Of a stretch of DNA of 64,000 nt, positions 1 through 64,000 are shown one piece after another. Made by a program: the position numbers and the translations under genes. Position 1 is the first letter of the stretch. Each line of letters opens with the position of its first letter. A model generated the notes under the pieces. The model saw only the letters and a program-made list of their open reading frames with translations, was not told where the DNA came from and did not search any database. The DNA is from Xenophilus aerolatus (lineage in GTDB: Bacteria; Pseudomonadota; Gammaproteobacteria; Burkholderiales; Burkholderiaceae_C). Where the stretch lies: positions 62,001 through 126,000 of the forward strand of contig QAIB01000003.1 of NCBI GenBank assembly GCA_030418545.1, given 5' to 3'.

Positions 1-318
1 GCCCAGGTCTTCCGTGCCACGGAAGCCGATGCGGCTGGAGTTGTAGCCGGAGTTGGCCAGGGCCGTCTGGCTTTTCTTGGCGCCGTAGACAGCGCCCGGC
101 TTGGCTGCCAGGGCATCAGGATTCAGAGCGATGGCGCCGTTTTTGAAGGTGTAAAGCGGCGCGTTGTTGAAGTAGTCGCTCTTCGTGGTGTAGTGGCTCA
201 CCGAAGCGTCGACGATACCGAACAGCGTCACCGACGATTGCGCCGAGGCAACACCGGCAACAGCCAGGGCAGCCAGAGCAGCTAGACCGGCCGCCGACGT
301 GGCGGCCGCTCCATGCAT
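1..318 (-). CDS. Gram-negative porin, N-terminal part (5' end abnormal, gene continues past window start)
   Basis: Reading leftward, the frame encodes the start of a Burkholderiales trimeric porin: the end of a signal peptide (ALAVAGVASA|Q), then SSVTLFGIVDAS and, near base 1, the conserved LANSGYNSSRIGFRGTEDLG strand. It is closely related to the porin at 1921: 79 bases (202-280) are identical to 1938-2016 on the opposite strand. The usual MKKSLV start is missing. Upstream of base 280 the sequence is unrelated, and the only in-frame ATG (318) gives MHGAAATSAAG, a signal peptide with no lysine and no Shine-Dalgarno sequence. A small-RNA terminator lies only 16 bases upstream of that ATG. The gene may therefore be silent or a pseudogene, or the junction may be an assembly error. 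The C-terminal barrel cannot be seen. Confidence 0.75.
   Translation of the reverse strand, partial: MHGAAATSAAGLAALAALAVAGVASAQSSVTLFGIVDASVSHYTTKSDYFNNAPLYTFKNGAIALNPDALAAKPGAVYGAKKSQTALANSGYNSSRIGFRGTEDLG
282..307. repeat. GC-rich inverted repeat at the start of the left porin
   Basis: On the minus strand CGGCCGCC and GGCGGCCG form perfect 8-base arms around a 5-base ACGTC loop, in the segment that replaces the normal porin start. It lies at the exact place where similarity to the second porin ends, and contains a NotI-type octamer. It could mark a recombination joint. Confidence 0.55.
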
Positions 319-333
319 CGGCAAATCGCCAAG

Positions 334-364
334 AAAAAAGCCCCGAGTCTTGCGACTCGGGGCT
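334..364 (-). terminator. intrinsic terminator of the candidate small RNA
   Basis: AGCCCCGAGTC (339-349) pairs perfectly with GACTCGGGGCT (354-364) around a four-base loop. On the minus strand the stem is followed by a run of six T (339-334). It ends transcription heading toward the left porin and should insulate that porin from upstream promoters. Confidence 0.85.
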
Positions 365-421
365 AAATCCACCAATTGGGAGGGTGGAGGAGACAACCAG
401 TGCGCAAGTGATTGCGCGTTG
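334..421 (-). ncRNA. candidate small RNA with anti-Shine-Dalgarno CUCCUCC motif
   Basis: A compact transcription unit of about 88 nt sits between the left porin and osmC. The minus strand has a -35-like TTGCAT (455-450), a 16-base spacer and a -10 TATACT (433-428). It then has a 5' hairpin GCGCAA-TCAC-TTGCGC (417-402), an unpaired stretch holding CTCCTCC (392-386) and CCCTCCC (384-378), and an 11-bp terminator stem followed by six T. There is no open reading frame of note. The C-rich loop is complementary to Shine-Dalgarno sequences. The layout resembles betaproteobacterial small RNAs described as carrying an anti-SD motif and toxic when cloned, but family membership was not tested. The start site is estimated from the promoter. 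Confidence 0.6.
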
Positions 422-427
422 AAATAA

Positions 428-455
428 AGTATAGCGAGGGTTTGTTGCGATGCAA
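428..455 (-). promoter_or_regulatory. sigma-70-type promoter of the candidate small RNA
   Basis: TTGCAT (455-450) and TATACT (433-428) are separated by 16 bases. The -10 matches the consensus at five of six positions; the -35 matches only TTG. The predicted start near 421 lies just before the first hairpin of the RNA. Confidence 0.5.
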
Positions 456-548
456 CACGCCCGATGCAATTCCCCCACACATCGTCAGCAAAGTGCGCGT
501 CAACGTGAGATTTGGCCGCGCTTCTGCCTCTTGGAGTTTTTGAACAGC

Positions 549-998
549 ATGGAATGCACAGTGAGTTGGACGGGGCAGAGCGGCGCGCGCTCTGCCATGG
601 GATTCGTGGCTGAAACCGGAAGTGGGCACGTGCTGACGATGGATGGCGCTCCTGATGCGGCGCGCCCTGAGAACGGCGGTCAGAACCTGGCGGCGCGACC
701 GATGGAAACCGTGCTGGCCGGCACCGGAGGCTGCACGGCCTACGACGTCGTGATGATTCTCAAGCGTGGACGGCACCAGGTCGAACGCTGCAGCGTCAAG
801 CTCACCAGCGAGCGCGCTTCGAAGGACCCGAAGGTGTTCACGAAGATCCACATGCATTTCACGGTCGCCGGCAAGAACATCCCGGCCGCTGCGGTGGAGC
901 GCGCGATCGCCCTGAGCCACGACACCTACTGCTCGGCCACGATCATGCTGGGCAAGACGGCCGAGATCACGACTAGCTTCGATCTGATCGATCTGTAA
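549..998 (+). CDS. OsmC family peroxiredoxin-like protein
   Basis: A 149-residue protein of the OsmC/Ohr fold. Two conserved cysteines can be seen: Cys62 in GTGGC and Cys128 in HDTYCSA, as expected for thiol-dependent reduction of peroxides or persulfides by this family. The ATG at 549 begins MECTVSW at the usual family start and has GGAG 14 bases upstream; an in-frame ATG at 450 would add an arginine- and cysteine-rich tail that does not look like the family. It ends seven bases before the stop of the convergent coq7. Cytoplasmic. The exact substrate cannot be read from the sequence. Confidence 0.88.
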   Translation: MECTVSWTGQSGARSAMGFVAETGSGHVLTMDGAPDAARPENGGQNLAARPMETVLAGTGGCTAYDVVMILKRGRHQVERCSVKLTSERASKDPKVFTKIHMHFTVAGKNIPAAAVERAIALSHDTYCSATIMLGKTAEITTSFDLIDL

Positions 999-1005
999 GG
1001 GGCGC

Positions 1006-1641
1006 TCAGACCCGGTGTGCAACCGTGGTCATCACACGTGCTGCCAGTCGCATGAGCCCCTTGACCGGGGGCGGCAGTTCGGCGGCACCGGCGGTCGTGG
1101 CCCATAGGGCGTGACGCGCCTCGTCATCCTTCATTTGCAGTACCACGGCGCGTGAAGCCGCATCGCCCGCCGGCAGGCGATCGAGGTGGCCGTCCAGATG
1201 CGCTTCGACCTGACGTTCGGTTTCGGCGACGAAACCGAGACTCCATCGGTCGCCGAGCCTGCCGGCCACCAGCCCCAGCGTGAAGGCGCCGGCGTACCAG
1301 AAGGGATTCAGTCTGGATGTGTGGGTGCCCAGGGCCTCGAGGCGCTGGCGCGTCCAGGCGAGGTGGTCGGTCTCTTCGTCGGCTGCTTCCAGCAACTTTT
1401 CACGCAAGACAGGGTCGCGCGTGGTCGCCGCCTGTGCCGTATAGAGGGCCTGGGCGCAAACTTCACCCACATGGTTCACGCGCATCAGAGCGCCGGCTTC
1501 CCGCTGTTCAGCGGCACTGAGCGGCGGGCTCGGCGCCGCGACGGCGGGCAGAGGCTGGGTACGCGCCGCGTGCGGCGTGGCGAAAAGTGTGCGAAGTGCC
1601 GCGTCTGCGGCTCCGAGAAGGGAATCCAGGGCGAGGGGCAT
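1006..1641 (-). CDS. coq7: 2-polyprenyl-3-methyl-6-methoxy-1,4-benzoquinone monooxygenase (Coq7)
   Basis: A 211-residue di-iron hydroxylase for the penultimate step of ubiquinone synthesis (demethoxyubiquinone hydroxylation). The carboxylate/histidine ligands of the four-helix bundle are visible: VNHVGE, EETDH, ERQVEAH and KDDEARH. Many Burkholderiales carry this enzyme in place of UbiF. The N-terminal 45 residues are a proline/alanine-rich extension typical of the bacterial form. It is monocistronic, convergent with osmC and divergent from the porin at 1921. Confidence 0.93.
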
Positions 1642-1920
1642 ATGCCGTATTGTGAAAGCACGCGCGATTGCGCCGGCCGCGTGGTGTCATTCCGCGATGC
1701 GGCATGGAGTGGGCCGCAGCGCCTGTTGCACTACTGCAACGAAACGGCCCGGCCCCTGTTGGTTTGGGCCAATTTGTTTTGCCCTGAGGCGGCGCCTCTG
1801 GTGCAATAGCAACAACTTCCCAAAAGGAGGTTGGCCCGGGGCCCGGTGGGAGCACGAACGTGCCAGCACGGTGATCCCTTCGCACCGGCGCCCTATGTCT
1901 TAACCTTGGAGAAACTTGCA
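1642..1920. other. porin/coq7 divergent intergenic region with long porin leader
   Basis: These 279 bases separate the coq7 start from the porin start. They contain a GC hairpin (GAGGCGGCGCCTC near 1785-1797) and a purine-rich AAAAGGAGG (1820-1828) that is too far from the porin ATG to be its ribosome site. The immediate site is TTGGAG, 10 bases before the ATG. No convincing promoter hexamers were found, and no gene is seen. Confidence 0.4.
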
Positions 1921-3264
1921 ATGAAAAAATCCCTCGTTGCTCTGGCTGCCCTGGCTGTTGCCGGTGTTGCCTCGGCGCAATCGTCGGTGACGCTGTTCGG
2001 TATCGTCGACGCTTCGATCAGCGGCTACTCGTCGAAGAGCGACCTGTATGTGGCCAATCCCCTGGCTTACATCAACAACCCCCTGGCGTTCTACGGCATC
2101 CCCGGCTCGGTGAAGCAGAGCAAGACGGCCCTGGCGAACTCGGGCTACAACTCCAGCCGCATCGGCTTCCGTGGCACGGAAGACCTGGGCGGTGGCCTGG
2201 CTGCCAGCTTCTGGCTCGAAGCCGGCATCAGCAACGACGACGGCAAGAAGGGCATCGACAACTTCAACCGTCGTTCGACGGTGAGCCTGTCGGGCGGCTT
2301 CGGTGAAATCCGCCTGGGTCGTGACTACACCCCGACCTTCTGGAACGACACCGTGTTCGACCCCTTCGGCACGAACGGCGTTGGCACGAACGTGATTTCG
2401 TCGGTGAACTCGAACCTCGCGACGAACTCCGGCATCACCGGCAACCAGCTGGCTGGCAGCGACAACTACGTCCGCACCAGCAACAGCATCGGCTACTTCC
2501 TGCCCCCGAACCTGGGCGGCTTCTACGGTCAAGTGCAGTACGCGCTGCACGAGAACACGAAGCAAGACTGGATCCAAGGCAGCCCGAGCAAGAAGGGTCG
2601 CTATGTGGGTGGCCGCTTCGGCTACGCCAACGGCCCCCTGGATGTCGCGCTGGCCTACGGCGAAGACACCAAGGACGGCGGCGCTTCTTCTGGCTTCTTC
2701 ACCAACGACGGTGGCGGCTGGACCAAGAACAAGATCAAGACGCTGAACCTGGGCGCTTCGTACGACTTCGGTCCCGTGAAGCTGTTCGGTGAACTGTCGC
2801 AAGCCAAGCAAAAGGTGCAGGACGACTCGACGTTCGTGACCATCGGTGGCATCCCCTACCCGTACACCGTCGGCGCAACCGACAAGTACAACGGTGCCCT
2901 GATCGGCGTGACCGTGCCGGTCGGTGCTGGCCTGATCCGTGCTGCCTACTCGCGCGTCAAGGCGAAGTCGGGCAACTACGGCTTCCAGACCTACACCCTG
3001 GAAGACCTGCTGTTCGGCGGCAACAACAACACCAGCGCCACGGCCAGCAAGTTCGCCATCGGCTACGTGCACAACCTGTCGAAGCGTACGGCTCTGTACG
3101 CAACGGTGGCCCGCGTCAGCCTGAAGGATGCGCAGAACAACGCTGCGATCGCTGCGAACACCGGTGTTGGCTACGCTTCGCCGAACCTGGCTGGCGCAGT
3201 TGGCGGCCTGTACGTGCCCAAGAGCTCGACCGGCTACGACTTCGGTATCCGTCACTCGTTCTAA
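1921..3264 (+). CDS. Gram-negative porin (trimeric beta-barrel, Burkholderiales type)
   Basis: A 447-residue outer-membrane porin. Residues 1-19 are a signal peptide (MKKSLVALAALAVAGVASA) cleaved before Gln20. The mature start QSSVTLFGIVDASISGY and the RIGFRGTEDLGGGL and FNRRSTVSLSG segments are characteristic of the general porin family of this order. It ends in aromatic FGIRHSF, the signal for BAM insertion. The start is fixed by homology to other porins and to the left porin. It should allow passive diffusion of small hydrophilic solutes. It is longer than the roughly 350-400 residue average, with extra loop sequence around residues 40-75 and 370-430. Codon use is strongly biased toward optimal codons, suggesting high expression. 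A strong terminator follows. Confidence 0.93.
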   Translation: MKKSLVALAALAVAGVASAQSSVTLFGIVDASISGYSSKSDLYVANPLAYINNPLAFYGIPGSVKQSKTALANSGYNSSRIGFRGTEDLGGGLAASFWLEAGISNDDGKKGIDNFNRRSTVSLSGGFGEIRLGRDYTPTFWNDTVFDPFGTNGVGTNVISSVNSNLATNSGITGNQLAGSDNYVRTSNSIGYFLPPNLGGFYGQVQYALHENTKQDWIQGSPSKKGRYVGGRFGYANGPLDVALAYGEDTKDGGASSGFFTNDGGGWTKNKIKTLNLGASYDFGPVKLFGELSQAKQKVQDDSTFVTIGGIPYPYTVGATDKYNGALIGVTVPVGAGLIRAAYSRVKAKSGNYGFQTYTLEDLLFGGNNNTSATASKFAIGYVHNLSKRTALYATVARVSLKDAQNNAAIAANTGVGYASPNLAGAVGGLYVPKSSTGYDFGIRHSF

Positions 3265-3269
3265 TCGAC

Positions 3270-3336
3270 AGCTGGCTTCGGCCAGCTTCGATCGAGAGAT
3301 CAAAGCCATCCGACGCAAGTCGGGTGGCTTTTTTTA
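3270..3336 (+). terminator. tandem hairpins / intrinsic terminator after the porin
   Basis: A first hairpin AGCTGGC-TTCG-GCCAGCT (3270-3287) is followed by GCCATCCGAC-GCAA-GTCGGGTGGC (3305-3328) and a run of eight T. The second is a classic rho-independent terminator with one G-T pair. Confidence 0.9.
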
Positions 3337-3449
3337 TTGCGTGTCGTCTCGAATGCCGCACTGAAAGGCCCTTGCTCCCGAAAGCACTTGATTGCAATTG
3401 CGCAGGGGCGTTGCAATAGTCCGCCTCTTCAACCAACGAGGAGGAGTTC

Positions 3450-5033
3450 ATGAAACTCATCAAGCCCGTGTGCCTGTCGATGGGCATGGCGCTCACGCTG
3501 CTGGCAGCGCCGACGCTGCATGCGAAGACCTTCAAGTGGTCGAGCGCGAGCGACATCCCGACGCTCGACATCCACTCGCAGAACAATGCCCTGGGCAATG
3601 GCGTCCACGCGGCGATCTACGACTCGCTGGTCTACTACAACAGCACCAGCTTCAAGCCCGAACCGCAACTGGCCCTCTCGTGGAAGAACGTGTCACCCAC
3701 CCAGGTGCGCTTCCAGTTGCGCCCCGGCGTGAAGTTCAGCGATGGCTCGCCCTTCACGGCCGACGACGTGGTGTTCTCGATCACCCGCGCCATGGCCAAG
3801 ACCTCCAATTACGCGGTGTACGCGGAGGGCATCGACAAGGCGGTGAAGGTCGACGCGAACACGGTCGACATCCTGCTCAAGGCGCCGACGCCCACGCTGA
3901 TCAATCAGCTCACCGAGCTGCGCATCATGAGCAAGGCCTGGGCCGAGAAGAACAATTCGACCTCGCCGAAGGACATCAAGACGCAGGAAGAGACCTTCGC
4001 GCACCGCAATGCCATGGGCACGGGGCCGTACATGGTCAAGGAATGGCAGCCCGACCAGCGCCTGGTGCTGGCGGCCAACCCGAACTACTGGGGCAAGAAC
4101 CCGACCAACGTGACCGAGATCGTCTACACGCCGATCAAGTCCCAGGCCACCCGGCTCGCCGCTCTGCTGTCGGGCGAGACGGACTTCGTGCTCGACCCGA
4201 GCCCCCAGGACCTGCCGCGCCTGCGCAGCAACGCCGACCTCAAGGTCATCGACGGCGTCGAGAACCGCACAATCTTCCTCGGCATGGACCAGCACCGCGA
4301 CGAACTGCCCGGCTCCAACGTGAAGGGCAAGAACCCCCTCAAGGACGCACGCGTGCGCAAGGCGCTGTACCAGGCGATCGACATCAACGCGCTGAACCGC
4401 GTGACGATGCGCGGCCTGTCGCAGAACACCGGCACGCTCGTCGCGCCGCAGGTCAACGGCTGGACCAAGAAGGCCGACGCGCGCTGGCCCTACGACGTGG
4501 CCGCCGCCCAGAAACTGCTGGCCGACGCCGGCTACGCCCAGGGCTTCGAAGTCGACTTCGCCTGCCCCAACAACCGCTACATCAGCGACGAGGCGATCTG
4601 CCAGGCGGTCACGGCCATGTGGGCGCGCGTCGGCGTCAAGGCCAAGCTGCGCACCCTGCCGCTCGTGACCTACTTCCCGATGATCCAGCGCTACGAGGCC
4701 AGCATCTACATGCTCGGCTGGGGCGTGCCGACCTTCGATGCGCTCTACAGCCTGCAGTCCCTGCTGCGCACCGTCGGTGCCGGCGGCGACGGCAACTACA
4801 ACGTGGGCCGGTATTCCAACCCGCAGATGGACGCCCTGATCGAACGCGTCAAGGTCGAGACCGACCTCAAGGTGCGCAACGAACTCATCGAGAAGGCCCT
4901 GGTGCTGTCTCATGAAGACGTGGCCTACCTGCCGCTGCACAACCAGATCATTCCCTGGGCCATGCGCAAGAACATCCAGGCCGTTCACCGCGCCGACAAC
5001 CGCATCGACTGGCGGCTCGTGAAGGTCAACTGA
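3450..5033 (+). CDS. peptide/opine-type ABC transporter substrate-binding protein (family 5)
   Basis: A 527-residue periplasmic binding protein of the DppA/OppA family. A signal peptide covers residues 1-25 (MKLIKP...PTLHA). Family landmarks are SDIPTLDIHSQNNALGN, the RFQLRPGVKFSDGSPFTADDVVFS block and the C-terminal GRYSNPQMDALI block. It has a strong GAGGAG ribosome site. It is paralogous to the binding protein at 7482 (shared blocks such as IFLGMDQ.RDEL and VKGKNP.KD.RVR). A terminator separates it from the permease gene, so it is probably transcribed alone while sharing the membrane components encoded downstream. The ligand cannot be read from the sequence. Confidence 0.9.
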   Translation: MKLIKPVCLSMGMALTLLAAPTLHAKTFKWSSASDIPTLDIHSQNNALGNGVHAAIYDSLVYYNSTSFKPEPQLALSWKNVSPTQVRFQLRPGVKFSDGSPFTADDVVFSITRAMAKTSNYAVYAEGIDKAVKVDANTVDILLKAPTPTLINQLTELRIMSKAWAEKNNSTSPKDIKTQEETFAHRNAMGTGPYMVKEWQPDQRLVLAANPNYWGKNPTNVTEIVYTPIKSQATRLAALLSGETDFVLDPSPQDLPRLRSNADLKVIDGVENRTIFLGMDQHRDELPGSNVKGKNPLKDARVRKALYQAIDINALNRVTMRGLSQNTGTLVAPQVNGWTKKADARWPYDVAAAQKLLADAGYAQGFEVDFACPNNRYISDEAICQAVTAMWARVGVKAKLRTLPLVTYFPMIQRYEASIYMLGWGVPTFDALYSLQSLLRTVGAGGDGNYNVGRYSNPQMDALIERVKVETDLKVRNELIEKALVLSHEDVAYLPLHNQIIPWAMRKNIQAVHRADNRIDWRLVKVN

Positions 5034-5054
5034 CCGCGCTTCGCCGGCGCGTCG

Positions 5055-5079
5055 AAGGGCTCTGCGGAGCCCTTTTTTT
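5055..5079 (+). terminator. intrinsic terminator after the first binding protein
   Basis: GGGCTC-TGCG-GAGCCC (5057-5072) is followed directly by seven T. It uncouples the first binding-protein gene from the permease gene that starts at 5168. Confidence 0.88.
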
Positions 5080-5167
5080 GCGCCCCAATTAAGTGCAAAC
5101 CCGGTGGAAACAGTGCCGCAGGCACAACCCTTGCTCTGCTAGCATGCCCCGAAACTCGCCCCACTGA

Positions 5168-6148
5168 ATGTTCGCTTTCGTCCTGCGCCGCCTGATCCAG
5201 GCCGTGATCGTCATGGTCGCGGTGGCCTTCATCTCCTTCCTTCTTTTCCAATACGTCGGCGATCCGGTGGTGTTCCTGCTGGGGCAGGACGCGCGGCCCG
5301 AGCAGATCCAGGAACTGCGCCAGGCGCTCGGGCTCGACAAGCCTTTCTTCGTCCAGTTCTGGCACTTTCTGGTCAATGCCGCGCAGGGCGAATTCGGCCT
5401 GAGCCTGCGGCAGGGCGCCAAGGTCTCCAGCCTCATCGCCGAACGCTTTCCGGCCACGCTGGAACTGGCCCTCGTGGCCGCCCTCCTGGCGCTGCTGCTC
5501 GGCATTCCGATGGGCGTCTACGCCGCGCTGCGCCGCGGCACCTTCACCAGCCAGATGTTCATGACGCTGAGCCTGCTGGGCGTCTCCCTGCCGACCTTCC
5601 TCATCGGCATCCTGCTGATTCTGGTCTTTGCCGTGCACCTCGGCTGGTTCCCGAGCTTCGGTCGGGGCGACATCGTGCAGCTCGGGTGGTGGCGCAGCGG
5701 CCTGCTGACCATCGACGGTTGGCACCACATCGTCCTGCCCGCGGTGACGCTCGCCATCTTCCAGCTCACGCTGATCATGCGGCTGGTGCGGGCCGAGATG
5801 CTCGAGGTGCTGCGCACGGACTACATCAAGTTCGCGCGCGCACGCGGCCTGTCCAACCGCGCGATCCACTTCGGCCATGCGCTCAAGAACACGCTGGTGC
5901 CGGTCATGACCATCACCGGGCTGCAGCTGGGCGGCCTGATCGCCTTCGCGATCATCACCGAGACCGTCTTCCAGTGGCCCGGCATGGGCCTGCTGTTCAT
6001 CCAGGCCGTCACCTTCGCCGACATCCCGGTGATGGCAGCGTACCTCTGCCTCATCGCGCTGATCTTCGTGGTCATCAATCTCGTGGTCGACCTTCTGTAC
6101 TTCGTGGTCGATCCGCGTCTGCGCGTCGGCAAGGCGGGAGGGCACTGA
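5168..6148 (+). CDS. Dpp-type ABC transporter permease, subunit B
   Basis: A 326-residue inner-membrane permease of the DppB/OppB family with six predicted membrane helices. The first is residues 9-30, followed by the family's soluble block GQDARPEQIQELRQALGLDKP. The cytoplasmic EAA loop is visible around TDYIKFARARGLSNRAIHFGHALKNTLVPV, and the C-terminus VVDLLYFVVDPRLRVG is typical. It is the first gene of an operon with the amidohydrolase (two-base gap), second binding protein, permease C and the two ATPases. No strong ribosome site precedes the ATG. Confidence 0.92.
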   Translation: MFAFVLRRLIQAVIVMVAVAFISFLLFQYVGDPVVFLLGQDARPEQIQELRQALGLDKPFFVQFWHFLVNAAQGEFGLSLRQGAKVSSLIAERFPATLELALVAALLALLLGIPMGVYAALRRGTFTSQMFMTLSLLGVSLPTFLIGILLILVFAVHLGWFPSFGRGDIVQLGWWRSGLLTIDGWHHIVLPAVTLAIFQLTLIMRLVRAEMLEVLRTDYIKFARARGLSNRAIHFGHALKNTLVPVMTITGLQLGGLIAFAIITETVFQWPGMGLLFIQAVTFADIPVMAAYLCLIALIFVVINLVVDLLYFVVDPRLRVGKAGGH

Positions 6149-6150
6149 AC

Positions 6151-7440
6151 ATGGGCGACATGCGGCCACCCGAAGCACTCGCCTCGACGGCTCTGCGTTA
6201 CCAGGCGGGCGGGCGCGCCTTCGCGCGCATCGCGAGCTTCCATCCCGAGCTCACCGCCTTCCGGCGCGATCTCCATGCGAATCCGGAGCTGGGCTTCGAG
6301 GAGGTCTACACCGCGGCCCGCGTGCAGGAGTCCCTGCGGGCCTGCGGCGTGGACGAGATCCACAGCGGCATCGGCAAGACCGGCGTGGTCGGCGTGATCC
6401 GTGGCCGCTCCACCGCCAGCGGCCGCATGATCGGCCTGCGCGCCGACATGGACGCGCTGCCCATGAAGGAAGCCAATGCCGACCTGGCCTGGCGATCGGG
6501 CAAGACGGGCCTGATGCACGGCTGCGGCCACGACGGCCACACCGCCATGCTGGTGGGCGCCGCCCGCTACCTGGCGGAGACGCGCCAGTTCGACGGCACG
6601 GCGGTGCTGATCTTCCAGCCCGGCGAAGAGGGCTTTGCCGGCGCACGCGTGATGATCGAGGACGGCCTGTTCGACCGCTTCCCGGTCGATGCCGTCTACG
6701 CCATGCACAACTGGCCCGCCATGCCCGCGGGCACGGTGGGCATCAACCGCGGTGCCATGATGGCCGCGGCCGACCGCATCACGATCGACATCACGGGCAA
6801 AGGCGGTCATGGCGCGCATGCCTACCTCACGGTCGACCCCGTGCTCGTTGCAGCCCACATCATCACGGCGGTGCAAAGCATCGTCTCGCGCAACGTGCGG
6901 CCCATCGATGCGGCCGTCATCAGCCTGTGCGCCGTCGAGGCGGGCGACCTCGACGCCTTCAGCGTCATCCCCGGCACGGCCCGTCTGGTCGGCACCGTGC
7001 GCACCTTCAACCTGCGCGTGCAGAACCAGGTCGAGCAGCGGCTGCGCGAACTGTGCACTTCCGTCGCGCAGGCCTTCGGCGCGACCGCCGAGCTGCGCTA
7101 CGAGCGCATCTACCCCGCCACGATCAACACCGCCCCCGAAGCCACTTTCGCGGGCGACGTGGCGGCGTCCATCGTGGGCGAGCGCAACGTCGAGCGGCAC
7201 CTCGAACCCAGCATGGGCGCCGAGGACTTCTCCTTCATGCTGCAGAAGAAGGCCGGCGCCTACCTGCGCCTCGGCCAGGACGCCCGCGGCGGCGCCTTTC
7301 TGCACAACGCCGGCTACGACTTCAATGACGAGATCCTGCCGCTCGGCGCCGCATTGCACGCGGGGCTGATCGAGCAGGGCATGCCGCTTGCTGCTACCCG
7401 CAGCACGCCGGCAGAGCCCGCCGCCATCGCGGCGAAATGA
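6151..7440 (+). CDS. M20 family metallo-amidohydrolase (hippurate hydrolase/N-acyl-amino-acid type)
   Basis: A 429-residue zinc amidohydrolase. Metal ligands are visible in HGCGHDGHT (residues 123-131) and QPGEEG (156-161), with further conserved MHNWP, GKGGHGAHA and the C-terminal SMGAEDFSFM. Enzymes of this group release amino acids from N-acyl or peptide-like conjugates. The ATG at 6151 is two bases after the permease stop; an upstream in-frame extension would lie inside the permease gene. Location inside a peptide-type transporter operon suggests it hydrolyses the imported compound. It has an extra N-terminal 25 residues and no export signal, so it is cytoplasmic. Confidence 0.9.
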   Translation: MGDMRPPEALASTALRYQAGGRAFARIASFHPELTAFRRDLHANPELGFEEVYTAARVQESLRACGVDEIHSGIGKTGVVGVIRGRSTASGRMIGLRADMDALPMKEANADLAWRSGKTGLMHGCGHDGHTAMLVGAARYLAETRQFDGTAVLIFQPGEEGFAGARVMIEDGLFDRFPVDAVYAMHNWPAMPAGTVGINRGAMMAAADRITIDITGKGGHGAHAYLTVDPVLVAAHIITAVQSIVSRNVRPIDAAVISLCAVEAGDLDAFSVIPGTARLVGTVRTFNLRVQNQVEQRLRELCTSVAQAFGATAELRYERIYPATINTAPEATFAGDVAASIVGERNVERHLEPSMGAEDFSFMLQKKAGAYLRLGQDARGGAFLHNAGYDFNDEILPLGAALHAGLIEQGMPLAATRSTPAEPAAIAAK

Positions 7441-7481
7441 ACCGCCGTTCACACGGTGATCCCAACCCGAGGAGTGCCTCC

Positions 7482-9068
7482 ATGAATTTCAAGAAGAAAG
7501 TGGCCGCAGCGGCCGTCCTGTCTGGGCTTGCAGCTACAAGTTTGATAGCAAATGCCCAGACCATCCGCATTGCGAACCAGGGCGATGCGCTGTCGATGGA
7601 CCCGCACTCGCTCAATGAATCGCTGCAGCTGTCGACCACCGCCAACGTCTACGAGACGCTCACCGGTCGCAACAAGGACCTGAGCCTGGCGCCGCTGCTG
7701 GCGACGAGCTGGAAGCAGGTCTCGCCCGCCGTGTGGCGCTTCGAGCTGCGCAAGGGCGTCAAATTCCACGACGGCACTCCCTTCACCGCGGACGACGTGC
7801 TCTTCAGCCTGGCCCGCGCCTCGGGTGACGGCTCGGACATGAAGAGCAACACCAACGACATCAAGGAAGTGCGCAAGGTCGACGACTTCACGGTCGACAT
7901 CGAGACCAAGGCCCCCTTCCCGGTGCTGCCCGACGTGCTCTCCACCGTGATGATCATGAGCAAGAAGTGGTGCATCGAGAACAAGGCCGAGAAGCCGGTG
8001 GACCGCCGCAAGGGCATCGAGAACACCGCCTCCTTCAAGGCCAACGGCACGGGCCCGTACAAGCTGCGCGAGCGCCAGCCGAACGTGCGCACGGTCTTCG
8101 TCCGCAACACCGCCTACTGGGGCAAGATCGAAGGCAACGCGCAGGAGGTGGTCTTCACCCCCATCGCCAACCCCGCCACGCGCGTGGCCGCGCTGGTGTC
8201 GGGCGAGGTCGACGTGATGGAACCCATCCCGGTGCAGGACATCCCGCGCGTGAACGCCAGCCCCAACGCACGCGCCGTCGTCGGTCCCGAGCTGCGCACC
8301 ATCTTCCTGGGCATGGACCAGAAGCGCGACGAACTGCTGTACTCCAGCGTGAAGGGCAAGAACCCCTTCAAGGACAAGCGCGTGCGCCAGGCCTTCTACC
8401 AGGCCATCGACATCAACGCAATCCAGCGCACCGTGATGCGCGGCGCGGCACGCCCCACGGGCCTCATGGTCGGCCCCGGCATCAACGGCTGGACCGAGGC
8501 TCAGGACAAGCGCCTCCCCTTCGATCCCGACGGCGCGAAGAAGCTCCTGGCCGATGCGGGCTACCCGAACGGCTTCGAGGTCACGATGAACTGCCCGAAC
8601 GACCGCTACGTCAACGACGCACAGGTCTGCCAGGCGGTGGCTGCCAACCTCGCACGCGTCGGCGTGAAGATCAACCTGGCCGCCGAGACCAAGGGCACCT
8701 ACTTCCCCAAGATCCTGCGCCGCGACACCAGCTTCTACATGCTGGGCTGGACCCCGTCGACCTACGACTCGCACAACGCGATGAATGCGCTGATGCGCTG
8801 CCCGGACGACAAGACCGGCGACGGCCAGTTCAACCTCGGGTCGTACTGCAACCCGAAGTTCGACGAGCTCACCGTGAAGGTCCAGTCCGAGACCGACAAG
8901 GCCAAGCGCGACGCCATGATCAAGGAGGCCTTCCAGGTCCATTCGGACGACATCGGCCACCTGCCGCTGTACCAGCAGTCGCTGGCCTGGGGCGTGAGCA
9001 AGAAGGTCGAGCTGGTGCAGATGGCCGACAACTACATGCCCTTCAAGTGGATGAGCATCAAGCCTTGA
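7482..9068 (+). CDS. peptide/opine-type ABC transporter substrate-binding protein, second copy
   Basis: A 528-residue family-5 periplasmic binding protein, paralogous to the protein at 3450. The ATG at 7482 is chosen because GAGGAG lies 7 bases upstream and MNFKKKV begins a good signal peptide cleaved after residue 25 (ANA|Q). The hydrophobic core of the signal peptide is encoded by sequence that closely matches the dispersed Comamonadaceae repeat (7497-7553). Mature landmarks are RIANQGDALSMDPHSLNES and the KGVKFHDGTPFTADDVLFS block. It is cotranscribed with the permeases and ATPases. Confidence 0.92.
   Translation: MNFKKKVAAAAVLSGLAATSLIANAQTIRIANQGDALSMDPHSLNESLQLSTTANVYETLTGRNKDLSLAPLLATSWKQVSPAVWRFELRKGVKFHDGTPFTADDVLFSLARASGDGSDMKSNTNDIKEVRKVDDFTVDIETKAPFPVLPDVLSTVMIMSKKWCIENKAEKPVDRRKGIENTASFKANGTGPYKLRERQPNVRTVFVRNTAYWGKIEGNAQEVVFTPIANPATRVAALVSGEVDVMEPIPVQDIPRVNASPNARAVVGPELRTIFLGMDQKRDELLYSSVKGKNPFKDKRVRQAFYQAIDINAIQRTVMRGAARPTGLMVGPGINGWTEAQDKRLPFDPDGAKKLLADAGYPNGFEVTMNCPNDRYVNDAQVCQAVAANLARVGVKINLAAETKGTYFPKILRRDTSFYMLGWTPSTYDSHNAMNALMRCPDDKTGDGQFNLGSYCNPKFDELTVKVQSETDKAKRDAMIKEAFQVHSDDIGHLPLYQQSLAWGVSKKVELVQMADNYMPFKWMSIKP
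7497..7553 (+). repeat. dispersed Comamonadaceae-type repeat, copy inside a coding sequence (signal peptide)
   Basis: The segment beginning AAAGTGGCCGCAGCGGCCG and ending CAGCTACAAGTTTGATAGCA aligns with the repeat copies at 52329, 58467 and others, including the terminal GCTAC-N6-GATAGC half. It falls in frame over residues 7-24 of the binding protein. Confidence 0.6.
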
Positions 9069-9074
9069 TGCCCT

Positions 9075-9095
9075 GCCGCTCCGGCCCCGAGCGGC
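9075..9095 (+). other. intercistronic hairpin after second binding protein
   Basis: GCCGCTC (9075-9081) pairs with GAGCGGC (9089-9095) around a seven-base loop, with no T run. Hairpins in this place often stabilise the binding-protein part of the mRNA and reduce read-through to the permease gene. Confidence 0.5.
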
Positions 9096-9165
9096 CGGCC
9101 GGCTGACCCAGCGGGCCGCCAGGTCCTTCACGCCCCCGAGTGCGGCCCGCGTCTTCCCCTTCACG

Positions 9166-10077
9166 ATGACCAAGACCCTCGCCCGCTGGTTCGACAGCGA
9201 TGTCGGCTACAGCTTTCGCACCTCGCCCGTCGCCGTCGCGGCGGCGCTGATCGCCTTCGTGTGCATCTTCTGCTCGGTGTTCGCCGGGTGGGTCGCGCCG
9301 CACGACCCCTTCAACCTCGCCTCCCTGGAGCTGGGCGACGCGCGGCTGCCGCCGGCGTGGTCCGAGGGCGGCAGCACCAAGTACCTGCTGGGCACCGACG
9401 ACCAGGGCCGCGACATCCTCTCGGCGCTGATCTACGGCGCCCGCATCTCGCTGATCGTCGGCGTGGTGTCGGTGCTGCTGTCGGTCTTCATCGGCGTGCT
9501 GCTGGGCCTGCTGGCGGGCTTCCTGGGCGGCTGGCTCGACTCCTTCCTCATGCGCCTGTGCGACGTGATGCTGTCCTTCCCCCCCATCCTGGTGGCGTTG
9601 CTGATCGCCGGCGTCGGCCGGGCGCTGTTCCCCAACGCGCACGAGTCCCTCGCCTTCGGCGTGCTCATCATCTCGATCACGCTCACCGGCTGGGTGCAGT
9701 ACGCGCGCACGGTGCGCGGCTCGACCATGGTGGAGCGCAACAAGGAATACGTGCAGGCGGCCCGCGTCACCGGCGTGGCGCCGCTGCGCATCATGCTGCG
9801 CCACGTGCTGCCCAACGTGACCGGGCCGGTGCTGGTGCTGGCCACCATCCAGGTGGCCACGGCCATCATCACCGAGGCCACGCTGTCCTTCCTGGGCGTG
9901 GGCGTGCCGCCCACTTCGCCGTCGTTGGGCACGCTCATCCGCGTTGGCAACGACTACCTGTTCTCGGGCGAGTGGTGGATCACCGTGTTCCCCGGCCTCA
10001 TGCTGGTGCTCATCGCCCTGTCGGTGAACCTGCTGGGCGACTGGCTGCGCGACGCGCTCAACCCCCGCCTGCGCTGA
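9166..10077 (+). CDS. Dpp-type ABC transporter permease, subunit C
   Basis: A 303-residue permease of the DppC/OppC family. The N-terminal cytoplasmic stretch is followed by a membrane helix at about residues 25-44, then GTDDQGRDILSALIYGARISL, the signature of this subunit. The EAA loop is at AARVTGVAPLRIMLRHVLPN. The C-terminus GDWLRDALNPRLR is the usual one. It pairs with the permease at 5168 to form the channel. It begins 97 bases after the binding protein and ends 19 bases before the first ATPase. Confidence 0.93.
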   Translation: MTKTLARWFDSDVGYSFRTSPVAVAAALIAFVCIFCSVFAGWVAPHDPFNLASLELGDARLPPAWSEGGSTKYLLGTDDQGRDILSALIYGARISLIVGVVSVLLSVFIGVLLGLLAGFLGGWLDSFLMRLCDVMLSFPPILVALLIAGVGRALFPNAHESLAFGVLIISITLTGWVQYARTVRGSTMVERNKEYVQAARVTGVAPLRIMLRHVLPNVTGPVLVLATIQVATAIITEATLSFLGVGVPPTSPSLGTLIRVGNDYLFSGEWWITVFPGLMLVLIALSVNLLGDWLRDALNPRLR

Positions 10078-10096
10078 CGACGAAGGACACGCCACC

Positions 10097-11163
10097 ATGA
10101 GCCTGCTCCAGGTCAAGAACCTCGTCGTCGAATTCCCCTCCCGCCGCGGCACGCTGCGCGCGCTGGACGACATTTCCTTCGACATCGCACCGGGCGAGAT
10201 CCTCGGCGTGGTCGGCGAGTCGGGTGCCGGCAAGTCGCTCACCGGCGCCGCCATCATCGGCCTGCTCGAGCCGCCGGGTCGCGTGGCCGGCGGCGAAATC
10301 GTGCTCGAGGGCCAGCGCATCGACAACCTCGGTTTCGAGCAGATGCGTCACATCCGCGGGCGCAAGATCGGCGCGATCTTCCAGGACCCGCTGACTTCGC
10401 TGAATCCGCTCTACACCGTCGGCCGCCAGCTGGTCGAGACCATCCGCACCCACCTGCAGGTGAGCGACGCCGAGGCGCGCCGCCGCGCGATCGATCTGCT
10501 CAAGGACACCGGCATCCCGGCGGCCGAGCAGCGCATCGACCATTTCCCGCACCAGTTCTCCGGCGGCATGCGCCAGCGCGTGGTGATCGCCCTGGCGCTG
10601 GCGGCCGAGCCCAAGCTCATCGTGGCCGACGAGCCCACCACGGCACTCGACGTCTCGATCCAGGCGCAGATCATCCAGCTGCTCAAGCGCCTGTGCCACG
10701 AGCGCGGCGCTGCCGTGATGCTCATCACGCACGACCTGGGCGTGATCGCCGAGACCTGCGACCGCGTGGCCGTCATGTACGCCGGCCGCGTGGCCGAGAT
10801 CGGGCCGGTGCACGAGGTGATCCACCAGCCGGCACACCCGTACACGGGCGGCCTGATGGCGTCGATCCCCGACATGGCCAGCGACCGCGAGCGCCTGAAC
10901 CAGATCGATGGCGCCATGCCGCGGCTCAACGCCATCCCCCGAGGCTGTGCCTACAACCCACGCTGCCCGCGCGCCTTCGACCGCTGCCTGGTGGAGCGCC
11001 CCGAATTGATGAACGCCGGCGCCACGCACGCCGCCTGCTGGCTGCACGACGCCGCCGACCCCCACCGCGGGCAGGGCGCGGTCGCGGCGCAGCACGAGCG
11101 CGAACGCGCCGCCGGCGAGCGCGCCGCGCCCGACGCCGCCGAACCCCTGCCGGAGGTGCAGCC

Positions 11164-11167
<4 letters not shown>
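10097..11167 (+). CDS. Dpp-type ABC transporter ATPase, subunit D
   Basis: A 356-residue ATP-binding subunit. Walker A GESGAGKS, signature FSGGMRQR, Walker B LIVADEPTTALD and the switch histidine in ITHDLG are all present. The C-terminal oligopeptide-transporter domain has the cysteine cluster ACNPRCP-like motif, here GCAYNPRCPRAFDRC...HAACW, which in this family may hold an iron-sulfur cluster. An arginine/alanine-rich tail follows. Its stop overlaps the next start (ATGA at 11164). Confidence 0.93.
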
Positions 11168-12216
<1,049 letters not shown>

Positions 12217-12333
12217 GGCGCCCTGCCGGGCCGGCGCCGGGGCGCAGCTTCGTCGCTGCGTGTGCGCAAACGCACAGCCCGTGCGCGGCGTCTGCGGCAC
12301 AGTCGGTCGATCCGCGACCGATGCCTTGACCGT

Positions 12334-13254
12334 ATGCAGCCCGATCTTCTGCCGCCCTTGCCCGCCACCGACTTCGCATGGAGCCGCCGGCGCTGGCTGG
12401 GCTCCGCGCTGGGGGCGACGGCTGCTCTGGCCGCCATGGCCGGCGGCGTCCACGCGGCCACCCAGGGTGCGACGCGCCGCATGCCCGTCATCTTCATCGG
12501 CCACGGTTCGCCGATGAACGCGCTCGCCGACAACGCCTTCACGCGCCGCCTCGCGGCGTGGGGCCGGGAGCTGCCGCGGCCCTCGGCCATCCTCAGCGTC
12601 TCGGCGCACTGGCTGAGCCGCGGTGCGACGGGTGTCGGCGTCCAGGCGCAGCCGAAGACCATCCACGACTTCGGCGGCTTCCCGCAGGCCCTGTTCGACA
12701 TGCAGTACCCGGCCCCCGGGCATCCGGTCCTGGCGCAGGAAACGGTCGGTGTGGTGCGGCAGGCGCCGGTGGTGGCCACGGAGCAATGGGGCCTGGACCA
12801 CGGCACCTGGACGGTGCTGCGCCACCTCTACCCGAAGGCCGACGTGCCGGTGTTCCAGCTGAGCATCGACTACGACAAGCCCCCGGCCTTCCACTACGCC
12901 GTGGGTCGCGACCTGGCCGCGCTGCGCGATCGGGGCGTGCTCGTGATGGGCAGCGGCAACGTGGTGCACAACCTGCGCGCCACCGATCGCGGAACGCCCG
13001 ACGGTCCGGTCGCGAGCCGTCCCTGGGCGCAGTCCTTCGACGATGCGGTCAAGGCCGCGCTCGCGGGCCGCGACGACCGGGCCCTGATCGATCATGGCCG
13101 CCTGCCCGGTGCCGACATGGCCACGGCCATGCCGGACCATTACTACCCTTTCCTCTGCGCGCTGGGCGCCGCCGGAGCCTCGGAGCGCGCCCGGACCACC
13201 TACGAGGGTTTCCAGTCCGGCACGCTCAGCATGCGCTGCGTGCAGTTCGGCTAG
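12334..13254 (+). CDS. DODA-type extradiol dioxygenase (YgiD/LigB family) with Tat-like signal
   Basis: A 306-residue protein. Residues from about 40 match the class III extradiol dioxygenase fold of 4,5-DOPA dioxygenases: IFIGHGSPMNAL, SAHWLS, HDFGGFP, LDHGTW and MGSGNVVHNL contain the conserved metal-binding and catalytic histidines. Before this domain lies SRRRWLGSALGATAALAAMAG, a twin-arginine-like export signal, unusual for a family whose best-known member is cytoplasmic. The ATG at 12334 gives the shortest sensible leader. It is 117 bases after the transporter ATPase, so cotranscription is possible but not shown. Confidence 0.85.
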   Translation: MQPDLLPPLPATDFAWSRRRWLGSALGATAALAAMAGGVHAATQGATRRMPVIFIGHGSPMNALADNAFTRRLAAWGRELPRPSAILSVSAHWLSRGATGVGVQAQPKTIHDFGGFPQALFDMQYPAPGHPVLAQETVGVVRQAPVVATEQWGLDHGTWTVLRHLYPKADVPVFQLSIDYDKPPAFHYAVGRDLAALRDRGVLVMGSGNVVHNLRATDRGTPDGPVASRPWAQSFDDAVKAALAGRDDRALIDHGRLPGADMATAMPDHYYPFLCALGAAGASERARTTYEGFQSGTLSMRCVQFG

Positions 13255-13267
13255 CGCGGGCCGGCGG

Positions 13268-14743
13268 CTACTGCTCCTCGCTCCAGGCGAAGCCGTCGCG
13301 CGCGATCATCGCGCTCGACGCGCTGGGGCCCCAGGTGCCGGCCGCGTAGGGGCGCGGCGCCCCGTCGGTCTGCCAGCTGTCGATCAGCGGTTCCACCCAG
13401 CGCCACGCCTCTTCCTGCTCGTCGGCGCGCACGAAGAGGTTCAGCCGGCCGTCGATCACGTCGAGCAGCAGGCGCTCGTAGGCGCCCACGCGCTCGGTGC
13501 CGAAGCGCTTGTCGAAGTCCAGGTCGAGCTGCACCGGCGCCAGCGGCAGCATGCCCGCGCGCACGCCGCCCTTGGTGCTCAGACGCTGGTCCTGCGCCTG
13601 GGCCAGCAGGTGCAGTTCCAGGCCGTCCTTGGGCTGCAGGTTGATCACCAGCTTGTTGGCCACGCCCGTGGGCGTGCGGAAGATGGCGTGCGGCGTGGCG
13701 CGGAAGTTGATCTCGATGCGCGCGTCGCGCGAGGCCAGGCGCTTGCCGGTGCGGATGTAGATCGGCACGCCGGCCCAACGCCAGTTCTCGATCTCGGTGC
13801 GCAGCGCGACGAAGGTCTCGGTGTGGCTCGCCGGGTCGACGCCGGGTTCCTCGCGGTAGCCGGGCACGCGCTCGCCGTAGGCCGTGCCGGCCACGTACTG
13901 CCCCCGCACCGCATGCAGGCCGAGCGTTTCGGGCGTCCAGCGTGCGAGTGAACGCAGCACCTTCAGCTTCTCGTCGCGGATGGCATCGGCATGGGCATTG
14001 ATCGGCGGCTCCATCGCGATCGCGCACAGCACCTGCAGCGCGTGGTTCTGGACCATGTCGCGCAGCGCGCCGGTCTGGTCGTAGAAGCCGCCGCGCTTTT
14101 CGACGCCCACTTCCTCGGCGATGGTGATCTGGATATTGGCGATGTGCTCGCGGCGCCAGATGGGCTCGAACAGCGCATTGCCGAAGCGCATCGCGAACAG
14201 GTTCTGCACCGACGGCTTGCCCAGGTAGTGGTCGATGCGGAAGATCTGGTTCTCGTGCAGCACCTTGCCCACCGCGGCGTTGATCGCGCGGTTCGAAGCC
14301 AGGTCGTGGCCCAGCGGTTTCTCGAGCACCACGCGGGTGTTCGGGCCGTTCAGTCCCGCGGCGGCGATCTGCTCGACCGTCTGCGTGAACAGGGCCGGCG
14401 CCGTGGCCACGTACATCACCACCGTGTCGGCGTTGCGCGACTTCAGCATGTCGGCCAGGCGTGCATAGTCGGCCGGCTTGGACAGGTCCAGCCGCAGGTA
14501 GTGCAGCATCGAGGCGAACTTCGCGAACTCCTCCTCGCTGGGCCGCTTGGCGCCCTCGACCGCCTTGAAGCGCGACGCGATGAGGTCGCGGTACTGGTCG
14601 TCGGACAGGTCGTCGCGCGCCACGCCGATGATGCGGCCGCCCTCGGGCAGGCTGCCGTGGCGGAAGGCCTGGAACAGGGCGGGCATCAGCTTGCGCCACG
14701 CGAGGTCGCCGGTGCCGCCGAACAGAACAAGATCGAAACTCAT
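13268..14743 (-). CDS. zwf: glucose-6-phosphate 1-dehydrogenase
   Basis: A 491-residue NADP-dependent enzyme of the oxidative pentose phosphate and Entner-Doudoroff routes. The N-terminal nucleotide site GGTGDLA and the active-site block RIDHYLGK are intact, as are EKPLGHD and IYIRTGKRL. It ends 13 bases before the convergent dioxygenase gene. It is divergent from the AfuABC-type transporter; the 164-base gap holds both promoters. With tal and pgi nearby it forms a sugar-phosphate neighbourhood. Confidence 0.96.
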   Translation of the reverse strand: MSFDLVLFGGTGDLAWRKLMPALFQAFRHGSLPEGGRIIGVARDDLSDDQYRDLIASRFKAVEGAKRPSEEEFAKFASMLHYLRLDLSKPADYARLADMLKSRNADTVVMYVATAPALFTQTVEQIAAAGLNGPNTRVVLEKPLGHDLASNRAINAAVGKVLHENQIFRIDHYLGKPSVQNLFAMRFGNALFEPIWRREHIANIQITIAEEVGVEKRGGFYDQTGALRDMVQNHALQVLCAIAMEPPINAHADAIRDEKLKVLRSLARWTPETLGLHAVRGQYVAGTAYGERVPGYREEPGVDPASHTETFVALRTEIENWRWAGVPIYIRTGKRLASRDARIEINFRATPHAIFRTPTGVANKLVINLQPKDGLELHLLAQAQDQRLSTKGGVRAGMLPLAPVQLDLDFDKRFGTERVGAYERLLLDVIDGRLNLFVRADEQEEAWRWVEPLIDSWQTDGAPRPYAAGTWGPSASSAMIARDGFAWSEEQ

Positions 14744-14860
14744 GAGGCCAGGGTCCGTGAAAAGTGCCGTCCAAAAGCGGCTGTCTGCCGTGCGACTTTA
14801 ATGGTAGTTCCACGGATGACCGATACCGGCTTGCACGGCTAAGCTACGCGCCGGCCCGCC

Positions 14861-14885
14861 GGCCCGCCGGGCCATTTTTTATTTT
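14861..14885 (+). terminator. terminator-like hairpin in the leader of the AfuABC-type operon (possible attenuator)
   Basis: GGCCC-GCC-GGGCC (14861-14873) is followed by ATTTTTTATTTTT. It points rightward and lies only 23 bases before the binding-protein ATG, while the upstream gene (zwf) is transcribed the other way. Any rightward transcript that reaches it must therefore be the leader of the transporter operon. A weak promoter candidate (ATGACC, 18 bases, TAAGCT) precedes it. It could be a conditional terminator. Confidence 0.5.
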
Positions 14886-14907
14886 TCCAGCAGGGTGTGA
14901 GTCCTCC

Positions 14908-15927
14908 ATGAACAAGCGTTTCAAGATCCTGGTCGCCGGTGCGGCGCTCGCCGCGGCCTTCGGTGCCTCGGCCCAGCAGGTCAACGTCATCTGCTCGGTG
15001 CAGGCCGACTGGTGCAACATGATCGCCACGGTCTACGCGCGCACCACGGGCGTCAAGATCAACCTGGCGCTCAAGGGCTCGGGCGAGGCGCTGGCCCAGC
15101 TCATCGCCGAGAAGGACAACCCCAAGACCGACGTCTGGTTCGGCGGCACGGGCGATCCGCACCTGCAGGCCGCTGAACAAGGCCTGACGCTCGAGTACAA
15201 GTCGCCCTCGCTGCCGCAGCTGTACCCCTGGGCGCAGCAGCAGGCCGAGCAGTCGGGCTTCAAGACCGTCGGCATCTATTCGGGGCCGCTGGGCTTCGGC
15301 TACAACACCGAGCTGCTCGCCAAGAAGAAGCTGCCCGTGCCGCGCAGCTGGGCCGACCTGCTCAAGCCCGAGTACAAGGGCGACATCCAGGTCGCCAACC
15401 CCGCCTCCAGCGGGACTGCCTACACCATGATCGCCACGCTGGTGCAGCTCATGGGCGAGGACAAGGCCTTCGACTACCTCAAGGCCCTGCACAGGAACGT
15501 CGGCCAGTACACGCGCTCGGGCACCGGTCCCATCAAGGCCGTGGCGCGCGGCGAGACCGCGGTGTCGATCAGCTTCGTGCACGACGCGCCGCAGGAAAAG
15601 ATGCAGGGCTTCCCCGTCGAGACCGTCACGCCCTCCGAAGGCACTGGCGCCGAGATCGGTTCCATGAGCATCATCAAGGGCGCGCGCAACCTCGACCAGG
15701 CCAAGAAGTTCTACGAATGGGCGCTGACGCCTGCCGCGCAGGCCTTCGGCGCCGCGGCCAAGCAGTACCAGCTGCCCTCGAACAAGGCCACGGTGGTCGA
15801 CCCCAACGTGCCCGACTTCAAGAAGATCAAGCTGATCAACTACGACTACAAGAAGTACGGCGCCAGCGCCGAGCGCCGCCGCCTGATCGCCCGCTGGGAA
15901 AAAGAGGTCAACTCGATCCCCCGTTAA
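14908..15927 (+). CDS. AfuA/FbpA-type ABC transporter periplasmic binding protein, possibly for sugar phosphates
   Basis: A 339-residue protein with signal peptide 1-22. It belongs to the family usually annotated as iron(III)-binding: VWFGGTGDPHLQAAEQG, YSGPLGFGYN and the KRVNPASSGTAYT-like NPASSGTAYT block are typical. It has no adjacent Tyr-Tyr pair, the iron-binding signature of FbpA. It carries VHD (224-226) and PSEGTG (242-247) as conserved polar blocks. The family member AfuA was shown to bind hexose phosphates. Position beside zwf, tal, pgi and a sugar-phosphatase-like gene fits that role better than iron, but the ligand is an inference. The ATG at 14908 has a weak ribosome site. Confidence 0.85.
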   Translation: MNKRFKILVAGAALAAAFGASAQQVNVICSVQADWCNMIATVYARTTGVKINLALKGSGEALAQLIAEKDNPKTDVWFGGTGDPHLQAAEQGLTLEYKSPSLPQLYPWAQQQAEQSGFKTVGIYSGPLGFGYNTELLAKKKLPVPRSWADLLKPEYKGDIQVANPASSGTAYTMIATLVQLMGEDKAFDYLKALHRNVGQYTRSGTGPIKAVARGETAVSISFVHDAPQEKMQGFPVETVTPSEGTGAEIGSMSIIKGARNLDQAKKFYEWALTPAAQAFGAAAKQYQLPSNKATVVDPNVPDFKKIKLINYDYKKYGASAERRRLIARWEKEVNSIPR

Positions 15928-15990
15928 TGGCGGCCGTGCGGGCCGCGCCCTGCGTGACGGCATCCGCGCGAACTTCCGGAGTCGTCGTCC

Positions 15991-18186
15991 ATGACACGTA
16001 AACCCAACGGCGCGGTGTGGTCCTGCATCGCCGCCGGCTTTCTCGCCTACCTGCTGCTGCCCTGGTACGCCATCCAGGACACGAGCTGGTACCAGGCGCT
16101 GCCGCAGGTCTTCGGCGAGGGCGACGCGGCCAACGGCCTGCTGCAGGCGCTGCGCCAGGGCCGGCCCTGGCTCTTCGTCGGGCTCGCCGGGCTGGTGCTG
16201 TGCACCTTCGGCGCGCTGCTGCGGCCGGGTCGCGGGCAGGGTCGCTGGCTTCTTGCAGGCGGGCTCGTCGGTGCGCTGGGCCTGGCCATCGCCGGCTTCA
16301 CCATCGGCGCTCGCGGCTGGAGCGTGGCCGCGCTCAACACCGCCTTCGGCGACCTGTCGGTCAACCAGTTCGGCATCGGCGCCGGCGGCTTCGTCGCACT
16401 CACGGCGCTGATCCTGCTGGCCGCCTTCGGGCTCGCGCGGCTGGGCTTCTTCCGCGGCGACCTGTTCGTGTCGGGTGCGGTCATCGGCTGCGCGGTGCTG
16501 ATGCTGCTCTTCATCGCTTACCCGGTGAGCAAGGCGCTGGCCGGCGCCTTCTTCAACGAGGACGGGCAGTGGTCCCTCGGCGCCTTCGCGGACCGCGTCT
16601 TCACGGCGCGCATCTGGGGCGTGGGCTGCGTCACCGGCGGTGCGGCCTGCGGCGTGGCCTGGAACACGCTGGTGCTGGCGCTGCTCACAGCCGCGGGCAC
16701 CACCTTCCTCGGCACGCTGATGGCGCTGATGGCCGAGCGCGGCAGCAAGCGCTGGCAGGGGCCGCTGCGCGTGATCGCGCTGCTGCCCATCATCACGCCG
16801 CCCTTCGTCGTGGGCCTGGGCCTGATCCTGCTCTTCGGTCGCGCCGGCGTCGTCAACCAGGCGCTGGAGGCATGGTTCGCCCTGCCGCCCACGCGCTGGT
16901 TCTATGGCCTGCCGGGCATCCTGACGGCGCAGCTCTTCGCCTTCACGCCCATCGCCTTCATGATCATGCGCGGCGTGGTGCAGGGCATCGCGCCGAGCCT
17001 GGAAGAGGCCGCGCAGATGCTGCGCGCGGACCGGCGCCGCGCCTTCTTCACCGTCACGCTGCCGCTGCTCAAGCCGGGCCTGGCCAATGCCTTCCTGGTC
17101 GGCTTCATCGAGAGCATCGCGGACTTCGGCAACCCCGTGGTGGTCGGCGGCCAGTACTCGGTGCTGTCGACCGACATCTTCTTCGCCATCGTCGGCGCGC
17201 AGTACGACCAGGGCCGTGCCGCGTCGCTGGCCTGGGTGCTGACGCTCTTCGCGCTGGCCGTGTTCGCGCTGCAGCGCGGCGTGCTGGGCAAGCAGAACTA
17301 CACCACCGTGAGCGGCAAGGGCGATGCCGGCATTCCCATGCCGCTGCCCGATGGCGTGCGCCGCACCATCTACGCCATCGCCTTCCCGTGGATCCTCTTC
17401 ACTGTGGTCGTGTACCTGTTCGCCTTCGCGGGCGGCTTCGTGCAGACCTGGGGCCGCGACTACACCCTCACCCTGAACCATTTCAAGACGGCCTTCTCGC
17501 TGGAGTGGGGCCAGTTCGGGCTGGTGTGGGCCGGCACGGCGTGGAATTCGCTGTGGACCACGCTCAAGCTGGCGGGCATCTCGGCGCCGATCACCGCGGC
17601 CATCGGGCTGCTGATCGCCTGGCTGCTGGCACGCAACGAGTTCAAGGGGCAGGGCGCCTTTGAGTTCGCGGCGCTGCTGGCCTTCGCCATTCCCGGCACC
17701 GTGCTGGGCGTGAGCTACATCCTGGCCTTCAACGTGCCGCCGCTGGAGCTCACGGGCACCGGCCTCATCATCATCCTGTGCTTCATGTTCCGCAACCTGC
17801 CGGTGGGCGTGCGGGCCGGCACCGCGGCCTTCAAGCAGCTCGACCGCTCGCTGGACGAGGCCTCGCTGATGCTGCGCGCGTCGACGGCGCAGACGCTGTT
17901 CAGGGTGGTGCTGCCGCTGCTCAAGCCTGCCCTGGTGGCCGCGCTGGTCTACAGCTTCGTGCGCGCCATGACCACCGTGAGCGCGGTGATCTTCCTGGTC
18001 ACGGCCGAGAACGAACTGGCCACCACCTACATCATCGGCCGCGTGGGCAACGGCGACTATGGCGTCGCCCTGGCCTACTGCACCGTGCTGATCGTCCTCA
18101 TGTCGGCCGCCATCGCACTGATCCAGCTGCTGGTCGGCGAGCGCAAGCTGGGGCGCCGCAAGGCTGTCGCCGTGGCGGCGCATTGA
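15991..18186 (+). CDS. AfuB/FbpB-type ABC transporter permease, two fused permease domains
   Basis: A 731-residue inner-membrane protein with two binding-protein-dependent permease domains in one chain. EAA loops are visible at EEAAQMLRADRRRAFFTVTLPLLKPG (about 345) and DEASLMLRASTAQTLFRVVLPLLKPA (about 630). Before the first domain there are about 200 residues with roughly five extra hydrophobic helices, as in other large AfuB-like permeases. It forms the complete channel, so one ATPase gene suffices. It lies 63 bases after the binding-protein gene and is followed by a 125-base inverted repeat. Confidence 0.9.
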   Translation: MTRKPNGAVWSCIAAGFLAYLLLPWYAIQDTSWYQALPQVFGEGDAANGLLQALRQGRPWLFVGLAGLVLCTFGALLRPGRGQGRWLLAGGLVGALGLAIAGFTIGARGWSVAALNTAFGDLSVNQFGIGAGGFVALTALILLAAFGLARLGFFRGDLFVSGAVIGCAVLMLLFIAYPVSKALAGAFFNEDGQWSLGAFADRVFTARIWGVGCVTGGAACGVAWNTLVLALLTAAGTTFLGTLMALMAERGSKRWQGPLRVIALLPIITPPFVVGLGLILLFGRAGVVNQALEAWFALPPTRWFYGLPGILTAQLFAFTPIAFMIMRGVVQGIAPSLEEAAQMLRADRRRAFFTVTLPLLKPGLANAFLVGFIESIADFGNPVVVGGQYSVLSTDIFFAIVGAQYDQGRAASLAWVLTLFALAVFALQRGVLGKQNYTTVSGKGDAGIPMPLPDGVRRTIYAIAFPWILFTVVVYLFAFAGGFVQTWGRDYTLTLNHFKTAFSLEWGQFGLVWAGTAWNSLWTTLKLAGISAPITAAIGLLIAWLLARNEFKGQGAFEFAALLAFAIPGTVLGVSYILAFNVPPLELTGTGLIIILCFMFRNLPVGVRAGTAAFKQLDRSLDEASLMLRASTAQTLFRVVLPLLKPALVAALVYSFVRAMTTVSAVIFLVTAENELATTYIIGRVGNGDYGVALAYCTVLIVLMSAAIALIQLLVGERKLGRRKAVAVAAH

Positions 18187-18193
18187 AGAAATA

Positions 18194-18318
18194 CGGACAT
18201 CCGTACGCGAAGCACGCGAAAGTTGCGCGAAGGACGCGAAAGAAATCCATGAAAAATTTCTTTGTCATCCTTTCGCTTCCTTCGCGAAACCTTTGCGCCC
18301 TTCGCGTACGGGTGTCCG
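18194..18318. repeat. 125-base imperfect inverted repeat (MITE/REP-like hairpin) inside the transporter operon
   Basis: The left arm starts CGGACATCCGTACGCGAAG and the right arm, read on the other strand, starts CGGACACCCGTACGCGAAG. The arms pair over about 50 bases with few mismatches. Within each arm a GCGAAGGA/GCGAAAG unit recurs. Such CGCGAAGG-rich palindromes are dispersed in many bacterial genomes. It fills nearly the whole 149-base gap between the permease and ATPase genes and would form a long mRNA hairpin. Confidence 0.85.
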
Positions 18319-18335
18319 ATTTGGAGTTCTGACCC

Positions 18336-19376
18336 ATGTCGATTGAATTTCGCAACGTCACCAAGCGCTACGGCACCGACGCCAGCGCCCCGCTGGCCGT
18401 CAAGGGCATCAGCTTCGAGGTGCCGACGGGCACGCTGACGACCATCCTCGGACCCTCTGGCTGCGGCAAGACGACCACGCTGCGCATGATCGCGGGGCTG
18501 GAGTCGCCGACCTCGGGCCAGATCCTCATGGGCGGGCGCGACGTGACCACGCTCGGGCCGGGCGAGCGCAACGTGTCGATGATGTTCCAGAGCTACGCGC
18601 TCTTCCCGCACATGAACGTCATCGAGAACGTCGCCTACGGCCTGCGCATGAGCGGGCAGAAGAAGGCCGAGGCACAGGCGCGCGCCAAGGAGGCGCTCAA
18701 GGGCGTCGGGCTGGTCGGCTTCGACGAGCGGCTGCCCAGCGAGCTGTCGGGCGGGCAGCAGCAGCGCGTGGCGCTGGCGCGGGCGCTGGTGCTCGAGCCG
18801 GCGGTGCTGCTCTTCGACGAGCCGCTTTCCAACCTCGATGCCCGCCTGCGCCGCGAGATGCGCGAGGAGATCCGCGCCATCCAGCAGCGCCTGAGGCTCA
18901 CCGTGGCCTACGTCACGCACGACCAGAGCGAGGCGCTGGCCGTGTCCGACCAGATCATCGTGATGGACCACGGCATGATCGCCCAGCGCGGCGCGCCTGA
19001 AGAGTTGTACGGCCGCCCGCAGAGCGAGTTCGTGGCCGGCTTCATGGGCGAGGCCATGGTGTACCCGGCGATGGCGCTGCAGGACGGCCAGGTGTCGCTG
19101 GGCCCGCTCACCCTGACGCCGCGCTATGCGGTGCCCGTCGGCATGGTGAAGGTCGCCGTGCGACCCGAGGCGTGGCAGATCGGCGCCGCCGTGGGCCTGC
19201 CGGCGACCTTGCGCAAGGCTTCCTACCTCGGCAGCTTCTACGAGTACGGCTTCGACACCCCCCTGGGGCCGGTGTTCGTGGTGTCGTCCGACCTGACGCG
19301 CCCGCTGGCGCCCGGGGCCGAGACGACGCTGGCGCTGGGTCAGCACGGCGTGTCGGTGGTGCCGCAGTCCGCCTGA
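18336..19376 (+). CDS. AfuC/FbpC-type ABC transporter ATPase
   Basis: A 346-residue ATP-binding subunit: Walker A GPSGCGKT, Q-loop MFQSYALFPH, signature LSGGQQQR, Walker B VLLFDEPLSNLD and switch VTHDQSEA are intact. The C-terminal 110 residues form the TOBE-type regulatory domain of this class. It energises the permease at 15991. The ATG at 18336 follows the inverted repeat by 17 bases; the ribosome site is TTGGAG. Confidence 0.93.
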   Translation: MSIEFRNVTKRYGTDASAPLAVKGISFEVPTGTLTTILGPSGCGKTTTLRMIAGLESPTSGQILMGGRDVTTLGPGERNVSMMFQSYALFPHMNVIENVAYGLRMSGQKKAEAQARAKEALKGVGLVGFDERLPSELSGGQQQRVALARALVLEPAVLLFDEPLSNLDARLRREMREEIRAIQQRLRLTVAYVTHDQSEALAVSDQIIVMDHGMIAQRGAPEELYGRPQSEFVAGFMGEAMVYPAMALQDGQVSLGPLTLTPRYAVPVGMVKVAVRPEAWQIGAAVGLPATLRKASYLGSFYEYGFDTPLGPVFVVSSDLTRPLAPGAETTLALGQHGVSVVPQSA

Positions 19377-19379
19377 GTT

Positions 19380-19444
19380 CTTCAGGCCAAATCGGTCCGA
19401 GACGCCCGTCGAGCGGGCACTTGATGCTATTGATTCGATAGCAT
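19380..19444 (+). repeat. dispersed Comamonadaceae-type repeat
   Basis: Begins TTCAGGCCAAATCGGTCC, continues with CGCCCGTC and GCGGGCA, and ends in TGCTATTGATTCGATAGCA, a near-perfect palindromic tail. It aligns along its length with the copies at 58467 and 60748. It lies directly after the transporter ATPase stop and fills most of the gap before the HAD gene. Confidence 0.75.
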
Positions 19445-19492
19445 TCCCTGGCGCGGGTCGCGGCACGCGACGCCGAGGGACAATCGCCGTCC

Positions 19493-20122
19493 ATGAATGT
19501 GGTGTTCGATCTGGGAGCCGTGCTGATCGGCTGGGAGCCCGCGCGACTGGTGCGGGCGCACTTTCCGCGGCAGGCCGCCGACGACGCGTCCGCCGCGGCG
19601 CTGGCCCGGGCCTTCTTCCACCACGAGGACTGGCTGGCCTTCGACTGCGGCATCCGCAGCGTCGACGAGGTGGTGTCGCGCAGCGCGACGCGCCTGGGCC
19701 TGGCGCCGGATGCCGTGCATGGCCTGGTGGCGCCGCTGGGCGAGCGGCTGGAACCGATCGCCGAGAACATCGCCCTGCTGCACGGCCTGCGCGAACGGCG
19801 CGATGCCGGCGAGCCGCTGCGGCTCTTCTACCTGTCGAACATGCCGCAGCCCTATGCGCGGGCGCTGGAGCGCCGCTTCGACTTCTTCCGCTGGTTCGAC
19901 GGCGGCATCTTCTCGGGCGACGTCAAGCGCGTGAAGCCGCACGAGGAGATCTTTAACCTGCTGGCCTTCCGCCACTCGCTCGTGGCCGCGCAGACGCTCT
20001 TCATCGACGACTCCGTGCCCAACGTCGAGACGGCCCGCGCGCTGGGCTGGCAGGCGCTGCACTGCGCGAACCCGCTGGCCCTCGGGCCGCAACTGCTGCG
20101 GCAGCTCGGTCCGGCGGGCTGA
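19493..20122 (+). CDS. HAD-superfamily hydrolase, YihX-like sugar-phosphatase type
   Basis: A 209-residue HAD subfamily IA protein. Motif I is FDLGAVLIGW (nucleophile Asp6, DxG rather than the common DxD, as in YihX-type glucose-1-phosphatases), motif II is FYLSNM, motif III is the lysine in VKRVKPHEEIF, and motif IV is FIDDSVPN. The cap is the small helical type. A sugar-phosphate substrate is inferred from the family and from zwf, tal and pgi nearby. It could also act on another small phosphoester. Confidence 0.85.
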   Translation: MNVVFDLGAVLIGWEPARLVRAHFPRQAADDASAAALARAFFHHEDWLAFDCGIRSVDEVVSRSATRLGLAPDAVHGLVAPLGERLEPIAENIALLHGLRERRDAGEPLRLFYLSNMPQPYARALERRFDFFRWFDGGIFSGDVKRVKPHEEIFNLLAFRHSLVAAQTLFIDDSVPNVETARALGWQALHCANPLALGPQLLRQLGPAG

Positions 20123-20137
20123 CGGCGGCGGCGCCGA

Positions 20138-20806
20138 TCAGTTGCCGGGAAGCGGTGCGCTGCGCACCACCCGGTCGACATCGAAGCCCAGCGTGCGGGC
20201 GTACTCCAGTTCGGCCTGCAGCGTCGCTTCGTCCAGGTGCGGCACGCGCGAGAGCACCCACAGGTAGTCGCGGTCGGGCGTGCCCACCAGCGCCACCTGG
20301 TACTCGCGGTCGAGCTTGAGGATCCAGTAGTCGCCCCACACCAGCGGCAGCCAGCCCAGCCAGTCGGGCGCGAAGCGCACCTCCAGGCGGCCCGCGCCGG
20401 GCAGCCCCGCCACGGGCACGGTGCGGGCGCGGCCCACGGCCTCGTCGATGCGCCCGTCCTCGAGCACGCAACGGTTGCGCACTTCGATCGTGCCGTCGGG
20501 CAGCGGCGTGTATTCCGCCGTCACGTGGCCGGCGCACTGTTTCTCGAAGCGGTTCGGCAGGCGGGCCTGCTCGTACCACAGGCCCGAATAGCGCTTGAGG
20601 TCCACGGGTGCCACCACCTGCAGGGGCGCACGCATCAGCGGCGCGCCGTCGGCCGGCCCGGCCGGCCGGGCACGCGCCTTGGTGGCGTGGAGCGCGAACA
20701 GGGCCGCGGCACCGCCCACGCAGAAGGCGAGGGCGAGTCTGCCGATGCGCTGGCTGGTGGCGACGTCGTCGAACACCTGGGGCGGGGGCGGCGGGCGATG
20801 GGGCAT
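20138..20806 (-). CDS. lipocalin family protein (Blc-like)
   Basis: A 222-residue protein. After a short proline-rich start, one hydrophobic helix (about residues 23-43) serves as an uncleaved anchor or signal; no lipobox cysteine is present, unlike E. coli Blc. The lipocalin signature is RYSGLWYEQARLPNRFE, with YTPLPDGTIEVRNRC and the later YWILKLDREYQVALVGTPDRDYLWVLSR strands typical of Blc. It probably binds lipids or lysophospholipids at the cell envelope. The ATG at 20806 (MPHRPP) has GGAG upstream and is preferred to one 16 codons further up. It is convergent with the HAD gene. Confidence 0.87.
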   Translation of the reverse strand: MPHRPPPPPQVFDDVATSQRIGRLALAFCVGGAAALFALHATKARARPAGPADGAPLMRAPLQVVAPVDLKRYSGLWYEQARLPNRFEKQCAGHVTAEYTPLPDGTIEVRNRCVLEDGRIDEAVGRARTVPVAGLPGAGRLEVRFAPDWLGWLPLVWGDYWILKLDREYQVALVGTPDRDYLWVLSRVPHLDEATLQAELEYARTLGFDVDRVVRSAPLPGN

Positions 20807-20991
20807 GGGCGGAACTCCGGCAAAAAATATCGAGTCCAGCTTAGGCAGGCTCACCCGCGCCGCCTGTCAGTCGGGGGCTCCTGCACCCGTGCGCGGCGGC
20901 CCCAACGGGCGGCCACGACCGACACCGGATCGCATCGGGCGCGCGCAAGAATGTACGAACCTCCGCCCAACCCGCACAGGATAATGAATCG

Positions 20992-21942
20992 ATGACCCAA
21001 CTCGACGCCCTCCGCCAATGGACCACCGTGGTGGCCGACACCGGTGATTTCCGCCAACTTGCGCAGTTCAAGCCACAGGACGCGACGACCAACCCGTCGC
21101 TGATCCTCAAGGCCGTGCAGAAGTCCGACTACCGGCCGCTGCTCGACGAAACCATCGCCCAGCACAAGGGCAAGGCGCTGGACGACGTGATGGACCACCT
21201 GCTGGTGCGCTTCGGCACCGAGATCCTCACGCACATCCCCGGCCGCGTCTCCACCGAGGTCGACGCCCGCCTGAGCTTCGACACCGCCGCCACCATCGCC
21301 CGCGCCGAGCGCATCGTCGCGCTGTACCGCGAGCAGGGCATCGACACCAGCCAACGCCTGCTCATCAAGATCGCCTCGACGTGGGAAGGCATCCAGGCCG
21401 CCAAGGCGCTGGAGCAGAAGGGCATTCACTGCAACCTCACGCTGCTGTTCTCCTTCGCACAGGCGGTGGCCTGCGGCGACGCCGGCGTCAAGCTCATCTC
21501 GCCCTTCGTCGGCCGCATCTACGACTGGTACAAGAAGAGCGCCGGCAGCAACTGGGACGAGGCCGCCAACGCCGGTGCCAACGACCCCGGCGTCAAGTCG
21601 GTACGCCAGATCTTCGACTACTACAAGAAGCACGGCATCGCCACCGAGGTGATGGGTGCGAGCTTCCGCAACGTGGGCCAGATCACCGCGCTGGCCGGCA
21701 GCGACCTGCTGACCATCAGCCCCGAGCTGCTGGGCGAGTTGGCCAAGTCCGACGAGCCGATCACCCAGGCGCTGGACGCCCAGGCAGCGAAGAAGCTCGA
21801 CTTGCCCAAGGTCAGTTTCGACGAGCCCGCCTTCCGCTTCGCCCTGAACGAGGACGCGATGGCCACCGAGAAGCTGGCCGAGGGCATCCGCGCCTTCGCG
21901 GCCGATGCCATCAAGCTCGAGAAGCTGATCCAGGCCGTTTGA
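20992..21942 (+). CDS. tal: transaldolase
   Basis: A 316-residue class I transaldolase of the non-oxidative pentose phosphate pathway. The Schiff-base lysine is Lys126 in [12 protein letters not shown], and the DATTNPSL and [12 protein letters not shown] blocks are intact. Length equals E. coli TalB. It transfers dihydroxyacetone between sugar phosphates in the cytoplasm. It begins an operon with pgi, 25 bases downstream. Confidence 0.96.
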
Positions 21943-21967
21943 TGCCGACGACCGAGGGAGACCACCG

Positions 21968-23563
21968 ATGAGCGATGCGCTTCGTTGCGACCGCGCCCCG
22001 AGCTGGGCCGCGCTGCACCAGCAGTTCGACCGCGAGGGCCGTGCCTTCGACCTGCGGCGGGCCTTCGAGGCCGACGCCGGCCGCGTGCAGGCCCTCAGCC
22101 AGGAGGCGCCGCACCTGTTCGCCGACCTGTCGAAGAACCTGATCGACGCACCCACCGAGGCGCTGCTGTTGAAGCTGGCGCGCGAATGCGGCCTGGAAGC
22201 GCACCGCGACGCGATGTTCTCGGGCCGCCACATCAACAACACCGAAGACCGGGCGGTGATGCACTGGCTGCTGCGCCAGCCCAAGGATTCGGTGCCGAAA
22301 GCGGCTGCAGCCCCCGCCGGTGTTGCGCAAGGCGCTACGGAAACCATAGCAATCGAGCATGCCCGCGTGCACGAGACGCTGGACGCCATGCTGGCCTACG
22401 CCGAGAAGGTGCGGGCCGACCACACCATCACTGACGTGGTGAACATCGGCATCGGCGGCTCCGACCTCGGCCCGCAGATGGCGGTGCTGGCGCTGGCCGA
22501 GTTCGTCGCGCCGGGCAAGCATTTCCATTTCGTCTCGAACGTCGACGGGCACGAACTGGCGGCCGTGCTCAAGGGTCTGGCGCCGGAGCACACGCTGTTC
22601 CTCATCGCGTCCAAGACCTTCACCACGGCCGAGACCATGGCCAACGCCCAGTCGGCCAAGCGTTGGTACGAGCAATCGGGCGGCACCGACATCGCCGGCC
22701 ATTTCGCGGCGCTGACCACCAATGTCGAGGCGGCGAAGCAGTTCGGCATCGACACCACCTTCGGCTTCTGGGACTGGGTGGGCGGGCGCTACTCGATGTG
22801 GTCGGCCATCGGCCTGCCCACCGCACTGGCCATCGGGGCCGAGGGTTTCCGTGCCTTCCTGGCCGGTGCGCATGCGATGGACGAGCATTTCCGCACCGCG
22901 CCGCTGGAGCGCAACCTGCCGGTGCGCCTGGGCCTGCTCGACGTGTGGTACCGCAACTTCCACGGCTTCACCAGCCGCTGCATCGCGCCGTACCACGCCG
23001 CGCTGCGGCGCCTGCCGGCCTATCTGCAGCAGCTGGAGATGGAGAGCAACGGCAAGCAGGTCGACGCCCAGGGTCAGCCCGTGGCGTATGGCACCTCGCC
23101 GGTGCTGTGGGGCGAGCCGGGCACCAACGGGCAGCATGCGTACTTCCAGATGCTGCACCAGGGCACCGACGTCGTCCCGCTGGAATTCATCGCCGTGCAC
23201 GAGGCCGGTCACGACCTGCCCGGCCACCAGCCCAAGCTGCTGGCCAATGCGATCGCGCAGGCGCAGGCCCTCATGGTCGGCAAGAAGGACGGCGGAGGCC
23301 ACAAGAACTTTCCGGGCAACCGCCCGAGCACCTTTTTCGTCTTCGAGCGCCTCACGCCCGAGGTGCTGGGGGCTTTCGTCGCGCTGTACGAGCACCGCGT
23401 GTTCACCAGCGGCGCGATCTGGGGCATCAACAGCTTCGACCAGTGGGGCGTGGAGCTGGGCAAGGTGCTGGCCAAGGACCTGGAGCCGCGCCTGGCATCC
23501 GGCGACACGGCGGGGCTGGACGCGTCCACTGCCGCGCTGGTGCAGCGCCTGGGTCAGCGCTGA
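21968..23563 (+). CDS. pgi: glucose-6-phosphate isomerase
   Basis: A 531-residue phosphoglucose isomerase. The family signatures FGFWDWVGGRYSMWSAIG, ASKTFTTAETM, GEPGTNGQHAYFQMLHQG and INSFDQWGVELGK are intact. Residues of about 111-129 (KAAAAPAGVAQGATETIAI) fall where other Pgi proteins have a variable surface stretch, and their DNA matches the dispersed repeat (22298-22354), so this part looks like a repeat copy absorbed into the gene. It is cotranscribed with tal and ends opposite the PotC-like permease with a strong hairpin between. Confidence 0.95.
   Translation: MSDALRCDRAPSWAALHQQFDREGRAFDLRRAFEADAGRVQALSQEAPHLFADLSKNLIDAPTEALLLKLARECGLEAHRDAMFSGRHINNTEDRAVMHWLLRQPKDSVPKAAAAPAGVAQGATETIAIEHARVHETLDAMLAYAEKVRADHTITDVVNIGIGGSDLGPQMAVLALAEFVAPGKHFHFVSNVDGHELAAVLKGLAPEHTLFLIASKTFTTAETMANAQSAKRWYEQSGGTDIAGHFAALTTNVEAAKQFGIDTTFGFWDWVGGRYSMWSAIGLPTALAIGAEGFRAFLAGAHAMDEHFRTAPLERNLPVRLGLLDVWYRNFHGFTSRCIAPYHAALRRLPAYLQQLEMESNGKQVDAQGQPVAYGTSPVLWGEPGTNGQHAYFQMLHQGTDVVPLEFIAVHEAGHDLPGHQPKLLANAIAQAQALMVGKKDGGGHKNFPGNRPSTFFVFERLTPEVLGAFVALYEHRVFTSGAIWGINSFDQWGVELGKVLAKDLEPRLASGDTAGLDASTAALVQRLGQR
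22298..22354 (+). repeat. dispersed Comamonadaceae-type repeat, copy inside pgi
   Basis: GCGGCTGCAGCCCCCGCCGG, then GCGCAAGGCGCTACGGAAACCATAGC, aligns with the copy at 58467 (GGCCTGCGGCGCCCGCC...GCAGCTATCGATTTCGTAGC). It reads through in frame without a stop. Confidence 0.6.
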
Positions 23564-23570
23564 ACCGGGA

Positions 23571-23595
23571 GGCGGGCGCGCTGCACGCGCCCGCC
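23571..23595. terminator. hairpin between convergent pgi and potC-like genes
   Basis: GGCGGGCGCG pairs perfectly with CGCGCCCGCC around CTGCA. There is no long T run on either side. Its position between two converging operons suggests a shared transcription end or mRNA 3' protection. Confidence 0.55.
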
Positions 23596-23608
23596 GTTGC
23601 GGCACGCC

Positions 23609-24421
23609 TCAGCCGAAGCGCAGCGTGCGCAGCCCCACGCTGCGGTCGATCCAGATGACCGCCACCAGCGTCAGCACGATGCTCACCGTGGACACGGCCG
23701 CGGCCGTGGGGTCGAAGTCCCAACGCAGGTAGTCGAAGAGCTGCAGCGGCAGCGTGGTCATGCCCACGCCCTTGAGCAGCAGCGACATGTTGAACAGGTC
23801 GAAGGAGATCACGAAGGCGAAGAGCGCGCCGGTGATCAGCCCCGGCTTGATCAGCGGCAGCGTCACGCGCACGAAGGCCCGCGCCGGCGAGGCCCCCAGG
23901 CTGCGCGCCGCCTGCTCCAGCGAGCCGTCCTGGTTGTAGAGCGCCGAGGCCACGTTGGTGAAGACGTAGGGCAGCGTCACCAGCACATGGCCCACCACCA
24001 GCCCGAACACGGTGCGCGTGCCGATGCCCGTCGCGTACAGGAAGAACAGCAGCGCGATGGCGGTGAGGATCTCCGGCAGCATCAGCGGCATCATGAGCAG
24101 CAGGCGCAGCGCCTCGCGTGTGCGCGTGGCATGGCGCACCACATACAGCGCCGCGCCGGTGCCGATCAGCGTGGCGCCCACGGTGGCGGCCGCGGCCAGT
24201 GCCAGCGAGGTGCCCATGGCCCGCATGAAGCCCTCGTTGGCGAACAGCGCGCCGAACCAGCGCAGCGACAGGCCCTGCGGCGGAAAGGTGAGGAACTCGC
24301 CGGCGTTGAGCGACATGAGCACGATCACCACGATCGGCAGCAGCAGGAAGGCATACACCGCGCCGATGAAGACGCGCAGCAGCAGGTCGGCGGTCCGGTC
24401 CGCCACCATCGATCCGTTCAT
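23609..24421 (-). CDS. PotC-like ABC transporter permease
   Basis: A 270-residue permease of the spermidine/putrescine (PotC) class with six predicted helices; the EAA loop is LEQAARSLGASPARAFVRVTLPLIKPG. The ATG at 24421 overlaps the stop of the PotB-like gene (ATGA). It is the last gene of the long leftward operon that starts at 35470. The substrate is unknown; members of this class carry polyamines, amines or other small molecules. Confidence 0.9.
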   Translation of the reverse strand: MNGSMVADRTADLLLRVFIGAVYAFLLLPIVVIVLMSLNAGEFLTFPPQGLSLRWFGALFANEGFMRAMGTSLALAAAATVGATLIGTGAALYVVRHATRTREALRLLLMMPLMLPEILTAIALLFFLYATGIGTRTVFGLVVGHVLVTLPYVFTNVASALYNQDGSLEQAARSLGASPARAFVRVTLPLIKPGLITGALFAFVISFDLFNMSLLLKGVGMTTLPLQLFDYLRWDFDPTAAAVSTVSIVLTLVAVIWIDRSVGLRTLRFG

Positions 24422-25323
24422 GCCAGCCCCCTCGAAAAGCGTCGCGTCAGCCGCGCATAGGCGGCCACGGCGAGCATGCCGCAGGCCGTGAGCACCAGCG
24501 CCTGCGCGGCGCCTGCCGGCCACTGGAAGTTGTCGATCAGGCTCTGCACCACCAGCACCGACACCGTCTTGACCTGCGCACCGCCCAGCATCACCGGCGT
24601 GACGTAGGCGCTGAGCGTGAGCACGAAGACCAGCACCGTGCCGGCCTGGATGCCGGGCCAGGACAGCGGCAGCGACACGCGCAGGAAGGCCTTGAGCCGC
24701 GAGGCGCCCAGCGAGCGTGCGGCGGCCTCCAGGCTCGGGTCGATGCTCTGGATCACGCCCACCAGCGGCAGGATCATGAAGGGCAGGAACACATGGACGA
24801 GTGCGATGGTCACGCCCAGCCGGTTGTTCATCAGCGCGAGGCCGGTATCGATCCAGCCCAGGTCGATCAGCGCGCGGTTGATCACGCCGTTGCCCGACAG
24901 CAGGATCAACCAGCCGAAGCTGCGCACCACCACGCCCACGAGCAGCGGCGAGAGCACCAGCACGTACAGCAGGCCGGCCCAGCGCGAGCGCGTGCGTGCC
25001 AGGTGGAAGGCGACCGGATAGCCCAGCAGCAGGCAGATGGGCGTCACCGTCAGGCCCAGCAGCAGCGTGTCGCCCAGCACGCCGAGCAGGTAGCCGTCGG
25101 TCAGCGCACGGGTGTAGTTGCCCAGCGTCATCCCGGCGCCATAGGGCGCGCCGACGGCCGGCGGCCGCAGGCTCATCAGCACGATGTTCAGGTAGGGCAG
25201 CAGCAGGAACACGCCCAGCAGCACCAGCGCCGGGGCGATCAGCCAGATGGCGCGGCTGGGCGGCGGCGTCGCTGCCGTCGGGAGGGGGGCCGCAGCGGGT
25301 GCGGCCAGCGTGGAGGCGCTCAT
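24418..25323 (-). CDS. PotB-like ABC transporter permease
   Basis: A 301-residue permease of the PotB class. After an alanine/proline-rich start, helix 1 is at about residues 28-52, and the EAA loop is LEAAARSLGASRLKAFLRVSLPLSWPG. It pairs with the next gene. Its start overlaps the stop of the ATPase and its stop overlaps the PotC-like start, giving tight coupling. Confidence 0.9.
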   Translation of the reverse strand: MSASTLAAPAAAPLPTAATPPPSRAIWLIAPALVLLGVFLLLPYLNIVLMSLRPPAVGAPYGAGMTLGNYTRALTDGYLLGVLGDTLLLGLTVTPICLLLGYPVAFHLARTRSRWAGLLYVLVLSPLLVGVVVRSFGWLILLSGNGVINRALIDLGWIDTGLALMNNRLGVTIALVHVFLPFMILPLVGVIQSIDPSLEAAARSLGASRLKAFLRVSLPLSWPGIQAGTVLVFVLTLSAYVTPVMLGGAQVKTVSVLVVQSLIDNFQWPAGAAQALVLTACGMLAVAAYARLTRRFSRGLA

Positions 25324-26447
25324 CCCGGAATGACCCAGGCATGGCCGGGCTCGAAGGCCAGGCCGCAGTGCGCGCCCTCGGGCATGCGCCCGCCCGGTGG
25401 CGTCTGCACCAGCAGCGTCTGGCCGCCAGCGGCCTCGATCACGTGTTCCACCGTGCTGCCCAGGAAGTAGCTGCGCGCCACGCGACCCGCGTACGGGCCG
25501 TCCGCGCGGAAGTGGATGGCCTCGGGCCGCAGCGTCACCTGCACGGCCTGGCCGGGCTGCAGCGCGTCATGGAAGGCGGCCTCGACGGGGCCGAGCGCGG
25601 TGTCGACCGCATGCACCGGCCGCTCACCAGCGCCCGGCACGACTGCGCGCACGCGGCCTTCGATGAGGTTGGAACGGCCGATGAAGCGTGCCACCTCCAC
25701 GCTGCGCGGCCGCAGGTAGATGGCCTCGGGCACGTCGAACTGCTGCAACTGGCCGCCCAGCATCACGGCCACGCGGTCGGACATGACCATCGCCTCGGCC
25801 TGGTCGTGCGTCACGTACAGCGTGGTGATGCCCACGCGGCGCTGCAGGTCGCGGATGAACACGCGCATGTCTTCGCGCAGCACCGCGTCCAGGTTGGCCA
25901 GCGGCTCGTCCAGCAGCAGCAGGCGCGGCTCGATCACCAGCGCGCGCGCCAGGGCCACGCGCTGCTGCTGGCCGCCGGAGAGCTGGCGCGGAAAACGCTC
26001 GGCCAGCGCGCCCAGCTGCACCATGCCCAGCACGGCCTCGACTCGGCGTTCGATCTCGGCGCGCGGCACGCCGCGCATCTCCAGGCCGAAGGCCAGGTTG
26101 CGCCGCACGCTCAGGTGGGGAAAGAGCGCGTAGTTCTGGAACACCATGCCGATGTCGCGCTTCTCGGGCGGCAGGCCGGTGATGTCCTCGCCGTCGATGC
26201 AGATGCGCCCACCCTCGGGATGCTCGAAGCCGGCCACGCAGCGCAGCGTGGTCGTCTTGCCGCAGCCGCTCGGGCCCAGCACCGAGATGAACTCGCCCTC
26301 GCGCGTGGCCAGGTCCAGCGAATGGATGGCCACGTGGCCGGCGTAGCGCTTGTGCAGCCCCTCGATGGACAGCCGCGTGGTGCGCCGGCTGGCGGCGCGG
26401 ACCGCGGGCATCGCCGCGTCGGGCGGCGCGGACAGGACTGCGCTCAC
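25320..26447 (-). CDS. PotA-like ABC transporter ATPase
   Basis: A 375-residue ATP-binding subunit with Walker A GPSGCGKT, Q-loop VFQNYALFPH, signature LSGGQQQR, Walker B LLLLDEPLANLD and switch VTHDQAEA. The C-terminal TOBE domain extends from about residue 265. The GTG at 26447 overlaps the stop of the binding-protein gene (GTGA) and gives MSAVLS; an internal ATG 12 codons later is the alternative. It drives the PotB/PotC-like pair. Confidence 0.9.
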   Translation of the reverse strand: MSAVLSAPPDAAMPAVRAASRRTTRLSIEGLHKRYAGHVAIHSLDLATREGEFISVLGPSGCGKTTTLRCVAGFEHPEGGRICIDGEDITGLPPEKRDIGMVFQNYALFPHLSVRRNLAFGLEMRGVPRAEIERRVEAVLGMVQLGALAERFPRQLSGGQQQRVALARALVIEPRLLLLDEPLANLDAVLREDMRVFIRDLQRRVGITTLYVTHDQAEAMVMSDRVAVMLGGQLQQFDVPEAIYLRPRSVEVARFIGRSNLIEGRVRAVVPGAGERPVHAVDTALGPVEAAFHDALQPGQAVQVTLRPEAIHFRADGPYAGRVARSYFLGSTVEHVIEAAGGQTLLVQTPPGGRMPEGAHCGLAFEPGHAWVIPG

Positions 26448-27490
26448 TTGATCTCCCGGTTCCAGCGGTCGGTGATGGCCGGCAGCTGCGGGTTCACCTT
26501 GGCCCAGTCGAACTGCACGATGGAGGACATGGCCTTGCCGTTGATCGGCACGTCGGCCACCAGGGCCGGGTCCAGCTTCACCTGCGTGTTGGTGGGCGAG
26601 GTGAAGAACTCCTTGGCCATCGACTCCTGCACCTCGGGCCGCAGGATGAAGTTGAGGTACTGGTAGGCGGCCTCCTTGTCGGGCGCGTGCTTGAGGATGT
26701 TGAAGGACTGCTCGAAGGCCACCACGCCTTCGCTGGGCACCACCATCTCGACCGGCACGCCCTTCTTCTTGAGCGCCACGATCTCGGGGAAGTCGATCAC
26801 CGCCACGGTGACGTCGCCGCGCGTGAGCATGGTCGACAGCGTGCCGCTCCAGTCGGCCTGCTGGAAGGGCAGCAGCTTCTTGATCTCGACGAAGGCGCGG
26901 TCGATGGCGTCCTGCGAGCCGCCGTAGATCTTGGCGGTCATCAGAAGGAACAGCATGGCCGCGGTGTTGCCGATCTGGTAGAGGCCGATCTTGCCCTTGA
27001 ACTCGGGGTTGTTCCAGAGATCGGCCCAGGACTTGGGCGGCGTCTTGACCAGGTCCTTGCGGTAGCCGATGCCGATGGTGGAGACGATGCCGCGCACGCC
27101 GTTGTCGCCCGGGTTGCGCAGGTTGGGGTACACGTGGGCCAGGTTGGGCACCTTGGCGGCCGGGATGGGCTCGAAGTAGCCCTCGCTGCGCACCACGCTG
27201 GCGATGTTCTCGTTGACCATCAGCACGCTGTAGGGCGGCTTCTCGATGCCGGCGGCGCGCAGGTTGGCGATGAAGTTCTTGCCCAGGCCCACGTCCAGCG
27301 TGGGCTTGACGCCGCTGATCTTCTCGAAGGCCGGCATCAGGTCGGTGCGCCAGAACTTCTCCCAGCGGCCGCCATAGGTGTTGACCACCAGCGGCGCGGC
27401 CGCGAGCGAGGGGAAGGCGGGCAGGCCGAGGGCGGCGGCGGTGCCCAGGCCGCGGGCCAGCAGGTCGCGGCGGTTGATCGGAAAGGTCAT
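26444..27490 (-). CDS. PotD/extracellular solute-binding protein of the second transporter in the operon
   Basis: A 348-residue periplasmic protein. The start MTFPINRRDLLARGLGTAAAL carries a twin-arginine-type signal, so it is probably exported folded by Tat. Blocks such as NTYGGRWEKFWRTDLMPAFE, YRKDLVKTPPKSWADLWNNPEFKGKIGLY and SEGVVAFEQSFNILKHAPDKEAAYQYLNF are typical of the polyamine/iron-type binding family. The ligand is unknown; no Tyr-Tyr iron motif is seen. It lies 41 bases downstream of an oxygenase gene in the same operon, so the ligand may be related to that enzyme's substrate. Confidence 0.88.
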   Translation of the reverse strand: MTFPINRRDLLARGLGTAAALGLPAFPSLAAAPLVVNTYGGRWEKFWRTDLMPAFEKISGVKPTLDVGLGKNFIANLRAAGIEKPPYSVLMVNENIASVVRSEGYFEPIPAAKVPNLAHVYPNLRNPGDNGVRGIVSTIGIGYRKDLVKTPPKSWADLWNNPEFKGKIGLYQIGNTAAMLFLLMTAKIYGGSQDAIDRAFVEIKKLLPFQQADWSGTLSTMLTRGDVTVAVIDFPEIVALKKKGVPVEMVVPSEGVVAFEQSFNILKHAPDKEAAYQYLNFILRPEVQESMAKEFFTSPTNTQVKLDPALVADVPINGKAMSSIVQFDWAKVNPQLPAITDRWNREIK

Positions 27491-27531
27491 GACAGCACTC
27501 CGGAAAGTTGAAAGGGAAGCGGGCGCGGCAC

Positions 27532-28515
27532 TCAGGCCACGGGGGCAGGCTCGGCGGGCTTGCGGTAGTCGTAGTTGCGGTTGAGCCGCTCGAGCAGGTA
27601 GTCGCCGTAGCGCACCGGCGGGTGCTGCGGCGGATGGGCCGCATCGGTGCAGGTGGGCAGGCATTCGATGAGCGTGTCCATCGACGGATCGAGGAAGTAG
27701 GGCAGCGAGTAGCGGTCGCCGCCCGAGCGGTTGATGACGCGGTGCGGCGTGGAGACCAGGCGGCCGTTGGTCCAGCGCGCCAGCATGTCGCCCACGTTGA
27801 GCACGTAGGTGTCGGGGATGGGCGGCGCCTCGATCCAGTCGCCGCCGCGCGGGCGCACCTGCAGGCCGCCGGAGTCGTCCTGGGCCAGCAGCGTGATGAT
27901 TCCGTAGTCGGTGTGCGGGGCGGAGCCGATCTGCTCGTCCTCGGCGGGCGGCTGCGGCGGATAGTGCAGGGCGCGCAGGAAGGTGGTGGGGTGGTCGAAG
28001 TGGTGGTCCAGCGCCGTGGCCGGCAGGCCCAGCGCCAGCGCGATCAGGCGCACGATGTGGCGGCCCAGTGCATCGACCTCCCGCACGTAGGCCAGCATGG
28101 CGGACTTGAAGCCGGGCAGCCAGTCGGGCCACTGGTTGGGGCCCTGCATGGGCAGGCCCGCGAGCAGGCCGGGGTCGTCGGGCGGCAGCTCGTGCATGAG
28201 CATCAGCGATTCGCTCATGTTGGGCCGCGTCACCTTCGCCACCGTGGAGGTGACGATGGTGGAACTGGCCATGCCCATGTAGCCGCGATGGAAGGCGTTG
28301 ATGGCCAGCGACTGCTTCTGCGCCAGGGTCGACGTATGGAAGTCGCGCGACGCGGCGAAGGCGGCCTCGCGGGTGGCGGACGCCACGTTGTGGCCGGCGA
28401 TGTAGGCAAAGCCGATCTGGCTCAGGGCCTCGAACAGCGCGCGTGCGTTCTGCTGCGCCAGGGGCGCGTCGGCGTCCAGGCTGCCCTGCAGGTCGACGAT
28501 GGGGATGTGCTTCAT
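27532..28515 (-). CDS. isopenicillin-N-synthase-like Fe(II)/2-oxoglutarate oxygenase (B)
   Basis: A 327-residue non-haem iron oxygenase. The facial triad is His201 and Asp203 (PHTDYG) and His258 (TPHRV); the 2-oxoglutarate-binding RxS is Arg268-Ser270. The PIVDLQ start and YPPQPP are typical of the family that includes thymine-7-hydroxylase, ethylene-forming enzyme and flavonoid oxygenases. It is paralogous to the enzyme at 34478 (both end in ECLPTC near the C-terminus). The ATG overlaps the stop of the isochorismatase-like gene. The substrate is not known; a nucleobase or its derivative is inferred from the rut context. Confidence 0.9.
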   Translation of the reverse strand: MKHIPIVDLQGSLDADAPLAQQNARALFEALSQIGFAYIAGHNVASATREAAFAASRDFHTSTLAQKQSLAINAFHRGYMGMASSTIVTSTVAKVTRPNMSESLMLMHELPPDDPGLLAGLPMQGPNQWPDWLPGFKSAMLAYVREVDALGRHIVRLIALALGLPATALDHHFDHPTTFLRALHYPPQPPAEDEQIGSAPHTDYGIITLLAQDDSGGLQVRPRGGDWIEAPPIPDTYVLNVGDMLARWTNGRLVSTPHRVINRSGGDRYSLPYFLDPSMDTLIECLPTCTDAAHPPQHPPVRYGDYLLERLNRNYDYRKPAEPAPVA

Positions 28516-29219
28516 GTCTGGGGTTCTTCAGTAAGGTTGGGAGCGCGCTGGCGCCACACGGCCAGCCGGTCGGCCGAGCTCATCACCAGCCCCAGGTGCA
28601 GCGACACCATGGCCAGCGCGGCCTGTTCCAGCGGCTCGTCGGTGCCACGCACCAGGTCCTGCAGCACGATCACGCGGTAGTTGCGGTTGTTGGCGTCGAA
28701 GGCGGTGTTGAGCACGCAGCAGTCGGTGAAGCCGCCGTCGAGCACGACGGTCTCGATGCGCTGGTTGCGCAGCAGGAAGTCCAGGTCGGTGGGATAGAAG
28801 GCCGACAGGCGGCGCTTGTTCTCCACCTTCAGGTCGCCGGGCTCCACGCGCGTGACCCACTCGGTCCAGGGCGAGCCCTCGATCGCGTGCGCATCGGCGT
28901 TGGGGATCGGGCCCACGTGCAGCGGGAAGGTGCGCCGCCACGCGGCCGGGATGCCGCCAAGGTCGTCGGCGCCGCCCTCGCGCAGCACCGACTTGACGTG
29001 CACGATGCGCCCGCCCAGCGCGCGCACCTCGTCGTGGAAGGCATCGATGGGCGCCACCACGTCGCGCGCCCGCGGCGCCGGGCAGGGGCAGTCGGGCGAA
29101 TCGTCCAGGTGGCCGCGGTGCATGTCGATGGAGAGCACTGCGGTGCGGGACAGGTCCAGGTAGTCGGCGAACTGGCTGACGTCCAGTTCGCGCGGCTGGT
29201 TGTAGACATAGGCGCGCAT
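28512..29219 (-). CDS. isochorismatase-like cysteine hydrolase
   Basis: A 235-residue hydrolase with the Asp-Lys-Cys triad of the isochorismatase-like fold: Asp32 in LSIDMHRGHL, Lys135 in ENKRRLSAFYPTD, and Cys168 in GGFTDCCVLNTA (a second Cys at 167). RutB, at 38929, is another member of this fold; the two share only the fold motifs, so the substrate should differ. The residues after the Asp (CPCPAPRAR) are an unusual cysteine-proline insertion. It overlaps genes on both sides (ATGA). Amide or ureido hydrolysis is likely. Confidence 0.88.
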   Translation of the reverse strand: MRAYVYNQPRELDVSQFADYLDLSRTAVLSIDMHRGHLDDSPDCPCPAPRARDVVAPIDAFHDEVRALGGRIVHVKSVLREGGADDLGGIPAAWRRTFPLHVGPIPNADAHAIEGSPWTEWVTRVEPGDLKVENKRRLSAFYPTDLDFLLRNQRIETVVLDGGFTDCCVLNTAFDANNRNYRVIVLQDLVRGTDEPLEQAALAMVSLHLGLVMSSADRLAVWRQRAPNLTEEPQT

Positions 29220-30163
29220 CAGCGTCGCTCCTCTCGCAGATAGGGTTGGCCGAGGGCGCCGGGCTCGTCGTGCACGGCCTGGCCGCCGCGGCGCGCCAGC
29301 GCCACCCACACCATCACGCCCAGCGTGACGACGTAGGGCGTCATCAGCACGAAGTACTGCGGCAGCTGCACGCCCGCGGCCGCCAGCTGCGGGATCAGCG
29401 CTTCGATGCAGCCGAAGAGCAGCGCGCCGGCCAGCGCGCGCCAGGGCGACCAGCGCGCGAAGATCACCAGCGCCACCGCGATCCAGCCGCGCCCGCCGGT
29501 CATGCCCGCGATCCACAGTTTGGTGCCCACCACCGAGATGTACGCACCGGCCAGCCCGACCAGCGCCGAGCCTGCCACCACCGCACCGAAGCGCCACAGC
29601 GGCACCGAGAGGCCGGCCGCATCGGCGGCCTGCGGGTTCTCGCCCACCGCGCGCAGGCGCAGCCCGGGCGTGCTGCGGTTGAGCCAATGCACCGTGGCCC
29701 AGAACAGCAGCGGCACCAGGTACACGATCAGGTTCTGGTGGAAGAGACGGCCCACCAGCGGCAGGTCGGACAGCAGCGGGATCGGCAGTGCGCCGAAGCT
29801 GCTGACCGGCTTGTTGGTCCAGTCCAGCACCGTGCCCAGCAGGCCGGTCAGGCCCTGGCAGAAGAAGACCAGCGCCAGGCCGGCGATCACCTGCTGGACG
29901 CGCAGCACGATCACCATGAAGGCGAAGAGCAGCGACACCGCGGCCGCGGCCAGCATGGCCAGCGGCAGCGCGATGGCCGCCTCGTGGAAGCTCAGCATGG
30001 CGCCGATGCCGGCCAGAGCGCCGACCAGCATCAGCCCCTCGGCGCCCAGCGACAGCACGCCCGCGCGCTCGCTCAGGATCAGGCCCAGCGCGGCCAGCGC
30101 ATAGGGCACCGCGAAGTCGGGCGCGTTGCCCAGCCAGTTGGTGGCGATGGAGAGCACGTCCAC
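29219..30163 (-). CDS. BMP-type (nucleoside) ABC transporter permease, second subunit
   Basis: A 314-residue permease of the branched-chain/NupQ-YufQ class with about eight to nine helices. The motif LSERAGVLSLGAEGLMLVGA near residue 30 and NPQAADAAGLSVPLWRFGAVVAGSALVGLAGAYISV near 190 are typical of simple-sugar and nucleoside importers. The GTG at 30163 has GGGAGG five bases upstream and lies one base after the other permease's stop. It overlaps the isochorismatase-like gene (ATGA). Confidence 0.9.
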   Translation of the reverse strand: MDVLSIATNWLGNAPDFAVPYALAALGLILSERAGVLSLGAEGLMLVGALAGIGAMLSFHEAAIALPLAMLAAAAVSLLFAFMVIVLRVQQVIAGLALVFFCQGLTGLLGTVLDWTNKPVSSFGALPIPLLSDLPLVGRLFHQNLIVYLVPLLFWATVHWLNRSTPGLRLRAVGENPQAADAAGLSVPLWRFGAVVAGSALVGLAGAYISVVGTKLWIAGMTGGRGWIAVALVIFARWSPWRALAGALLFGCIEALIPQLAAAGVQLPQYFVLMTPYVVTLGVMVWVALARRGGQAVHDEPGALGQPYLREERR

Positions 30164-30164
30164 G

Positions 30165-31287
30165 TCAGCCTCCCGGTCCCCGGGCCACGCGCCGCAGCCG
30201 GTGGCGGATGAAGAAGTCCGACGAGGCGACGCAGATGACCAGGATGGCCTGGATCAGCTGCACCATCGCGAAGGGGATCTGGTAGAAGACCTGCAGGTTG
30301 CGGCCGGCCACGAAGAGCATGGCGATCAGCACCGCCACCACGCTGGCCGCGAGCGGGTTGTTGCGTGCCAGGAAGGCGATGAGGATGCCCGAGAAGCCGT
30401 AGCCCACGTAGAAGGCCTGCGTGAGCCGCCCCTCCTGCCCCGTCACCACCACGAAGCCCGCCAGCCCCGAAAGCGCGCCCGACAGCAGCACGGCCACGAG
30501 CACCATGCGGGCCACCGGCACCCCCAGCGCGCGCGCCACGCGCGGGTTGGCGTCCACGAAGCGCAGGTACAGACCGGCGCGGCTCAGGCCCGTGAACCAG
30601 GTGGCCAGCAACGCGGCCAGCACGGCCAGGCCGATGGCCGCGGTGCCGGGGTTGCCGAGCCATTCGGGCAGGCGCTCGAAGGCACGGAACTGGGGCGAAT
30701 AGGGGAACGCGTCCTTCGGGTCCTTCCACGCGCCGTAGACCAGGTGGAGCAGGAAGTTGCCCGCCACGTAGTTGAGCATCAGCGAGGCGATGATCTCGTT
30801 CACGGCCAGCCGCAGCTTGAGCAGGGCCGGCGCCAGGGCCCAGGCCATGCCCATCGCGATCGCCACGGCACCCATCAGCGGCAAGCGCAGCGCGGGCGGG
30901 CCGATCTCGAACATCGACACCGCCGTGGCGCCGATGGCGCCGAAGATCATCTGGCCTTCCAGCCCCAGGTTCCAGAAGCGGGCGCGAAAGGCGATGGCGG
31001 CGCCGATGCCCACCAGGATCATGGGCGCGGCCTGGAAGAGCACGGCCAGCATGCTCTGCCGGTCCACCAGCGTCTGCATGACGAACTCGTTGAGCAGCTC
31101 GTTGGCCGGCACACCCGCCGCCACCAGGATGGCGGCCGAGATCGCGAGGCCCGCCGCCACTGCCAGCGCCAGGATCAGGGCCTGCTTGGGCAGAGCCATC
31201 TGCTGGCGCAGTTCCAGCGTGTAGCGGCGCGAGAGAAGCGGCACAGGCTTCGCACGCGCCGCCGTGCCGGGAGCTTCGAGTGCGGTG

Positions 31288-31295
<8 letters not shown>
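30165..31295 (-). CDS. BMP-type (nucleoside) ABC transporter permease, first subunit
   Basis: A 376-residue permease of the NupP/YufP class. An N-terminal helix at about 37-57 is followed by GIGAAIAFRARFWNLGLEGQMIFGAIGA, the signature of this subunit, and YGFSGILIAFLARNNPLAASVVAVLIAML near the C-terminus. It overlaps the ATPase gene by eight bases. It pairs with the other permease as a heterodimer. Confidence 0.9.
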
Positions 31296-32789
<1,494 letters not shown>

Positions 32790-32793
<4 letters not shown>

Positions 32794-33887
32794 TTCTGCG
32801 TCACGACGCCCTTGACGAACCAGTCCATCTTCCAGAGGTCGGCGTCGGGGAGCACGGCGCCCGCCGCCACGCGCTCCTTGCCGTCGCGGTCCTTCAGCGG
32901 GCCGGCATAGATCTGCTTGCCCTTCAGGATCGCTTCGCGTTCGGCCTGGATGAGCTTGACCTTGTCGGCCGGCACGGCGGGACCGAAGCCGGCGATGTCG
33001 GTGCCGCCGCCGCTCATCGGGATGAAGGCGCCATACGGCTCGGGTTTCCAGTTGCCGGCGATGACCTTCTTGAGTTCGGGAATCAGGAAGCGGTCCCACA
33101 CCCACACCGACGAGCACAGCGTGGCCTTGGGCGCGAACTGCCGCAGGTCGCGGTGGTGGCCGGTGCCGTACACGCCACGCTCCTGCGCCACGATCTGCGG
33201 CGTGGGCGAATCCACGTGCTGCCCGATGACGTCGGCGCCCTGGTCGATCAGCGCAGTGGCGGCGGCGCGCTCCTTGACCGGGTCGTTCCAGGTGCCGGTG
33301 TAGATCACGTTGACCGTGGCGTTGGGGTTCATCTTCTGGGCCCCGAGCGCGAAGGCGTTGATGGTCCAGTTCACCACGCCGAAGGGGTTGGCGGCCACGA
33401 AGCCCAGCTTGCCCGTCTTGCTGGCGGCGCCGGCCGCCATGCCGCACAGGTACTGGCTCTCGTAGGTGCGGCCGTAGAAGGATTCGAGGTTCGGTCCGTT
33501 GGTGGTGCCCGAGCCGTTGAGGAAGGCCACCTTGGGGTACTTGGCTGCCAGGTCCTTGAAGGCGTCGGACTGGCCGAAGGCGGTCCCGATCACGATGTTG
33601 GCGCCGCGCGAGATGAAGCGTTCGGCCGCCGGCTTGATGACCGAGGCGTCCTCGCCCACGTTCTCCACGAACTGGATCTTCTGGCCGAGCGCGGCCTCGA
33701 TCTTGGCGCGGGCCTCGTCGAAGGCCTGCGTCCACCCACCGTCGTTCTTGGGGCCGTAGTACAGCATCGCGATCACGGGTTTGCCGCTGAGGCTGAAGCC
33801 GGCCTGGGCGTAGGCGGCGCCGGCCGACAGCAGCACGGCGGCACCGGCCAGGACCACGCTCAGGCGTGGGAAGCGCTTGGACAACAT
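32790..33887 (-). CDS. BMP family (nucleoside-type) ABC transporter binding protein
   Basis: A 365-residue periplasmic protein of the BMP/PnrA/NupN family. The ATG at 33887 (MLSKRFPRL) begins a clear signal peptide cleaved near residue 28 (AYA|Q) and has GGAG upstream. Family blocks are YGPKNDGGWTQAFDEARAKIE, GANIVIGTAFGQSDAF, CGMAAGAASKTGKLGFVA and the TGTWNDPVKERAAATALIDQGADVI segment. Known members bind purine or pyrimidine nucleosides or similar aromatic ring compounds. Together with RutR-linked regulation this suggests a nucleobase, nucleoside or breakdown product as ligand. Confidence 0.92.
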
Positions 33888-33981
33888 GGAAACCTCCAGG
33901 TGGAAGGAGAGAAGAGGGAGCTGGAATAGGTGAAAAAGCACGAACAGTGCCGCCCCCGGCGCCAGCCGGGCAGCGGGCGCG

Positions 33982-34368
33982 TCACATCATGAAATTGATG
34001 CGGAAGACGTTGCCCTCCGGGTCGAGCAGCACCGCCTGGTACCAGTTGTAGTAGGTGACGTACGGCGGTTTGACGAGCGTGGCGCCGGCTTCCAGCGCCA
34101 CGGGCACCATGCGGTCCACGTCCTCGCGGCTGTCGAGGTCGATGTTCAGCAGGAACTTCACGCCCTTCGTGTCCGAGAACTCGGCCAGGTGCAGCAGCTC
34201 GTAGGCGTCCAGGGCGTTGAAGCCCAGGCTGCTCCTGCCCGTGTCCAGCCCGCGGAAGATGGGCGAGCGGATGGCCTCGATCTCCGGGAAGCCGAACACG
34301 CGCTGGTAGAAGCCGCTGAGCGCGACCACGTCCTTGGCGAAGACGTTGACGTAAGACAGGTGGGCCAT
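33982..34368 (-). CDS. VOC (glyoxalase/dioxygenase superfamily) protein
   Basis: A 128-residue single-module-pair VOC fold protein: LSYVNVFAKDVVALSGFYQRVFGFPE at the N-terminus and the closing AVLLDPEGNVFRINF strand are characteristic. A glutamate metal ligand at the usual C-terminal position is replaced by Arg in VFRI, so metal use is uncertain. The ATG at 34368 has a GGA ribosome-site remnant. It lies in the operon between oxygenase A (109 bases upstream) and the binding protein (94 bases downstream). A lyase, isomerase or binding role cannot be decided. Confidence 0.82.
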   Translation of the reverse strand: MAHLSYVNVFAKDVVALSGFYQRVFGFPEIEAIRSPIFRGLDTGRSSLGFNALDAYELLHLAEFSDTKGVKFLLNIDLDSREDVDRMVPVALEAGATLVKPPYVTYYNWYQAVLLDPEGNVFRINFMM

Positions 34369-34398
34369 GGAATCCTCTGTGATCAATGCGGCCGAGCG

Positions 34399-34474
34399 CC
34401 GGGCCGCCCCAAGCCGGCCGCGCCTCCCCCTTGGGGGGTGGCGTTACACGCCGCGGGCGTGAAAAGCCGGGGGG
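34399..34474. repeat. GC-rich intergenic palindrome in the operon
   Basis: The gap between oxygenase A and the VOC gene contains CCTCCCCCTTGGGGGGTGG and, further on, CACGCCGCGGGCGTG, two palindromes typical of short intergenic elements in Comamonadaceae. They would form stable hairpins in the mRNA. Confidence 0.45.
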
Positions 34475-34477
34475 CCG

Positions 34478-35470
34478 TCATTTCGTCCCGCCGAAGGTGG
34501 TCTGCTTGACGAACTTCGAGGTCAGGTGGTCGCCCGAGGAAATCGGCGCGTACTTGGCCTTCTCGCCCGGCGCCAGGCAGGTGGGCAGGCACTCGACCAT
34601 GGCGTCGTAATTCGGCTGGTGGAAGAACACCAGCGACTGCCGGCGATTGGTCTGTGCCACCTCGAAGGGCGGGTTGACCACGCGGTGCATGGTGGACACC
34701 CACTGGTCGTTGGTCCACTGCATCATCAGGTCGGCGATGTTGACCACCAGGCCGCCCTCGACCATCGGCACGTCCACCCACTCGCCGGCCTTGTTCTGCA
34801 CCTGCAGGCCCTTGTCGTCGGGCAGCACGATCGTGAGGCTGCCGTAGTCGCTGTGCGCGCCGGCGCGCAGTTGGCCGGGCAGCGGCGCCTCGCGCTGCGG
34901 CGGGTAGGACAGCACGCGGAACATGCTGATGTGCCTGTCGATCTTGTCGTCGAAGTAGCGCTCGGGCAGCTCGAGCGCGAGGGCGAAGATGCGCATGAGC
35001 GAGCGCGACAGGTCGCTCATGGCCTCGAAGTACTGCTCGTAGGCTTCGCGGAAGCCCGCGATGGGCGGCCAGCTGTTGGGCTCGAAGTGGGGCCCCGCGG
35101 CGGGCCCGCGGTGGTACTCGTCGTCGGGCACGTTCGAGGGACCGATCGAGAAGGACTCCTTCAGGTCGCCCGGCGTGGCCTCTTCGAGGCTGTACGAGAG
35201 CCCTTCTTCACCCACGGCGCTGTAGCCGCGCACCGCGTCGTCGCGCGGGCGGTCCACCTTGCGCTTCTCGGCCAGCGGCATGTCGAAGAACTGGCGCGAC
35301 AGTGCCGACACGCGTGCGATGAGCGCCGGATCGATGCCATGGTGCGTGATCACCAGGAAGCCGATGCTGCGGCAGGCCTCGTCGACCTGGCGGGCCAGCG
35401 CGGCTTTCTCGGCGGCCGTGCCCGAGAAGTAGGGCGCGAGGTCGATGATGGGAACGGTCATGAGGGTCAT
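34478..35470 (-). CDS. isopenicillin-N-synthase-like Fe(II)/2-oxoglutarate oxygenase (A), first gene of the RutR-linked operon
   Basis: A 330-residue non-haem iron oxygenase. The iron triad is His206 and Asp208 (AHSDYG) and His262 (MHRV); the 2-oxoglutarate arginine is in RQS (277-279). The DIOX-N domain starts PIIDLAPYF. It resembles oxygenase B and the family containing fungal thymine-7-hydroxylase. Two starts are possible, 35470 (MTLMTVPII) and 35461; the first leaves a 5' leader of about 32 bases from the sigma-54 promoter. As first gene behind a perfect -24/-12 promoter with a RutR-like palindrome, it is probably induced during nitrogen limitation. Confidence 0.9.
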   Translation of the reverse strand: MTLMTVPIIDLAPYFSGTAAEKAALARQVDEACRSIGFLVITHHGIDPALIARVSALSRQFFDMPLAEKRKVDRPRDDAVRGYSAVGEEGLSYSLEEATPGDLKESFSIGPSNVPDDEYHRGPAAGPHFEPNSWPPIAGFREAYEQYFEAMSDLSRSLMRIFALALELPERYFDDKIDRHISMFRVLSYPPQREAPLPGQLRAGAHSDYGSLTIVLPDDKGLQVQNKAGEWVDVPMVEGGLVVNIADLMMQWTNDQWVSTMHRVVNPPFEVAQTNRRQSLVFFHQPNYDAMVECLPTCLAPGEKAKYAPISSGDHLTSKFVKQTTFGGTK

Positions 35471-35512
35471 GGAGCGTCTCGATGCGCGGAAGGGGTTCCG
35501 GCAGAAGCCGTT

Positions 35513-35528
35513 TGCAACGACCGTGCCA
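35513..35528 (-). promoter_or_regulatory. sigma-54 (-24/-12) promoter of the oxygenase/ABC-transporter operon
   Basis: On the minus strand TGGCACGGTCGTTGCA matches the sigma-54 consensus TGGCACGNNNNTTGCW at every fixed position, preceded by the expected pyrimidine. Transcription should begin near 35502, about 32 bases before the ATG at 35470. An NtrC-type activator would be required; no clear NtrC pair was identified upstream. Confidence 0.85.
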
Positions 35529-35529
35529 G

Positions 35530-35547
35530 TTGGACCAAATGGACAAA
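35530..35547. promoter_or_regulatory. RutR-like operator palindrome between oxygenase A and rutR
   Basis: TTGGACCAAATGGACAAA agrees with the E. coli RutR consensus TTGACCAnnTGGTCAA at 12 of 14 fixed positions and shares GACCAAATGG with the site upstream of rutA. It abuts the -24 element of the sigma-54 promoter, a position suited to repression, and could also serve the divergent rutR. Confidence 0.65.
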
Positions 35548-35750
35548 CGCTCGCCGGGCTGCGTACGATGCGAAGCGGGCACGGCATGCGGCCGTGCTGC
35601 GGTGTCTTGGTGCAGATCGAGGATGGCGCCGGTGCGCGAAGCTCGTTGGTGGTGCGCGCAGGCTGGTACGCGATTCGCAACGGTCGATGCAGGCGCGCCG
35701 TGGCAGGCCTGCAAACCACGCCGACAACAAGCAAAGGAAAGGGACGCCCG
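35548..35750. other. upstream region of rutR
   Basis: Between the RutR-like site and the rutR start there is a spaced inverted repeat GCACGGC-ATGCG-GCCGTGC (35579-35597) and several GGTGC half-sites. They could serve as activator binding sites or form a leader hairpin. No convincing promoter for rutR was found. The ribosome site is AAAGGAAAGGG (35734-35744). Confidence 0.35.
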
Positions 35751-36482
35751 ATGGCCAGACCAGCTGCGGCGAAGAAGAAGGCGCCGGCCGAGGTGCGCAA
35801 GCGCGGTGCCGAGCATGCGGGGAGGAAGCCGACGCCGCCCGCGCGTCCGCGCGTCGCGCGCAGGCCGCGCCAGGCCGAGGACAAGCGCAGCGTGATCCTG
35901 TCCGCGGCGCTGGGCCTGTTCTCGCGCTACGGCCTGCATGGCACCAGCGTGGACCAGGTGGCCGCGCGCGCCGACGTCTCGAAGAGCAACCTGCTCTACT
36001 ACTTCGCCAACAAGGAAGAGCTGTACGTGAGCGTGCTGCGCGAGCTGCTGCACGTCTGGCTGGAGCCGCTGCGCGGATTCAGCGCCGAGCAGGACCCGCG
36101 CGAGGCCATTGCCGGCTACATCCGCCGCAAGCTGGTGATCTCGCGCGACCGGCCCGACGCCTCGCGCCTCTTTTGCCTGGAGATGATCCAGGGCGCACCC
36201 CTGCTGCGCGACGAACTCGATCGCGAACTGCGCACGCTGGTCGAGCGCAAGTCCGAGGTCATTGCCGAATGGGTGCGCTCGGGCCGGCTGCGGCCGGTGG
36301 CGCCGCACCACCTCGTGTTCGGCCTGTGGGCCCTCACCCAGCACTACGCCGACTTCGCCGTGCAGGTCCAGGCCATTTCCGGCCGCACGCTGCAGGATGC
36401 CGCCTTCTTCGAGGAGACGGTCGACAACGTCCAGCGGCTGGTGCTCGACGGCATCTGCGCGCCGGCCGCTGTCCCTGCCTGA
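35751..36482 (+). CDS. rutR: TetR-family regulator RutR
   Basis: A 243-residue TetR regulator. The helix-turn-helix covers about residues 46-90 (ILSAALGLFSRYGLHGTSVDQVAARADVSKSNLLYYFANKEELY), closely resembling RutR, whose ligand in E. coli is uracil or thymine. The C-terminal domain FCLEMIQGAPLL and GLWALTQHYADFAVQV is RutR-like. A basic, alanine/proline-rich extension of about 40 residues precedes the DNA-binding domain. It is convergent with rutF and divergent from oxygenase A, with a RutR-like palindrome between. It is expected to repress both operons until pyrimidine is present. Confidence 0.9.
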   Translation: MARPAAAKKKAPAEVRKRGAEHAGRKPTPPARPRVARRPRQAEDKRSVILSAALGLFSRYGLHGTSVDQVAARADVSKSNLLYYFANKEELYVSVLRELLHVWLEPLRGFSAEQDPREAIAGYIRRKLVISRDRPDASRLFCLEMIQGAPLLRDELDRELRTLVERKSEVIAEWVRSGRLRPVAPHHLVFGLWALTQHYADFAVQVQAISGRTLQDAAFFEETVDNVQRLVLDGICAPAAVPA

Positions 36483-36495
36483 GCGCGCCGCGCTG

Positions 36496-37041
36496 CTACT
36501 GCGGAAGAAGGTCGTGGTAGCGCCGGTCGAAGTAGACGAGGCCGTGCGCCGCGCTGCCCACGCGCACCACTTCCACTTCGCAGAACAGCACGTCGTGGGT
36601 GCCCACCGCGGTGCGATTGACCACGCGGCATTCGAAGGTGGCGGCCGCTTCGGCGAGCACCGGCACGCCGCTGCGGCTCGCGTGCCACTGGGCGGCGGCA
36701 AAGCGTTCGTCCATCGGCGTCTTGCCGCCGAACAGGTTGGACAGCTGCTGCTGGCCGGCGCCCAGCACGTTCACGCACAGCATGCCGTTGGCCTGGAAGA
36801 TGGGATAGACCGATGCGCTGCGATTCAGGCAGATGAGGAGGGTGGGCGGGTCGTCCGTCACGCTGCACACGGCCGAAGCCGTGAAGCCCGCGCGGCCTGC
36901 CGGCCCGTCGGTCGTGATGATGTTGACGGCCGCGCCCAGGCGGGCCATGGCATTGCGGTAGTCACCGCGCTCGAGCGGCGCGGCGGCCGGGCGAACGGCC
37001 TGGGGTGCGGAGCAGGCGGGGGCGGCGGACATCGTCGTCAT
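36496..37041 (-). CDS. rutF: flavin reductase RutF
   Basis: A 181-residue NAD(P)H:flavin oxidoreductase of the HpaC/RutF type. [46 protein letters not shown] is the FMN-binding domain start. It supplies reduced FMN to RutA. Last gene of the leftward rut operon, 48 bases after rutE. The N-terminal 25 residues are a nonconserved extension with an alternative ATG. Confidence 0.93.
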
Positions 37042-37089
37042 CTCGGTGCCTTCGAAGGGAGGGGCGGTCGACCTTGGGCGACCAGGCGC

Positions 37090-37680
37090 TCAGGCCAGGC
37101 GGCAGGCTTCGTCGAAGGCCAGGCGCGGCAGGCGGCCCTTGAGCTTCGATGCGTCGCCGTGGCCCAGGTTGATCAGGAAGTTGGTGCGCCAGTCGGTGCC
37201 GGCGAAGAAGGCGGCATCGACCTGCGCCTTGTCGAAGCCCGCCATGGGACCGGCGTCCAGGCCCAGTGCGCGCGCAGCCAGCAGCAGGTAGCCGGCCTGC
37301 AGCGTGGCGTTGAGAAAGGCGGTGTGGTGCGCCACCTCGGCGCTGCCGGTGAACCAGGGGCGCGCATCCACGTGCGGAAAGAGCTTGGGCAGCTGGTCGT
37401 AGAAGCGCGCATCCCAGGCGCAGATCACCGTGACGGGTGCAGCCATGGTCTTGTCGAGGTTGCCGGCCGACAGGGCGGGCCGCAGTCGTTCCTTGCCCTC
37501 CGGCGTGCGCACGAACACGAAGCGCCCCGGCGAGCAGTTGGCCGAGGTGGGGCCCAGGCGGGCGAGGTCGTAGACCTGCCGCAGCAGCGAGTCGGGAACC
37601 GGCGCGTCGGTCCAGCCGTTGTGGGTGCGCGCCTCGGTGAAGAGGGCGGCGAGGGCGCGTTCGTCCAAGGAGTGGGACAT
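37090..37680 (-). CDS. rutE: malonic semialdehyde reductase RutE
   Basis: A 196-residue nitroreductase-fold enzyme, the same length as E. coli RutE, which reduces toxic malonic semialdehyde to 3-hydroxypropionate at the end of uracil breakdown. [26 protein letters not shown] and [16 protein letters not shown] are conserved. It lies 26 bases after rutD. Confidence 0.94.
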
Positions 37681-37706
37681 GGTCGGAAAGGGAATGGCCA
37701 GGGAAC

Positions 37707-38495
37707 TCAGTGCCGACCTGCCAGGAAGGCCAGCAGGGTGGTGTTGAAGCGCGCCGGGTCGGTCACGCTGTGCGCATGGCCGCCGTGCGCGCTGCGGTCG
37801 AGCACGGCCTGCGGCAGGCGCTCGGCCAGGCGCTGCGACATCGTCCAGGGCACCAGCACGTCGTCCTGCGCGCAGGCGACCAGCGCGGGCGCCGCGATGT
37901 CGGACAGGCGCGCATCGACGTCGAAGGCGCGCAGCGCACCGATGCGCGCACGCATGTTGCCGTCGCCCGGAAAGTGCTCGATGGCGTGTTCCACCTCTGC
38001 CTGCACCTGCTCGGCGTGGGCCGCGGCCCAGTCGGCCGGGTACAGGAAGATGGGCTGCGCCTCCACGTAGGCCCGCGCGCCGCCGGCCGCCAGCAGCGCC
38101 AGGCGGGCCTCGAAGCAGCGGGCCGAATGCGGGTTGGGCCGGGACCAGGCGTTGACGAGCACGAGGCTGGCCACGCTTTGCGGTGCATCCAGCGCCAGTT
38201 GCAGGCCCACCAGGCCACCCAGCGCATGGCCCACCAGATGGCAGCGTGCAGTGCCGGTGGCGTCCATCACCTCGGCCACGTCACCGGCCATGTCGGCGAT
38301 GGCGTAGTCGGGCGGCAGGTCGGCCGGGCTGCGGCCGGTGCCGCGCTGGTCGTAGGCCACCACGCGCCAGCCGGCCTCGACCAGCGCCGGGATCTGCGGT
38401 CGCCAGAAGCCGGCCGAGCCGCCCAGGCCCGAGGACAGCAGCACGCTGGGCGCGCCGGGACGGCCTTCGCCGTGAACCTCGTGGTACAGCGCCAT
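37707..38495 (-). CDS. rutD: aminoacrylate/carbamate hydrolase RutD
   Basis: A 262-residue alpha/beta hydrolase. The nucleophile elbow reads GHALG (89-93), with Ala91 where serine usually sits; this substitution is also, to my knowledge, the RutD norm and not a mutation here. [10 protein letters not shown] and the C-terminal histidine in [11 protein letters not shown] are present. It speeds removal of aminoacrylate or carbamate in uracil catabolism. The ATG at 38495 is eight bases after rutC. Confidence 0.92.
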
Positions 38496-38503
38496 GGTGC
38501 GGC

Positions 38504-38896
38504 TCAGGCCTTCTTGCCCACGTGGGCGATGGAGGCGATCTCCACCAGCGCGTCGGGCTTCACCAGGCTGCACTGGATGCAGTAGCGCGCCGGCTTGGTG
38601 CCGGGGAAGTACTCGGCATACACCGCGTTGACCTTGGCGTAGTTGGCCCAGTCGGTGATGAAGATCATGTTGAAGGTGACGTCGTCCATCGTGCCGCCGG
38701 CGGCCTCGATGACGCCCTTGATGGTCTCCAGCACATGGCGGGTCTGCGCGGTGGCATCGCCGACGTGCACCACGTTGTTGTCCTTGTCGAAGGGCAGGGT
38801 GCCCGAGACATAGACGACCCCGTCGGCCAGCGTGCCGGGCACGAAGGGCGCGATGGGGGTGCTGGTGCCGGGAGGGATGATGGCTTCCTTGGGCAT
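38504..38896 (-). CDS. rutC: aminoacrylate peracid reductase/deaminase RutC (Rid family)
   Basis: A 130-residue YjgF/Rid protein: [28 protein letters not shown] at the N-terminus and [21 protein letters not shown] at the C-terminus. Length matches E. coli RutC. It acts on the 3-aminoacrylate formed after RutB. It sits 32 bases downstream of rutB. Confidence 0.95.
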
Positions 38897-38928
38897 GAAA
38901 GGGACTCCAGAGTGGGACGAACGAATGA

Positions 38929-39720
38929 TCAGACCGTGGCCGCTTCGGCGGCGGCGGGCGTGACAGCGGTGGCGGGTGCGAGGGCCTGGCAGAACGCGTC
39001 CACCGTCGACACCCAGCCGAAGAAGGTCTCCACGTTGTAGACGGTGCCCTGCTGGATGGCCGGGCCGCCCAGCTCGTGGGTGGCGTCTTCCAGCATCAGC
39101 GAGAAATACTCCAGGTGGAAGGCGTCGCGCAGCGTGGACTCCACGCACACGTTGGTGGCGATGCCGGTGAACACCAGGCTGCGGATGCCGCGGGCGCGCA
39201 GGCTGCTGTCCAGCGTGCTGTTGAAGAAGCCGCTGTAGCGGGTCTTGGGAATCACGAGGTCGCCGGCTTGCGGCTTCATCGCGTCGATGAGTTCGTAGTC
39301 CCAGCCGCCCTTGGCCAGGAAGCGGCCCTGCAACTCGGGCCGCGCGCGCATCGTCTTGAGCGCATTGGACTTGTGCCAGTTGGGCGAGCCGGGGCCGCCC
39401 GCCTCGACGTACTTCGCGTCCCAGCCGTTCTGCAGGAAGACGACAAGCATGCCCGCGGCGCGCGCCGCCTCGATGGCGCGCACGATGCCGGCAATGGTGC
39501 CCTGCGCGCCCGAGATGTCGAAGCCGGCCGAGTCCACGTAGCCGCCCAGCGAGGCATAGGCGTTCTGCATGTCGACCACGATCAGCGCGGTCTGCGTGGG
39601 CACGAGAGCCAGCGGCTCGGGGCGCGAAGGGATCACGGTCGGTGCCGGCGCGCCGGGCGCCTGGGGCGGGCCGACCGGCGTGGTCGAGCGGAGCGTCGCG
39701 TTGGTCTTGGATGAGGTCAT
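38929..39720 (-). CDS. rutB: ureidoacrylate amidohydrolase RutB
   Basis: A 263-residue isochorismatase-fold hydrolase that cleaves (peroxy)ureidoacrylate to aminoacrylate, ammonia and CO2. The triad is Asp50 (VVDMQNAY), Lys159 (PKTRYSGF) and Cys192 ([16 protein letters not shown]). A proline-rich N-terminal extension of about 40 residues precedes it. It begins 16 bases after rutA. Confidence 0.94.
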
Positions 39721-39736
39721 GGCGCGGCGTTCCTTC

Positions 39737-40858
39737 TCAAGCGGCCAGCGCTTCGGGCGCGCCCACCTGCGTGGGCACGGGCGTGTCCACGTCGACGCGG
39801 CTCTTCATCAGCGGCTGGATGTGCTCGCCGAAGTCCTCGACGCCCTGCACGAAGTCGTCGAAGGTCAGCAGCACGCCCTCGGTGCCGGGCACCTCGGCCA
39901 TCTCGTCGAGCATGCGGGCCACGTTGGCCCAGGAGCCCACCAGCGTGCCCATGTTGATGTTCACGGCCGACGGCGAGGTGGCGTCGGTCATCTGGCGCAC
40001 GTTGGTGTCGCCGCCCGACCTGGTGTCGGCCGCGCCCTGCTGGGCCATCCAGGCGATGGCCTCGGTGTCGGCGCCGGCCTTGTAGTGCTCCCACTTGGCG
40101 AAGGCGGCCTCGTCGGTCTCGGCCGCGATCACCATGATCAGCACATAGGTGGTCACATGGCGGCCGGTCCTGGCCGTGGCCTCGATCAGCTTCTGCGCCG
40201 CGGGCGCGAAGGCCTTGGGCGTGTTCACGCCCTTGCCGAAGCAGAAGTTGTAGTCGGCGTACTGGGCCGAAAAGGCCATGCCGGCATCGCTCTGACCGGC
40301 GCAGATGACCTTCATGGGCGCCTGCGGCTGCGGGCTCAGGCGGCAGTCGTCCATCTTGAAGTACTCGCCCTTGAAGTCCGACCGGCCCTGGCCCCACAGG
40401 TCGCGCAGCACCTGGATGTATTCCGAGAGGTACTGGTAGCGGGTGGCGAAGAACTCGTCGCCGGGCCACATGCCCATCTGGGAGTATTCGGGGCGCTGCC
40501 AGCCGGTCACCAGGTTCAGGCCGAAGCGGCCGTTCGAGATGCTGTCGATGGTGGACGCCATGCGCGCCACGATGGCCGGCGGCATCACCAGCGAGGCGGC
40601 GGTCGCGAAGAGCTTGATCTTGGTCGTCACGGCCGCGAGGCCCGACATCAGTGTGAAGGACTCCAGGTTGTGGTCCCAGAACTCCGTCTTCCCGCCGAAG
40701 CCGCGCAGCTTGATCATGGACAGCGCGAAGTCCAGGCCGTAGTGCTCGGCCTTGAGCGTGATGGTCTTGTTCAGCTCGAAGCTGGGCTTGTATTGCGGCG
40801 CGTTCTGCGACAGCAGCCAGCCGTTGTTACCGATGGGGATGAAGACGCCGACTTTCAT
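39737..40858 (-). CDS. rutA: pyrimidine monooxygenase RutA
   Basis: A 373-residue luciferase-like FMN monooxygenase that opens the uracil (or thymine) ring between N3 and C4. [17 protein letters not shown] at the start, [15 protein letters not shown] and [18 protein letters not shown] are distinctive for RutA. The ATG at 40858 is set by this start; an ORF extension upstream would include the promoter leader. First gene of rutABCDEF. Confidence 0.95.
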
Positions 40859-40895
40859 GGCAAGGGACTCCGTACAAGAGGACTTGCCTCGCGGT

Positions 40896-40911
40896 TGCAT
40901 GCGCCGTGCCA
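40896..40911 (-). promoter_or_regulatory. sigma-54 (-24/-12) promoter of rutABCDEF
   Basis: On the minus strand TGGCACGGCGCATGCA matches the consensus TGGCACGNNNNTTGCW except for one T-to-A change in the -12 element; spacing of GG and GC is correct. Start near 40886 would give a 28-base leader. In E. coli rutA is likewise controlled by NtrC and sigma-54. Confidence 0.75.
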
Positions 40912-40964
40912 AATCGTCTTTCTTGTTCTATATCAACGGCTTAGCTCGTTTTTGATGGGCAGGT

Positions 40965-40983
40965 TTTGACCAAATGGTCCAAA
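40965..40983. promoter_or_regulatory. RutR operator upstream of rutA
   Basis: TTGACCAAATGGTCCA matches TTGACCAnnTGGTCAA at 13 of 14 fixed positions. It lies about 55 bases upstream of the -24 element, and could block activator contact with the promoter rather than polymerase binding. Confidence 0.75.
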
Positions 40984-41170
40984 ACGGTTCGCGCCAACGC
41001 GCCCGCGTGCGGCAAGCTGGTGCGAAGCATGCCGGGCGATGGTGCGACAGGGGGATGGCGGCGCCTTAGTGCGGAAGCACTAGCCCGAGACGTGACCCGA
41101 AAAGGCCATACGCCCCCGATATGATCTTGCGGGGATTTTTCCCGTGGGACCTATCAAGAGGAGTTGACCA

Positions 41171-41503
41171 ATGAAATTCATGGACGCAGTCAAGACCTGC
41201 TTCGCCAAATATGCCGACTTCACCGGCCGCGCCTCGCGCTCCGAATACTGGTGGTTCGTGCTGTTCGAGGTGATCGTGCTCATCGTCGCGCAGCTCATCC
41301 ACCAGTACGTCTACGCCATTGCCGCGCTCGGCTTCCTGCTGCCCGCCCTGGCGGCCGGCGCACGCCGCCTGCACGACATCGACAAGTCGGGCTGGTTCCT
41401 GCTGCTGGGCCTGATTCCGCTGGTCAACTTCTACCTGCTGTTCCTGCTGGTGCAGCCCAGCCAGTCCGAAAGCAACCGATTCGGCGCGCCGCCCGTGGCC
41501 TGA
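41171..41503 (+). CDS. DUF805 small membrane protein
   Basis: A 110-residue inner-membrane protein of the DUF805 family: FTGRASRSEYWWFVLFEVI, then two or three hydrophobic helices, with ARRLHDIDKSGWFLLLGLIPLVNFYLLF between and after. The family is widespread and of unknown function. GAGGAG lies eight bases before the ATG. It is monocistronic with its own terminator and seems unrelated to its neighbours. Confidence 0.9.
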   Translation: MKFMDAVKTCFAKYADFTGRASRSEYWWFVLFEVIVLIVAQLIHQYVYAIAALGFLLPALAAGARRLHDIDKSGWFLLLGLIPLVNFYLLFLLVQPSQSESNRFGAPPVA

Positions 41504-41526
41504 GCCCGGATAGATCGCCCCCGCAA

Positions 41527-41549
41527 GGCCGCCTCGTGCGGCCTTTTTT
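41527..41549 (+). terminator. intrinsic terminator after DUF805 gene
   Basis: GGCCGC-CTCGT-GCGGCC is followed by six T. Confidence 0.88.
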
Positions 41550-41722
41550 GCGCCCGTGTGGCGGCGGCGGGTTGCATCCTGAATTGCTTGTCCTAGGGAA
41601 TCTACCGAGAACTCTGTGCAAAGAAGTATCGGTTGAAGCGATCGAGGTACCAAAGCCGCAAGGCAGCGTCCTCAGAATTCCGCTGCAGCGACCGCCGGGT
41701 CGTGGAACCCAAGGAGACAACC

Positions 41723-43039
41723 ATGAAGCGTTTTGCCCGGGTGGGCCTCGTGCTCGCCCTCACCGCCACCGCCCTCGCGGCCCACGCCGCCACCGAACTC
41801 GTCATCGCCACCGTGAACAACGGCCACATGATCGAGATGCAGAAGCTCACGCCCTTCTTCGAGAAGGCGAACCCCGACATCAAGCTCAAGTGGGTCACCC
41901 TGGAGGAGGGCACGCTGCGCCAGCGCGTGACGACCGACATCGCCACCAAGGGCGGCCAGTTCGACGTGATGACCATCGGCCTGTACGAAGCGCCGATCTG
42001 GTCCAAGAAGGGGTGGCTCAAGCCCATCGCCACCGACGCGGCCTACGACGTGGACGACCTGCTGCCTGCGATCCGCAGCGGCCTGTCCAACGAGGGCAAG
42101 CTCTACGCCGCCCCCTTCTACGGCGAGAGCTCCATGCTCATGTACCGCAAGGACCTGGCCGACAAGGCCGGCGTGAAGTTCAGCGATCCGCCCACCTGGG
42201 CCGAAGTGAAGGCCTTCGCCGAAAAGGCCAACGACCCCAAGGCCGGTGTGTTCGGCATGTGCCTGCGCGGCAAGCCGGGCTGGGGTGACAACATGGCCTT
42301 CCTCACCACGCTGGTCAACACCAACGGGGGCCAGTGGTTCGACATGCAGTGGAAGCCGCAGATCGACACCAAGCCTTGGAAGGACGCCATCAACTTCTAC
42401 GTCGACCTGATGAAGAAGGCCGGCCCTCCCGGTGCCGCGGCCAACAGCTTCAACGAGAACCTGGCCCTGTTCAACGAAGGCAAGTGCGCGCAGTGGGTCG
42501 ATGCCACGATCGCCGCGTCGTTCATCTCCGATCCCAAGCAGTCCAAGGTTGCGGACAAGGTGGCCTACGCCGCGGCGCCGGTGGCCGTCACGCCCAAGGG
42601 CTCGAACTGGCTGTGGTCCTGGAACCTCGCCATTCCTGCCAGCTCGACGAAGGACGAAGCGGCCCAGAAGTTCATCCGCTGGGCCACCTCGAAGGACTAC
42701 ATCCAGCTCGTGGCCAAGGAGCAGGGCTGGGGCGCGGTGCCCACCGGCACGCGCAAGTCGACCTACGCGAACCCCGAGTTCCAGAAGGTCGCCAAGTTCG
42801 CCGCCGCCGAGAAGAAGGCCATCGACTCGGCCAACCCCAACCCGGGCGAGAACACGCTGCCCAAGTCGCCGTACGCCGGCGTGCAGTACGCGGCGATCCC
42901 CGAGTTCCAGGCCATCGGCGTGGGCGTGGGGCAGCAGATGAGCGCGGCGCTGGCGGGCAAGACCACGGTCGACCAGGCGCTGAAGACCTCGCAGACCCTG
43001 GCCGAGCGCGAGATGAAGAAGGGCGGCTACTACAAGTAG
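41723..43039 (+). CDS. polyol (sorbitol/mannitol-type) ABC transporter binding protein, SmoE-like
   Basis: A 438-residue family-1 extracellular sugar-binding protein with signal peptide 1-22. TELVIATVNNGHMIEMQKLTPFFEKANPDIKLKWV, SSMLMYRKDLADKAGVKFSDPPTWAEV and WSWNLAIPASSTKDEAAQKFIRWATSKDY are typical of the SmoE/MtlE group. The ATG at 41723 has AAGGAG upstream. First gene of the polyol operon. The substrate is inferred from the dehydrogenases and kinases downstream. Confidence 0.9.
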   Translation: MKRFARVGLVLALTATALAAHAATELVIATVNNGHMIEMQKLTPFFEKANPDIKLKWVTLEEGTLRQRVTTDIATKGGQFDVMTIGLYEAPIWSKKGWLKPIATDAAYDVDDLLPAIRSGLSNEGKLYAAPFYGESSMLMYRKDLADKAGVKFSDPPTWAEVKAFAEKANDPKAGVFGMCLRGKPGWGDNMAFLTTLVNTNGGQWFDMQWKPQIDTKPWKDAINFYVDLMKKAGPPGAAANSFNENLALFNEGKCAQWVDATIAASFISDPKQSKVADKVAYAAAPVAVTPKGSNWLWSWNLAIPASSTKDEAAQKFIRWATSKDYIQLVAKEQGWGAVPTGTRKSTYANPEFQKVAKFAAAEKKAIDSANPNPGENTLPKSPYAGVQYAAIPEFQAIGVGVGQQMSAALAGKTTVDQALKTSQTLAEREMKKGGYYK

Positions 43040-43054
43040 GCATCGCGGGGCGGT

Positions 43055-43075
43055 CCGGCGCCAGGGAGGCGCCGG
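43055..43075 (+). other. intercistronic hairpin after the polyol binding protein
   Basis: CCGGCGCC-AGGGA-GGCGCCGG, perfect eight-base arms without a T run. It probably protects the binding-protein mRNA end and sets a lower level of permease expression. Confidence 0.55.
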
Positions 43076-43112
43076 GCCATTGTGTGTTGCTGATGCTTGC
43101 CGGAGTGCTGCC

Positions 43113-43970
43113 ATGAAAAGACTGCTGCCCCGGGCCCTGATGGCGCCCGCCGTGATCGCGCTCTTCCTCTGGATGATCGTGCCGCTGTTGATGACCTTGT
43201 ACTTCTCGTTCGTCAACTACAACCTGATGCAGCCCGGCGAGCGCACCTTCGCGGGCATCGACAACTTCCACTACTTCGTCACCGACCCGGACTTCTGGCC
43301 GGCGGTGTGGAACACGCTGCTGCTGATCGGCAGCGTGGTGCTCATCACCGTGGTGCTGGGAGTGCTGCTGGCCCTCCTGGTGAACGAGCCCTTTCCGGGG
43401 CGCGGCATCGTGCGGGTGCTACTGATCTCGCCCTTCTTCGTCATGCCGGCGGTCAATGCCCTGCTGTGGAAGCACATGATGATGAACCCCATCTACGGCA
43501 TCCTGGCCGACGTGTGGCGCATGTTCGGCGCCGAGCCGGTGGACTGGCTCACCGACTGGCCCCTGCTGTCGGTGATCGTCATGGTGGCCTGGCAGTGGCT
43601 GCCCTTCGCCTGCCTGATCTTCATCACCTCGCTGCAATCGCTGGACCGCGAGCAGATGGAGGCCGCCCGCATGGACGGCGCCAGTGCGCCGCAGCGCTTC
43701 TTCTACCTCACGCTGCCGCACCTGGGTCGCCCGATGGCGGTGGTGATCATGATCGAGATGATCTTTCTGCTGAGCGTGTTCGCCGAGATCGCCATCACCA
43801 CCAACGGCGGCCCCGGCAACGCGAGCACCAACATCACCTACATGATCTTCAAGCAGTCGTTGATGAACTTCGACGTCGGCGTGGCGTCGGCCGGTGCGCT
43901 GTTCGCGGTGATCCTGGCCAACATCGTCGCGGCCTTCCTGATCCGCATCATCGGCAAGAACCTCGACTGA
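43113..43970 (+). CDS. polyol ABC transporter permease, SmoF-like
   Basis: A 285-residue permease with six helices; MKRLLPRALMAPAVIALFLWMIVPL starts it, and the EAA loop is MEAARMDGASAPQRFFYLTLPHLGRP. The ATG at 43113 gives the standard start; an ORF from 43080 would cross the preceding hairpin region. It partners the next gene, 12 bases downstream. Confidence 0.91.
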   Translation: MKRLLPRALMAPAVIALFLWMIVPLLMTLYFSFVNYNLMQPGERTFAGIDNFHYFVTDPDFWPAVWNTLLLIGSVVLITVVLGVLLALLVNEPFPGRGIVRVLLISPFFVMPAVNALLWKHMMMNPIYGILADVWRMFGAEPVDWLTDWPLLSVIVMVAWQWLPFACLIFITSLQSLDREQMEAARMDGASAPQRFFYLTLPHLGRPMAVVIMIEMIFLLSVFAEIAITTNGGPGNASTNITYMIFKQSLMNFDVGVASAGALFAVILANIVAAFLIRIIGKNLD

Positions 43971-43982
43971 GGAGACGACGAC

Positions 43983-44819
43983 ATGTCCCACGCCTCTCCC
44001 CCCAGCACGCTGCTGCCGACGACGATCCGCACCGTGGCCGCCTGGGCCGTCACGCTGCTGCTGTTCTTCCCGCTCGGCTGGTTGTTCCTCACGGCCTTCA
44101 AGACCGAACTGCAGGCCATCGCCGTGCCGCCGCTCTTCGTCTTTACGCCGACGATGGAGAACTTCGCCGAGGTGCAGCGGCGCAGCGACTACCTGCTGTA
44201 CGCACGCAACTCGCTCATCACCAGCCTCGCCTCCACGGTGATCGGCCTGGCGATCGCGCTGCCCGCGGCCTACTCGATGGCCTTCTTTCGCACCAGGCGC
44301 ACGCGCGACATCCTGATGTGGATGCTCTCCACCAAGATGATGCCGGCCGTCGGGGCGCTGGTGCCCATTTACGTCCTGGCGCAGACCGCGGGCCTGCTGG
44401 ACACCCTGCCCGCGCTGACCATCGTGTTCACGCTGTCCAACCTGCCCATCATGGTGTGGATGCTCTACACGAGCCTCAAGGACATCCCGAGCGAGATCCT
44501 CGAGGCGGCCCGCATGGACGGCGCCACGCTGTGGAAGGAGTTCCGCTACGTCGTCATGCCGCTGTCCGTCGGCGGTCTGGCCTCCTGCGGTCTGCTGTGT
44601 CTGGTGCTGAGCTGGAACGAAGCCTTCTGGGCGCTGAACCTCACCTCGGCCAAGGCCGGCACGCTGGCCACGCTCATCGCCTCCTACTCCAGTCCCGAAG
44701 GCCTGTTCTGGGCCAAGCTGTCGGCCGCGTCGCTGATGGCCATTGCGCCCATCGTGGTGTTCGGCTGGTTCTCGCAAAAGCAACTCGTCCAAGGCCTGAC
44801 CTTCGGCGCCGTGAAGTAA
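43983..44819 (+). CDS. polyol ABC transporter permease, SmoG-like
   Basis: A 278-residue permease of the MalG class. Helix 1 spans about residues 17-37; the EAA loop is LEAARMDGATLWKEFRYVVMPLSVGG. GGAGACGACG precedes the ATG as a ribosome site. With the SmoF-like subunit it forms the channel for the transporter. Confidence 0.92.
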   Translation: MSHASPPSTLLPTTIRTVAAWAVTLLLFFPLGWLFLTAFKTELQAIAVPPLFVFTPTMENFAEVQRRSDYLLYARNSLITSLASTVIGLAIALPAAYSMAFFRTRRTRDILMWMLSTKMMPAVGALVPIYVLAQTAGLLDTLPALTIVFTLSNLPIMVWMLYTSLKDIPSEILEAARMDGATLWKEFRYVVMPLSVGGLASCGLLCLVLSWNEAFWALNLTSAKAGTLATLIASYSSPEGLFWAKLSAASLMAIAPIVVFGWFSQKQLVQGLTFGAVK

Positions 44820-44840
44820 ACGAAGAAGGGGACAACAACC

Positions 44841-45875
<1,035 letters not shown>

Positions 45876-45898
45876 TCCAACTTCTCGGAGAGTGTTTC

Positions 45899-47326
45899 GT
45901 GACTTCCCCCTCGGCGCCCGCCGCTTCCGGCCTCGTGGTGCTTCATCTGGGCCTGGGCTCCTTCCACCGGGCACACCAGGCCGTGTACCTGCAGGCGCTG
46001 CGCAACATGGGCGACCTGCAGTGGTCGCTGGCCGGCACCAACCTGCGGCCCGACATGGCGGATGTGCTCACGGCGCTGCAGGCGCAAGGCGGCGCCTACA
46101 CGCTCGAGACCGTGTCGCCGGCGGGCGAATACCGCTACGAGCGCATCGAGTCGATCCGCGAGGTGATCCCCTACGTGCCCGGCCTCGCGGCCATGGTGGC
46201 GCGCGGTGCCGACCCGGCCACGCGCATCGTCTCCTTCACCGTGACCGAGGCGGGCTATTACCTGGACAGCGAGCACCGGCTCGACCTGGGCTTCGCCGAC
46301 CTCGCGGCGGACATCGAGCGGGTGCGCCGCGGCGAGGCCGGTGAGACGGTCTACGGCGCCGTCACGGCCATCCTGCGCGCGCGCATGGCGGCGAATGCCG
46401 GGCCCGTCACGCTGCTCAACTGCGACAACCTGCGCCACAACGGCGAGCGCTTCCGGGCCGGGTTGCTGGAGTTCATCGACCGCATCGGCGATGCGCCCCT
46501 CTCGGCCTGGACGCAGGCGAACACGACCTGCCCCAACGCGATGGTCGACCGCATCACGCCGAGGCCGCCTGCCGAGCTGCGCGAGCGCGTACGCCAGGCG
46601 ACCGGCTGGGACGACGCGGCACCCGTGACCGGCGAGAGCTTCATCCAGTGGGTGATCGAGGACGACTTCATCGCCGGCCGCCCGGCCTGGGAGAAAGTCG
46701 GCGTCGAGCTGGTCGAGTCCGTGCAGCCTTACGAAGAAGCGAAGATCCGCATCCTCAACGCCAGCCACAGCTGCATCGCCTGGGCCGGCACGCTGCTGGG
46801 CCTGCAGTTCATCCACGAGGGCACGCTCACGCCTTCGATCCGCCGGATGGCTTTCGACTACGTCACCGACGACGTGATTCCGTGCCTGGGCAGGCCCGGC
46901 GAACCCAGCCCGGTCGATCTGCCGCGCTACCGCGACGTGGTGCTCGAGCGCTTCTCCAACCCGGCCATCCGCGACACCAACCAGCGGGTGGCGGCCGACG
47001 GCTTCTCGAAGATTCCCGGCTTCATCGCGCCCACGGTGCGCGAGCGCCTGGCCGCAGGTGCAGGCATCGACAGCGTGGCGATGCTGCCCGCGCTGTTCCT
47101 GGCCTTCCTGCAGCGCTGGCACCGTGGCGAGCTGCCCTACACCTACCAGGACCAGGGCATGGACCCGACCGTCGCCTACGCCATCTGCGACGCGGCCGAC
47201 CCGGTCGCCGCGCTGTGCGTCGACGCCGGACTTTGGGGCGAACTCGCCGGGGATGCGCGTTTGATCTCGGCCGTGCGCCGCGCGGCCCGCCGCGTGGCGG
47301 TGTTCGAGGCGCATCGAGGGCGATGA
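45899..47326 (+). CDS. long-chain polyol dehydrogenase (mannitol/arabitol dehydrogenase family)
   Basis: A 475-residue NAD-dependent polyol dehydrogenase. The active-site block KIRILNASHS contains the K-x-N-x-x-H catalytic set of the family (mannitol 2-dehydrogenase, D-arabitol dehydrogenase). The N-terminal HLGLGSFHRAHQAVY is the cofactor domain start. It starts with GTG at 45899, with GGAG about 13 bases upstream. It oxidises the imported polyol to a ketose. Its stop overlaps the kinase gene (ATGA). Confidence 0.92.
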   Translation: MTSPSAPAASGLVVLHLGLGSFHRAHQAVYLQALRNMGDLQWSLAGTNLRPDMADVLTALQAQGGAYTLETVSPAGEYRYERIESIREVIPYVPGLAAMVARGADPATRIVSFTVTEAGYYLDSEHRLDLGFADLAADIERVRRGEAGETVYGAVTAILRARMAANAGPVTLLNCDNLRHNGERFRAGLLEFIDRIGDAPLSAWTQANTTCPNAMVDRITPRPPAELRERVRQATGWDDAAPVTGESFIQWVIEDDFIAGRPAWEKVGVELVESVQPYEEAKIRILNASHSCIAWAGTLLGLQFIHEGTLTPSIRRMAFDYVTDDVIPCLGRPGEPSPVDLPRYRDVVLERFSNPAIRDTNQRVAADGFSKIPGFIAPTVRERLAAGAGIDSVAMLPALFLAFLQRWHRGELPYTYQDQGMDPTVAYAICDAADPVAALCVDAGLWGELAGDARLISAVRRAARRVAVFEAHRGR

Positions 47327-48273
47327 GCGCGGAGGCAAGGATGCGCATCGTCTTCGTTGGCGAGTCGCTGATCGACTTCACGGCCGCCGGTGCCCTGGCC
47401 TTCCAGGGCCACGTCGGCGGTGCCCTGGCCAACAGTGCGGTGGCCGCGGCCCGGCTGGGGATGCCCACGGGCTTCGTCACGCAACTGTCGACCGACCTGT
47501 TCGGCGAGCGGCTGCTGGAGCGCTTCACCCGCGACGGCATCGACACACGCTTCGTCCTGCGCAGCGATGCGCCGAGCACGCTGGCCTTCGTCGAGCGCAC
47601 GCCGACCAGCAACCGCTACGCCTTCTACATGCAGGGCACGGCCGATACGCTGTGGGCACCGGCGGAACTGCCCGAGCTGCCCGACAGCTGCCGCTGGCTG
47701 CACTTCGGCTCCATCTCGCTGCTGCACGACCCGGCCGGGACGCGCATCGGCGAATTCGCCATGGCGCAGCGCGGGCGCCGGCTGGTGCTCTTCGACCCGA
47801 ACGCGCGGCCCAGCCTCATCCGGGACCCCGTCGACTGGCGCCGGCGCTGCGGCCGCTGGCTGGCCGCGTCCGACCTGGTGAAGATGAGCGACGAGGACGC
47901 GCAGATGCTCGCGCCGGGCCGGCCCCTGGCCGACGTGGCGGTGGACTGCCTGCGTTACGGGCCGCAGGCGGTGGTCATCACGCGCGGGGCCGAGGGTGCG
48001 ACGCTGTACCGGGCCGGCGCCGAGCCCATCGAGGTGACGCCGCCGCCCACGCGGGTGGTCGACACCATCGGCGCGGGCGACACCTTCGCGGCGGGGCTGA
48101 CCGTGGCCCTGCTGGAGCACGGCGTGGAAAGCGCCGAGGCCCTGGCGTCGCTGCCCACGGCGCAGTGGTTGCAGGTGCTGCGATTCTCCGCTGCGGCGGC
48201 GGCCATCAACTGCATGCGCGAAGGCGCCGATCCGCCGCGCCGCGGCGAGGTCGACGCGCTGCTCGCGTCCTGA
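47323..48273 (+). CDS. PfkB-family carbohydrate kinase (fructokinase-like)
   Basis: A 316-residue ribokinase-fold kinase. FVGESLIDFTAAG at the start, GGALANSAVAAARLG and the anion-hole/catalytic DTIGAGDTFAAG are conserved. It would phosphorylate the ketose made by the dehydrogenases. Two starts are possible: ATG 47323 (overlapping the previous stop) or ATG 47341, which has GGAGG five bases upstream. Confidence 0.9.
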   Translation: MSAEARMRIVFVGESLIDFTAAGALAFQGHVGGALANSAVAAARLGMPTGFVTQLSTDLFGERLLERFTRDGIDTRFVLRSDAPSTLAFVERTPTSNRYAFYMQGTADTLWAPAELPELPDSCRWLHFGSISLLHDPAGTRIGEFAMAQRGRRLVLFDPNARPSLIRDPVDWRRRCGRWLAASDLVKMSDEDAQMLAPGRPLADVAVDCLRYGPQAVVITRGAEGATLYRAGAEPIEVTPPPTRVVDTIGAGDTFAAGLTVALLEHGVESAEALASLPTAQWLQVLRFSAAAAAINCMREGADPPRRGEVDALLAS

Positions 48274-48296
48274 ACGCATCGAAGCTGCACGGCCCC

Positions 48297-48965
48297 ATGA
48301 CTGCGGACTTCCACCTCTACCTCGACAGCGCCGACCTCGGCGAGCTGCGTGCCTGCCTGCCGCACCCGGTGGTGCACGGCGTGACCACCAATCCCACGCT
48401 GCTGCGGCGCGCGGGCGTCTCGCGCCGCGAGCTGCCGGCGTTGTTGCACGAGTGCCTGGCGCTCGGCGCGCGGCAGGTGCAGGCCCAGGTCCAGGCGGCG
48501 GACGCACAGGGGATGCTGGACGACGCGCACCGCCTGCTGGCCGACTTCGGGCCCGGTCAACTGGTGGTGAAGATCCCCGCCACGCGCGAAGGGCTGCGTG
48601 CAGGCGCCCAGCTCGGTGCGGCCGGTCATCCCGTGACCTACACCGCGGTCTATGCGCCCGAACAGGCCCACTTCGCCGCCACGCTCGGGGCCGCCTATGC
48701 AGCGCCCTACCTGGGCCGGCTGGAGGACAGCGGCATCGACGGCCTGGCACTCGTCGCGCACATGCAGTCGCTTGTCGTGCGGACCGGTGCGCCGACGCGC
48801 CTGCTGGTGGCCAGCGTGCGCTCGCGCGAGGCCTACCTCGCGCTGCTGGCGCTGGGCGTGGGCGCCGTCACCATCCCGCCGCGGCTCCTGCCCGAGCTGC
48901 TCGACCACCCCGCCACGCTGGAGGCCGAGCGCGGCTTCCTCGCCGATGCGCAGGCCCTGGCCTGA
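48297..48965 (+). CDS. transaldolase-like protein (fructose-6-phosphate aldolase type)
   Basis: A 222-residue class I aldolase of the short transaldolase (FSA/TalC) group. Asp10 (LDSADL), GVTTNPTLL (28-36) and Schiff-base Lys92 in VVKIPATREG are present. Short transaldolases act as fructose-6-phosphate aldolases or as true transaldolases; which one holds here cannot be said. The genuine long transaldolase is at 20992. Its role in the polyol operon might be to split the phosphorylated ketose. Confidence 0.85.
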   Translation: MTADFHLYLDSADLGELRACLPHPVVHGVTTNPTLLRRAGVSRRELPALLHECLALGARQVQAQVQAADAQGMLDDAHRLLADFGPGQLVVKIPATREGLRAGAQLGAAGHPVTYTAVYAPEQAHFAATLGAAYAAPYLGRLEDSGIDGLALVAHMQSLVVRTGAPTRLLVASVRSREAYLALLALGVGAVTIPPRLLPELLDHPATLEAERGFLADAQALA

Positions 48966-48981
48966 ACCCGAAGGAGACCCC

Positions 48982-49770
48982 ATGAGCTCACGACTCGCGA
49001 ATCGCCACGTCCTGATCACCGGTGGCGGCGGCGGCATCGGCCTGGCGATGGCGCAGGGCTGCCTGGCCGAGGGCGCGCGCTGCAGCCTGGTCGACCGCGC
49101 CGCCGACATCCCGGCCGCCGTGCAGGCGGTGCAGCACGCGCACCCCGACGCGCTGGCCTACATCGCCGCCGACATCACCCGCGGCAGCGACATCGCGCGA
49201 CTGCTCGACGCCGCCGTGGCACGCTTCGGCCCGGTGCACACGCTGGTCAACAACGCGGCCGTGTTCGACCTCGCGCCGCTGCTCGAGAGCGACGAGGCCT
49301 CCTTCGACCGGCTGTTCGCGGTCAACGTCAAGGGCCTGTTCTTCGTCATGCAGGCGGTGCTGCGGCACATGGTCGAGGCGGGCACCGAGGGCGCCTCGGT
49401 GATCAACCTGGCGTCGCAGGCGGGCCGCCGGGGCGAGGCGCTGGTGTCGCACTACTGCGCCACCAAGGCGGCCGTGATCAGCTACACGCAGAGCGCGGCG
49501 CTGGCGATGGCACCGCACGGCATCCGCGTCAACGCGATCTCGCCCGGCGTGGTCGACACGCCGATGTGGGACCAGGTCGACGGCCTGTTCGCGCGGCACG
49601 AGCATCTGCAGCCCGGCGAGAAGAAGCGGCAGGTCGGCCTGGCGGTGCCGCTGGGCCGCATGGGCCGTCCCGACGACCTGGGCGGTGCCTGCGTGTTCCT
49701 GGCCAGCGACGAGGCCCGCTACATCACGGCGCAGACGCTCAACGTCGACGGTGGCAACGTCATGAGCTAA
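48982..49770 (+). CDS. SDR family polyol dehydrogenase (sorbitol dehydrogenase-like)
   Basis: A 262-residue classical short-chain dehydrogenase. The cofactor motif is TGGGGGIG (13-20), NNA at 90-92 and the catalytic Ser145, Tyr158, Lys162. The acidic Asp38 after the second strand (LVDRA) suggests NAD preference. It ends in YITAQTLNVDGGNVMS. Adjacent genes suggest sorbitol or a related hexitol as substrate. AAGGAG lies nine bases before the ATG. Confidence 0.91.
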   Translation: MSSRLANRHVLITGGGGGIGLAMAQGCLAEGARCSLVDRAADIPAAVQAVQHAHPDALAYIAADITRGSDIARLLDAAVARFGPVHTLVNNAAVFDLAPLLESDEASFDRLFAVNVKGLFFVMQAVLRHMVEAGTEGASVINLASQAGRRGEALVSHYCATKAAVISYTQSAALAMAPHGIRVNAISPGVVDTPMWDQVDGLFARHEHLQPGEKKRQVGLAVPLGRMGRPDDLGGACVFLASDEARYITAQTLNVDGGNVMS

Positions 49771-49789
49771 GGTGCGAGCGTTGCCGCCG

Positions 49790-50773
49790 ATGACGATGAT
49801 CCCGACTGCCATGAACCCCTCCACGAGCGAACGCACCGCCCGGCCGGCCCGTGTGGCACGGCCCCGCCAGCGCCAGCCCGAGCTGGAGCGCGACTTCACC
49901 CGCTCGCCGGCGCTGGGCTACGAAGCCTCCGAGGAAACCGGACTGGTGCGCTGCCTGGCGCACGGCTATCCCACGCCCCTGGCGCGCTGGCACTTCCACG
50001 ACGAGTACGAGCTGCACCTGATCACCGCCACCTCGGGCAAGGCCTTCATCGGAGACTGGATCGGCCCCTTCGAGCCGGGGCACCTGGTGCTGTGCGGCCC
50101 GCGCCTGCCGCACAACTGGATCTCCTTCGACGTGGGCAACGGCGGCGTCGCCGAGCGCGACCTGGTGATCCAGTTCCGCCACGAGCCGCTGCAGCAGGCG
50201 TCCGAAGACATCCCCGAGCTGCGGGACGTGATGCAGTTGCTCGAGCGCGCGCGCCGCGGGGTGGAGTTCTTCGGCCTGTCCGATCGCGCGCGTGCGCACT
50301 GGGACCAGATCAAGGCCACGCGCGGCATGCGGCGCTTCGGCCACTTCTGCGAGTTCATGGCCGATCTGGCCCAGTGCCCCGACTACCGCCTGCTCTCCAC
50401 CGTGCAGATCCAGGGCGCCGAGGGCGACGCCGAGGTCGACCAGATCAACCGCATCGTCAACCGCATCACCGGCAACGTCGCCGAGCCCATCAGCGCGGGC
50501 GACGTGGCGGCTGAGCTGGGCATGAGCGAGTCGCGCTTCTCGCGCTTCTTCCGCCGTTCCACCGGCAACAGCTTCACCGACTTCGTCAACCGCGTGCGCA
50601 TCAACAGTGCCTGCCACCTGCTGATGCAGACCGACCACTACGTGACCGACATCTGCTACCAGGTCGGCTTCAACAACGTGGCGAACTTCAACCGGCGCTT
50701 CCTCGAGATCAAGGGCATGACGCCGACCGAGTTCCGGCGCCAGGCCGACCACCGTTTCGGCGGAAGCCACTGA
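49790..50773 (+). CDS. AraC-family transcriptional regulator with cupin-like sensor domain
   Basis: About 327 residues. The N-terminal domain (HFHDEYELHLITATSGKAFIGDW...) is an AraC-type cupin, and the C-terminal double helix-turn-helix runs from INRIVNRITGNVAEPISAGDVAAELGMSESRFSRFFRRSTG to the end. It is last but one in the polyol operon and likely activates it in response to the polyol. The start is uncertain: ATG codons at 49790, 49796 and 49811 and a GTG at 49772 are all possible, and none has a good ribosome site. Confidence 0.88.
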   Translation: MTMIPTAMNPSTSERTARPARVARPRQRQPELERDFTRSPALGYEASEETGLVRCLAHGYPTPLARWHFHDEYELHLITATSGKAFIGDWIGPFEPGHLVLCGPRLPHNWISFDVGNGGVAERDLVIQFRHEPLQQASEDIPELRDVMQLLERARRGVEFFGLSDRARAHWDQIKATRGMRRFGHFCEFMADLAQCPDYRLLSTVQIQGAEGDAEVDQINRIVNRITGNVAEPISAGDVAAELGMSESRFSRFFRRSTGNSFTDFVNRVRINSACHLLMQTDHYVTDICYQVGFNNVANFNRRFLEIKGMTPTEFRRQADHRFGGSH

Positions 50774-50794
50774 ACGGCGGCCGCGGCGCGCTTT

Positions 50795-50857
50795 GCTGCG
50801 GAATTGATAGCTGGCGGCGCAGGCAGGGCGGGCGCCGTGGCCACTTTTTGCTTGAAA
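50795..50857 (-). repeat. dispersed Comamonadaceae-type repeat upstream of xylB
   Basis: On the minus strand it reads AAAGTGGCCACGGCGCCCGC, then CGCCAGCTATCAATTCCGCAGC. It fills most of the gap between the AraC gene and xylB. It is in opposite orientation to the copy at the end of xylB. Confidence 0.7.
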
Positions 50858-50867
50858 GATCAAAGCG

Positions 50868-52334
50868 ATGTACCTCGGACTGGACCTCGGCACTTCGGCG
50901 CTCAAGGCGCTGCTGCTGGCTGACGACCACCGCATCGTCGGCACGGCCGGCGCGGCACTCAGCGTGAGCCGGCCGCGGCCGCTGTGGTCGGAGCAGCACC
51001 CCGACCAGTGGGCGCAAGCGCTGGAGTCCGTCATGGCCACGCTGCGCGCGCGGCACGCCGACGCGTTGGCGCAGGTGCGTGCGATTGGCCTGTCGGGCCA
51101 GATGCACGGTGCCGTGCTGCTCGACGCCGACCACGCCGTGCTGCGCCCCGCCATCCTGTGGAACGACGGCCGCAGCGCAGCCGAGTGCGAGCAACTCACC
51201 CGCACCGTGCCTCGTCTTGCGCAGATCGCCGGCAACCTGGCGATGCCCGGCTTCACCGCGCCCAAGCTGCTGTGGGTGCGCACCCATGAGCCCGAGCTCT
51301 TCGGACGCACGGCGCGCGTGCTGCTGCCCAAGGACTGGCTGCGCCTCCAGCTGAGCGGCGAGGCGGTGAGCGAGATGTCCGATGCCTCGGGCACGCTCTG
51401 GCTCGACGTCGGCCGGCGCGACTGGTCCGACGAACTGCTCGCCGCTACCGGCCTCACGCGTGACCACATGCCGCGCCTGGTCGAAGGCAGCGCGGTGTCG
51501 GTGATGCTCGAGCCCGAGCTCGCCGCACGCTGGGGCCTCGGTACGGCACACGGGCAGGGCGTCGCGATCGCCGGTGGTGGTGGCGACAACGCGGCCAGCG
51601 CCGTGGGCATGGGTATCGTGCAGTCCGGGCAGGGCTTCGTCTCGCTCGGCACCTCGGGCGTCATCTTCATCGCCGGGTCGCGCTTCGAGCCCAAGCCCGC
51701 GCAGGCGGTGCATGCCTTCTGCCATGCGCTGCCGGGCCGCTGGCACCAGATGTCGGTCATGCTCTCGGCCGCCAGCGCCGTGAGCTGGGCCGTTGGCGCC
51801 TTCGGCTTCGCCGACGAGGCGGCACTGCTCGCGGCCGCGGCAACGCTCGACGCCGGCGCGCGTGGCCGTGCGCCGCTGTTCCTGCCCTACCTGTCGGGCG
51901 AGCGCTCGCCGCACAACGACGCGGATGCGCAGGGCGTCCTCTTCGGCCTCACGCAGGCGCATGGCCCGGCCGACATCGCCTACGCAGTCGTCGAAGGCGT
52001 GAGCTTCGGACTGCGCGACGGCCTCGACACCTTGAACAAGCCGGCAGGTGCACTGGCGCTGGTGGGCGGCGGCGCGCGCAGTGCGTGGTGGTCGCAGCTG
52101 CTGGCCGACATCCTGGAGGTGCCGCTCACGCTGGGCGAGGGCGGCGAAGCCGGTGGGGCGCTGGGTGCGGCGCGGCTGGCCTGGCTGGCCGATGGCGGCA
52201 CGGTGGAGGCCGTGTGCACCGCGCCCGCCGTGCGCCAGCGTTTCGAGCCCAACGTCGCCGCAGCGTCGGCGCACCGCGCGCGCCATGCGCGCTTCCAGGC
52301 GCTGTACCCGGTGCTGCGCGTGCACTTTCAATGA
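50868..52334 (+). CDS. xylB: xylulokinase
   Basis: A 488-residue FGGY kinase. LDLGTSALKALLL (N-terminal phosphate loop), SGQMHGAVLLD (the QMHG typical of xylulokinase), ILWNDGRSAAEC, the catalytic aspartate in AGGGGDNAASAVGMG and GGGARSAWWSQ are conserved. It phosphorylates D-xylulose, the product of D-arabitol or xylitol oxidation, feeding the pentose phosphate pathway. It is separated from the operon by a repeat and ends within another. Confidence 0.93.
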   Translation: MYLGLDLGTSALKALLLADDHRIVGTAGAALSVSRPRPLWSEQHPDQWAQALESVMATLRARHADALAQVRAIGLSGQMHGAVLLDADHAVLRPAILWNDGRSAAECEQLTRTVPRLAQIAGNLAMPGFTAPKLLWVRTHEPELFGRTARVLLPKDWLRLQLSGEAVSEMSDASGTLWLDVGRRDWSDELLAATGLTRDHMPRLVEGSAVSVMLEPELAARWGLGTAHGQGVAIAGGGGDNAASAVGMGIVQSGQGFVSLGTSGVIFIAGSRFEPKPAQAVHAFCHALPGRWHQMSVMLSAASAVSWAVGAFGFADEAALLAAAATLDAGARGRAPLFLPYLSGERSPHNDADAQGVLFGLTQAHGPADIAYAVVEGVSFGLRDGLDTLNKPAGALALVGGGARSAWWSQLLADILEVPLTLGEGGEAGGALGAARLAWLADGGTVEAVCTAPAVRQRFEPNVAAASAHRARHARFQALYPVLRVHFQ

Positions 52335-52390
52335 AAAAAGGCCCGTAGCGCCCGTCCTCTCGGCGCGAAAAGCTATCAAGAGGACAGCAT
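52329..52390 (+). repeat. dispersed Comamonadaceae-type repeat overlapping the xylB stop
   Basis: AAAAAAGGCCCGTAGCGCCC, then GTCCTCTCGGCGCGAAAAGCTATCAAGAGGACAGC; it aligns with the copy at 7497 along its length. It starts inside the last codons of xylB. Confidence 0.7.
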
Positions 52391-52488
52391 CAAGACGCCA
52401 TGATGGCGGGCTTGTGCCCGCCACTCGAGGGCCAGCGCGTCAGCGCGCCGCCCGCTCGCCGAAGCAGCGCGAAAGGCGAGCGCCCATG

Positions 52489-52517
52489 AAAAAAGCCGGG
52501 CTCTGCCCGGCTTTTTT
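52489..52517. terminator. bidirectional intrinsic terminator between xylB and groEL
   Basis: GCCGGGC-TCT-GCCCGGC is flanked by six A on the left and six T on the right, so it works on both strands, for groEL leftward and for the polyol operon rightward. Confidence 0.9.
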
Positions 52518-52533
52518 CTCTGGCTGAACGAAC

Positions 52534-52560
52534 CACTCGAAGAGCAACGCTCTTCGAGTG
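52534..52560. other. perfect hairpin at the groEL 3' end
   Basis: CACTCGAAGAGC pairs with GCTCTTCGAGTG around AAC, a 12-bp perfect stem just after the groEL stop and before the terminator. It is probably an mRNA 3' stabiliser. Confidence 0.6.
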
Positions 52561-52567
52561 AAGCGCA

Positions 52568-54238
<1,671 letters not shown>

Positions 54239-54253
54239 TCAGGGGTGAATGGA

Positions 54254-54544
54254 TTACTTCTCGACGACCGCGAACAGGTCGTCTTCCTTCATGACGAGCA
54301 ACTCGTCGCCGTCGACCTTGACGGTCTGGCCCGAGTACTTGCCGAACAGCACGCGGTCACCGACCTTCACCGTGAGGGCCGAGAGCTCGCCCTTGTCATT
54401 GCGCTTGCCGGGACCCACGGCCAGCACTTCACCCTGGTCGGGCTTCTCGGCGGCGGCGTCGGGGATCACGATGCCCGAGGCGGTCTTGGTTTCGCTGTCA
54501 ATGCGCTTGACGATCACGCGATCGGCCAAAGGACGAAGTTTCAT
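54254..54544 (-). CDS. groES: co-chaperonin GroES
   Basis: A 96-residue 10-kDa chaperonin: [40 protein letters not shown] with the mobile loop, and [25 protein letters not shown]. The ATG at 54544 is the family start. First gene of groESL; leader of about 120 bases contains a CIRCE element and a hairpin. Confidence 0.98.
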
Positions 54545-54605
54545 TGCATCTCCTGGGATATGAGAAACGGGTTGGTTCTGTGAACGGCCGGGCCCGGAAG
54601 GACCG

Positions 54606-54623
54606 GTCGACCGTCCGGTCGAC
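54606..54623 (-). other. hairpin in the groES 5' untranslated leader
   Basis: GTCGACC-N4-GGTCGAC forms a seven-base stem between the CIRCE element and the groES start. It is not near the ribosome site, so a thermosensor role is not evident. Confidence 0.4.
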
Positions 54624-54644
54624 ATGGGACCGCGCGATGTGTTG

Positions 54645-54671
54645 TTAGCACTCGATCCCAGTGAGTGCTAA
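54645..54671. promoter_or_regulatory. CIRCE element (HrcA operator)
   Basis: TTAGCACTC-N9-GAGTGCTAA is a perfect match to the consensus HrcA binding palindrome. It overlaps the expected transcription start of groESL. Confidence 0.96.
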
Positions 54672-54699
54672 TCATAAGGGGTTTTGGCGGCCTTTCAAG
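54671..54699 (-). promoter_or_regulatory. groESL promoter: sigma-32 and sigma-70 elements overlapping
   Basis: On the minus strand CTTGAAA (54699-54693), 11 bases, CCCCTTAT (54681-54674) fits sigma-32. Within it TTGAAA and TATGAT (54676-54671) with a 16-base spacer fit sigma-70. Dual heat-shock and repressor control is therefore likely. Confidence 0.75.
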
Positions 54700-54844
54700 A
54701 GCGTCTCCGCAACGCGATCGCGGAGCCGTCCGACAGCGCGGGGGCCGGCCATGGTGCTGCCGCCGGATGGCGCTCCGATGACAGGGCTGGGGCAAATGCC
54801 CCCACCGCTTGGCGGCGAAGGGGCGTTCACATTGGGTTAATAAA

Positions 54845-54870
54845 TACAATGCGAATCACTCGCAATTGAC
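54845..54870 (+). promoter_or_regulatory. possible Fur box over the -10 region of the siderophore receptor gene
   Basis: TACAAT (54845-54850) as a -10 is followed by AATGCGAATCACTCGCAATT, an imperfect palindrome similar to betaproteobacterial Fur sites. It lies immediately before a TonB-dependent siderophore receptor gene. The match to the 19-base consensus is only moderate. The remainder of the groES-receptor gap (54700-54844) shows nothing else clear. Confidence 0.55.
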
Positions 54871-54879
54871 TCCCGCCTG

Positions 54880-57036
54880 ATGTCGCTCGTCCACACCCTG
54901 CCTTCGATCCCCGCCCGGCTCGCGGCATTGCCACTGCTCCTTGCGTCCATCTGCCTGGGCCTGGGCACCACCGCGCGGGCCCAGACACCCGAGGCGCCGG
55001 CCACCGGCGCCGCGGTGCCCACGCTGCCGGCCGTGCAGGTGGACGCCAGTGCGGAGCGGGAAACCGCCACCTCGCCCGTGATCGGCTACCGCGCGAAGAA
55101 CGCCGCCACCGCCACCAAGACCGACACCCCGCTGGCCGAGACGCCGCAATCGGTGACGGTGGTCACGCGCGACCAGATGGTCGACCAGGGTGCGACCAAC
55201 CTGCAGGATGCGCTCAACTACGCGGCGGGTGTGCGCTCCGATGCGTACGGCCTGGATTCGCGGTCCGATTCGGTGCGCATCCGCGGCACGGAGCCGACCG
55301 TGTTTCTCGACGGCCTGCGGCAGGCCTACGGGTACTACACCAGCACGACGCGCACGGACCCCTTCACGCTCGAAAGGCTCGAAGTGCTGCGCGGTCCCTC
55401 GGGCATGCTCTTCGGTGCCGGCACGGCGGCCGGCGTGGTCAATATGGTGAGCAAGCGGCCGCTGTTTGAAACGCAGCGCGAAATCGGCGTGCAGTACGGC
55501 AGCTTCAACCGCCGCCAACTGCAGATCGACCTGAGCGGCCCGCTCGACGCCGAAGGCACCTTGGCCTACCGCCTCATCGCGCTGGGGCGCAAGTCGGGCA
55601 CACAGGTCGACCACGTGCCCGACGACCGCGTGCTCCTGGCGCCTTCGCTCACCTGGCGGCCGACGGCCATGACCTCGCTCACCTTGCAGGGGCTCTACCA
55701 GAAGGACAAAAGCGGTAACACCTCGCAGTTCTTTCCCTGGGAGGGCACGCTGCTGCCCAACCCCAACGGTCAGCTGCCGCGCAACCGCTTCATCGGCGAG
55801 CCGGGCGACTACTACGACAGCCAGCGCAAGTCCTTCGGCTGGCTGTTCGAACACAAGTTCAATGACCAATGGGCGGCGCGCCAGAACTTCCGCGTTGCGC
55901 GCAACGTGAACGACAGCCTCTACCACTGGGGCGACTTCTACGGCAACGGCGTCGATGCCGGCCCGGGCGGCTGGGGCGCCGACCCGGTCTTCAAGCGCAC
56001 GCTCGGCCGCTACACCTCCAACTCGCGCACCGAGCAGCAGATTACCCAGTTCGACAACCACGTCGAGGGCCGCTTCAGCACCGGGGCGCTGCAGCACACG
56101 TTGCTCGTGGGCGCGGACTTCACGCGTTCGCGCGAACGCACCTGGACCGACTACTCGGGCTACAGCACGATCGACGCTTACTACCCGGTCTACGGCAACG
56201 TGGCCGCAGGCGTGCGCACGCCCAACCCGAAGACGCGGCAGCGCCAGTCGGGCTTCTACCTGCAGGACCAGATGAAGCTCGGCCCGTGGATCGTCGTCGC
56301 GGGGCTGCGGCATGACCGCGCGGTGTCGAGCGCCGAAGGCAGTGAGTCCGACAAGGCGTCGGCCACCACCAAGCGCTTGGGGCTGATGTACGCCTTCGAC
56401 TCGGGCTGGTCGCCCTACATCAGCTACGCGGAATCCTTCACCCCGCAATCGCCGGTCAACGGCCAGATCTTCAAGCCCCTGCGCGGCGAACAGTGGGAGG
56501 CGGGCGTCAAGTACGAGCCGGCGGGCCGCAGCCTGGCCTTCAGCGCCGCGGTGTACGACTTGAAGGAAAAGAACCAGGTGCAGCAGACCGGCCCCTACAC
56601 CTACGACCAGCTCGGGCGCACGCGCACCCGCGGGGTCGAGCTCGAGGCCCGCGGCACCGTCGGCCGCGACCTGGACCTGATCGCCCACTACAACTACACC
56701 GACCTCGATCCGCAGCTCGAGGGCCTGCCGCGCCACCAGGCCAGCGTCTGGGCCAAGTACCGCTTCGCCATCGCGGGCGTCAACGGCTTCTCGGCCGGTG
56801 CCGGCGTGCGCTACATGGGCGCTTTCCGCGACACCTCGTATGGCGGCTACGGGCCGCGGGTGCCCAGCGCGGCGCTGCTCGATCTGGTCTTCGCCTACGA
56901 CACCGAGCGGTGGCGCTACGCCCTCAACATCAACAACGCGACCGACAAGAACTACTTCAGCACCTGCCTGGCCCGTGGCGACTGCTGGTGGGGCGCGCGC
57001 CGCAACGTGGTGGCCAGTGCCACCTACCGCTTCTGA
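54880..57036 (+). CDS. TonB-dependent siderophore receptor
   Basis: A 718-residue outer-membrane receptor. A signal peptide ends near residue 35 (ARA|Q). The plug domain has VIGYRAKNAATATKTDTPLAETPQSVTVVTRDQM, LRGPSGMLFGAGTAAGVVNMVSKRP, and the barrel ends in YRF, all typical of the ferric siderophore receptor class (FhuE/FpvA-like). It should bind ferric siderophore and use TonB energy. Likely Fur-regulated. An operon with the PepSY gene follows after 30 bases. Confidence 0.93.
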   Translation: MSLVHTLPSIPARLAALPLLLASICLGLGTTARAQTPEAPATGAAVPTLPAVQVDASAERETATSPVIGYRAKNAATATKTDTPLAETPQSVTVVTRDQMVDQGATNLQDALNYAAGVRSDAYGLDSRSDSVRIRGTEPTVFLDGLRQAYGYYTSTTRTDPFTLERLEVLRGPSGMLFGAGTAAGVVNMVSKRPLFETQREIGVQYGSFNRRQLQIDLSGPLDAEGTLAYRLIALGRKSGTQVDHVPDDRVLLAPSLTWRPTAMTSLTLQGLYQKDKSGNTSQFFPWEGTLLPNPNGQLPRNRFIGEPGDYYDSQRKSFGWLFEHKFNDQWAARQNFRVARNVNDSLYHWGDFYGNGVDAGPGGWGADPVFKRTLGRYTSNSRTEQQITQFDNHVEGRFSTGALQHTLLVGADFTRSRERTWTDYSGYSTIDAYYPVYGNVAAGVRTPNPKTRQRQSGFYLQDQMKLGPWIVVAGLRHDRAVSSAEGSESDKASATTKRLGLMYAFDSGWSPYISYAESFTPQSPVNGQIFKPLRGEQWEAGVKYEPAGRSLAFSAAVYDLKEKNQVQQTGPYTYDQLGRTRTRGVELEARGTVGRDLDLIAHYNYTDLDPQLEGLPRHQASVWAKYRFAIAGVNGFSAGAGVRYMGAFRDTSYGGYGPRVPSAALLDLVFAYDTERWRYALNINNATDKNYFSTCLARGDCWWGARRNVVASATYRF

Positions 57037-57066
57037 CGACCCGCATCCTGCACACTCCGAATCACG

Positions 57067-58278
57067 ATGAAGAGCCAATCGATCAAGACCTGGGCCTGGG
57101 TGCACAAGTGGAGCAGCATCGTCTGCACCGCCTTCATGCTGCTGCTGTGCGTCACGGGGCTGCCGCTGATCTTCCACCACGAGATCGGGCATCTGCTGGG
57201 CACGGAGGTGGAAACGCCGAAGATGGCGCCCGGCACGCCCCACGCCAGCCTGGACCAGGTGCTGGCGGTGGCGCGCGCCCAGCACCCCGACCGCGTGGTG
57301 CAGTTCGCCTCCAAGGACGCCGACGACGACAACCTCTGGTTCGTCACGATGACGCCCACACCGGCGCCCACCGACGACTTCCGCTCCGTGGCCATCGACG
57401 CGCGCACGGCGAAGGTGCTGGCGCAGCCGCGCTTCGACCAGGGCTTCATGTACGTGATGTTCAAGCTGCACGTCGACCTGTTCGCGGGGCTGCCGGGCAA
57501 GCTCTTCCTGGGTCTCATGGGACTGCTGCTGCTGGTGGCCGTCGTCAGTGGCGTGGTGCTGTACTCGCCCTTCATGCGCAAGCTGGACTTCGGCACCGTG
57601 CGGCGCGACAGGCGCACGCGCCTGAAGTGGCTGGACCTGCACAACCTGCTGGGCATCGTCACGCTGGTGTGGGTCTTCGTGGTGGGCGCCACCGGGATGA
57701 TCAACACCTGGGCCGACCTCGTCATCAAGTACTGGCAGCACGACCAGCTCAGTGCCTTGCTGGTGCCCTACCAGGGCCAGCCGCTGGTGCCGGTGGCCGA
57801 GCGCGGCTCGGTGCAGCGCTCGATGGAGGCCGCGCAGGCCCAGGCGCCGGACACCAAGCTGTCGTTCATCGCCTTCCCGGGCACGGCGTTCTCGAGCCCG
57901 CACCACACCACCTTCTTCCTCAAGGGCAACGAGCCCTTCACCTCGAAGCTGCTGCAGCCGGTGCTGGTGGATGCGAAGACGGCCGAGGTCACCGCCGCGC
58001 CGAAGCTGCCGTGGTACCTCACGGCGCTGCTGGTGTCGCAACCGCTGCACTTCGGCGACTACGGCGGCATGCCGATGCAGATCCTGTGGGCGCTGCTCGA
58101 CATCGCCACCATCATCGTGCTGGGCAGCGGGCTGTACCTGTGGCTGCGCAAGGGGCAGCCCACGCACGAGCACAAGCCCCGGCCGGGCGCCGCCGGAGCC
58201 GCCGAGCCTGCGCAGGCACTGCCGCTGGCGCCGGCGGCCGCCACGCGCGCTTCCACGCAGCTGGAAGGCGCGCCATGA
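57067..58278 (+). CDS. PepSY-associated transmembrane protein
   Basis: A 403-residue inner-membrane protein of the PepSY_TM family with four predicted helices (near residues 18-40, 145-170, 195-215 and 345-365). WVHKWSSIVCTAFMLLLCVTGLPLIFHHE and WLDLHNLLGIVTLVWVFVVGATGMI carry conserved histidines found in these likely haem or flavin redox proteins. Such proteins often accompany siderophore receptors and may reduce ferric complexes in the periplasm; this function is inferred. A low-complexity Ala/Pro tail follows. Confidence 0.9.
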   Translation: MKSQSIKTWAWVHKWSSIVCTAFMLLLCVTGLPLIFHHEIGHLLGTEVETPKMAPGTPHASLDQVLAVARAQHPDRVVQFASKDADDDNLWFVTMTPTPAPTDDFRSVAIDARTAKVLAQPRFDQGFMYVMFKLHVDLFAGLPGKLFLGLMGLLLLVAVVSGVVLYSPFMRKLDFGTVRRDRRTRLKWLDLHNLLGIVTLVWVFVVGATGMINTWADLVIKYWQHDQLSALLVPYQGQPLVPVAERGSVQRSMEAAQAQAPDTKLSFIAFPGTAFSSPHHTTFFLKGNEPFTSKLLQPVLVDAKTAEVTAAPKLPWYLTALLVSQPLHFGDYGGMPMQILWALLDIATIIVLGSGLYLWLRKGQPTHEHKPRPGAAGAAEPAQALPLAPAAATRASTQLEGAP

Positions 58279-58460
58279 AGCCGACGCGCTCCTTCACGGC
58301 GATGTGGGGCTGGCCGATCGCGATGGGCGTGCTCACCGCCATCGGGCTGGTGTCGGCCCTGTTCAGCGACGGCGGCTTCGGCGACATGCTGGCCTGGGTC
58401 ACGCTGGGCATCCCGACGGCGGCCTGCCTCTGGTTCGGCTGGCTGCGGCGGCGCGGCTGA
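58275..58460 (+). CDS. small membrane protein of the siderophore operon
   Basis: A 61-residue protein with two hydrophobic helices (about residues 13-30 and 37-55) and basic ends. Its ATG overlaps the stop of the PepSY gene, so it is translationally coupled to it. Small proteins like this are often found beside PepSY_TM genes; no function is known. Confidence 0.8.
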   Translation: MKPTRSFTAMWGWPIAMGVLTAIGLVSALFSDGGFGDMLAWVTLGIPTAACLWFGWLRRRG

Positions 58461-58466
58461 AACGCC

Positions 58467-58534
58467 GGCTTCCAGGCCGAATCGGCCTGCGGCGCCCGCC
58501 GCGAGGGCGCGGGCAGCTATCGATTTCGTAGCGA
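58467..58534 (+). repeat. dispersed Comamonadaceae-type repeat
   Basis: CTTCCAGGCCGAATCGGCC, GGCGCCCGCC, GGGCGCGGGCAGC, TATCGATTTCGTAGC. It begins just after the small membrane protein stop and is in the same orientation as the copy at 60748; the two flank the second TonB receptor gene. Confidence 0.78.
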
Positions 58535-58579
58535 ATACGCGAAGGCCACGCGGGGCGCGGCTCGCCCACAATGCTTTGC

Positions 58580-60742
58580 ATGACGCCGAAGACCCTCCAC
58601 CCCACCGTTGCCTGGCTGGCATGCGCCATGCCTGGCCTGGCCGCCGCGCAGACGAGCGCTGCCGATCCCGCCGCGGCGGCCACGCCGATGCTCGACGCGG
58701 TGACGGTCAGCGTCCCGCGCGGGCAGGTCTCGCCCTTCGACGTCGCGGGCTCGGTCGACCGGGTCGAGGGCGACGAGGCGCGCGACAGCCGGCTGCAGGC
58801 CCAGCTCACCGAAAGCCTGGCCGGCGTGCCGGGCCTGCAGCTGCAGAACCGCTACAACTTCGCACAGGACCTGCAGCTGTCCATCCGCGGCTTCGGCGCG
58901 CGCTCCACCTTCGGCGTGCGCGGCGTGCGCATCTACGTCGACGGCATCCCGGCCACGCTGCCCGACGGGCAGGGCCAGACCTCCAACATCGACATCGCCT
59001 CGCTCGACCACATCGAGGTGCTGCGCGGGCCCTTCTCGGCGCTCTACGGCAACTCCTCGGGCGGCGTGCTGCAGGCCTTCACCGCGACGGGCGAGGGCCG
59101 GCCGCGGCTGCAGTACTCGGCGGCGGGCGGCAGCTTCGGCACCTGGCGCCAGGGCCTGCAGCTCAGCGGCGCGCAGGCGCTGGGCGGCACCGGCGGCGCG
59201 GCCATCGATTACCTCTTCAGCGCCAGCCGTTTCGACACCGAGGGCTGGCGCGAGCACAGCGCCGCGCGGCGCGACCTGGCCAACGGCAAGCTCGGCCTCA
59301 CGCTGGACAACGGCGACCGCCTCACGCTGGTGGTCAACCGCGTGCGCATCGACGCGCAGGACCCGCTGGGCCTCACGGCCGAGCAGTTCGCGCTGGCCCC
59401 GCGCAGCGCGCCGCTGGCGCAGCAGTACGACACGCGCAAGACCGTCTCGCAGAGCCAGGCGGGCCTGCTGTACGAACGCCGCCTCGATGGTCGCAACCAG
59501 TTGCGCTTGATGCTCTACGGCGGCGAGCGCGAGACCACGCAGTTCCAGGCCATCCCACCCTCGGCGCAGCAGAACCCGTTGCAGGCCGGCGGCGTGATCG
59601 GCCTGGCGCGCAACTACAGCGGGCTGGACCTGCGCTGGACCGGCGAGTTCGCCCTGGCCGGCCGGCCCCTCGACCTGGTCGCGGGCCTCGGCTACGACCG
59701 CATGCGCGAATGGCGCACCGGCTACGAGAACTACCTCGGCCCGGCGGCGCGGCCGTGGCTGGGGGTGCAGGGCCGCCTGCGCCGCAACGAGCGCAACGAG
59801 GTCTGGAACCTCGACCCCTACGCCCAGGCCACCTGGCGCTTCGCCGACGCATGGACGCTGGAGGCGGGCGTGCGCCGCAGCAGCGTGCACTTCGACTCGC
59901 AGGACCGCTACGTGCTGGGCCGCAACCGGGACGACAGCGGCAGCGCCCGCTACGCGCGCACGCTGCCCGTGGCCTCGCTGCGCTGGCAGCCCATGCGCGA
60001 CCTGGCGCTGTACCTGTCGGCCGGGCGCGGCTTCGAGACGCCGACGCTCAACGAGCTCTCGTACCGGCCCGACGGCACGGGCGGCCTCAACTTCGGCCTG
60101 CGCCCCTCGGTGAACGACAGCGTGGAGCTGGGCGCCAAGGCGCGCGTCGCGGGCGGGCTGCTCACCGCGGCCCTGTTCGAGACCCGCACGCAGGACGAGA
60201 TCGTGACGGCCACCAACGTCGGCGGCCGGGCCAGCTTCCAGAATGCCGGCCGCACGCGCCGCCAGGGGGCCGAACTGGGCTGGCAGCACGAGACGGCGGG
60301 CCACTGGCGCACGCAGCTGGCCTACACCTGGCTCGACGCGCGCTACCAGGACGCCTTCTGCTCGCCCGCGCCGTGCACCGGTGCGAGCTTCGTTGCCGCC
60401 GGCAACCGGATCCCGGGCATCGCGCGGCAGTCGCTCTTCGCGTCCTTCGGCTACATGCCGCCGCAGGGCCTGCGGGCAGGGGTGGAACTGCGCGCGCTCG
60501 GCCGCATCCAGGCCAACGACCGCAACACGGCCAGCGCGCCGGGCTATGCCGTGGCGGCGCTCTATGCGGGCTATGTGCAGCGTTGGGAGCGCTGGGAATT
60601 CAACGCCTTCGCGCGCGTCGAGAACGTGGCCGACCGCAAGTACGCCGGCTCGGTCATCGTCAACGAGGGCAATGCGCGCTACTTCGAACCGGCGCCCGGC
60701 CGCAACTGGACCGTGGGCTTCGGCGGCGCCTACCGGTTCTGA
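58580..60742 (+). CDS. TonB-dependent receptor
   Basis: About 720 residues. Signal peptide to near residue 21 (AAA|Q). The plug carries the DLQLSIRGFGARSTFGVRGVRIYVDGIPATLPDGQGQ and VLRGPFSALYGNSSGGVLQAFT motifs; the barrel ends YRF. The plug resembles the group of receptors annotated as catecholate/unknown-ligand, and the ligand is unknown. An alternative ATG is at 58571. No Fur-like site was recognised upstream; the region holds the repeat. Confidence 0.9.
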   Translation: MTPKTLHPTVAWLACAMPGLAAAQTSAADPAAAATPMLDAVTVSVPRGQVSPFDVAGSVDRVEGDEARDSRLQAQLTESLAGVPGLQLQNRYNFAQDLQLSIRGFGARSTFGVRGVRIYVDGIPATLPDGQGQTSNIDIASLDHIEVLRGPFSALYGNSSGGVLQAFTATGEGRPRLQYSAAGGSFGTWRQGLQLSGAQALGGTGGAAIDYLFSASRFDTEGWREHSAARRDLANGKLGLTLDNGDRLTLVVNRVRIDAQDPLGLTAEQFALAPRSAPLAQQYDTRKTVSQSQAGLLYERRLDGRNQLRLMLYGGERETTQFQAIPPSAQQNPLQAGGVIGLARNYSGLDLRWTGEFALAGRPLDLVAGLGYDRMREWRTGYENYLGPAARPWLGVQGRLRRNERNEVWNLDPYAQATWRFADAWTLEAGVRRSSVHFDSQDRYVLGRNRDDSGSARYARTLPVASLRWQPMRDLALYLSAGRGFETPTLNELSYRPDGTGGLNFGLRPSVNDSVELGAKARVAGGLLTAALFETRTQDEIVTATNVGGRASFQNAGRTRRQGAELGWQHETAGHWRTQLAYTWLDARYQDAFCSPAPCTGASFVAAGNRIPGIARQSLFASFGYMPPQGLRAGVELRALGRIQANDRNTASAPGYAVAALYAGYVQRWERWEFNAFARVENVADRKYAGSVIVNEGNARYFEPAPGRNWTVGFGGAYRF

Positions 60743-60747
60743 GGCCG

Positions 60748-60813
60748 GGCTTCAAGACCGAATCGGCCGGGAGCGCCCGCGGCTCATGCGCAGGCTGCTA
60801 TCGAAAAATGAGC
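60748..60813 (+). repeat. dispersed Comamonadaceae-type repeat
   Basis: CTTCAAGACCGAATCGGCC, GAGCGCCCGC, TGCGCAGGCTGCTATCGAAAA. Its last part is more diverged (AAATGAGC in place of a TAGC end). It lies between the second TonB receptor and the small lipoprotein gene. Confidence 0.72.
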
Positions 60814-60832
60814 TTGAGGCCGCGGCCGGCGC

Positions 60833-61048
60833 TCAGTTCTTGACGCACTCGAACATCACGTCGATGTTGCCCGGCGCCATGCCCAGCATGCGGGCGCGGC
60901 CGCCTTCCTTGGCACAGTAGGCGCCGGCCTCGTTGGCCGAACTGGCGCGCAGCTTGCCGCCGGGCATGCGGACGACTTCGAAGGACGTGCCGCAGGCCGA
61001 CAGGGCAAGGGGGGCAGCGAGGAGGCAGAGGGTCAGGAGGCGGGTCAT
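60833..61048 (-). CDS. small lipoprotein of unknown function
   Basis: A 71-residue protein with a lipoprotein signal peptide; the lipobox LSAC gives a mature N-terminal cysteine at residue 19. The mature part (GTSFEVVRMPGGKLRASSANEAGAYCAKEGGRARMLGMAPGNIDVMFECVKN) has two cysteines that could form a disulfide. I do not recognise the family. The ATG at 61048 is preferred to one eight codons upstream because it begins a standard lipoprotein signal. It follows metK in the same direction, 37 bases downstream. Confidence 0.82.
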   Translation of the reverse strand: MTRLLTLCLLAAPLALSACGTSFEVVRMPGGKLRASSANEAGAYCAKEGGRARMLGMAPGNIDVMFECVKN

Positions 61049-61085
61049 GGTGCGATTGTGAGACACGCCCATGGCGTCCAGGCTC

Positions 61086-62267
61086 TCAGAGCCCCGCCGC
61101 GGCGCGGAGCGCGGCCGCCTTGTCGGTTCGTTCCCACGTGAACTCCGGCTCTTCGCGGCCGAAGTGGCCGTAGGCGGCGGTCTTGGCGTAGATGGGGCGC
61201 AGCAGGTCCAGCATCTGGATGATGCCCTTGGGGCGCAGGTCGAAGTGCTCGGCGACCAGCGCCGACAGCTTGTCGTCGGGGATGACGCCGGTGCCTTCGG
61301 TGTAGACCGTGATGTTCATCGGCCGCGCCACGCCGATGGCGTAGGCCACCTGGATCTGGCACTGGCGCGCCAGGCCCGCGGCCACGATGTTCTTGGCCAC
61401 GTAGCGTGCCGCGTAGGCGGCCGAGCGGTCCACCTTCGACGGGTCCTTGCCCGAGAAGGCACCGCCGCCGTGCGGGCAGGCGCCGCCGTAGGTGTCGACG
61501 ATGATCTTGCGGCCCGTCAGGCCGCAGTCGCCCTGCGGGCCGCCGATGACGAAGCGGCCGGTCGGGTTGATCAGGTACTTGGTGTCCTGCAGCCACTCCT
61601 TGGGCAGCACCGGCTTGATGATCTCCTCGATGATGGCCTCGTTGAAGCTGGCCTTCATCTTGGTCGGCGACTCGCTCTGGTCCGGGTGGTGCTGGGTCGA
61701 CAGCACCACGGTGTCGATGCTGTGCGGCTTGCCGTCGACGTAGCGCATCGTGACCTGGCTCTTGGCGTCGGGGCGCAGGAAGGGCAGGCGGCCGTCCTTG
61801 CGCAGCTGGGCCTGGCGCTCGACGAGGCGGTGCGCGTAGTAGATCGGCGCGGGCATCAGCTCGGGCGTCTCGTCGCAGGCGTAGCCGAACATCAGGCCCT
61901 GGTCGCCGGCGCCGGTGTTCAGGTGGTCGTCCGATGCGTGGTCCACGCCCTGCGCGATGTCGTTGGACTGCTTGTCGTAGCAGACCATCACCGCGCAGCC
62001 CTTGTAGTCGATGCCGTAGTCGGTGTTGTCGTAGCCGATGCGCTTGATGGTGTCGCGTGCGACCTGGATGTAGTCGACGTGTGCGTTGGTCGTGATCTCG
62101 CCGGCCAGCACCACCAGGCCGGTGTTGGTCAGCGTCTCGGCGGCCACGCGGCTGCGCGGGTCCTGCTCGAAGATCGCGTCGAGGATCGAGTCCGAGATCT
62201 GGTCCGCGACCTTGTCGGGATGGCCCTCGGAAACCGATTCGGAAGTGAAGAGAAAGTCGTTCGCCAT
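61086..62267 (-). CDS. metK: S-adenosylmethionine synthetase
   Basis: A 393-residue enzyme making SAM from methionine and [41 protein letters not shown] and [20 protein letters not shown] are signature blocks. The ATG at 62267 is fixed by AAGGAG nine bases upstream; an in-frame ATG at 62294 precedes that ribosome site. A long leader follows the promoter. Confidence 0.97.
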
Positions 62268-62298
62268 GAAAGAAAGCTCCTTGTGCAAGTCCATTGGC

Positions 62299-62384
62299 GC
62301 GTTGCCAGGCTTGGTGGAGTCTTGGCGAACGCTTTAGCGGAGTTGTTTAACGTCGCCCCGCAAGTAGTTCCATAACTCGGCGAC
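62299..62384 (-). promoter_or_regulatory. possible structured leader of metK
   Basis: On the minus strand there are three potential stems in a row: GTCGCC...GGCGAC (62384-62352), CGC-TAAA-GCG (62339-62330) and GCGTT...AACGC (62332-62299) with inner GCCA/TGGC. The last is just before the metK start. I recognise no known SAM riboswitch class. It may be a novel regulatory leader or chance pairing in GC-rich DNA. Confidence 0.35.
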
Positions 62385-62462
62385 AATTTGCATTCTATTC
62401 AAGCCGCGCAAGGCTCGCCTTGCCCGCGCGTCTGCCCCTCCCATCCCTGTTGCCGCCCCCGA

Positions 62463-63335
62463 ATGACCGCGCTGTTCCGTCTGCTCGCCCGTGTGCCGCT
62501 GCCGCTGATGCACGCGCTGGGCCGGGCCTTCGGCTGGCTCGTGTGGTGGCTGGCACCCGACTACCGGCGGCGCTTTCGCGATAACGCCGAGGCCGCGGGC
62601 TTCACGCCCGAACAGTGGCGCCCGGCCATCGGCGCGGCCGGCGAAATGGTGGCCGAGCTGCCCTGGCTGTGGGCCCGCCCGGCCGGCGAGAGCGTGCTGC
62701 CCAAGGTCGTGCGCTGGGAAGGCGCGGAAGTCTTCGAGGCAGCCCTGGCCGAACGCAAGGGCGTCATCATGGTCGTGCCGCACCTGGGCAGCTGGGAGAT
62801 GTACGGCCAGGCCGTGGGCGAGCGCTTCGTCAAGGACCACGGACCGATCACCGCGCTGTTCCGGCCCTCGCGCAAGAAGTGGATCGCCGAACTCGTCGAG
62901 GGTTCGCGCGACCGGCCCGGTCTGCAGACGCTGCCCACCACCGTCAAGGGCGTGCGCGGCCTCATGCGCACCCTCAAGGAGGGCGGCTACACGGGCATCC
63001 TGCCCGATCAGGTGCCACCGTTGGGGCAGGGCGTGTGGGCACCGTTCCTGGGCCGGCCGGCCTACACCATGACGCTGCTGCCGCGGCTGGCGCAGACCAC
63101 CGGCGCCAAGGTCTTCCTCGGCGTGTGCGAGCGGCTGCCGCGCGGGCGCTATGCGATCCGCTTCGTTCCCTTCACCGGCACCGCGCTCACCGACCGCGAG
63201 GCCACGTCCGAGGCCGCGGCGGCCGCCATGAACGAAGGCATCGAGCAGCTCGTGCGCAGCCTGCCGGGCCAGTACGTGTGGGACTACGCGCGCTACAAGC
63301 AGCCCAAGAACGAGCCGATGGAGGTGGCGCAGTGA
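62463..63335 (+). CDS. LpxL/HtrB-family lysophospholipid/lipid A acyltransferase
   Basis: A 290-residue acyltransferase. The catalytic HLGSWE (His107-Glu112) is an HX4E variant of the HX4D/E motif of this family. One N-terminal hydrophobic segment (about 10-30) anchors it to the inner membrane. It should transfer an acyl chain to lipid A or its precursor. It lies ten bases before the next acyltransferase gene. Confidence 0.9.
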   Translation: MTALFRLLARVPLPLMHALGRAFGWLVWWLAPDYRRRFRDNAEAAGFTPEQWRPAIGAAGEMVAELPWLWARPAGESVLPKVVRWEGAEVFEAALAERKGVIMVVPHLGSWEMYGQAVGERFVKDHGPITALFRPSRKKWIAELVEGSRDRPGLQTLPTTVKGVRGLMRTLKEGGYTGILPDQVPPLGQGVWAPFLGRPAYTMTLLPRLAQTTGAKVFLGVCERLPRGRYAIRFVPFTGTALTDREATSEAAAAAMNEGIEQLVRSLPGQYVWDYARYKQPKNEPMEVAQ

Positions 63336-63345
63336 AGGAGTCGGC

Positions 63346-64000
63346 ATGAGCCTCTCGGCCCGCCTGGGCATCGGCTTCATGAAGGTGCTGGCGCACGTGC
63401 CGCTGCCGGTCACGCGCGCCCTGGGCGCCGTGCTGGGCCGCCTGCTGCACGCGGTGGCCAGGCCACGCCGGCACGTGGTGGACGTGAACCTCGCGCTGTG
63501 CTTTCCCCACAAGTCGCCCGAGGAGCGTCGCCACATCGCGCGCCGGACCTTCGTCTACGTGGCGCAGGCCTGGCTGGACCGCAGCTGGCTGTGGCATGCA
63601 CCGCCCGACGTCGTCGACCGCCGCATCCGCATCACCGGGGCCATCGGCGAGATCGACGAGGGCCACGACCCGACAATCCTGTTCGCGCCGCACTTCTACG
63701 GCCTCGATGCGGCGGCGACGGCGCTGACCAAGCACAACCCCAAGCCCTCGACCACCATCTACACCACGCAGCGCGACCCCATGGTCGACGAGTGGACGCG
63801 CCAGGGTCGCACGCGCTTCGGCAACGTCACCGTGCTGCACCGCGTCGACGGCGTGAAGGAGATCGTGGGCGGCCTGCGCAAGGGCGGCGTGCTGTACCTG
63901 CTGCCCGACATGGACTTCGGCCCCTCGCAGTCGGTCTTCGTGCCCTTCTACGGCGTCATGGCGGCCACCGTGCCTTCGCTGTCGCGCTTCGCGCGGCTGG
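63346..64000 (+). CDS. LpxL/LpxM-family lipid A acyltransferase, second gene (cut by window end)
   Basis: The first 218 residues are visible. HFYGLD (116-121) is the HX4D catalytic motif, LLPDMDFG about 195-202 is the second conserved block. FMKVLAHVPLPVTRALGAVLGRLLHAV is the N-terminal membrane segment. GAAGGAG lies just upstream of the ATG. Its role with the first gene is to add two acyl chains to lipid A in sequence, as inferred from the family. Confidence 0.9.
   Translation, partial: MSLSARLGIGFMKVLAHVPLPVTRALGAVLGRLLHAVARPRRHVVDVNLALCFPHKSPEERRHIARRTFVYVAQAWLDRSWLWHAPPDVVDRRIRITGAIGEIDEGHDPTILFAPHFYGLDAAATALTKHNPKPSTTIYTTQRDPMVDEWTRQGRTRFGNVTVLHRVDGVKEIVGGLRKGGVLYLLPDMDFGPSQSVFVPFYGVMAATVPSLSRFARL

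What the first reader, a model, noticed from the sequence alone, without database searches (positions are those of the whole stretch)
27532..35470. Two paralogous isopenicillin-N-synthase-like oxygenases at opposite ends of one transporter operon
Both keep the HxD...H iron triad and the RxS 2-oxoglutarate site and share a C-terminal ECLPTC block. Two successive oxidations (such as methyl to hydroxymethyl to aldehyde to carboxylate, as thymine-7-hydroxylase does) could be divided between them. The PotD-like binding protein starts 41 bases after oxygenase B.
Basis: inference. Interest (0 to 1): 0.62.

Follow-up and report, generated by a model that had tools for sequence, protein, structure and literature searches.

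The report
RutR-controlled oxygenase operon for pyrimidines
Next to a complete set of genes for eating uracil, this soil bacterium carries a conserved, probably co-regulated transport operon whose first gene is an iron oxygenase related to fungal thymine hydroxylase, so it probably imports and oxidises modified pyrimidines; a second, only distantly related oxygenase in the same stretch belongs to a separate nucleoside module that most relatives lack.

Summary
The two oxygenases are real (A 34478-35470, B 27532-28515, minus strand; 32% identical). In 200 same-family genomes all 11 with OxyA have RutA, against 1 of 189 without it. The BMP binding protein keeps AtzT's aromatic sandwich but has lost two purine-contacting residues that purine-cluster homologues keep. 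OxyA is therefore most likely a RutR-controlled 2OG oxygenase acting on an imported, non-uracil pyrimidine that feeds the Rut pathway. T7H is its best structural match, but T7H's base-recognition residues (N87, E122) are replaced by invariant V and S, and T7H falls outside both clades; thymine itself is only one candidate. The proposed division of two oxidations between A and B is not supported: B is not a sister of A, and 22 of 23 OxyA genomes checked that lack an adjacent B have none. OxyB belongs to a PotDABC/nucleoside-hydrolase-type module. The wider oxygenase family repeatedly sits in purine and pyrimidine gene clusters.

The parts
34478..35470 (-). oxyA: IPNS-like Fe(II)/2OG oxygenase, first gene of the operon
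   Evidence: Pfam DIOX_N + 2OG-FeII_Oxy; AF model pLDDT 86.9, best match T7H Z 39.4, rmsd 1.7
35531..35546 (.). RutR-operator-like site (TTGTCCATTTGGTCCA read on the minus strand) between oxyA and rutR, 60 bp upstream of oxyA
   Evidence: 2 mismatches to TTGACCANNTGGTCAA; a site with up to 3 mismatches is upstream of oxyA in 66 of 80 loci
33982..34368 (-). small VOC-fold protein, partner of oxyA
   Evidence: Pfam Glyoxalase; strongly similar to PDB 2rbb; present in 77/77 loci with enough flank
32790..33887 (-). bmpS: BMP/PnrA-type substrate-binding protein
   Evidence: Pfam Bmp; nearest PDB AtzT, guanine-binding; AtzT Ser97/Glu165 replaced, aromatic sandwich kept
31288..32793 (-). bmpA: ABC ATPase of the BMP transporter
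   Evidence: B6/ribose-type ATPases nearest, below cut-off
30165..31295 (-). bmpP1: permease of the BMP transporter
   Evidence: nearest NCBIfam model NF047929, below cut-off
29219..30163 (-). bmpP2: permease of the BMP transporter
   Evidence: nearest NCBIfam model NF047928, below cut-off
28512..29204 (-). isochorismatase-fold cysteine hydrolase, distant from biuret hydrolase and RutB
   Evidence: Pfam Isochorismatase; BiuH and RutB models far below cut-off; present in 54/71 loci
27532..28515 (-). oxyB: second IPNS-like Fe(II)/2OG oxygenase, start overlaps the stop of the hydrolase
   Evidence: AF model pLDDT 77.6, T7H Z 35.2 but nearly tied with others
26444..27490 (-). PotD-like substrate-binding protein
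   Evidence: SBP_bac_6/8; PotD model 63.6 bits against cut-off 582
25320..26411 (-). PotA-like ABC ATPase
24418..25323 (-). PotB-like permease
   Evidence: below cut-off
23609..24421 (-). PotC-like permease
   Evidence: reading frame and translation
35751..36482 (+). rutR: TetR-family pyrimidine regulator, divergent from oxyA
   Evidence: TetR_C_3; NF011584 RutR 284 bits over cut-off 230; TIGR03613 301 bits, below its cut-off 368
36496..37041 (-). rutF
   Evidence: TIGR03615 above cut-off
37090..37680 (-). rutE (malonic semialdehyde reductase)
   Evidence: NF003768 above cut-off
37707..38495 (-). rutD
   Evidence: TIGR03611 above cut-off
38504..38896 (-). rutC
   Evidence: TIGR03610 above cut-off
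38929..39720 (-). rutB
   Evidence: TIGR03614 above cut-off
39737..40858 (-). rutA (pyrimidine oxygenase)
   Evidence: TIGR03612 697 bits, cut-off 498
40966..40981 (.). RutR-operator-like site TTGACCAAATGGTCCA, 107 bp upstream of rutA
   Evidence: 1 mismatch; conserved upstream of rutA

Best explanation
OxyA, the VOC protein and the BMP transporter form a RutR-controlled accessory module of the Rut pyrimidine pathway. The BMP transporter brings in a planar, non-purine heterocycle other than plain uracil. OxyA oxidises it with 2-oxoglutarate, O2 and Fe(II), so that the ring, or a uracil released from it, can enter RutA-F. The single most likely chemistry is oxidation or removal of a methyl group: the C5 methyl of thymine or of a thymine-like base, or an N-methyl. 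OxyB-PotDABC is a second module added behind the first in this lineage; it most likely imports and oxidises a (modified) nucleoside. Shown: gene identities, operator-like sites, conserved order, co-occurrence, predicted fold and active-site residues. Inferred: RutR control in vivo, that the substrate is a pyrimidine, and the reaction. The role of the VOC protein is open; it may hold or hand over the substrate or product.
For: rut operon and rutR adjacent. RutR-like operators upstream of rutA and oxyA, six matches in the window against 0.92 expected; within 300 bp upstream of oxyA 66/80 loci have a site with up to 3 mismatches, against 136/3000 random windows. OxyA-RutA co-occurrence in 200 same-family genomes: 11 both, 0 OxyA alone, 1 RutA alone, Fisher 3e-17. 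Three OxyA genomes lacking RutA carry the reductive enzyme PreA instead. VOC next in 77/77 and bmpS in 76/76 loci. BmpS nearest to guanine-binding AtzT, aromatic sandwich kept, Ser97 and Glu165 replaced, whereas purine-cluster homologues keep both. The genome also has a RutG-like uracil permease elsewhere, so the BMP system need not serve uracil. OxyA model best matches T7H, Z 39.4 against 36.5 for the next protein. OxyB with PotDABC and a divergent nucleoside hydrolase in Variovorax ginsengisoli, and a 53% relative beside a nucleoside hydrolase.
Against: No substrate has been shown for any close relative. T7H base contacts N87/E122 are not conserved. Residues that are conserved (R190, Y217, F292) are shared by nearly the whole family and say nothing about the substrate. 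Some relatives lie in purine clusters, so the chemistry could be other than methyl oxidation. An internal promoter for oxyB-potDABC cannot be excluded. The co-occurrence test does not correct for shared ancestry of the 11 genomes.
Confidence: 0.62

Rival explanations
1. OxyA is a bacterial thymine-7-hydroxylase in the strict sense: thymine to 5-hydroxymethyl-, 5-formyl- and 5-carboxyuracil, which then enters the Rut pathway. (A special case of the best explanation.)
For: T7H is the top structural match; 33% identity with the RGYSA motif shared; RutR context. In principle 5-carboxyuracil could be processed by Rut and lose CO2 later as a beta-keto acid (inference).
Against: N87, E122 and N294 of T7H are V, S and Q in the OxyA clade; T7H falls outside the OxyA clade; no isoorotate-decarboxylase-like gene in the operon.
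Confidence: 0.28
2. OxyA hydroxylates the sugar (C1') of pyrimidine nucleosides, releasing uracil or thymine and a lactone, as reported for fungal pyrimidine deoxynucleoside 1'-hydroxylase (from memory).
For: BMP-type transporters include nucleoside importers (established knowledge); related oxygenases sit beside nucleoside hydrolase and PsuG/PsuK genes.
Against: BmpS is closest to a base-binding protein, AtzT; no sugar-lactone or pentose genes in the operon.
Confidence: 0.15
3. A and B share one pathway and carry out two successive oxidations of the same substrate.
For: Both lie in one closely spaced gene run here; both models match T7H best.
Against: OxyB absent from 55 of 71 OxyA loci with enough flank and from 22 of 23 whole genomes lacking an adjacent copy; separate clades; different pocket residues V/S/Q against H/M/D.
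Confidence: 0.08
4. The oxygenases are unrelated to pyrimidines and merely neighbours (for example amino acid or secondary-metabolite oxidation).
For: The IPNS-like family is functionally broad.
Against: Operator sites, 11/11 co-occurrence with RutA, conserved linkage across Burkholderiales and gamma-proteobacteria, nucleobase-type binding protein.
Confidence: 0.1

Closest known systems
Fungal thymine-7-hydroxylase (Neurospora crassa T7H, PDB 5c3p-5c3s, PMC4787775)
   Same: Best structural match of both models; same iron and 2OG residues; R190, Y217 and F292 equivalents kept; nucleobase context
   Different: N87 and E122 base contacts replaced by V/S in OxyA and H/M in OxyB; outside both clades in the tree; bacterial, in a RutR-linked transporter operon with a VOC partner
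rut pyrimidine utilisation system and RutR regulon (PMC5343134 for RutR regulons in Proteobacteria)
   Same: Complete rutABCDEF and rutR next door; RutR-like operators upstream of rutA and oxyA; strict co-occurrence in the family
   Different: The oxygenase, VOC protein and BMP transporter are not part of the E. coli rut operon; whether RegPrecise already lists them could not be checked here
AtzT / BMP family binding proteins (PDB 6pi5, PMC6834077)
   Same: BmpS: same family, aromatic sandwich kept (Trp/Trp for Tyr45/Trp194)
   Different: Ser97 and Glu165 (guanine contacts) lost, Asn218/Asn220 are His/Asp
8-oxoguanine deaminase / BMP transporter / oxygenase cluster (L165)
   Same: An IPNS-like oxygenase of the same wider family beside a BMP transporter
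   Different: Purine deaminase genes instead of rut; purine-type binding-protein residues; pocket residues H/D/E; different clade
Rhizobial pseudouridine cluster (R. johnstonii pRL12, L106)
   Same: Oxygenase in the same larger clade as OxyA; PotDABC-type transporter as with OxyB
   Different: Linked to PsuK, PsuG and nucleoside hydrolase; no VOC protein and no rut genes in the stretch read

Membership tests
Thymine-7-hydroxylase (EC 1.14.11.6) | HxD...H iron triad and 2OG-binding R/S, Arg190, Tyr194 | tested here: met
   All equivalents present in A and B; shared by nearly the whole family, so not diagnostic
Thymine-7-hydroxylase (EC 1.14.11.6) | Base-recognition residues Asn87 and Glu122 | tested here: not met
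   V/S in the OxyA orthologues, H/M in OxyB; the N87A and E122A mutants in the paper are not severely impaired on T but dramatically reduced on 5hmU/5fU
Thymine-7-hydroxylase (EC 1.14.11.6) | Groups with T7H in a tree | tested here: inconclusive
   T7H lies outside the branch (99/95) that holds OxyA and OxyB, but only one T7H sequence, on a long branch with a weak root, was available
Thymine-7-hydroxylase (EC 1.14.11.6) | Oxidation of thymine to 5hmU, 5fU and 5caU | not testable with these tools
   needs purified enzyme
RutR regulon | RutR operator upstream of the operon | tested here: met
   site at 35531-35546 with 2 mismatches, conserved upstream of oxyA in other genera
RutR regulon | RutR-dependent, uracil-responsive expression | not testable with these tools
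   needs expression or binding data
Rut pathway (neighbouring operon) | rutABCDEF all present | tested here: met
   RutA, B, C, D, F and the RutE-type reductase above NCBIfam cut-offs
BMP-type nucleobase/nucleoside transporter | Bmp-family binding protein with ATPase and two permeases | tested here: met
   PF02608; ATPase and permeases
AtzT-like purine-binding protein | Purine-recognition residues Ser97 and Glu165 | tested here: not met
   A and V in the window, A and V/Q/S/L in relatives
Polyamine transporter PotABCD | PotD equivalog score | tested here: not met
   63.6 bits against cut-off 582
Biuret hydrolase / RutB (for the cysteine hydrolase) | NCBIfam equivalog cut-offs | tested here: not met
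   72.9 against 370 and 39.4 against 378 bits

The most novel reading that the evidence does not exclude
Bacteria possess an oxidative front end to the Rut pathway: a RutR-controlled 2OG oxygenase (OxyA) with a constant VOC partner and its own base transporter, which removes or oxidises the methyl group of thymine or other modified pyrimidines so that they can be degraded as uracil; it is one branch of a large, so far substrate-less family of IPNS-like oxygenases in which each branch serves a particular nucleobase or nucleoside.
Probability: 0.35. Interest if true: 0.72.

Novelty: new variant of a known kind. Interest (0 to 1): 0.52.

Why it matters
Thymine-type methyl oxidation outside DNA is known biochemically from fungi (T7H); I found no paper on a bacterial counterpart in a pyrimidine pathway. 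The conserved operon, its operators and its strict co-occurrence with RutA turn an unannotated pair of oxygenases into a testable hypothesis: which modified pyrimidine do these soil and plant-associated bacteria use? The varying pocket positions (equivalents of T7H 87/122/294) and binding-protein residues give a simple code that could help assign substrates across the family, whose members also sit in 8-oxoguanine, xanthine, urate and pseudouridine gene clusters.

Tried and rejected
Paper searches for a bacterial thymine-7-hydroxylase, for PA0147-type oxygenases, for pseudouridine clusters in rhizobia and for IPNS-like oxygenases in urate clusters found nothing relevant. Rfam found no RNA element. 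Terminator and promoter scans did not exceed shuffles and were not used. Canonical VOC metal ligands were looked for by eye in the alignment and not recognised; this was not followed further. The shared ECLPTC block was rejected as a special A-B link. R190/Y217/F292 conservation was rejected as evidence for a thymine substrate because nearly all paralogues have it. The gene-context enrichment (15/28 loci against 0/20 random loci) is weakened because the markers were chosen after seeing some of the loci, and several loci are related or overlapping.
Full report
Observation. Oxygenase A is 34478..35470 and oxygenase B 27532..28515, both on the minus strand. Both carry DIOX_N and 2OG-FeII_Oxy domains, no NCBIfam family claims either, and they are 32% identical. 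Iron and 2OG residues are intact. The PotD-like gene starts 41 bases after B. From oxyA to the last Pot gene there are twelve same-strand genes: oxyA, VOC, bmpS, bmpA, bmpP1, bmpP2, cysteine hydrolase, oxyB, potD, potA, potB, potC. Spacings range from 4-8 base overlaps to about 110 bases, so one transcript is plausible but not shown.

Upstream of oxyA, across a divergent rutR, lies the complete rutABCDEF operon: RutA, B, C, D, F and the RutE-type malonic semialdehyde reductase all exceed NCBIfam cut-offs. RutR exceeds one of its two models (NF011584) and scores 301 bits against a cut-off of 368 in the other. The E. coli RutR operator TTGACCANNTGGTCAA (consensus from memory) matches 107 bp upstream of rutA (1 mismatch) and 60 bp upstream of oxyA (2 mismatches); six matches with up to three mismatches in the window compare with 0.92 expected.

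Conservation. A scan of one genome per species gave 318 relatives of OxyA, of which the best 80 loci (69-100% identity) were kept. They span Comamonadaceae, Burkholderiaceae, Pseudomonadaceae, Marinobacter and Alkalilimnicola. In these, VOC follows in 77/77, bmpS in 76/76 and the rest of the BMP transporter in 69-72 of 71-73 loci with enough flank; the cysteine hydrolase is present in 54/71, RutR in 63/73 and RutA in 61/73. OxyB is near in only 16/71. A RutR-like site with up to 3 mismatches lies within 300 bp upstream of oxyA in 66/80 loci, against 136/3000 random windows; such a site is rare upstream of bmpS (1 of 77) and absent upstream of oxyB and potD. In 200 genomes of the same family OxyA (E <= 1e-120) is in 11 and RutA in 12, with 11 shared (Fisher 3e-17; not corrected for phylogeny). 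Of 16 OxyA-bearing genomes or records picked mostly because rut was not seen beside oxyA, 11 have a RutA match. Three without RutA (L053, L055, L060) carry the reductive-pathway enzyme PreA instead. The OxyA module therefore goes with either uracil-degrading route, as expected if it supplies a pyrimidine.

The transporter. BmpS is closest among solved structures to AtzT, which co-purified with guanine and binds pyrimidines weakly (PMC6834077). At the AtzT contact positions BmpS keeps the aromatic sandwich (Trp, Trp) but has Ala for Ser97 and Val for Glu165, with His/Asp for Asn218/Asn220. All RutR-operon homologues checked share Ala at 97 and lack Glu165, while BmpS homologues in the purine-type clusters keep Ser and Glu. 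This points to a planar ring that is not guanine. The genome has a RutG-like uracil permease elsewhere, so the BMP system probably serves another compound.

Structure and active site. The OxyA model (pLDDT 86.9) matches N. crassa T7H best, Z 39.4, 1.7 A over 298 residues, ahead of the next protein at 36.5 (Foldseek agrees). The OxyB model (77.6) also lists T7H first, Z 35.2, but nearly tied with others. From the T7H paper (PMC4787775), Phe292 and Tyr217 sandwich the base, Arg190 contacts 2OG and substrate, and Asn87 and Glu122 recognise the ring. Phe292, Tyr217 and Arg190 equivalents are present in nearly all family members regardless of context and so do not identify thymine. Positions 87/122/294 are N/E/N in T7H, invariant V/S/Q in OxyA orthologues from Variovorax to Tistrella, H/M/D in OxyB and H/D/E in the clade of the 8-oxoguanine-deaminase cluster. 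OxyA thus has a conserved pocket of its own.

Phylogeny. In a maximum-likelihood tree of 48 sequences OxyA falls in a starred clade with, among others, the rhizobial oxygenases; OxyB is in a different clade, and T7H lies outside the branch (99/95) holding both. The root and the T7H placement are weak (one sequence, long branch), so T7H membership by tree is inconclusive, but A and B are clearly not a recent duplicate pair.

OxyB. Of 23 OxyA genomes without an adjacent OxyB, 22 lack it altogether. In the exception, Variovorax ginsengisoli, the 79% orthologue lies at another locus with PotDABC and a GntR-type regulator (by eye), and a nucleoside hydrolase closest to UriH/RihA models (below cut-off) is divergent. 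A 53% relative in another genome is beside a nucleoside hydrolase, and in L057 an OxyB relative (64%) sits inside the BMP operon between two bmpS copies. On R. johnstonii pRL12 a PotDABC-type transporter and an oxygenase lie with PsuK-like, PsuG and nucleoside hydrolase genes. OxyB-PotDABC therefore looks like a nucleoside module that has joined the RutR-type operon in this lineage.

The wider family. Relatives lie in a urate/allantoin/8-oxoguanine cluster (L158/L172), a xanthine dehydrogenase-uricase-PbuX cluster (L163), an XdhAB-PbuX cluster with two oxygenases and a VOC protein in tandem (L169), and an 8-oxoguanine deaminase-BMP cluster (L165); most key genes there exceed curated cut-offs. 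A marker count gave 15/28 loci against 0/20 random loci, with the caveat that markers were chosen after seeing some of the loci.

Mechanism and verdict. Best supported: RutR-controlled import and 2OG-dependent oxidation of a non-uracil pyrimidine feeding Rut (0.62 for this general statement). Methyl oxidation or removal is the likeliest chemistry, strict thymine-7-hydroxylase activity about 0.28. The function of the VOC protein, which is present in every locus with enough sequence to show it, is not explained. No experimental evidence for the substrate exists in anything I could read.

Noticed in passing
L169:6109-9947 (G502): Two IPNS-like oxygenases in tandem, one from the OxyA-containing clade, plus the same VOC-type protein, between xanthine dehydrogenase XdhAB and a PbuX xanthine permease.
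   Followed up: partly
L158 and L172 (G965): One urate/allantoin/8-oxoguanine catabolic region with three IPNS-like oxygenases, a Rieske-type protein, NMT1-type transporters and a RutB-like hydrolase; one of the oxygenases (L155) is the closest to T7H in the tree set, 39% identity.
   Followed up: partly
L109:2077-4540 (own genome, contig C5): A further oxygenase-VOC pair next to an NMT1/THI5-type binding protein.
   Followed up: partly
L106 (R. johnstonii pRL12) and L105: Carbohydrate kinase and pseudouridine-5'-phosphate glycosidase with an oxygenase, enoyl-CoA hydratase and acyl-CoA ligase genes; L106 also has a nucleoside hydrolase and a full PotDABC-type transporter.
   Followed up: partly
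window 33982-34368: The VOC protein is in places more conserved than OxyA itself and lacks recognisable metal ligands; a close relative of unknown function has a solved structure (2rbb).
   Followed up: partly
L170 (G653): OxyA and VOC are separated, on opposite sides of the rut operon, yet both remain in the cluster.
   Followed up: no
L010, L012, L013, L014, L046, L049, L057: No rutE homologue detected between rutD and rutF although the rest of rut is present.
   Followed up: no
L087 (record titled Bradyrhizobium sp. S69): OxyA-VOC next to an inverted BMP operon with the cysteine hydrolase; neither RutA nor PreA found in that genome.
   Followed up: no
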